From positions 1 to 25,754 of the IMG/VR virus record IMGVR_UViG_3300025880_000094: 25,754 nt of DNA. The stretch is one strand, 5' to 3'. How positions within the stretch are numbered: the first letter of the stretch is position 1; the number at the start of each line of letters is the position of its first letter. This DNA is from a virus. The notes below the pieces were generated by a model. That model made no database searches. It worked only from the letters and a program-made list of their open reading frames with translations, and was not told the DNA's origin. Position numbers and translations under genes: made by a program. Positions 1 through 25,754 of the stretch are shown here, one piece after another.

Positions 1-36
1 CAAGACAACGACAACAATGTAGATTTACCATTTTAA
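1..36 (+). CDS. ssb: C-terminal end of a probable single-stranded DNA-binding protein (partial)
   Basis: Only the last 11 codons and a TAA stop are present. They read QDNDNNVDLPF. An acidic Asp/Asn-rich stretch ending in D-L-P-F is the hallmark of the SSB C-terminal tip, which recruits replication and repair partners in bacterial and phage SSBs. The gene is cut by the window edge, so the OB-fold cannot be seen. A terminator hairpin follows directly, and replication genes lie downstream, which fits. The call rests on the tip alone. Confidence 0.6.
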   Translation, partial: QDNDNNVDLPF

Positions 37-41
37 TATTT

Positions 42-69
42 GGGAGGGTGTAAAAGCCCTCCTTTTTTT
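42..69 (+). terminator. Rho-independent terminator after the SSB-like gene
   Basis: A GGAGGG/CCCTCC-type stem closes an eight-base loop (TGTAAAAG) and is followed at once by seven T residues. The T-run runs straight into the ATG of the next gene at 70. Transcription of the ATPase gene would therefore depend on read-through or on a start within or just after the hairpin. Confidence 0.75.
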
Positions 70-912
70 ATGACCGAAGAACAGAAAATGTTTATGCAAC
101 TCTTAGAAGAAGAGTGTGTAATAAATACTAATGACATAGTAGAATATCCACCAGTAGCAATATCTATGGGAGTAACAACTATACAAACACTTAAAGGCTT
201 AAAAACATTACCAATTCCGATTGGAACGTATGGCAACTTTAGTTTTGTGCAAGCGCCTCCAAAAACCAAAAAGACTTTCTTTATTAGTTTATTAGCTTCT
301 GTATATTTAGGAAACAAAAACAAATTTGGTGGAAAGTTAAGAGGACATAGAGATCATAAATGTCTGATACACTTTGATACTGAGCAAGGTAAGTTTCATG
401 CGCAAAGAGTATTTAGAAGAGTTGTAGATATGAACCAAGAACAAGATTTAGGTTGCTATCACACATTTGGTTTAAGAACAGTAGGTTTTAAACAAAGAGT
501 ACAGTTTATAGAGTATTATTTAAAAGAAAAAATAGAACAAGGTAAAGTAGGTTTAGTAGTCATTGATGGCATAGCTGATTTGGTTTCTGATGTAAACTCG
601 TTAGAGCAGAGTAACGAGGTTGCGCAGAAGTTAATGGAGTGGAGTCAGCGTTTTAATTGTCATATAATTACAGTAATACATAGTAATTTTGGTAGCGACA
701 AACCCACAGGACATCTTGGATCTTTACTAGAAAAAAAGACAGAGACTCAAATACAATTAGAAACAAACACAGTAAACAAGGATTGGATAACAGTTAAATG
801 CAAACGAAGCAGAGGTTACGCTTTTGAAACATTTAGCTTTAAAGTTAACGACATAGGTCTACCTGAGATAGTTGGAGATCTATATAATCCCTTAAAAGGT
901 GTAAGTTTTTAA
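70..912 (+). CDS. RecA-fold / RepA-like ATPase (AAA_25 type), replication or recombination
   Basis: This 280-residue protein has the layout of RepA/DnaB-like P-loop ATPases. A degenerate phosphate-binding loop lies near residues 61-69 (QAPPKTKKT). Walker B is at about 161-167 (GLVVIDG, with Asp 166). A later segment, VIHSNFGSDKPTGHLGSLL, resembles the sensor/arginine region common in phage and plasmid RepA-like ATPases. The Walker A glycines are replaced, so ATP binding by this loop is unusual. I chose the ATG at 70 rather than the upstream in-frame ATG at 40, because codons 40-69 are the terminator hairpin. A helicase loader or helicase-like role is inferred from family and neighbours. Confidence 0.7.
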   Translation: MTEEQKMFMQLLEEECVINTNDIVEYPPVAISMGVTTIQTLKGLKTLPIPIGTYGNFSFVQAPPKTKKTFFISLLASVYLGNKNKFGGKLRGHRDHKCLIHFDTEQGKFHAQRVFRRVVDMNQEQDLGCYHTFGLRTVGFKQRVQFIEYYLKEKIEQGKVGLVVIDGIADLVSDVNSLEQSNEVAQKLMEWSQRFNCHIITVIHSNFGSDKPTGHLGSLLEKKTETQIQLETNTVNKDWITVKCKRSRGYAFETFSFKVNDIGLPEIVGDLYNPLKGVSF

Positions 913-914
913 AT

Positions 915-1487
915 ATGGCAAATTGGTTAAATAAAGTAGCAAAATATCATAAAGAGTGGGTACAAATAGCAAAAACATTAGGAGCAAAAGACTATGCTGA
1001 AGACATAGTACAAGAATCTTATATAAAATTACATATGTATGCAAGCGAAGAAAAATTATTTAATAATGGAATTATATCAAAAGGCTATATGTATTTTGTA
1101 ATACGTTCTGTTTTTTTAAGCTATATAAATTCAAAAAACAAAATAAATAAAATACAAATAGAAGAGTTTTTTAAAAATAAAGATTTTATAGAAATACCTC
1201 AAAAGGATTTTGATAAATTTACTGATAATAATGATTTAGATAAAGAAGAGGCTTTTTGGAAATTATGTAAAAAGATAGATCAAGAATTAGAAAACTGGCA
1301 TTGGTATGATAAAAGTATTTATAAATTATATAGAGATACTGAATTAAGCATTAGAGGTATGGCTAAAGATACCTCAATAAGTCCAGTAAATATATTTCAT
1401 ACATTAAAAAAAGGCAAAGATAAAATAAGAGATAAATTTAGCGAAGACTACGAAGATTTTAAAAACGAAGATTACAATTTAATATGA
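915..1487 (+). CDS. RNA polymerase sigma-70 family-like factor
   Basis: The 190-residue protein carries a sigma region-2-like helix near residues 27-41 (YAEDIVQESYIKLH), the core-binding part of ECF-type sigma factors. Near the C-terminus is a helix-turn-helix-like stretch (LSIRGMAKDTSISPVNIFHT) in the place of region 4, followed by a Lys-rich helix. The size is typical of ECF sigma factors. It starts two bases after the ATPase gene and overlaps the next gene by four bases. It probably directs host RNA polymerase to phage promoters, perhaps late ones. It could instead be a divergent DNA-binding protein of the same fold. Confidence 0.65.
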   Translation: MANWLNKVAKYHKEWVQIAKTLGAKDYAEDIVQESYIKLHMYASEEKLFNNGIISKGYMYFVIRSVFLSYINSKNKINKIQIEEFFKNKDFIEIPQKDFDKFTDNNDLDKEEAFWKLCKKIDQELENWHWYDKSIYKLYRDTELSIRGMAKDTSISPVNIFHTLKKGKDKIRDKFSEDYEDFKNEDYNLI

Positions 1488-1894
1488 AACAACCAAAAGA
1501 CAAACGTACTAAAGAGTACAAAGATTGGAAAGCAAATTATGACAAACAATCAAAAGGGTTAGGAGACACCATTGCTAAGATTACTGAAGCTACTGGAATA
1601 GCTAAAGCTGTAAAATTTATAGCTGGAGAAGATTGTGGCTGTGACGAAAGACAAGTAGCACTAAATAAGGCATTTAGATATAAAAGACCAAAGTGCTTAC
1701 TAGAAGATGAATATATTTATTTAAGAGAATGGTTTGCACAAAACAGAACTAGAGTAAACCCATCAGAACAAAAACAATTATTAAAAATATACAACAGAGT
1801 ATTTAATGATAAAAAAGTAATGACATCTTGCGGGAGTTGTATAAGAACTATAACTAATGAATTAAACTCTTTATATAAAACTTATGGAAATTAG
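1484..1894 (+). CDS. Conserved phage protein with CxC and CxxC motifs, function unknown
   Basis: The protein has 136 residues. A basic N-terminus (about 1-25) precedes a Gly/Ala-rich helix (GLGDTIAKITEATGIAKAVK). Next come a CGC motif at residues 51-53, a further Cys at 71 and a CGSC motif at 116-119. Five cysteines in this pattern could bind a metal, though this is not proved. I recognise the motif style from other flavobacterial phage proteins of unknown role. The gene overlaps both neighbours, so it is translated within the replication operon. I cannot name a function. Confidence 0.6.
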   Translation: MKQPKDKRTKEYKDWKANYDKQSKGLGDTIAKITEATGIAKAVKFIAGEDCGCDERQVALNKAFRYKRPKCLLEDEYIYLREWFAQNRTRVNPSEQKQLLKIYNRVFNDKKVMTSCGSCIRTITNELNSLYKTYGN

Positions 1895-2594
1895 ACCTCG
1901 CATTAACGGAAATAAAAAAATAGCTTACGAGAACATAACCAAGAAAGAAACAAGAGTGCTTGTTATAGGAGACTTACACGAGCCATTTTGTTTAGATGGT
2001 TATTTAGAACATTGTCAAGAAACTTATGCAAAGTACAATTGTAACAGAGTTGTATTTATAGGAGATGTGATTGATAATCATTACTCATCATACCACGAAT
2101 CAGATGCTGACGGACTTGGTGGTGGTCAAGAACTAGAACTTGCGATAAGTAAAATAGCTAACTGGTATAATACTTTTCCAAAAGCACACGTAACAATTGG
2201 AAATCATGATAGACTAATAATGCGTAAAGCACAAACAAGTGCTGTGCCAAAAAAATGGATAAAGGCTTACAAAGATGTACTAGAAGTACCACAATGGAAG
2301 TTTGTAGATAGAGTTGTAATTGATGGTGTACAGTATATACACGGAGAAGCTGGAACAGCAAGAATGAAATGTAGGGCAGATATGCAAAGTACAATACAAG
2401 GACACTTACACACCCAATGTTATACAGAATGGTATGTAGGTCAAAACTTTAAAGTATTTGGTAGTCAGGTAGGATGTGGTATAGATGCAACTGCTTACGC
2501 TATGGCATACGCTAAAAGAGGTAAAAAACCAGCTATTGCTTGTGCAGTAGTTTTAGGAGGGCATACAGTAATTAATGAACTAATGGAATTATGA
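1884..2594 (+). CDS. Calcineurin-like metallophosphoesterase
   Basis: All metal-binding blocks of the superfamily are visible in order in this 236-residue protein: GDLHEP (29-34), GDVIDNH (60-66), GNHD (106-109), HGE (153-155) and GHLH (173-176). The enzyme should hydrolyse phosphomonoesters or phosphodiesters using two metal ions. Phage members include protein phosphatases, 2',3'-cyclic phosphodiesterases and SbcD-like nucleases. The substrate here cannot be told from sequence. It overlaps the preceding gene by 11 bases and the next small gene by four. Confidence 0.88.
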   Translation: MEIRPRINGNKKIAYENITKKETRVLVIGDLHEPFCLDGYLEHCQETYAKYNCNRVVFIGDVIDNHYSSYHESDADGLGGGQELELAISKIANWYNTFPKAHVTIGNHDRLIMRKAQTSAVPKKWIKAYKDVLEVPQWKFVDRVVIDGVQYIHGEAGTARMKCRADMQSTIQGHLHTQCYTEWYVGQNFKVFGSQVGCGIDATAYAMAYAKRGKKPAIACAVVLGGHTVINELMEL

Positions 2595-2743
2595 AAAACA
2601 AAAAATATACAACCAAAGAAAGATTTAAGATACTAGAAGCAACAGTAGCAACTTTATACGTAGCAATAGAAAAGCACTCAAAAAAAATAGACGTGATAGA
2701 TAAATTTTTAACTAAAGCAACAAAAGATTATAAAGAAAAATAG
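2591..2743 (+). CDS. Small Lys-rich protein, 50 aa, unknown
   Basis: This short frame starts in an ATGA overlap with the phosphoesterase stop and runs 50 codons to TAG. The product is basic and predicted helical (KERFKILEATVATLYVAIEKH...) without cysteines or membrane segments. Translational coupling and the lack of any other use for the 150-bp stretch support it. I recognise no family. Confidence 0.55.
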   Translation: MKNKKYTTKERFKILEATVATLYVAIEKHSKKIDVIDKFLTKATKDYKEK

Positions 2744-2758
2744 TATATATTAACAAAA

Positions 2759-2777
2759 TTGTTTATATTTGTACAAA
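2759..2777 (+). promoter_or_regulatory. Promoter -7 box TATATTTG with palindrome TTTGTACAAA
   Basis: TATATTTG at 2764-2771 matches the Bacteroidetes -7 consensus TAnnTTTG exactly. It overlaps a perfect 10-bp palindrome, TTTGTACAAA (2768-2777). No good TTTG -33 box is visible at the usual distance. The ATG of the next gene follows 16 bases after the box, in an A/C-only leader. The site is in one of the few real gaps of this operon, between 2743 and 2788. Confidence 0.5.
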
Positions 2778-2787
2778 ACAAAACAAA

Positions 2788-3009
2788 ATGAAAAAAGAAG
2801 TAACAATAGAATATGACAACATAGCTTTAGTTGTTGTGGGAGAATATGAAAAAGGACAAGATGGAAGTTATATGTATCCAGATTTTAGTAGTGATTTTAA
2901 TTGTTTTAAAGTGCTATGTGGAGGACAAGACATTATAGACATACTAGAACAAGAAGTAATTGATGAGTTAGAAACTCAAGCCATAGAAATAATTGAAGAA
3001 CAATGGTAG
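2788..3009 (+). CDS. Small acidic phage protein, 73 aa, unknown
   Basis: The product begins with a beta-rich half (EVTIEYDNIALVVVGEY) and ends in an acidic helix rich in Ile and Glu. Similar small acidic proteins are common in phage replication regions, but I cannot name a family with certainty. It is preceded by its own promoter candidate and an A/C-rich leader, and it overlaps the exonuclease gene by seven bases, so it probably leads that transcription unit. Confidence 0.6.
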   Translation: MKKEVTIEYDNIALVVVGEYEKGQDGSYMYPDFSSDFNCFKVLCGGQDIIDILEQEVIDELETQAIEIIEEQW

Positions 3010-3686
3010 TTTTATTTGATGCAGACAGTTTAGTTTATTCATCTTGCTGTGGTGTTGATGACATACTAGATGAAGCTATAGGAAAGTTTGATGAGATATT
3101 TATGTCAATTGTAAATAGACTAGAAGAAACCTACCAAATAGAAAGAGTAATTACTTTTAACAATAGCAAAGGTAATTTTAGAAAACTACTAGACCCAAAC
3201 TACAAAGCAAACAGAAAGAAACAAGAACATCCTAAATTACTATTTGAGATGCACGAACACATAGCAGAGATATACTCTACTAAAAACTCTTATGGTGTAG
3301 AGACAGATGATTTAGTTGCAACGTATTGGAAAACACTAACAGACGAGTTAGGACACAACAATGTAATAATAGTATCACTTGACAAGGATTATAAGCAACT
3401 ACCTTGCCTTATGTATAACTATCACTACAAACACCAAGAGATAATAGATATAAGTCCTTACGAGGCTTTATATAACTTCTATGAGCAAATGATAGTTGGA
3501 GATTCAGCAGACAATGTAAACTACTGTAAAGGTTATGGTAAAGCATATGCAAAGAAACTATTTAAAGATTGTAACACACATTATCAATTTACAAAAAAAA
3601 CATATGAGTTATTTAAAACAATATATAAATCAAAAGCAAAATTAAAATACATACAATGTTATAATCTTTTAAAACTAAGAACATGA
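3003..3686 (+). CDS. 5'-3' exonuclease / flap endonuclease (FEN-like)
   Basis: The 227-residue protein shows the acidic metal-binding clusters of the PIN/FEN nucleases. These are FDAD at residues 5-8, ETDD at 100-103, DKD at 127-129 and GDSADN at 166-171. A helix-hairpin-helix-like stretch follows (CKGYGKAYAKKLF, from 175). NYKANRK at 66-72 matches the arginine/lysine arch region. Enzymes such as T5 D15 and T7 gp6 remove flaps, RNA primers and host DNA. It lies among replication genes, and the next gene begins within its last codons. Confidence 0.85.
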   Translation: MVVLFDADSLVYSSCCGVDDILDEAIGKFDEIFMSIVNRLEETYQIERVITFNNSKGNFRKLLDPNYKANRKKQEHPKLLFEMHEHIAEIYSTKNSYGVETDDLVATYWKTLTDELGHNNVIIVSLDKDYKQLPCLMYNYHYKHQEIIDISPYEALYNFYEQMIVGDSADNVNYCKGYGKAYAKKLFKDCNTHYQFTKKTYELFKTIYKSKAKLKYIQCYNLLKLRT

Positions 3687-3949
3687 GTAATATATTAAAC
3701 AAAGCAAACGAAATTATTAATTTAAGATCAGAAGAAAAAGAAAGGACTTACGGGCCATTTTCTGAAGGTATGAAAAGAGCTGCTATGATAGCATCAGGCG
3801 CAACAGGTAAAGACATAACTACCGAAGACATGTATATGTGCATGGTTGCGTTAAAACTATCTAGAGAGTCTTATAATCACAAAGAAGATAACCTGCTCGA
3901 TGCTGTTGCATATTTAGGGGCATTAAATAATTTACACAATGAAATATAA
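3683..3949 (+). CDS. DUF6378-like protein
   Basis: This 88-residue protein has the pattern of a small all-helical phage family I know as DUF6378: an N-terminal helix, then ERTYGPF, then a segment with MYMCMVALKLSRES and a C-terminal DNLLDAVAYLGAL. The acidic DxxD-like C-terminal helix resembles MazG-type nucleotide pyrophosphohydrolases, which the family is often found beside. A nucleotide-pool role is inferred. It overlaps both neighbours and leads into the putative base-modification genes. Confidence 0.65.
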   Translation: MSNILNKANEIINLRSEEKERTYGPFSEGMKRAAMIASGATGKDITTEDMYMCMVALKLSRESYNHKEDNLLDAVAYLGALNNLHNEI

Positions 3950-4886
3950 CTCTTGTATGATTAATCTACTTGGTAACGTTCCAACTAGAATGAATTCCCA
4001 TAATGCTGGTTGGACTTATTGTCTAAAAAGTATTGCTAGTAGCAAATCAAATTATAATATAGAATTAATTAATGAACCAAAAAGAATACATGAATTTACA
4101 ACTGTTATTATAAACAACGGAATAAATTACAAGAAAGATGTATGGAATTTTTTTGGAGGTGTACAACAAAAGACTTTAGATTATTTACATGAGTTAAATA
4201 AGTACAAAGGATTATTATTTACATTTAACGAGCCAATTGATTTTAGATCATTATTAAAAAGAAAAGAAATAACAACTATTCCAAGTAAACAGGTATTTTG
4301 TGGAAGCACTATCGATAATAAGTTAATATTAGGAGATTCTCATTCGTTATCTATTTACAAACCAGGCTGGGGGATAAATAGACTAGACGGTAAAACATTA
4401 CATGGTTTTTTAAAAGAACCTTACAAGTATTTTAATAAAGAAAATACCACTGATTTAACTTTGTATTTTGGGAATATAGATATTAGATTTCATTTGATGC
4501 GTCAACCAAACCCAGGGCAAGCGGTTTTATTGTTAGTTAATAGATTGTTAAACTTTATTGCAGAAATAAGTCCAGATATTAATGTAACTATTCAAGAGTT
4601 ATTACCTATTGAAGATGAATCAAGAAAGATACCAGGTTCAGGAATGTATAAAGGACAACCATTTTATGGTAGTAAAGAAGAAAGACAAAATTTAGTTAAC
4701 TTATTTAATATACTAATTAAAGATTCTATTGATCATAATCATCCATATAAAGTACAAAAGATGTGGTTAGATTACCCATTACATTTTAACTGTATGGAAG
4801 CAAGACAATCTGTACACATTAGACCAGATTATTATTTACATAAAAACACTTTTATAAATGATACAAGAGTTCCAACGTTATTATAG
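3939..4886 (+). CDS. GDSH / SGNH-like protein in putative base-modification cluster
   Basis: In this 315-residue protein, GDSHS at 132-136 resembles the catalytic block I of SGNH/GDSL hydrolases. FGNIDIRFH at 177-185 resembles block III in the variants that read F-G-x-I-D-x-R. Near the C-terminus, HIRPDYYLH (293-301) could supply the Asp/His pair of block V. Such enzymes act as esterases, acyl- or O-acetyl-transferases. The first 125 residues match nothing I know. The gene overlaps DUF6378 upstream and the glycosylase-fold gene downstream by 29 bases, so it belongs to the same operon. Its substrate is unknown; its place beside a DNA-base transferase is suggestive. Confidence 0.5.
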   Translation: MKYNSCMINLLGNVPTRMNSHNAGWTYCLKSIASSKSNYNIELINEPKRIHEFTTVIINNGINYKKDVWNFFGGVQQKTLDYLHELNKYKGLLFTFNEPIDFRSLLKRKEITTIPSKQVFCGSTIDNKLILGDSHSLSIYKPGWGINRLDGKTLHGFLKEPYKYFNKENTTDLTLYFGNIDIRFHLMRQPNPGQAVLLLVNRLLNFIAEISPDINVTIQELLPIEDESRKIPGSGMYKGQPFYGSKEERQNLVNLFNILIKDSIDHNHPYKVQKMWLDYPLHFNCMEARQSVHIRPDYYLHKNTFINDTRVPTLL

Positions 4887-5769
4887 TAAAGCAAAGTTAA
4901 ATCAAGAAAGATTATATCAAGGATACGATTGGTCTAAAGAAGATATTAATGACGATTTAATATGGCATGTACCAATATACGATGTAGTAAATAGAAGATA
5001 TGCAGCGTTTAGTAGTTTGTTAGAAGCTATTAGACTTAAAGAAACAGATCCAAAAGGAAATGGTAAATGGTTTAAACATACTGATGTTAATGATTTTGAT
5101 TTTATGTTATTATGTTATTTGTTTAGATTATGCGGTAGCGGTATTAATTATTTTCCTAAAACTAATCATCCTTATGGCACTCACGGATTTGGTAATTTTT
5201 GGATAGTTGACAGTCTACTAAACGGCAGAGATAATTTTAAAGAATGGATTGATGATTTACCTGATAAAAAATTCAGTGATAATAAAGGTTATTTACTACC
5301 AATGATTCCTAAAGGATTAAGAAATTTTATTTTAGATGATAGTTATAACTTAGTTTTATATATTTTAGATAATATGTCAGGCATTGAAATTTATGAGGTA
5401 GTGGACTTAGGTAATGAGTGGTTATTAAGAAGAGGATATAAAAGACAAAATTTTGTTTTGTGTGCATTTGCAATGGACTTAGCTGAATACTTTCCTGAAA
5501 TAATAACTAGAGATAGTAGAGTTTATGTTGGATCTAACGCGAAAAAATGTTTAAGAGAAATATTTCCTAATACAAAAGGAATAGGTTCTAATATAAAAAC
5601 AACTAACGATTGTCTTGACCACTTATGTAATTTGACAGGCGGTCATAGCTTTAAATATGACATGGAAGATGTGGCTTGTGATTTTATAAGATACAAAAAT
5701 AATTTTCAAAGTAAACATCATATAGAATATAATAACGGAATAAAATATTATAACAATGTTTCTAAATAA
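4858..5769 (+). CDS. DNA-glycosylase-fold protein of the amino acid:DNA transferase (aGPT-PPlase) type
   Basis: The protein has 303 residues. The middle has RLCGSGINYFP (90-100) and HPYGTHGFGNFW (104-115). Next is a helix-hairpin-like stretch: GYKRQNFVLCAFAMDLAEYFP at 193-213, then RVYVGSNAKKCLREIF at 221-236. It ends with EDVACDFIRY (270-279). This order resembles the G.GpfmA..i..DL / W..pGpGA..GL / E..LCeFdKY pattern of the glycosylase-fold families of phages with hypermodified thymine (alpha-glutamyl/putrescinyl thymine pyrophosphorylases, now called amino acid:DNA transferases). Those enzymes replace an activated 5-hydroxymethyl group with an amine. Neighbouring PLP and hydroxymethylase-like genes agree. 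The match is by pattern only; a true DNA glycosylase is possible. Confidence 0.6.
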   Translation: MIQEFQRYYSKAKLNQERLYQGYDWSKEDINDDLIWHVPIYDVVNRRYAAFSSLLEAIRLKETDPKGNGKWFKHTDVNDFDFMLLCYLFRLCGSGINYFPKTNHPYGTHGFGNFWIVDSLLNGRDNFKEWIDDLPDKKFSDNKGYLLPMIPKGLRNFILDDSYNLVLYILDNMSGIEIYEVVDLGNEWLLRRGYKRQNFVLCAFAMDLAEYFPEIITRDSRVYVGSNAKKCLREIFPNTKGIGSNIKTTNDCLDHLCNLTGGHSFKYDMEDVACDFIRYKNNFQSKHHIEYNNGIKYYNNVSK

Positions 5770-6649
5770 ACAAACTTACATAGAAAATAAAGACTTAAAT
5801 AAATATACTTTAGAAGAATATTTAAGTTTTACTAGTGGTTTTAAATCTTCATTTAAACCATTTGTAGTTAAACAAATAAATGGATTTAACGTAATAGATG
5901 AATCAGAAGCTTGCAGTGTTGGATATAAAGCCAGGTCAGCAGAGTTTTTAATGCAGCGACTACAAGAGTTAGGCGTCAAACATATAGTATATGTTCAACC
6001 TAGAAGAGGTTATGCAGGTATCTCTTTAGCTTGGTTATGTAAAGAGTATAATATGAAGTTAACATTAATAATGCCAGCTTCAAAAGAAGTTAGTGATCAT
6101 CAAGCTCTTTGTATTGAGTTAGGTGCAGAGGCAAAATTTGTTAGAATAGCTGCTATGCCAAATGCTAATAAGTATGCAAAAGAATATGCCGACAAAATTA
6201 GTGCATTTTTTATTCCATTAGGTTTAAATCATCCACATGTTATTGCAGGAGGAGTAAGAGTTATTTATGATTTTTTTAAAAATAATAAACATCCTGAAAC
6301 AATGTGGAGTGTAATTAGCACAGGTGTTTTACAAAGATCTATGCAAATAGCTTTACCTGACACAAAATTTAAAGCAGTTGCTGTTGCTAGAAATATACAA
6401 CAAGGGGAATTAGGTCGTGCTGATTTTTATAGTTATCATAAACCTTTTAATAGTCTTTCAGATTTAATACCAGATAAATTTAATTGCGAGTCAAGCTATG
6501 ATTCAAAAGGGTGGCACTATATGTGTAAATATGGAAAAAAAGGAGATTGGTTTTTTAGTGTAGCTGGTAATGCAAATAAACCTACTATTAATAAACTTAA
6601 AATAAATTCTTATAGAGATTGGAATGACTTAAAAGATTTAAAAATATGA
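5756..6649 (+). CDS. PLP-dependent enzyme, fold type II (tryptophan-synthase-beta / cysteine-synthase-like)
   Basis: This 297-residue protein reads like a compact fold-type-II PLP enzyme. The probable Schiff-base lysine is Lys 58 in SVGYKARSAEF, the equivalent of SxKDRxA in cysteine and threonine synthases. The PRRGYAGISLAWLCKEY segment (82-98) matches the substrate-binding SxGNHGxAxAxxA region in shape. A Rossmann-like stretch ends in ELGAEAKFV, and STGVLQR (188-194) can serve as the phosphate loop. Such enzymes do beta-elimination or replacement on amino acids. In this place it may make or trim the amino-acid side chain attached to DNA bases. It overlaps both neighbours. Confidence 0.72.
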   Translation: MFLNKQTYIENKDLNKYTLEEYLSFTSGFKSSFKPFVVKQINGFNVIDESEACSVGYKARSAEFLMQRLQELGVKHIVYVQPRRGYAGISLAWLCKEYNMKLTLIMPASKEVSDHQALCIELGAEAKFVRIAAMPNANKYAKEYADKISAFFIPLGLNHPHVIAGGVRVIYDFFKNNKHPETMWSVISTGVLQRSMQIALPDTKFKAVAVARNIQQGELGRADFYSYHKPFNSLSDLIPDKFNCESSYDSKGWHYMCKYGKKGDWFFSVAGNANKPTINKLKINSYRDWNDLKDLKI

Positions 6650-7302
6650 TTAAAACAATTTTTGAAAACGCAGAAGATGCTTATGCTTATCAACTTAATA
6701 GAATACTAGTTTATGGTGTAGACTTTGATAATACAAAAGCTTTGTTCAATATAGGTTTTACAATAAAAAATCCTATGGATAATTACATTACAAACAAAGA
6801 GCGTAATTGGAGCTTAGAATATGCTAAAGCTGAATGGGAATGGTATAAGTCAGGTGATCGTAGCATAGACAAATTAGGTGATATTTACGGTAAGATACCA
6901 CCTATATGGGAAAAAATGGCCGATAAGAATCGTAATGTTAATTCTAATTATGGTTATCAATGGCAACGTAATAATCAAATAGACTATGTATGTGCTATGC
7001 TTAGACAAAACTCTAATACTAGACAAGCGGCAATAAGTATATATGATGCTAAAGAGTGGGGATCATATACAAAAGATACTCCATGTACTTATGCAGTACA
7101 GTTTACAATACTAGACAATAAGTTAAACATGTCAGTTTTGATGCGTTCTAATGACATCTGGTATGGTTTTTGTAATGATCAATATCAATTCTCAATGTTA
7201 CAAGAATTAGTTGCTAAGAGGTTATCTATTGAGATAGGAACTTACTACCATTTTGCACACAACTTACATTTATATAATAACATAAAAAATAAAATAACAT
7301 GA
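6646..7302 (+). CDS. Thymidylate-synthase-like deoxypyrimidine hydroxymethylase
   Basis: The core motifs of the thymidylate synthase / nucleotide hydroxymethylase family are present: NSNYGYQW, RQAAISIYD, the nucleophile Cys 147 in DTPCTY, RSNDIWYGF (167-175) and a C-terminal HFAHNLHLY. At 218 residues it is shorter than cellular TS (about 264) and ends soon after the HLY motif. In an ungapped alignment, the Asn that selects dUMP in TS falls on Asp 178 (FCND), as in dCMP hydroxymethylases; Asn 177 sits beside it, so the base preference is open. The likely reaction is 5-hydroxymethylation of dUMP or dCMP using methylenetetrahydrofolate, feeding the base-modification genes upstream. Confidence 0.82.
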   Translation: MIKTIFENAEDAYAYQLNRILVYGVDFDNTKALFNIGFTIKNPMDNYITNKERNWSLEYAKAEWEWYKSGDRSIDKLGDIYGKIPPIWEKMADKNRNVNSNYGYQWQRNNQIDYVCAMLRQNSNTRQAAISIYDAKEWGSYTKDTPCTYAVQFTILDNKLNMSVLMRSNDIWYGFCNDQYQFSMLQELVAKRLSIEIGTYYHFAHNLHLYNNIKNKIT

Positions 7303-7613
7303 AATTTAACGAAATAAGAAATTGGGCCAAAGATAAAGGCATACTAGATAAAGGAGATGTAAAAACACAATACATAAAACTTCAAGAAGAATGCGGTGAA
7401 TTAGCAGAAGCAATATTAAAACAAGACAAGTTAGAAATGTCAGACGCTGTTGGAGATATTATTGTAGTATTAACTTCTTTATCTGAACTTGGAGGATTTA
7501 AAATAGAATCAGCAATTGAAGGAGCTTGGTTAGAAATAGCAAACAGAAAAGGTAAAATGATTAATAACAACTTTGTAAAAAATACAGATCATATAATAGC
7601 AGGAACAGAATGA
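7299..7613 (+). CDS. MazG-like nucleotide pyrophosphohydrolase
   Basis: This 104-residue all-alpha protein carries the MazG metal site: EECGE at residues 30-34 and MSDAVGD at 47-53 (acidic residues Glu 30, Glu 31, Glu 34, Asp 49, Asp 53). Family members split dNTPs or other NTPs to the monophosphate and pyrophosphate. Beside a nucleotide hydroxymethylase it could remove canonical dNTPs or supply the monophosphate substrate. MazG proteins are also linked to ppGpp control, so this is inference. It overlaps both neighbours by four bases. Confidence 0.8.
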   Translation: MKFNEIRNWAKDKGILDKGDVKTQYIKLQEECGELAEAILKQDKLEMSDAVGDIIVVLTSLSELGGFKIESAIEGAWLEIANRKGKMINNNFVKNTDHIIAGTE

Positions 7614-8029
7614 GAACATATCTAGCAAAAATTAAAATACCAGATAACTTAAAAAAACAATCCGTAGGTTATATAGGCGAAAAAGTATTTGAACACTGGT
7701 TTAAAGTAAATTATAATGACGAACAATTGTTTAAACAAAAAGCAGACAGAGATTATAACAAAATAGATTATGCTGATGAAAAAGGTTTTAAATATCAAGT
7801 TAAAACAACAAGTAAAAAATCTTATACATTTAATTGTTCTACTGATAAAATAAAAAACCATTTAACATGTGATTACTATATTTTAGTACAATTAAAAAAT
7901 AACTACGCATACATAGAAAACTTTAGAACAAAACAATATATATTAGATAATATTATACAAAGCTTTAAATACAAAAACTCTTCATACGTTAAACCAGAGA
8001 ATTTATTGCAAGAAGTATTATCTATATGA
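7610..8029 (+). CDS. PD-(D/E)XK-fold nuclease-like protein
   Basis: The 139-residue protein has an N-terminal SVGYIGEKVFEHWF helix with Glu 24, then Asp 53 in NKIDYADE, then a beta strand with YQVKTTSKKS (residues 62-71). E...D...QxK is the layout of restriction-endonuclease-fold nucleases that use Gln in place of the last acidic residue. It may be a Holliday-junction or restriction-like nuclease, or a degraded member. Similar small proteins occur in many phages beside replication genes. The target is unknown. Confidence 0.6.
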   Translation: MRTYLAKIKIPDNLKKQSVGYIGEKVFEHWFKVNYNDEQLFKQKADRDYNKIDYADEKGFKYQVKTTSKKSYTFNCSTDKIKNHLTCDYYILVQLKNNYAYIENFRTKQYILDNIIQSFKYKNSSYVKPENLLQEVLSI

Positions 8030-8256
8030 AAAAAAAAGATAAAGATTTAGTTAAAGAGTTTTACAACCTTGCATTATACGATTACGAAAAAGGTACAGAC
8101 TTAGAAGAACTAAAAATTATCTTAAACGACTATGAAAATAAAGAAATGTATTTACAATGTGCAGGTATTAATTTAGCAATACAATACATAGAATTCTTAA
8201 TATATTTAGAAATAATAAAACATATAAACGAAATAAATGACAACTCAACAAATTAA
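8026..8256 (+). CDS. Small helical protein, 76 aa, unknown
   Basis: The product is a short, charged, helical protein with a Lys-rich start (KKKDKDLVKEF) and a hydrophobic C-terminal helix (LAIQYIEFLIYLEIIKHI). No family is recognised. It overlaps the nuclease gene by four bases and the DnaA-like gene by 20, so it is probably expressed with them. Confidence 0.5.
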   Translation: MKKKDKDLVKEFYNLALYDYEKGTDLEELKIILNDYENKEMYLQCAGINLAIQYIEFLIYLEIIKHINEINDNSTN

Positions 8257-8707
8257 ACAGTTAATAGAAACAGAACTAAACATAGAAATAAATGCTAAAA
8301 GTAGAAAGAGAGAAAACGTCTATGCTAGAGCTATATACTTTAAAATATGTAGAGATAAGACATATTTATCTTTAAAAGAAATAGGAGATACTCTTGAATT
8401 AAATCACGCAACAGTATTACATGGTATAAATAAAGTGTTTCCTACATTTGAGATATATAACCCTGAGTATATGGAAGTATACAGGAAAATAAAAAATAGC
8501 GAAGAATACATACCTGTAGAAGACAGATACAATACATTAAAAGAAGACTACTATAAATTACAAAGCAAATACGATAGTATCAAAGACGCTAAGACAAGAA
8601 AAGAATATAACTCTTTAGTTAAAATAATAAAAGAAATACCTGAAGAAAAACTAGACGTAGCTAACCTAAGAATAGACGCAATGGTTAAAATGCTAAAGAC
8701 TTACTAA
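8237..8707 (+). CDS. Free-standing DnaA domain IV-like DNA-binding protein
   Basis: Residues 20-70 of this 156-residue protein match the C-terminal DNA-binding domain of bacterial DnaA. SRKRENVYARAIYFKICRD corresponds to the helix before the HTH. LSLKEIGDTLELNHATVLHG corresponds to the SLxEIGxxFgRDHTTVLHA signature, with NHATVLH at the DnaA-box-reading helix. There is no AAA+ ATPase part. The rest is a charged helical, probably coiled-coil tail (about 90-156). It may bind DnaA-box-like sites at the phage origin or in the host, or act as a regulator. It is the last gene before the terminase promoter. Confidence 0.75.
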   Translation: MTTQQIKQLIETELNIEINAKSRKRENVYARAIYFKICRDKTYLSLKEIGDTLELNHATVLHGINKVFPTFEIYNPEYMEVYRKIKNSEEYIPVEDRYNTLKEDYYKLQSKYDSIKDAKTRKEYNSLVKIIKEIPEEKLDVANLRIDAMVKMLKTY

Positions 8708-8721
8708 TAACAAAAACACAA

Positions 8722-8741
8722 TATATTTGTTATATAAAAAA
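8722..8741 (+). promoter_or_regulatory. Promoter candidate upstream of the terminase genes
   Basis: TATATTTG at 8722-8729 matches the Bacteroidetes -7 consensus TAnnTTTG exactly. It runs into TTGTTATATAAAAAA (8727-8741), an element found in similar form before several other late genes. The -33 side is weak (a TTA at 8701-8703). The gap 8708-8766 has no other content and precedes the first packaging gene, so this is the likely start of the late transcript. Confidence 0.55.
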
Positions 8742-8766
8742 TAATTAATAATAATCTTTTTTAATT

Positions 8767-9012
8767 ATGGATAAAAGGAAAAACAACGGAGGACATACAA
8801 CAGCTGGTAGAAAGCCTAAAGCAGAAGAGGTAAAGTTAATTGAAAGGCTAACACCATTAGAACCACAAGCTTATGCAGCTTTAAAAAAAGGAATAGAATC
8901 AGGTGAGTTTAAGTTTATACAAATGTTCTATCACTACTATGCTGGTAAACCAAGAGAAACAAAAGATATCACACTAAACACCGAGCAACCTTTATTTAAT
9001 ATTGTTGATTAA
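8767..9012 (+). CDS. terS: Terminase small subunit (probable)
   Basis: This 81-residue basic protein begins DKRKNNGGHTTAGRKPKAEEV, with the GRKPKAEE pattern seen at the start of many phage small terminases. A short helical region (PQAYAALKKGIESGEFKFIQMFYHYY) follows. Its last base is the first base of the large subunit gene, the usual partnership. Small terminases bind the packaging site and hand DNA to the large subunit. It is shorter than most (about 140-180 residues), so it may be a compact form. Confidence 0.7.
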   Translation: MDKRKNNGGHTTAGRKPKAEEVKLIERLTPLEPQAYAALKKGIESGEFKFIQMFYHYYAGKPRETKDITLNTEQPLFNIVD

Positions 9013-10175
9013 TGTTTGTAGTAACAACTGCAATTAAAAAACTTCTTAAACTTAAGAAACGTAAAAAGATAGTTCAAGGTGGAACATCTGCTGGTAAAAC
9101 GTTTGGCATACTACCTATTCTTATTGATAGAGCTTTAAGATCATCTAACTTAGAAATAAGCGTAGTTAGTGAAAGTATACCACATTTGCGTAGAGGTGCT
9201 TTAAAAGACTTCCTAAAGATTATGATGATGACTAATCGTTATAACGATGTACAGTATAATAAATCAATGCTGAAGTATAAGTTTGCTAACGGAAGTTACA
9301 TAGAGTTTTTTAGTGTTGAATCAGCTGATAAATTAAGAGGAGCAAGAAGACACACGCTATATGTAAACGAAGCTAATAACATTCCTTACGAAGCATACAA
9401 CCAATTAGCAATAAGAACATCTGGCGATATATGGATTGACTTCAACCCAACCTCATCATTCTGGGCGCATACAGAACTACAAGGCAAAGAAGATGCAGAC
9501 TTTATAAAGCTTACGTATTTAGACAACGAAGCCTTGCCAGAAACAATTATAAACGACATAGAGAAAGCTAAAGAAAAAGCAAAGACATCTACCTATTGGA
9601 ATAACTGGTGGAATGTATATGGACTAGGAGAGATAGGAAGTTTAGAAGGTGCTTGTATAAAAGATTGGAAACCTATTGACTTACCAGACGAAGCAAGACT
9701 ACTTTGTTATGGTATGGATTTTGGATATACTAATGACCCTTCTACTTTAATAGCACTTTACAAATACAACAACGCTTATATATTTGATGAAGTCATCTAC
9801 CAAAAAGGATTACTAAATAGTCAAATAAGCAACTTACTAAAAACACACCAAGCAAAAGAAATCATATATGCAGATTCAGCAGAACCTAAAAGTATTGCAG
9901 AGTTGTCAAGCTATGGTCATTTAGTATTACCAGTAAAGAAAGGTAAAGACTCAATAGTATATGGTATCAACCTCATCAATCAAAATGAAATATACATAAC
10001 TAATAGAAGTCATAACTTAATCAAAGAACTACAGAACTACATTTGGTTAAAGAACAAAGAAGGAGAAACACTTAACAAACCAATAGATGCTTTTAACCAT
10101 TGTATAGATGCGATGAGGTATGCTATCACTTCACAATTAGAGAATCCTAATAAGGGTCAATATTATATTTACTAA
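9012..10175 (+). CDS. terL: Terminase large subunit
   Basis: Both domains are visible in this 387-residue protein. The ATPase has Walker A GGTSAGKT (23-30) and a Walker B ending VNEA (118-121). The RNase-H-like nuclease has Asp 236 in YGMDFGYTNDPST, Asp 288 in YADSAEPKS and Asp 366 in FNHCIDAMRYA. The motifs and size fit the PBSX/SPP1-like terminases that drive headful packaging, although that mode is inferred. It lies immediately downstream of the small subunit, and its end is followed by a 253-bp non-coding gap. Confidence 0.93.
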   Translation: MFVVTTAIKKLLKLKKRKKIVQGGTSAGKTFGILPILIDRALRSSNLEISVVSESIPHLRRGALKDFLKIMMMTNRYNDVQYNKSMLKYKFANGSYIEFFSVESADKLRGARRHTLYVNEANNIPYEAYNQLAIRTSGDIWIDFNPTSSFWAHTELQGKEDADFIKLTYLDNEALPETIINDIEKAKEKAKTSTYWNNWWNVYGLGEIGSLEGACIKDWKPIDLPDEARLLCYGMDFGYTNDPSTLIALYKYNNAYIFDEVIYQKGLLNSQISNLLKTHQAKEIIYADSAEPKSIAELSSYGHLVLPVKKGKDSIVYGINLINQNEIYITNRSHNLIKELQNYIWLKNKEGETLNKPIDAFNHCIDAMRYAITSQLENPNKGQYYIY

Positions 10176-10206
10176 ATGTTAAAGAAATGTTAAAGTTTTG
10201 TTAAAA
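10174..10206 (+). repeat. Tandem 11-bp repeats just after the large terminase gene
   Basis: AAATGTTAAAG occurs twice head to tail (10174-10184 and 10185-10195). A third degenerate unit, TTTTGTTAAAA, follows (10196-10206). The 11-bp period is about one helical turn, so a protein could bind the copies on one face. The first copy overlaps the terminase stop codon. Confidence 0.7.
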
Positions 10207-10217
10207 TTTAATAAACA

Positions 10218-10250
10218 TTGTTGTTAATAAGTAAATGCGTTGTATATTAG
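10218..10250 (+). promoter_or_regulatory. Bacteroidetes-type promoter candidate (TTGTTG / TATATTAG)
   Basis: TTGTTG at 10218-10223 is separated by 19 bases from TATATTAG (10243-10250). This resembles the TTG-N17-23-TAnnTTTG consensus with one mismatch in the -7 box. It would drive the small genes at 10429-10933, giving a leader of about 170 bases that contains the TTAGTAA pairs. Confidence 0.4.
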
Positions 10251-10297
10251 CTGTATAATTAATTAGTTATTTGAAATGTTGTAATAAATCGAAAGCA

Positions 10298-10382
10298 TTA
10301 GTAAATGTAGTTTAGTAAAATATCTGCATTGAGAATGTTTCTTAAAAAGTATGAAAATGTGTTAGTAACTATCCTTTAGTAA
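10298..10382 (+). repeat. Two TTAGTAA pairs with identical 14-bp spacing
   Basis: TTAGTAA occurs at 10298, 10312, 10362 and 10376. Within each pair the starts are 14 bases apart, and the pairs are 64 bases apart. The second pair lies just upstream of TAGATTTA (10394-10401), a weak -7-like box. The spacing suggests paired protein-binding half-sites; their function is unknown. Confidence 0.55.
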
Positions 10383-10428
10383 GAAATTTAAGATAGATTT
10401 ATACAGCATAATTAAAAAAAACAAAACA

Positions 10429-10539
10429 ATGAAAAAACTAAAACACTACTTAACATTAACATTATTCTCATTTGTATTATTAATTGCAAGTGTAGTATTA
10501 TTATCGCTTGAATCTATTATACATAACTTAATATTTTAG
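10429..10539 (+). CDS. Small single-pass membrane peptide, 36 aa
   Basis: This short frame encodes a basic start (MKKLKHY) and one long hydrophobic segment (LTLFSFVLLIASVVLLSL, residues 9-26), then a short tail. It would insert in the inner membrane. An A-rich leader of the same style as other genes here precedes it, and the next gene starts two bases after its stop. Holin or superinfection-exclusion peptides can look like this; no family is recognised. Confidence 0.5.
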   Translation: MKKLKHYLTLTLFSFVLLIASVVLLSLESIIHNLIF

Positions 10540-10541
10540 AT

Positions 10542-10721
10542 ATGATAGAGGTAAAACAAGGCGAAGTAATAGTAACAAAAAACAACATAACAAAAGTATA
10601 CACATTAAAAGAATACACAGATAACATTTACTATAGAAAACTATATACAAGAATATATCAAATAATTTGTATCATAGCTACTATGTTTATTCCAGCAATA
10701 ATGATTAACTTGTTTAAATGA
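10542..10721 (+). CDS. Small C-terminally anchored membrane protein, 59 aa
   Basis: The first 40 residues are polar and Tyr/Lys-rich. Residues 38-58 form a hydrophobic segment (IYQIICIIATMFIPAIMINLF). This predicts a tail-anchored or single-pass protein. It follows the 36-residue membrane peptide by two bases and overlaps the next gene by four. The pair may act together at the membrane, for example in lysis, but no motif proves it. Confidence 0.5.
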   Translation: MIEVKQGEVIVTKNNITKVYTLKEYTDNIYYRKLYTRIYQIICIIATMFIPAIMINLFK

Positions 10722-10933
10722 CAAGAAACGTAAGAGAAGCAATGAGCTGGTGTTTTAAGAATGAAATTAAGATCATAATAAAACCATTGTCTAAAACAGG
10801 AAAACCAGATGCCTTAATAGAAATACATAGAGAAGGTAGAATACAAAAAGGAAAAGAAACATATAGACAAGATAAGAAATTACATAAAAAAATAGAAGAA
10901 TTATATTTACATTTACATAAGACATTAAGATAA
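10718..10933 (+). CDS. Small basic protein, 71 aa, unknown
   Basis: The product is Lys/Arg-rich. An N-terminal helix (REAMSWCFKNEIK) precedes a short strand and then a basic helix with ETYRQDKKLHKKIEELYLHLHK. There are no membrane or metal motifs. Its basic character could fit nucleic-acid binding. It is the last gene before a strong terminator. Confidence 0.55.
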   Translation: MTRNVREAMSWCFKNEIKIIIKPLSKTGKPDALIEIHREGRIQKGKETYRQDKKLHKKIEELYLHLHKTLR

Positions 10934-10958
10934 TTTTAGTTGATGGTTAGTTGAAAAG

Positions 10959-10990
10959 AGGGTTGCTTTATACAAAGTAATCCTTTTTTT
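10959..10990 (+). terminator. Rho-independent terminator before the tail genes
   Basis: GGGTTGCTTT (10960-10969) pairs with AAAGTAATCC (10974-10983) over ten base pairs, two of them G-U, around a four-base loop. Seven T residues follow. It ends the small-gene unit and isolates the virion genes downstream. Confidence 0.85.
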
Positions 10991-11009
10991 GTTTATTAAA
11001 AAACACTTT

Positions 11010-11666
11010 ATGCAAATAGAAGTTTCAATACCTAGTACACTTAAAGAAGTTAAGCTAAAAGACTATCAATCATTACTATTAATAGATAAGCCTAATGATG
11101 AGGATTTACTTAAATGCATCCTCAACATAAATACAAAAGAGCTAGGTAAGATAAAAGACAAAGATGTGGATTATTTAATCAATCACATCAACAAACTATT
11201 TGAACAAGAACACAAGTTCATCCCTACGTTTAATTTAAATGGTGTTGCTTATGGTTTTATACCAAACCTAGATGAGATTACCTATGGAGAAAATAAAGAC
11301 ATTACAAGCTATATAAACGAGTGGGGTAATATGCATAAAGCAATGGCTGTATTATTCAGACCTATTAAATTAAAGAAAAATAACAAATACATAATAGAAG
11401 AATATGAAGGTAGCCACCGATACGCAGAGACAATGAAACAAATGCCTTTAGATATTGTGTTAGGTGCTATGGTTTTTTTTTACAATTTAACCAACGAATT
11501 GCTGAAATATATACCGAGTTATTTGGAGAAAGAACTAGTGAAGGAACAGACGATAGGTCAAATTTCTCAAGAAAGTGGGGAAGCTATTCAGAATTATATA
11601 CACTTGCTCAAGGGGACATTACAAGATTTAAAGAAGTTGCAAGACTTCCGTTACACCAGTGTTTAA
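11010..11666 (+). CDS. Tail assembly chaperone, zero-frame product (gpG-like)
   Basis: I take the start at the ATG at 11010 (MQIEVSIPSTLKEVKLKDYQ) rather than the in-frame TTG at 10989, which lies in the T-run of the terminator. The 218-residue protein is charged and mostly helical, with no enzyme motif. Its place ahead of the tail genes and the open -1 frame over its 3' end both fit a tail assembly chaperone, which coats the tape measure during tail assembly. Its C-terminal 61 codons overlap the -1 reading. Confidence 0.65.
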   Translation: MQIEVSIPSTLKEVKLKDYQSLLLIDKPNDEDLLKCILNINTKELGKIKDKDVDYLINHINKLFEQEHKFIPTFNLNGVAYGFIPNLDEITYGENKDITSYINEWGNMHKAMAVLFRPIKLKKNNKYIIEEYEGSHRYAETMKQMPLDIVLGAMVFFYNLTNELLKYIPSYLEKELVKEQTIGQISQESGEAIQNYIHLLKGTLQDLKKLQDFRYTSV

Positions 11667-11734
11667 TGTACTTGGCATTTGAAAAAGAAAAAGCAGAATT
11701 AGAATCAAGAATTATAAAAAGAAAAATAAATTAA
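11010..11734 (+). CDS. Tail assembly chaperone, predicted -1 frameshift product (gpGT-like)
   Basis: The -1 frame is open from 11414 to the TAA at 11732-11734, one base before the next gene. Its 3' part reads as good protein: KWGSYSELYTLAQGDITRF, then EVARLPLHQCLMYLAFEKEK and a basic tail. Two slip sites exist: T-TTT-TTT at 11474-11480 inside a run of nine T, and the canonical heptamer T-TTA-AAG at 11627-11633. A shift at either gives 241 residues. Lambda gpG/gpGT is the model for this arrangement. An alternative is restart at the ATG in TAATG (11666), making a 22-residue peptide. Confidence 0.62.
11474..11480 (+). other. Candidate upstream slip site T-TTT-TTT
   Basis: The zero frame reads GTT TTT TTT TAC, within a nine-T run at 11473-11481. 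A -1 slip here leads into TTA CAA TTT of the open -1 frame and would include the whole WGSYSELYTLAQGD segment. Long T runs also invite polymerase slippage and sequencing error. Confidence 0.45.
11627..11633 (+). other. Candidate slippery heptamer T-TTA-AAG
   Basis: TTTAAAG fits X-XXY-YYZ in phase with the zero frame (GAT TTA AAG). A -1 slip gives TTT AAA and then GAA GTT GCA in the extension. It lies ten codons before the zero-frame stop, the position typical of lambda-like tail chaperone frameshifts. Confidence 0.5.
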
Positions 11735-11735
11735 T

Positions 11736-12200
11736 ATGCAAGGATTTTATAACCTATCTGAAAAGATAAGACAAACACTACAATTAGATGACTTTGTCAA
11801 TACAGTAACCTATGGGGATTTGTTCGAGGTAGACTTAAACAAACAAACAATATTTCCATTATCACACTTTATGGTAAATAGTGCAACTATGCAAGGTAAC
11901 GTATGGAACTTTAGTTTATCTCTATTATGTATGGACATAGTAGATGAGAGTAAGAACTTTGCAGATGGAATACCACAAGAGTTTAGAGGTAACAATAACG
12001 AACAAGATGTATTTAATACACAACTAGCTGTTGCTAATAGATTATTAGAGTTATTATTAAGAGGAGATTTATATGTAAACAAATACCAACTAGATGGAGA
12101 CCCAACGTTAGAGCCTTTTGTAGATAGATTTGAAAACAAGTTAGCTGGATGGACTGTTACGTTTAATGTACTAATTCCTAACGATATGACTATATGTTAA
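11736..12200 (+). CDS. Tail-completion / tail-terminator-like protein
   Basis: The 154-residue protein has a mixed alpha/beta pattern: TYGDLFEVDLNKQTIFPLSHFMV, then a strand (NVWNFSLSLLCMDIVDES) and a C-terminal strand (LAGWTVTFNVLIP). I recognise this style from flavobacterial phage proteins placed between the chaperone and neck genes. It may be the ring that closes the tail at the head side, but no motif is diagnostic. It starts one base after the frameshift stop and overlaps the next gene by seven bases. Confidence 0.45.
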   Translation: MQGFYNLSEKIRQTLQLDDFVNTVTYGDLFEVDLNKQTIFPLSHFMVNSATMQGNVWNFSLSLLCMDIVDESKNFADGIPQEFRGNNNEQDVFNTQLAVANRLLELLLRGDLYVNKYQLDGDPTLEPFVDRFENKLAGWTVTFNVLIPNDMTIC

Positions 12201-12733
12201 AAAACCTACAAACAGAGTTACAATCTTTTGGTAAGTATGTTGTTCAACAATCAAGAACAAATCTTACTAAAGGTAAACATAATGTAGATAAAAGGCTATA
12301 TAGAAGTTTAGATTACAAAATATCTGAAAGTAATGACATATATAGTTTACAATTTTTAATGGAAGATTACGGAATGTTTCTTGACAAAGGTGTTAGAGGT
12401 GCAAACCCAAGTTTAGTTAAAAATGGAAAACAAAAGGGTAGCAATAGCCCATATAGTTTTAAATTTAAAAGACCACCAATGCAGCCATTAGCTGATTGGG
12501 CAAAGGCAAGAAATATAAGATTAAGAGATGAAAAAGGAAGATTCAAAAAAGGTAATTATAGAAGCATAGGATTTATATTACAAAAAAGTATATATGCACA
12601 AGGTATTAAACCAAGCTTGTTTTTTACTAAACCATTTTTAAAAGCATTTAAAAGATATCCTGAATTATTAACAGAAGCATTTGCACAAGACATAATAGAC
12701 ATATTAAAAGACAACAACAATGGGAAAAATTAA
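12194..12733 (+). CDS. Neck / HK97 gp10-like head-tail joining protein (probable)
   Basis: This 179-residue basic protein has the features of the gp10-like neck family: an early helix (FGKYVVQQSRTNLTKG), a middle DYGMFLDKGVRG, then PYSFKFKRPPMQPLADWAK and a late IGFILQKSIYAQGIKPSLFFTKPF. Such proteins form part of the head-tail joint. It overlaps both neighbours. The call is by pattern and position. Confidence 0.55.
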   Translation: MLKNLQTELQSFGKYVVQQSRTNLTKGKHNVDKRLYRSLDYKISESNDIYSLQFLMEDYGMFLDKGVRGANPSLVKNGKQKGSNSPYSFKFKRPPMQPLADWAKARNIRLRDEKGRFKKGNYRSIGFILQKSIYAQGIKPSLFFTKPFLKAFKRYPELLTEAFAQDIIDILKDNNNGKN

Positions 12734-13769
12734 TGTAAGAAGTCCTTACTTCGTAAACCTAGCAACTACTAATTTAACAAGTGCAAAGCTAGAAATAGAT
12801 ATATATACAGGAGAAGCTAATACAGATTGGCAAGATGCTCCACAATATACACTTATATCAACAGCTATTGATGCAAAGGTAAACTTTGAAATAGCTGAAC
12901 TTATAAAAGATTATATTACTGCTTTATTTGATGGTTCATTTCCAACTCCTTCAGTAACAACTTCTGAAGCTACTACAATTTATGTAGATTATAGGGTTAC
13001 AGAAACAATTAACACAACAGCACAAAATCCAGTTGATGTATTAGGAGAAAGAGCTTTTTATGGTTATGGATATTTTGAAGATGGAGCGAATCCAGTTCTT
13101 GATAACTTTGTGTTACAATCTAATACTAAAATACTTAAAAACAAGAATGCAACAGTAACAATTCCTGTTGATAGTACAATTGCAACAAGTCTAGTTTGGA
13201 AATATCAAGGTGCAACAGTTTCAACTATTGCAATACCATCACAAACAGATATTCAAGACCAAATTACTTATGTAACAAATACAGGAAATTTTGATGTGGA
13301 TGAAGCTGAAATATCAACTGGTATAAAAACAACAACAGTTAATATAGAATCTTATGAAAAATGCAAATACACTCCTTACAAACTAACATTTATAAATAAA
13401 TACGGAGCATATCAAGAAATATGGATGTTTGCTAATTCAAAGTTGATTCTTAACACAACTGAAGAAAAATACAAATCTAATATACTTACAAACGGAACAT
13501 ACAATACGAATGACCCACAAATAAAACTACTAACTAAAAATGGTAATCAAAGATTAACTCTTAATAGTGATTTTTATCCAGAGAGTAATAATGAAGTATT
13601 TGAGGAATTATTTTTAAGTGAAAAAGTATGGATTTATTATGGTGGTCAAACACTAGCAGTTAATATAGAATCTAAAACATTTGAATATAAAACAAGCCTT
13701 ACAGATAGTTTAATAAATTACACAATAGATGTGAGTTTTGCCTTTGATACAATTAACAACATAAGATAG
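12720..13769 (+). CDS. Tail-associated structural protein, 349 aa
   Basis: The protein is beta-rich, with the opening KINVRSPYFVNLATTNLTSAK and many Thr/Asn-rich strands. It ends with EYKTSLTDSLINYTIDVSFA. No enzyme motif or membrane segment is seen. I know similar proteins beside the tape measure in flavobacterial phages, so a distal tail or baseplate role is likely. It abuts the next large tail gene exactly (stop at 13769, ATG at 13770). Confidence 0.5.
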   Translation: MGKINVRSPYFVNLATTNLTSAKLEIDIYTGEANTDWQDAPQYTLISTAIDAKVNFEIAELIKDYITALFDGSFPTPSVTTSEATTIYVDYRVTETINTTAQNPVDVLGERAFYGYGYFEDGANPVLDNFVLQSNTKILKNKNATVTIPVDSTIATSLVWKYQGATVSTIAIPSQTDIQDQITYVTNTGNFDVDEAEISTGIKTTTVNIESYEKCKYTPYKLTFINKYGAYQEIWMFANSKLILNTTEEKYKSNILTNGTYNTNDPQIKLLTKNGNQRLTLNSDFYPESNNEVFEELFLSEKVWIYYGGQTLAVNIESKTFEYKTSLTDSLINYTIDVSFAFDTINNIR

Positions 13770-15869
13770 ATGCAAGTAGTAGAACTATATATAAGTAATA
13801 CAAGAGTAGATTTATTTAAAGATGAAAGTGTAACTATAACAGACACTATAACTAATGCTAAAGATGTCGCAAAAGTTTTTACTGCTTTTAGTCAGCAATT
13901 TAGTTTACCAGCTTCCTCAACAAATAATAAGATATTTAAACATTATTATAATTGGAATATAACAGGTGGATTTGATGCAAGGATTAAAGTTAGTGCAATA
14001 CTCAAGTTAAATGGAGTTGATTTTAAAATAGGAAAAGTAAAACTAAACTCTGTTAGTTTAAAAGACAATAAAGCATTTTCTTACAAAGTAGTTTTCTTTG
14101 GAGAGACAGTAACATTAAATGATACATTAGGAGAAGATAAGTTAAGTGCTTTAAGTGATTTAGATACGTTAAGTCTAAATTATAACAGTACAAATATAAA
14201 AGCAAAACTTCAAGTAGACCCATCAACAAATGATATTGTTACGCCTTTAATAACTTCTGGCGCAAGTGGAACGCAATCAAGATTGTTTTATAATAGTGAT
14301 AATTCTGCGCATTTAAATGATACTGGTAATTTATATTATCACACAGGAAGTTCTCACGATCACGGAGTATTATTTTCGGATTTAAAGTATGCTTTAAGAG
14401 TAGATAGAATTATACAGGCAATACAAGTTAATTATCCTTCTATTTCTTTTAGCAATGATTTCTTTGTTAATACAAACGAAGCTTATTATGATTTGTTTAT
14501 GTGGCTTCACAGAAAATCTGGAGGTGTAGGTAATGGAGACCAAGTTGCTACGTTCCCAACTTCTGTTAATGGTTGGACTTCAAGTGGTTCTTTTACTTGT
14601 GGTGCTACTGAAGTTTGGGGTGGAATGAGTAGTGTATCTACTTTAACAGTATGTCCAGAATTTGCTTCTTATTCTGATACAAGTACTTTATTTCAATTAA
14701 GTTTAGCCACGACTAGCACAGCCGAATATGCAGTAGAAGTTTTACAAAATGGATTATCTATTTATGCTGCTAGTGGTTTATCTGGAAATACAACTTTATC
14801 AAGTAATGCATCTGGAGGAGATTTAGGTTCTCCGTCTGTATCTGCTGGAGAATGGACTGTTATAATAACAGTAACAAGTGCAATTACTTTTAGTAATATT
14901 ACTTGGACTTTAACTAATAATGAACCAAACGAAACACCAGTAACTCTTACGTTTCCAACTGGTTCTTTTTTATGCGATACTAATTTTGAGTTTATTATAA
15001 CACAACAAACGCCAGATATTAAAATAATAGACTTTCTAACAGGATTGTTTAAAATGTTTAATCTTGTTGCTTATACAAAAGAAGATGGTAGTATCTACGT
15101 TGATACGTTAGATGACTTTTATGCAACATCTACTACGTATGACATAAGTAAATATATAGATGTAGAAACAAGCGCAGTAGACGTAGCTTTACCTTATAGA
15201 AAAATGAATTTTACCTATGAAGGATTAAAGACTTTTTTAGCTGCACAATGGGAACAACTAAACGTAGCTAAATGGGGGGCTGAAAGTTACGAAGCAGAAG
15301 GTGGTTTAGATGGAGGAATATATTCAGTAGTAGCACCTTTTGAACATATGCAATTTGAAAGACTTTTAGATATAGAAGATTCTACAGGCGCAACACAAAC
15401 TACTATTCAGTGGGGTTTTTGTGTAAACGACAATCAACAATCTTATATTGGTAAGCCTATATTATTTTATCCTATTTTAAAAACAGGAGGAGCAACAACT
15501 TCTATATCATTTAGAGATACTCCGATAAGTCATAGTCAAGTTACATCTTATATTATACCTTCTAATAGTGTTGCTTTGGCAGCTTCTACAAGTACTGCTA
15601 ATATAAATTTTGGTTTGATGATTAATGAATATACAGGTCTTCCTAATTATACAGGAACTCTATATAATAATTACTATAGTAGTTATATAGAAAACTTGTT
15701 TTTAGAAAGTTCAAGAATAACTAAATACACTGCTTACTTGCCATTAAGTATTATTCTTAATTATACACTTGCAGACATATTTGTAATTAATGGAAAGCAG
15801 TTTAGAATAAATAGTTTAAATATAAATTTAACTAACAACAAAAGTCAAATAGAACTAATAACGATATGA
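13770..15869 (+). CDS. Large tail protein, distal tail or baseplate hub candidate, 699 aa
   Basis: This long beta-rich protein begins VVELYISNTRVDLFKDESV, with FTAFSQQFSLPASSTNN shortly after, a start I associate with flavobacterial phage tail proteins. A Ser/Thr/Gly-rich middle (about residues 160-390) looks like Ig- or carbohydrate-binding-like strands. The C-terminal third has TPDIKIIDFLTGLFKMFNL and ends NGKQFRINSLNINLTNNK, as in hub proteins. Its length and its place beside the tape measure fit a tail tip protein that contacts the host. The precise role is inferred. Confidence 0.5.
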   Translation: MQVVELYISNTRVDLFKDESVTITDTITNAKDVAKVFTAFSQQFSLPASSTNNKIFKHYYNWNITGGFDARIKVSAILKLNGVDFKIGKVKLNSVSLKDNKAFSYKVVFFGETVTLNDTLGEDKLSALSDLDTLSLNYNSTNIKAKLQVDPSTNDIVTPLITSGASGTQSRLFYNSDNSAHLNDTGNLYYHTGSSHDHGVLFSDLKYALRVDRIIQAIQVNYPSISFSNDFFVNTNEAYYDLFMWLHRKSGGVGNGDQVATFPTSVNGWTSSGSFTCGATEVWGGMSSVSTLTVCPEFASYSDTSTLFQLSLATTSTAEYAVEVLQNGLSIYAASGLSGNTTLSSNASGGDLGSPSVSAGEWTVIITVTSAITFSNITWTLTNNEPNETPVTLTFPTGSFLCDTNFEFIITQQTPDIKIIDFLTGLFKMFNLVAYTKEDGSIYVDTLDDFYATSTTYDISKYIDVETSAVDVALPYRKMNFTYEGLKTFLAAQWEQLNVAKWGAESYEAEGGLDGGIYSVVAPFEHMQFERLLDIEDSTGATQTTIQWGFCVNDNQQSYIGKPILFYPILKTGGATTSISFRDTPISHSQVTSYIIPSNSVALAASTSTANINFGLMINEYTGLPNYTGTLYNNYYSSYIENLFLESSRITKYTAYLPLSIILNYTLADIFVINGKQFRINSLNINLTNNKSQIELITI

Positions 15870-16009
15870 TAGTGTTAAAATTGTTAAACATAGATAAGTT
15901 TTACGGAGTTAGTGAAACTATAGAAATAGCAAAAGGCAAAAACAAAATACCTTTATCATTTAAAGAAGGATATAAACAAATAAAAAGAAATAGAAAATGG
16001 CAGAAATAG
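15866..16009 (+). CDS. Small basic protein, 47 aa, overlapping the tape measure start
   Basis: The frame starts in an ATGA overlap with the previous gene and runs 47 codons. Its end overlaps the tape measure start (15997) by 13 bases in another frame. The product is Lys-rich and helical (GVSETIEIAKGKNKIP...). Such coupling makes it likely to be translated. It might help tape measure or chaperone assembly, but no family is recognised. Confidence 0.5.
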   Translation: MIVLKLLNIDKFYGVSETIEIAKGKNKIPLSFKEGYKQIKRNRKWQK

Positions 16010-17412
16010 TTGTTATTGATGTGCAAACTAACGCACTTGCAGCCAATAAGGAAATTGAAAAATTAACAAATAGCGTTGAAGATTTAGCACAATCAACCAA
16101 AGATGTTACAAATGAAACAGAAAAAGCTGCTGTTGGTTTTGAAGATGTTACAAAAAATGGTGGTGCTATTGCTATATTAGACCAATTAACTGGAGGTCTT
16201 GCATCAAGAGTGAGAGATAGTTACGAAGCTACTAAACTATTTAATTTTAGTTTAAAGGGAATGCGAACAGCATTAATAGCTACAGGTGTAGGAGCTTTTG
16301 TTGTTGCTTTAGGAGTAGTTGTATCTTATTGGGACGAAATAAAAGATTTTATATCTGGTGCTTCTAAAAAACTTCAAGAGTATATAGATAAACAAAATCA
16401 ATTACTAAAAGATGTAAGAACAGAGCTAACAATACTTCAAAAACAAAAAGAACTTGCAGACTTAAGAGGAGATTCTATAGATGCAATTAATAAAAAAATT
16501 GAACAGAGCTTATTATTAGAAAAACAAGAAACTTTAGCTTTATTAAATACTTTAGAAACTCAATTAAAAATAGAAAAATCAAAGGAAGAAGAGTTATCTA
16601 TTATGGATAAACTTGCTCTAAAAGCTGTAGAAATATTTGGGGTTAATCAAAGCACATTTCAATTACTTTCGTTAGCAAGTCAAGATGAAACAAACTTCCA
16701 AGAAAAATTAGATGAAATAAATGCATTAAGACTAAAAGTTTCTGAATTAGATGTAGAGATACAAACTTTCACTAATGAAACTGCTAATAGAACTAGAGAA
16801 ACTTTAACAGGAGTAAATGAATTAACAACAGAAGGAATTGTAGCTGTAGATAATACAATACTTCAATCAAATGCATTAACAGCTGATTCTTTTGCAATTA
16901 AAAAACAATTTACAGAAGATGACTATGAAAATTATGTATTAACAGAAGAAGCAAAATTAAATATGACCAAAAATACTCTTGGTAATATTTCTGCTGCTAT
17001 TGGAGAAGGCACAAAAGCTGGTAAGGCTGCTGCTGCTGCTGCTGCATTAATAAATACTTATCAAGGTATAACTGCTGAACTTGCAACTAAAACAGTAACA
17101 CCTTTTGAGTTTGCTATCAAATTGGCAAATATTGCTACTACAGCAGCTATTGGTTTTAAATCTGTGAAAGACATTTTAAAGACAACACCTAAAAATGCAA
17201 CATCATCAGCTTCTAATCCTTCTCGTGGTGCTACTGCTCCAGCGCAAACTCCAGCATTTAATATTGTAGGTCAAGGAGGAGCAAGCCAAATAGCAACAGC
17301 ATTAGGAGAACAACAACAACAACCAATACAAGCGTTTGTTGTAAGTCAAGACGTAACAACTGCACAAAGTTTAGAAAACGGAATAATATCTGGAGCTACA
17401 TTAGGAGGATAA
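15997..17412 (+). CDS. Tape measure protein (short)
   Basis: The 471-residue protein has an N-terminal helical region, then a hydrophobic segment (TALIATGVGAFVVALGVVVS, 91-110). Coiled-coil stretches rich in Lys, Gln and Glu follow (about 118-260). An Ala-rich run (eight Ala from 343, partly coded by six GCT in a row) and a Gly/Ala/Pro-rich end complete it. This is the layout of tape measure proteins, which set tail length. At about 0.15 nm per residue it predicts a tail near 70 nm. It follows the tail proteins rather than preceding them. Confidence 0.75.
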   Translation: MAEIVVIDVQTNALAANKEIEKLTNSVEDLAQSTKDVTNETEKAAVGFEDVTKNGGAIAILDQLTGGLASRVRDSYEATKLFNFSLKGMRTALIATGVGAFVVALGVVVSYWDEIKDFISGASKKLQEYIDKQNQLLKDVRTELTILQKQKELADLRGDSIDAINKKIEQSLLLEKQETLALLNTLETQLKIEKSKEEELSIMDKLALKAVEIFGVNQSTFQLLSLASQDETNFQEKLDEINALRLKVSELDVEIQTFTNETANRTRETLTGVNELTTEGIVAVDNTILQSNALTADSFAIKKQFTEDDYENYVLTEEAKLNMTKNTLGNISAAIGEGTKAGKAAAAAAALINTYQGITAELATKTVTPFEFAIKLANIATTAAIGFKSVKDILKTTPKNATSSASNPSRGATAPAQTPAFNIVGQGGASQIATALGEQQQQPIQAFVVSQDVTTAQSLENGIISGATLGG

Positions 17413-17433
17413 TATAACAAAAATCAAAATTTA

Positions 17434-17449
17434 TTGTTTATAAAAAAAG
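17434..17449 (+). promoter_or_regulatory. TTGTTTATAAAAAAAG element before the protease gene
   Basis: This element sits in the 41-bp gap between the tape measure and the head protease genes, with the ATG 20 bases after its first T. Related copies lie before other late genes. It may be a promoter part or a shared mRNA leader. No TAnnTTTG box accompanies it here. Confidence 0.4.
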
Positions 17450-17453
17450 AACT

Positions 17454-18071
17454 ATGGAAATAATAGAATTAATAATAGATGATAATGAAGAACTATCTGG
17501 AATAGAAGCTATATCAGTAGTTGAGTCTCCAGCAATAGAAGAAGATTTTATAGCACTTAAAAACCAAGAGCAAATAAGACTTGCAGAAATAAGTAAAGAA
17601 AAAAGATTGCTTATTGGTGCTGCACTTATTCCAGAACGTCCAATTTATCGTAAGAATGGAGAAAATGAGTTTTACATCTACTTCTCTAAAGAAACAGTAG
17701 CAAAAGCATCTCAAATGTTTTTAAAGCGAGGTAATCAAGGACAAGCAACATTAGAACACACTGAAGAAAAACTTTCTGGTATGACTATAGTTGAATCTTG
17801 GTTAGTAGAAGATGAGGTACACGATAAAAGTAGAAAGTATGGTTTAGATATGCCTTTAGGTACTTGGATGGTTGCAATGAAAGTTGATAACGATGATATT
17901 TGGAATAATTATGTTAAAGAAGGTAAAGTAAAAGGCTTTTCTATTGAAGGCTACTTTGCAGATAAACTAAATAGACCACAAGATAAGCAACAAGATCAAT
18001 TAAGCGAAGATGATAAACTACTAAACGATATAATAGATGTACTCAAGGAATCAAATACCAACAAAAAGTAG
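17454..18071 (+). CDS. Prohead protease, XkdF type
   Basis: The 205-residue protein starts with a beta hairpin and SVVESPAIEEDF, then has IGAALIPERPIYRK, TLEHTEEKLSGMTIVESWLVED and a GKVKGFSIEGYFADK segment. This is the order of the XkdF-like phage serine peptidases, with His 102 and Ser 163 (GFSIEG) as likely catalytic residues. Such proteases trim scaffold and capsid during head maturation. Scaffold-like and capsid genes follow. It overlaps the next small gene by 35 bases. Confidence 0.78.
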   Translation: MEIIELIIDDNEELSGIEAISVVESPAIEEDFIALKNQEQIRLAEISKEKRLLIGAALIPERPIYRKNGENEFYIYFSKETVAKASQMFLKRGNQGQATLEHTEEKLSGMTIVESWLVEDEVHDKSRKYGLDMPLGTWMVAMKVDNDDIWNNYVKEGKVKGFSIEGYFADKLNRPQDKQQDQLSEDDKLLNDIIDVLKESNTNKK

Positions 18072-18264
18072 AACTTCTCCAAGAGGTGGTAGACGAGGAT
18101 GTTTATGTAAGGATGGAACATACAACTCTAAATGTTGCAATGGAGATTTACAAAATCAAGGAATAGGCAATACAACAGGACAGAATTTTGAAGATTTTAT
18201 GAGACTAGAAAACAATTCTGGTTTTATAATGTCAGAAAACCAAGACAAATTACAACAAGAATAA
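18037..18264 (+). CDS. Small Gly/Cys-rich protein, 75 aa
   Basis: Residues 12-40 contain TSPRGGRRGCLCKDGTY, then KCCNGDLQNQGIGN. The CLC...CC pattern over a Gly/Arg-rich region is familiar from short proteins in flavobacterial phage head regions, and four cysteines could hold a metal or disulphides. The role is unknown. It overlaps the protease end in another frame and precedes the scaffold-like gene, so it is head-associated by position. Confidence 0.6.
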   Translation: MYSRNQIPTKSRTSPRGGRRGCLCKDGTYNSKCCNGDLQNQGIGNTTGQNFEDFMRLENNSGFIMSENQDKLQQE

Positions 18265-18271
18265 TACAATC

Positions 18272-18287
18272 TTGTTTTATAAAAAAG
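18272..18287 (+). promoter_or_regulatory. TTGTTTTATAAAAAAG element before the scaffold gene
   Basis: This is another copy of the recurrent late-gene element, in the 45-bp gap after the Cys-rich gene. The ATG at 18310 follows a (AAAT)n-like A-rich leader. Confidence 0.35.
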
Positions 18288-18309
18288 TAAATACTTAAAA
18301 TAAATAAAT

Positions 18310-18858
18310 ATGAACTCTAAAGAAACCCTTAACAAAGTTAAGACATTACTAGGTTTAGAAGTTCAGTTAGAAGAGAGAAAGTTGGAAAACGGAACTCGCT
18401 TTGAAGCTGATTCATTTGAAGCTGGTAAAGAAATCTTTATCATAACAGATGAAGATGAAAGAATTGCAGTACCAAAGGGAGAGTACCTTTTAGATGATGG
18501 CTTTACAGTTGTTGTTGAAGAAGATGGTATTATCTCTGAAGTTAAAGAAGCAGTTGAAGAAGTAGTAGAAGAAGTTGTAGAAGCACCAGTTGTGGAAGAA
18601 GTTGAAGCTGCGGAAGAAGCTGACGTACAAGACTGGAAAGGTATGGAAATGAGAATTAAAAATCTTGAAGATGCTATCGCTGATTTAAAATCACGTTTAA
18701 GCGAAAAAGATGATTATAGTTCTGAAGAAGTAGAATTATCTGCTAAACCAATCAAACACAACCCAGAGTCTAAAGGAGAAATTGAAATGAACCTTTACGC
18801 TCAAAACAAACCAATGAGTACTCAAGATAGAGTATTTGCTAAATTATTTAAAAACTAA
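18310..18858 (+). CDS. Scaffold-like head protein
   Basis: This 182-residue acidic protein begins SKETLNKVKTLLGLEVQLEE. A beta-rich part follows (FIITDEDERIAVPKGEYLLDDG), then a Val/Glu-rich stretch (about residues 77-108) and a coiled-coil-like helix (MEMRIKNLEDAIADLKSRL). The end is polar. Acidic coiled-coil proteins directly before the capsid gene usually act as scaffold, and the XkdF-type protease upstream would remove it. The beta-rich first half is unusual for a pure scaffold and could be a capsid accessory part. The N-terminal motif recurs in the portal. Confidence 0.65.
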   Translation: MNSKETLNKVKTLLGLEVQLEERKLENGTRFEADSFEAGKEIFIITDEDERIAVPKGEYLLDDGFTVVVEEDGIISEVKEAVEEVVEEVVEAPVVEEVEAAEEADVQDWKGMEMRIKNLEDAIADLKSRLSEKDDYSSEEVELSAKPIKHNPESKGEIEMNLYAQNKPMSTQDRVFAKLFKN

Positions 18859-18876
18859 AAATTAAAAACCAAAATT

Positions 18877-19836
18877 ATGTCAAATAAAATAGACCTAGCA
18901 ACAACTGTAAATATCACTAGCACGTATGCCGGTGAGTTCGCGGGCAAGTACATTTCTGCGGCTTTACTAAGCGCAAGTACAATTGAAGACGGTGGTGTAG
19001 AAGTTATGCCAAACGTAAAGTACAAATCAGTTATTCAAAGAATTGAAACTGGAAGCTTAATCGCTGATGGTACTTGTGATTTTTCTGCAAGTTCAAATGT
19101 GAATTTAACTGAAGTAGTTATCCAACCAGAAGAATTCCAAGTAAACTTACAATTATGTAAGTCTGATTTCATCAACACTTGGGAATCTATCCAAATGGGA
19201 TATTCTGCATTCAATCCAAACGGATTACCTACATCATTCGCTGATTATTTAGTAGGACACGTAGCATCTAAAGTAGCTGCTGCAAACGAAACTAATATCT
19301 GGACTGGAAATTTAGGTGGTGCACAAGCTGGAGAATACAACGGATTAGAAACTCTTGCTGCTGCTGATGCAACAGTAATTGATGTAGCTGGTGCAGTTGC
19401 TTTAACTTCTGTAAACATTATTGATAAAATGCAAGAAGTAGTAGATTTAATTCCAAATTCATTATATGGAAAAGAAGATTTAAAATTATACGTTTCTAAC
19501 AAAGCTGCAAAATTATACATTAGAGCTTTAGGTGGATTTACTGCTACTATTGGAGCTGCTGGTTCTGATAGCAAAGGAACGCAATGGTATAACAACGGAA
19601 GTTTATCTTTCGGAGGAATTCCAATCTTTGTAGGTAGAGGAATGTCAGATGACACAATGATAGCTGCTCAATCAAGCAACCTTTTCTTTGCCACTGGATT
19701 ACTAAACGATTATAATGAGGTAAGAGTGATTGATATGACTCCAATTGATGGAAGTCAAAACGTAAGAATGGTAATGAGATTTACTGCTGCTGCTGCAATA
19801 GGAGTAGGTGCTGATGTAGTTTACTACGCTGGATAA
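18877..19836 (+). CDS. Major capsid protein
   Basis: The 319-residue protein lies directly after the protease and scaffold-like genes, and a terminator hairpin follows it. It reads like an HK97-fold capsid protein: a helical start (TYAGEFAGKYISAALLSAST), a strand-rich middle and then EVVDLIPNSLYGKEDLKLYVS. The segment FGGIPIFVGRGMSDDTMI matches the late beta part, and the end is NVRMVMRFTAAAAIGV. The codons look smoother and more G/C-containing than those of neighbours, as in highly expressed genes. HK97 fold is inferred. Confidence 0.78.
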   Translation: MSNKIDLATTVNITSTYAGEFAGKYISAALLSASTIEDGGVEVMPNVKYKSVIQRIETGSLIADGTCDFSASSNVNLTEVVIQPEEFQVNLQLCKSDFINTWESIQMGYSAFNPNGLPTSFADYLVGHVASKVAAANETNIWTGNLGGAQAGEYNGLETLAAADATVIDVAGAVALTSVNIIDKMQEVVDLIPNSLYGKEDLKLYVSNKAAKLYIRALGGFTATIGAAGSDSKGTQWYNNGSLSFGGIPIFVGRGMSDDTMIAAQSSNLFFATGLLNDYNEVRVIDMTPIDGSQNVRMVMRFTAAAAIGVGADVVYYAG

Positions 19837-19847
19837 TTAAACTAAAT

Positions 19848-19875
19848 AAGGGGAGGGTAAAACCTCCCTTTATAT
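19848..19875 (+). terminator. Hairpin terminator after the capsid gene
   Basis: GGGAGG (19851-19856) pairs with CCTCCC (19863-19868) around a six-base GTAAAA loop, extended by A-T and G-T pairs. A T/A-rich tail follows but no pure T run, so it may be a partial terminator or a 3'-end stabiliser. Confidence 0.6.
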
Positions 19876-19899
19876 TATTAACTTTAAAAACTCGAACAT

Positions 19900-20430
19900 A
19901 TGTCTTGTGATATTACTGCTGGAAGATTAGAGCCCTGTAAAGACTCGGTTGGAGGGATAATAGCAATCTACATCTCAAATTATACAAGTGGTTTATTAGG
20001 AACTGCTACTTTTGGAACTGACGATGAAATAACTGCTTTTGCATCTCCTTTAACTTTTTACAAATACGACTTAAAAGGAGCTAACTCTTTCGAACAAACA
20101 AACGAGAACTCAAGGGAAAATGGAACTTCATTCTGGACACAAACTGGAACTATAGTTTTAAAGAAACAAGACCTTGCAACTCGTAAAGAATTAAAATTAT
20201 TAAGTTATGGTAGACCTCAAATAATCGTACAAGATTATAATGGGAATTACTTTTTAGCTGGAATTGAAAATGGGTGTGAATGTGCTGTTAACACAGCTAC
20301 TGGAGCAGCTATGGGAGATTTAAATGGCTATAACATAACTTTTACTGGAACTGAAAAAGCACCAGCATTTTTTGTAGATTCTACAATTATTGGAGATACT
20401 ACTAATACTGTTGTTGTAGTAGGAACTTAA
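19900..20430 (+). CDS. Major tail protein (tail tube candidate)
   Basis: This 176-residue beta-rich protein begins CDITAGRLEPCKDSVGGI. It continues with TFYKYDLKGANSFEQTNENS, then GTIVLKKQDLATRKELKLLS, and ends with LNGYNITFTGTEKAPAFFVD. This pattern is common in flavobacterial phage tail tube proteins, where the late GxExxP segment recurs. Hairpin terminators on both sides suggest strong expression as a single message, as expected for a tube subunit. It is separated from the other tail genes by the head genes. Confidence 0.65.
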   Translation: MSCDITAGRLEPCKDSVGGIIAIYISNYTSGLLGTATFGTDDEITAFASPLTFYKYDLKGANSFEQTNENSRENGTSFWTQTGTIVLKKQDLATRKELKLLSYGRPQIIVQDYNGNYFLAGIENGCECAVNTATGAAMGDLNGYNITFTGTEKAPAFFVDSTIIGDTTNTVVVVGT

Positions 20431-20453
20431 TTTTTATACATTTTTCTTAAATT

Positions 20454-20482
20454 AGGGGTATTCTAACGAGTACCCTTTTTTT
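20454..20482 (+). terminator. Rho-independent terminator after the tail tube gene
   Basis: GGGTATTC (20456-20463) pairs with GAGTACCC (20468-20475) over eight base pairs, one G-U, around a TAAC loop. Seven T residues follow. This is a strong terminator. Confidence 0.85.
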
Positions 20483-20506
20483 ATATAAAACACTTTTGCG
20501 CTTTTT

Positions 20507-20522
20507 TTGTTATTTAAAAAAG
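20507..20522 (+). promoter_or_regulatory. TTGTTATTTAAAAAAG element before the connector/portal unit
   Basis: This copy of the late-gene element lies just after the terminator T-run, 22 bases before the ATG at 20529. With the T-run before it, the stretch strongly resembles the leader at 10984-11012. Confidence 0.4.
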
Positions 20523-20528
20523 CTTTTA

Positions 20529-20864
20529 ATGATAATACTAACCACAAGTGCAAGCGCACAACAATTAAAGTTTATTCCTAGAGAATATTCTGCTGATAGT
20601 ATTGTTATTACAGACCAAGACACAAACAAACCAGTAACATACTCTGGTTTAACATTTGCTACAAATAAATACTATTTACAAGGAGATGTAATATTTAGTC
20701 CAGTCTTAAGAGAAGGAACATTTTATACACTATCTGTTTTAAATGGAACAAGTGTAGTTTATAAAGACAATATATTTTGTACAGACCAAACTATTAGTAC
20801 ATATAGTATTAATAAAGACGTATATACAGAACACGCAACAACTAACGAATACGTAGTAATATGA
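20529..20864 (+). CDS. Head/tail-associated structural protein, 111 aa
   Basis: I take the ATG at 20529 (MIILTTSASAQQLKFIPREY) as the start. The longer frame from a TTG at 20496 would cover the recurrent leader element. The product is beta-rich, with KFIPREYSADSIVI, TFYTLSVLNGTSVVYKDNIF and CTDQTI. I know similar short proteins beside portal genes of flavobacterial phages; they probably line or decorate a connector. The exact role is open. It overlaps the portal gene by four bases. Confidence 0.6.
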   Translation: MIILTTSASAQQLKFIPREYSADSIVITDQDTNKPVTYSGLTFATNKYYLQGDVIFSPVLREGTFYTLSVLNGTSVVYKDNIFCTDQTISTYSINKDVYTEHATTNEYVVI

Positions 20865-22876
20865 GCGAATTTTTCGTAACAAAACTTGCAGCCTATACAG
20901 CTCCAGAAGTTGTAGAGTTAAAAAACAAAGATTGGGTACAATACGGAATAGATAATAACTATTTTAACTACATAATTGATGTAAATAACAACTCGACTAC
21001 TTGTAGAGCTATTACTATAGGTATTTCTAACATGATCTACGGTAAAGGTCTTGCAGCACACGATGCAGACAAAAGACCAGAGCAATATGCTCAAATGATG
21101 TCATTATTTAAGAAGTCTGATTTAAGAAAATTCATAAATGACTACAAAGTACTAGGAATGGCTGCATTTCAGTTAGTTTATCAAGATGGTAAGGTAAAAG
21201 AGGTACATCATTTCCCGATGGAGACATTAAGAGCAGAAAAATGCAATGATGATGGTGAAATAGAAGGATGGTACTACTCTAATCATTGGGATAATCTAAA
21301 ACCTACAGAAAAACCAGAAAGAATACCAGCATTTGGTTTTGGTAAAGCTAATGGTGTTGAAATGTACGTTTTAAAGCCATATGAAGCTGGAAAATACTAT
21401 TATAGTAGTCCAGATTGGTCTTCTGCAATGCCTTACGCAGTGTTAGAGGACGAAATAGGGGATTACCTTATAAATGATTGTATAAATGGATTTAGTGGCA
21501 CTAAAGTCGTTAATTTTAACAACGGAGTACCAGACCCTGAAAAAATGCAATCAATTAAGAGCGATGTACTAGGAAAACTAACTGGAAGCAGAGGAGAAAA
21601 AGTAATAGTAGCTTTTAATAACAATTCCGAATCTAAAACTACGATAGATGACATTCCTTTGAACGATGCACCTCAACATTATCAGTATTTAGCTGATGAG
21701 TGCTTTAGAAAGTTAATCGTTGGTCATAGGGTTACATCTCCAATGCTTCTAGGAATACGTGAAGGTAATGATGGACTAGGAAACAATGCAGAAGAAATAA
21801 AGAACGCTACACAACTATTTGACAATATAGTCATACAATGCTTTCAAGATCAAGTAATAGAGTGTTTAGATGCTATTTTGTCAGTTAATGATATAGCATT
21901 AGACTTATACTTTAAAACTCTTAAACCTCTAGACTTTAGCGATATTGACATAGTTAATAAAAAAATCATAGAAGAAGAAACTGGTTATGAATTAAGTCTA
22001 AAGAAAATAGATGGAGTAGATGTATATAAAACTAAAGAAGAAGCAGAAGCTAAAGCTTTAGAGCAAGGATGTCAGGGATATCACGAACATGAAGAAGATG
22101 GAGTTGTTTACTATATGCCTTGTGAATCTCACGATGAGGTAGTAGACTTAAAAAAACCTTGTCAACCTGGATACGAGCAATATGGTATGAAAATGAAAAA
22201 TGGTAAAAAAGTTCCTAATTGTGTTCCTATAAACATGAATGATGATGAAGTAGAAAATGTATTAGGTCATTTATCAAAAAGTGGAAAGGAAATGGGAGAT
22301 AGTTATGTGTATGTTGATGAAATAGATGAAGATAGCGACATAGATAATGAAGATTGGGCAAATTATTTGATAAACGAAAAGAAAAGTACACTATCTAAAG
22401 TAAAAGGTTTATTAGGTTTAAAAGATGAAATAGATTCTAAGAAAAATGGAAGTTCTTTTAGCTATTTAGATTCTAAAAACGGATTATATAAAATAAGATA
22501 CACTTATGCAAGAGGTTCATATAAACCAAGTCTTTCACAGAGAGACTTTTGTAGAAATATGATGAATATGGCAGATGCTGGATTAGTATGGAGAATAGAA
22601 GATATAGATAAAGCATCAAGAGAGGGAGTAAATAGAGAATTAGGACACAATAGACAACCCTATGATCTTTTTAAATTTAAAGGTGGAATATACTGTAGAC
22701 ACAAATGGAAAAAGGTCTTATATAGGCTAGAAAGCAATACAGAGCCATCAGAGAATTTAGGAAACTATAAAAAGACTAGAACTATTCCTAAAAGTTATAT
22801 GAAAAACCCAAGAGGGTCAAAACAAGCTGGAATTGCGCCAGAGAATATGCCTAATAGAGGAGCGTACCCTAAATAA
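20861..22876 (+). CDS. Portal protein with long C-terminal extension
   Basis: The first 380 residues follow the portal layout: an N-terminal stretch with WVQYGIDNNYFNYII, then MIYGKGL, a GMAAFQLVYQDGKV strand and DAPQHYQYLADECFRKLIVGH in the clip/stem area. SPMLLGIREGNDGLGNNAEEI and a helical crown follow. The other 290 residues are extra. They hold a Cys/His-rich part (GCQGYHEH at 403-410, MPC ending at 421, CQPGYEQYGM from 434), a KKSTLSKVKGLLGL motif (507-520) and a basic C-terminus. Portals form the 12-fold vertex through which DNA enters. At 671 residues it is longer than usual. Confidence 0.75.
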   Translation: MSEFFVTKLAAYTAPEVVELKNKDWVQYGIDNNYFNYIIDVNNNSTTCRAITIGISNMIYGKGLAAHDADKRPEQYAQMMSLFKKSDLRKFINDYKVLGMAAFQLVYQDGKVKEVHHFPMETLRAEKCNDDGEIEGWYYSNHWDNLKPTEKPERIPAFGFGKANGVEMYVLKPYEAGKYYYSSPDWSSAMPYAVLEDEIGDYLINDCINGFSGTKVVNFNNGVPDPEKMQSIKSDVLGKLTGSRGEKVIVAFNNNSESKTTIDDIPLNDAPQHYQYLADECFRKLIVGHRVTSPMLLGIREGNDGLGNNAEEIKNATQLFDNIVIQCFQDQVIECLDAILSVNDIALDLYFKTLKPLDFSDIDIVNKKIIEEETGYELSLKKIDGVDVYKTKEEAEAKALEQGCQGYHEHEEDGVVYYMPCESHDEVVDLKKPCQPGYEQYGMKMKNGKKVPNCVPINMNDDEVENVLGHLSKSGKEMGDSYVYVDEIDEDSDIDNEDWANYLINEKKSTLSKVKGLLGLKDEIDSKKNGSSFSYLDSKNGLYKIRYTYARGSYKPSLSQRDFCRNMMNMADAGLVWRIEDIDKASREGVNRELGHNRQPYDLFKFKGGIYCRHKWKKVLYRLESNTEPSENLGNYKKTRTIPKSYMKNPRGSKQAGIAPENMPNRGAYPK

Positions 22877-22884
22877 GATAAGAA

Positions 22885-23400
22885 ATGGCAAAAGCATTAT
22901 TTATAACAACTAAAGACATAAAAAGGTATTCTGTACTTTCTGGAAATGTAGACCCAGATAAGTTTATCTATATGGTAGAGATTGCACAAGATACAGAGGT
23001 ACAAAATTATTTAGGAACAAAACTTTTAGAAAAGTTACAAGATTTAATTATAGCTGGAACAATAAACGACCCAGCTAATGCTTCATATAAGACACTTTTA
23101 GAGACGTACGTGAAGCCTATGACAATTTATTGGGCTTTAGTATGCTATATGCCTTTTGCTGCTTATACAGTGGCTAATGGTGGGGTATATAAACACACAA
23201 GCGAAAGTAGTGTAACAGTAGACAAAGAAGAAGTTGATTATTTAGTAGAAAAATATAGAGATATAGCACAATTTTACACAAATAATTTTATTGACTTTAT
23301 GGTATATAATCAAAATACGTATCCAGAGTATAACTCTAACACAGAGGACGATACTTATCCAGATACAGCTAACGCAGATTTTGGTGGATGGGTATTATAA
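22885..23400 (+). CDS. Head-tail connector protein (DUF6712-like)
   Basis: This 171-residue helical protein has the pattern of gp6-like connector proteins: FITTKDIKRYSVLSGNVD, a helix with YMVEIAQDTEVQNYLGTKL, LETYVKPMTIYWALVCYMPF and a late DYLVEKYRDIAQFYTNNF. I recognise the DUF6712 type. Such proteins stack under the portal ring. Its place directly after the portal supports this. The last 30 residues are acidic and polar. Confidence 0.65.
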   Translation: MAKALFITTKDIKRYSVLSGNVDPDKFIYMVEIAQDTEVQNYLGTKLLEKLQDLIIAGTINDPANASYKTLLETYVKPMTIYWALVCYMPFAAYTVANGGVYKHTSESSVTVDKEEVDYLVEKYRDIAQFYTNNFIDFMVYNQNTYPEYNSNTEDDTYPDTANADFGGWVL

Positions 23401-23510
23401 GATATAAACAAAAAAAAGAAAATATTGTAAAACTAAAAAGGTATTTAGAATATGTGGACAGAAAACAATACGTGGAACGTAGTTATAAACTACAAAATAA
23501 AAAAAAATAA
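23388..23510 (+). CDS. Small Lys-rich ORF, 40 aa (alternative to 23452-23514)
   Basis: An ATG inside the connector gene end opens a 40-codon frame (MGIIRYKQKKENIVKLKRYL...) that overlaps the connector by 13 bases. The product is very basic and helical. Another 20-codon frame, MWTENNTWNVVINYK..., lies in a different phase at 23452-23514, one base before the next ATG. Its Trp/Asn style resembles the next gene's MWGS start. Only one may be used; neither is certain. Confidence 0.3.
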   Translation: MGIIRYKQKKENIVKLKRYLEYVDRKQYVERSYKLQNKKK

Positions 23511-23514
23511 ATAA

Positions 23515-23715
23515 ATGTGGGGAAGCATATATATAAAGCCGACTGGTATAACTTGGTGGGGAGATGGAGTTTGTGATAATACTGTCAATTGGGGATTGGT
23601 TTATAAGCCATATGTAGATTGTACACCTACTGCATTCTTTGAGATAATAGCAGAGAATGGAGATTACCTTCTTACAGAAGCGAATAACGAATTTATAATA
23701 ACAGAATTTCAATAA
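23515..23715 (+). CDS. Small Trp-rich virion-associated protein, 66 aa
   Basis: The product starts MWGSIYIKPTGITWWGDG and ends EIIAENGDYLLTEANNEFIITE, with two cysteines between. The late G-D-Y-L-L-T-E..N pattern is common in short proteins next to tail fibres of flavobacterial phages. It may be part of the tail tip or a fibre connector. An A-rich leader and the fibre gene follow. Confidence 0.5.
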   Translation: MWGSIYIKPTGITWWGDGVCDNTVNWGLVYKPYVDCTPTAFFEIIAENGDYLLTEANNEFIITEFQ

Positions 23716-23731
23716 TATAAAATAAAATAAA

Positions 23732-25687
23732 ATGGCAAATAAAAAATTTAGCGAATTTGTACTGAAAACTAGCACTAGTGATGTATCTCACATTGTAGGG
23801 TATAATGGAGCAGAGAATGTTCAAATAACACCAGCAAACTTTGTAACTGGTGGAGGTACAGGAGTTTTCCTTCCTTTAGCTGGTGGAACAATGGTAGGTA
23901 ACACTACTCACAATGACAATGTAAAATCTATTTATGGAACTTCAGGAGATGGACTAGAAATATTTCACGATAGTGTAGCTAGTTATATTGTAGATACAGG
24001 AACAGGTACGTTAAACGTAAGAGGTTCTACACAAGTTAATATTGGGGGTGCAAACGGAACAATAGGTTTTCAAACTGTTGAAGGTGCTAATTCTTCAATG
24101 AGACATAATAACGTAACTAAACTATCTACTACAAGTTCAGGTATATCAGTAACAGGTGGTGGAGTATTTACTGGAAATGTAAATATTGAATCAACAAATC
24201 CAATTTTAATTTTACAAGATACAGATGCAACTGCAACTTTTAACAAAACAGAGATTCAAAATTCAGGAGGTTCTTTGCTGTTTAATACTAGGCAATCTAA
24301 CGGAACTTTTGTATCTACTGATTACTTACAATCAAAAAACTCAACAGGAGCTATAACTCATCAATGGTTTACTAGTGGTACAGAAAAAATGAGACTAGAT
24401 TCTTCAGGTAGGTTAGTAATAGGAACTACAATTCAAGCAACAGGACAAACAAAACTTGTTGTTTCTGATAATTCTAGTGCTGGAATAGAGTTTATTCCAC
24501 AAACATCGCAAGATAGAGTAACTTTATTATCTTATGACAGAACTGGCTCTGCATATCAAACTTTAGATTTTGATTCTCAAGATGTTCATTTTAATATTAG
24601 TGGCACAGAAAAAATGAGGCTAGATTCTTCAGGTAATTTGGGTCTGGGTGTTTCCAACCCTGATGCTTTTACAAGTGTTTCGGCACAAAATCTTGTTTTA
24701 GGAAATTTAACTACTAGTAACGGAATTACGGTTTTATCTAGCTTTAGTGCTTTTGGTAATTTAGCTTTTGCTGATGGTACAGGTGTAAATGACCAATACA
24801 AAGGTTTAATACAATATGGTCATACTTTAAATTCAATGCAATTCTTTACAAATAATTTAGAGCGTTTACGTATTGATGGTTCTGGAAATGTGGGCGTGGG
24901 TACTGCGACACCGAGCACAAACCTTGAAGTAGTTAAATCTGGTGTATTGCCAACTGGTGGTTTTTCTGCCTCTCAATGGGTAGGGGCTTTTGTTAATAAT
25001 AGTTCAGCATCAAGTATTGCAAGAGTTGGTATTTATTCAGGAAGCTCATCTACTGCTTTGTTAAATTTTGGAGATGAAAATAGTGCAGATATTGGTGGTT
25101 TTAGTTATAATAATTCAGATAACTCAATGGCATTTAGAACTAATAATTCAGAAGGAATGCGACTAACTTCGGCTGGAGATTTATTAATTGGCACAACAGC
25201 AAAAGAAACACAAGGAGTTACAATATATGGAACTGGAGCGAATGGTATGTATGTTAAAACAACTGGAACTTGTGCTTATATGGTTACTAACTCTGGTGGT
25301 GGTGGAACTGATACTTCTGGTGTTTTAACTACATTTTACAATGATAGTGTAATTGCTGGAAGTATTACATTGGCTAACGCTAATACAATTGCTTATAACA
25401 CAACTTCAGATTATAGATTAAAAGAAGATTTACAAGACTTTGAAGGTTTAGATTTAGTTTCTAAAATACCTGTTTACGATTACAAATGGAAAGCAGATAA
25501 GTCTAGGTCTTATGGTGTTATGGCTCACGAGTTAGAAGAAGTATTACCACAAGCAGTTTCTGGAGAAAAAGATGCAGAAGAAATGCAATCAGTAGATTAC
25601 TCTAAAATTGTTCCTTTATTAGTTAAGTCAATACAAGAACTATCTGCAAAATTAGAAGCTTTAGAATGTCAATGCGAAAAAAAATAA
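23732..25687 (+). CDS. Tail fibre / receptor-binding protein with S74 chaperone domain
   Basis: The 651-residue protein starts NKKFSEFVLKTSTSDVSHIVGYNG, a probable virion attachment part. A long Gly/Ser/Thr-rich beta region follows. At least four copies of an EKMRLDSSGNLGIGT-type repeat occur in it. The C-terminal 93 residues are an intramolecular chaperone of the S74 peptidase family: SDYRLKED with Ser 559 and Lys 564, VYDYKWK, YGVMAHELEEVLPQAV, then a coiled coil. This domain helps the trimer fold and then cuts itself off before Ser 559. The fibre should decide host range. Confidence 0.88.
   Translation: MANKKFSEFVLKTSTSDVSHIVGYNGAENVQITPANFVTGGGTGVFLPLAGGTMVGNTTHNDNVKSIYGTSGDGLEIFHDSVASYIVDTGTGTLNVRGSTQVNIGGANGTIGFQTVEGANSSMRHNNVTKLSTTSSGISVTGGGVFTGNVNIESTNPILILQDTDATATFNKTEIQNSGGSLLFNTRQSNGTFVSTDYLQSKNSTGAITHQWFTSGTEKMRLDSSGRLVIGTTIQATGQTKLVVSDNSSAGIEFIPQTSQDRVTLLSYDRTGSAYQTLDFDSQDVHFNISGTEKMRLDSSGNLGLGVSNPDAFTSVSAQNLVLGNLTTSNGITVLSSFSAFGNLAFADGTGVNDQYKGLIQYGHTLNSMQFFTNNLERLRIDGSGNVGVGTATPSTNLEVVKSGVLPTGGFSASQWVGAFVNNSSASSIARVGIYSGSSSTALLNFGDENSADIGGFSYNNSDNSMAFRTNNSEGMRLTSAGDLLIGTTAKETQGVTIYGTGANGMYVKTTGTCAYMVTNSGGGGTDTSGVLTTFYNDSVIAGSITLANANTIAYNTTSDYRLKEDLQDFEGLDLVSKIPVYDYKWKADKSRSYGVMAHELEEVLPQAVSGEKDAEEMQSVDYSKIVPLLVKSIQELSAKLEALECQCEKK
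24374..24410 (+). repeat. Direct repeat copy 1 in the fibre gene
   Basis: A 37-bp segment that encodes GTEKMRLDSSG recurs at 24599-24635 with two base differences. It belongs to the protein repeat family of the fibre. Confidence 0.7.
24599..24635 (+). repeat. Direct repeat copy 2 in the fibre gene
   Basis: This is the second copy of the 37-bp segment at 24374-24410, 225 bases downstream and in the same frame. Recombination between them would delete 75 codons without a frameshift. Confidence 0.7.
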
Positions 25688-25718
25688 ATAACAATAAATA
25701 AATAAATAAATTAAAATT

Positions 25719-25754
25719 ATGGCACAATCTTATAAATGGAATTGTAAAACAGTA
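25719..25754 (+). CDS. Start of a further gene, DUF7936-like (partial)
   Basis: Twelve codons are present before the window ends (MAQSYKWNCKTV). The Y-K-W-x-C-K-T-V start is familiar from a small phage protein family found beside tail fibres in marine phages. An AAAT-repeat-rich leader precedes it. Nothing more can be said. Confidence 0.45.
   Translation, partial: MAQSYKWNCKTV

Follow-up and report, generated by a model that had tools for sequence, protein, structure and literature searches.

A phage gene block for probable two-layer cytosine hypermodification, with a chimeric SGNH-fold protein

The closest described counterparts of the locus analysed here are phage systems of DNA base modification. 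The 5-hydroxymethylcytosine (5hmC) pathway of T4 comprises the gp56 dCTPase, the gp42 hydroxymethylase and beta-glucosyltransferase (BGT). In the 5-hydroxymethyl-dU (5-hmdU) systems of phages M6, ViI and phiW-14, a 5-hmdU DNA kinase (HMUDK), an amino acid:DNA transferase (ADDT) and a PLP enzyme take part. To our knowledge, the amino-acid-type hypermodifications of phage DNA all begin at 5-hydroxymethyluracil. The 5hmC carbamoyltransferase phages (MetaGPA, PMC8670742) combine a dCMP-type hydroxymethylase with a second enzyme whose target is the hydroxyl group of 5hmC. The Aeromonas phages 44RR, 31 and 25 encode a dCMP hydroxymethylase and no glucosyltransferase, and other 5hmC modifications in such phages have been left open (Petrov et al., PMC2993671).

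The locus resembles each of these systems and departs from each. As in T4, there is a dCMP-type hydroxymethylase, a nucleotide pyrophosphohydrolase and a BGT-like N-terminal domain that we propose to act on 5hmC in DNA; unlike in T4, the cassette in the window (the whole 25,754-base stretch of DNA analysed) has neither the sugar-binding C-terminal domain nor a glucosyltransferase, and instead carries an SGNH domain, a glycosylase-fold protein and a PLP enzyme. It has in common with M6, ViI and phiW-14 a TS-family hydroxymethylase, a glycosylase-fold protein (here X303) and a fold-type-II PLP enzyme with a relative in M6, but it appears to be of cytosine type and is without a recognizable HMUDK, X303 falls outside the ADDT and HMUDK HMMs, and a protein with a GDSH motif (the GDSH protein) is added. 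The Aeromonas phages encode a homologue of this GDSH protein, fused in the 31/44RR group to an HMUDK-like domain, but no PLP enzyme or X303 was found near it. The MetaGPA phages likewise pair a dCMP-type hydroxymethylase with an enzyme for the 5hmC hydroxyl, but their carbamoyltransferase is of an unrelated family. From its sequence, the gene block probably converts cytosine in the phage DNA to a further-decorated form, and we hold with fair confidence that it constitutes a two-layer hypermodification system, in which 5hmC synthesis is joined to an exchangeable decoration.

Gene content of the locus

The window is a complete, linear IMG/VR record from a small, tailed marine phage, of which it is probably a fragment. 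Its terminase (TerL) is 53% identical to TerL of Flavobacterium psychrophilum phages, in agreement with the flavobacterial phage suggested by an earlier reading of the letters alone (the sequence-only reading). That reading had described an operon of five genes, for the GDSH protein, X303, a PLP enzyme, a thymidylate synthase (TS)-like protein and MazG, and we find all five, overlapping head to tail by a few bases, where it had placed them. It had overlooked a DUF6378 gene that belongs to the same block. The features are as follows.

3683–3949, + strand: DUF6378 small protein (Pfam PF19905, 1.9e-13), whose gene opens the exchangeable block; 34 of 40 dereplicated cassettes have it
3939–4886, + strand: GDSH protein, T4 BGT-like N-terminal domain and SGNH-hydrolase C-terminal domain (hhalign, decoy control, Foldseek)
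3948–4256, + strand: BGT N-terminal-like domain, residues 4–106, with NFFGG at 4146–4160
4314–4868, + strand: SGNH-hydrolase-like domain, about residues 126–310 (range from motifs and predicted secondary structure)
within 4314–4868, + strand: SGNH motif sites, Ser134 of GDSH (4338–4340), Asn179 of GNID and His293 of SVH
4858–5769, + strand: X303, all-helical glycosylase-fold protein, proposed DNA-base transferase or activating enzyme (AF2, Foldseek BFVD)
5756–6649, + strand: fold-type-II PLP enzyme, Schiff-base Lys58 at 5927–5929 (PF00291, 7e-12; CysK lysine alignment)
6646–7302, + strand: predicted dCMP hydroxymethylase (TS-like), Cys147 at 7084–7086 and Asp178, for cytosine specificity, at 7177–7179
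7299–7613, + strand: MazG-type NTP pyrophosphohydrolase (PF03819, 1.3e-8), proposed dCTP-pool enzyme like T4 gp56
3684–6621, + strand: exchangeable block DUF6378–GDSH–X303–PLP, with about 0.2 kb in its place in loci L088 and L089
7610–8029, + strand: possible PD-(D/E)XK nuclease after MazG (IDYADEKGFKYQVK motif by eye; PADLOC mREase_II, 0.006)

Pfam matches were obtained for the PLP enzyme (PALP), the TS-like protein (PF00303, 1e-24) and MazG, and the same search returned none for the GDSH protein or X303. The motifs listed in the sequence-only reading (GDSH, VGSNAKKCL, EDVACDF, Cys147 and Lys58) are all in place and are conserved across relatives. The DUF6378 protein is probably an accessory protein of the nucleotide pool. 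Any association of the PD-(D/E)XK candidate with the modification pathway is uncertain. A defence-system reading of the cassette was discarded, PADLOC being negative for the cassette proteins.

Specificity of the hydroxymethylase

The TS-like protein has the thymidylate-synthase fold, and its catalytic Cys147, already recognized as such, is invariant among its relatives. T4 gp42 dCMP hydroxymethylase (1b49) is the top PDB match of the family profile (E 1e-28). We compared the protein in an alignment with gp42 and with its counterparts from the 5-hmdU phages SPO1, M6, ViI and phiW-14. At the specificity position (E. coli TS 177) the window protein and T4 have Asp, whereas the four 5-hmdU phages have Asn; the residue after the catalytic Cys is Thr in the window and T4 and Asn in the four dUMP enzymes; and a Trp common to the window and T4 is replaced by Met or Ala in those four. 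The sequence NSNYG is also common to the window protein and gp42. The window enzyme thus agrees with gp42 at every discriminating position and with the four dUMP hydroxymethylases compared here at none. On loci that carry X303, Asp occupies the specificity site in 156 of 156 TS-like proteins that could be read, three fragments being unreadable, and in 39 of 39 in the dereplicated set. Replacement of Asn177 by Asp switches specificity from dUMP to dCMP, and Asp at this site marks modified-cytosine contigs (Yang et al., PMC8670742). Judged by its active-site residues, the protein is a T4-type dCMP hydroxymethylase. We identified no hm-dCMP kinase in the 25.7 kb record.

Chimeric architecture of the GDSH protein

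The AlphaFold model of the GDSH protein (mean pLDDT 90) matches SGNH hydrolases in Foldseek with probability 1.0, the nearest being PAF acetylhydrolases and sialate O-acetylesterases. Across 28 relatives, Ser134, Asn179 and His293 do not vary. The Asp that typically lies three residues before the His in SGNH proteins is missing, Gln290 standing at that position, and an invariant Glu287 is nearby.

The N-terminal part is of a different kind. Three GDSH relatives match the BGT family (PF09198; best E 0.001), and in hhalign residues 4–106 of the GDSH protein align with residues 2–110 of the BGT family (95.5%, E 1.5e-8). In a decoy control with 93 phage-locus ORFs of at least 220 aa, the only outliers beyond true GDSH relatives were two beta-glucosyltransferases, which scored 45.8 and 38.9, with the next ORF at 25.1. 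An NFFGG motif is common to both families, and the residues after it are also similar; we take the NFFGG loop to lie at the DNA in the BGT–DNA complex. The match covers only about 100 residues, and BGT is not among the best 50 PDB matches listed for the GDSH protein by Foldseek. The C-terminal UDP-sugar (GT-B) domain of BGT is not found, and the SGNH fold stands in its stead. The GDSH protein is therefore a chimera of a T4 BGT-like N-terminal domain and an SGNH-hydrolase-fold C-terminal domain. Our literature search found no SGNH enzyme of DNA modification, in keeping with the earlier remark that such a protein is not a known member of these pathways.

Because the hydroxymethylase has gp42-type residues and the N-terminal domain of the GDSH protein is of the T4 BGT-like, 5hmC type, the modified base of the phage is most likely a derivative of 5hmC, that is, of cytosine and not thymine. 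The sequence-only reading had instead derived it from 5-hydroxymethyl-dU, as in M6, ViI and phiW-14. The relatedness of the PLP enzyme to that of M6 and the glycosylase fold of X303 would fit such a thymine route, but the cytosine-type active site in 156 of 156 proteins, the BGT-like domain and the presence of GDSH proteins in T4-like 5hmC phages make it barely credible, and we rejected it on the active-site residues, among them Asp rather than Asn at the specificity site. The kinase of that route, already noted as missing from the window, was sought elsewhere: HMUDK (PF18723) is absent from the records of 15 relatives, which like the window may be fragments, and M6, W-14 and ViI were positive in the same search.

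Co-occurrence and exchange of the cassette genes

Relatives of X303 are encoded in 201 IMG/VR contig stretches; a search of 50,697 phage records gave none, and bacterial genomes encode no homologue. Among 40 dereplicated X303 clusters with enough flanking sequence, some of which had been recruited through GDSH or PLP, the GDSH protein occurs in 40, the TS-like protein in 39, the PLP enzyme in 38, DUF6378 in 34 and MazG in 29; the window terminase is recognizable in only 13. For 23 clusters X303 was the sole recruiting query, and each of these has GDSH, PLP and TS. This co-occurrence is not due to chance and upholds the proposal that the five genes form one pathway. Gene order varies (TS–X303–PLP–GDSH in three loci, L330, L333 and L334), and the cassette is widespread and mobile as a unit between phages.

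It could be argued that the block serves nucleotide or amino-acid metabolism and is not aimed at DNA, PALP enzymes and MazG being common metabolic enzymes. We consider this very improbable given the absence of X303 from bacterial genomes, the strict coupling to a dCMP hydroxymethylase and the BGT-like and glycosylase-like domains.

A natural exchange separates the genes into two sets. L088 and L089 have 90–94% DNA identity to the window on both flanks of 3684–6621, and in them this segment is swapped for about 0.2 kb with a different small ORF. DUF6378, GDSH, X303 and PLP are gone together, and the hydroxymethylase and MazG are kept. The four genes are therefore an added decoration module, set atop a predicted 5hmC pathway that exists without it.

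GDSH proteins and their partners

GDSH relatives were found in more than 560 contig stretches, and homologues are present in Stenotrophomonas phage IME13, in Tenacibaculum phages PTm1 and PTm5 and in Aeromonas phages of the T4 type (25, 31 and 44RR). We confirmed a dCMP-type hydroxymethylase in Aeromonas phages 25 and SW69-9. In the 31/44RR group the GDSH protein continues into a fused C-terminal domain that matches HMUDK_hel weakly. A sister (variant-2) cassette in L305 and L315 encodes the GDSH protein and inositol-3-phosphate synthase, followed by an HMUDK_hel-type protein above the Pfam cut-off; these free-standing proteins are relatives of the C-terminal domain in the 31/44RR group. X303 also takes part in fusions, GDSH and X303 being a single polypeptide in L047/L048 and in L326, which is from a 225 kb phage.

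GDSH and the glycosylase-fold protein always occur together, and since the partner in the sister cassette is of HMUDK_hel type, what stays constant is this pair, whereas the third enzyme differs between cassettes. We therefore read the pair as responsible for activation and attachment, and the third enzyme as responsible for supply or tailoring. Alternatively, the GDSH protein might serve as an esterase, either taking off or trimming a group or altering a small-molecule donor, and leave the base chemistry to X303 and the PLP enzyme alone. SGNH proteins are mostly hydrolases, and the nearest folds are the PAF acetylhydrolases and sialate O-acetylesterases listed above; the fused BGT-like domain and the repeated fusion with a glycosylase-fold partner nevertheless suggest a common target in the DNA base, and we regard the esterase reading as clearly unlikely.

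X303 and the PLP enzyme

The AF2 model of X303 (pLDDT 87.6) is all helical. A Foldseek search of the PDB gave nothing significant; DUF2419 (queuosine salvage) recurred among the weak PDB matches and was not used. In BFVD, two models named 'Amino acid:DNA transferase' were matched, at E 5e-10 and 1.5e-4, the first of which is perhaps a remote relative of X303 in its own right, followed by aGPT-PPlase1 (0.019), 5-hmdU DNA kinases, among them the phiW-14 enzyme (0.12), and endonuclease III (0.44). Over the ADDT and HMUDK models, E ranges from 5e-10 to 0.12 and TM from 0.38 to 0.78. At the level of sequence, hhalign comparisons of X303 with ADDT and HMUDK gave E of about 0.2–0.8 with narrow, broad and distant profiles, and the ADDT HMM (PF18724) matched neither the window X303 nor any protein in 18 X303/GDSH-bearing records (M6 control, 2e-48). 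Membership of either family by sequence was accordingly rejected. The structure models support a kinship to ADDT and the 5-hmdU kinases through a shared helical glycosylase fold, without family membership. The 'glycosylase-fold transferase' of the sequence-only reading is therefore borne out in its fold, but no profile HMM connects it with ADDT or HMUDK.

The fold-type-II PLP site assigned to Lys58 is confirmed by the PALP HMM match and by alignment of this invariant residue with the Schiff-base lysine of CysK. The proposed link of this enzyme to hypermodification is also supported: the M6 gene that follows ADDT codes for a PALP protein, and a profile comparison relates the window family to the M6 family (92.8%, E 4e-7), with a common C-terminal YD.K.W signature. 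In 5-hmdU pathways the PLP enzyme acts on an amino acid that has already been appended, and the window enzyme could either do likewise or prepare a free one.

Proposed pathway

In the constant layer of the system that we propose, MazG would lower the dCTP pool and the T4-type hydroxymethylase would convert dCMP to 5-hydroxymethyl-dCMP, such that the phage DNA is built with 5hmC. In the exchangeable layer, 5hmC in DNA would be bound, and probably flipped, by the BGT-like domain of the GDSH protein, and the SGNH domain of this protein would work on the CH2OH group. Together, GDSH and X303 would activate this group and join a small molecule to it; this molecule is probably an amino acid, supplied or trimmed by the PLP enzyme. 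The identities of the genes, the active site of cytosine type, the domain make-up, the co-occurrence, the fusions and the natural exchange are observed here; DNA as the substrate, the order of the steps, the amino acid and the division into activator and attacher are what we infer.

We lean towards GDSH as the activator and X303 as the attacher; GDSH would then form a 5-acyloxymethyl leaving group and so stand in for the kinase that is missing. Evidence on this division is nearly even, the fold of X303 favouring a transferase and the HMUDK-like partner in the sister cassette favouring an activator, and our preference is slight. In the converse scheme, X303 would be the 5hmC-activating kinase and GDSH the transferase, with the PLP enzyme or inositol-phosphate synthase supplying the small molecule. 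The variant-2 partner that exceeds the Pfam cut-off for HMUDK_hel alongside inositol-3-phosphate synthase, and the weak matches of X303 to 5-hmdU kinase models, speak for it; ADDT models, however, are the strongest annotated fold matches of X303, and SGNH enzymes are generally regarded as acyl-transfer enzymes. We know of none that uses phosphorylated acceptors. We therefore consider the converse scheme, taken as a whole, rather unlikely.

A more general proposal can be made, tentatively and at somewhat less than an even chance: that the chimera of BGT-like 5hmC-binding and SGNH acyl-transfer domains activates or esterifies 5hmC in DNA, and that its glycosylase-fold partner installs varied small molecules, amino-acid-derived with the PLP enzyme and inositol-derived in the sister cassette, so that the products would be so far undescribed hypermodifications of cytosine. 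The pathway would bring amino-acid-type chemistry to cytosine, where an activating or attaching enzyme of a new kind would take the place of the known kinase. The GDSH protein is also a candidate gene for a possible 5hmC decoration in Aeromonas phages 25, 31 and 44RR; in phage 25, genes for a UDP-galactopyranose mutase and a glycosyltransferase-like protein adjoin it.

Related gene settings in other phages

Genes related to those of the window, or replacing them, lie in the following comparison loci (L-numbers; positions are those of each locus).

L305 6560-10766 and L315 1226-4867: sister cassette (further copies: L308-L314, L316 and L319)
L269 3764-7035: UDP-galactopyranose mutase, glycosyltransferase-like gene and GDSH homologue, Aeromonas phage 25
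L280 1701-4059: TS-like, dUTPase and beta-glucosyltransferase genes, Enterococcus phage VFW
L271 4900-7329 and L272 4117-5705, from Erythrobacter phage R6L and Microcystis phage Mae-JY30: PLP relatives grouped with genes for a DNA methylase and a ParB-like protein
L088 7779-7975: small ORF at the module's place, in a phage near-identical to the window's

The sister cassette has the order DUF6378, GDSH, inositol-3-phosphate synthase, small HAD-like ORF and HMUDK-like protein, a gene content that suggests a cytosine modification derived from inositol. Some of these cassettes also contain TS and dUTPase. In Aeromonas phage 25, the mutase and glycosyltransferase-like genes are immediately upstream of the GDSH homologue, and it is possible that 5hmC is decorated with a galactofuranose-type group. 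The three genes of VFW, a Gram-positive phage, are direct neighbours, which suggests that its 5hmC carries glucose.

In R6L and Mae-JY30, N6/N4-type DNA methylase and ParB-like genes are fused to, or adjoin, the PLP relatives; this is a further DNA-modification setting for the window's PLP family. Small ORFs like that of L088 are located after TS in the 60 kb phages L092 and L095.

Genes downstream of MazG

Window 7610-8029: PD-(D/E)XK-like small ORF, overlapping MazG
Window 8237-8707: phage protein matching the DnaA C-terminal DNA-binding domain (PF08299, 4e-12)

The PD-(D/E)XK-like product could cleave unmodified (host) DNA.
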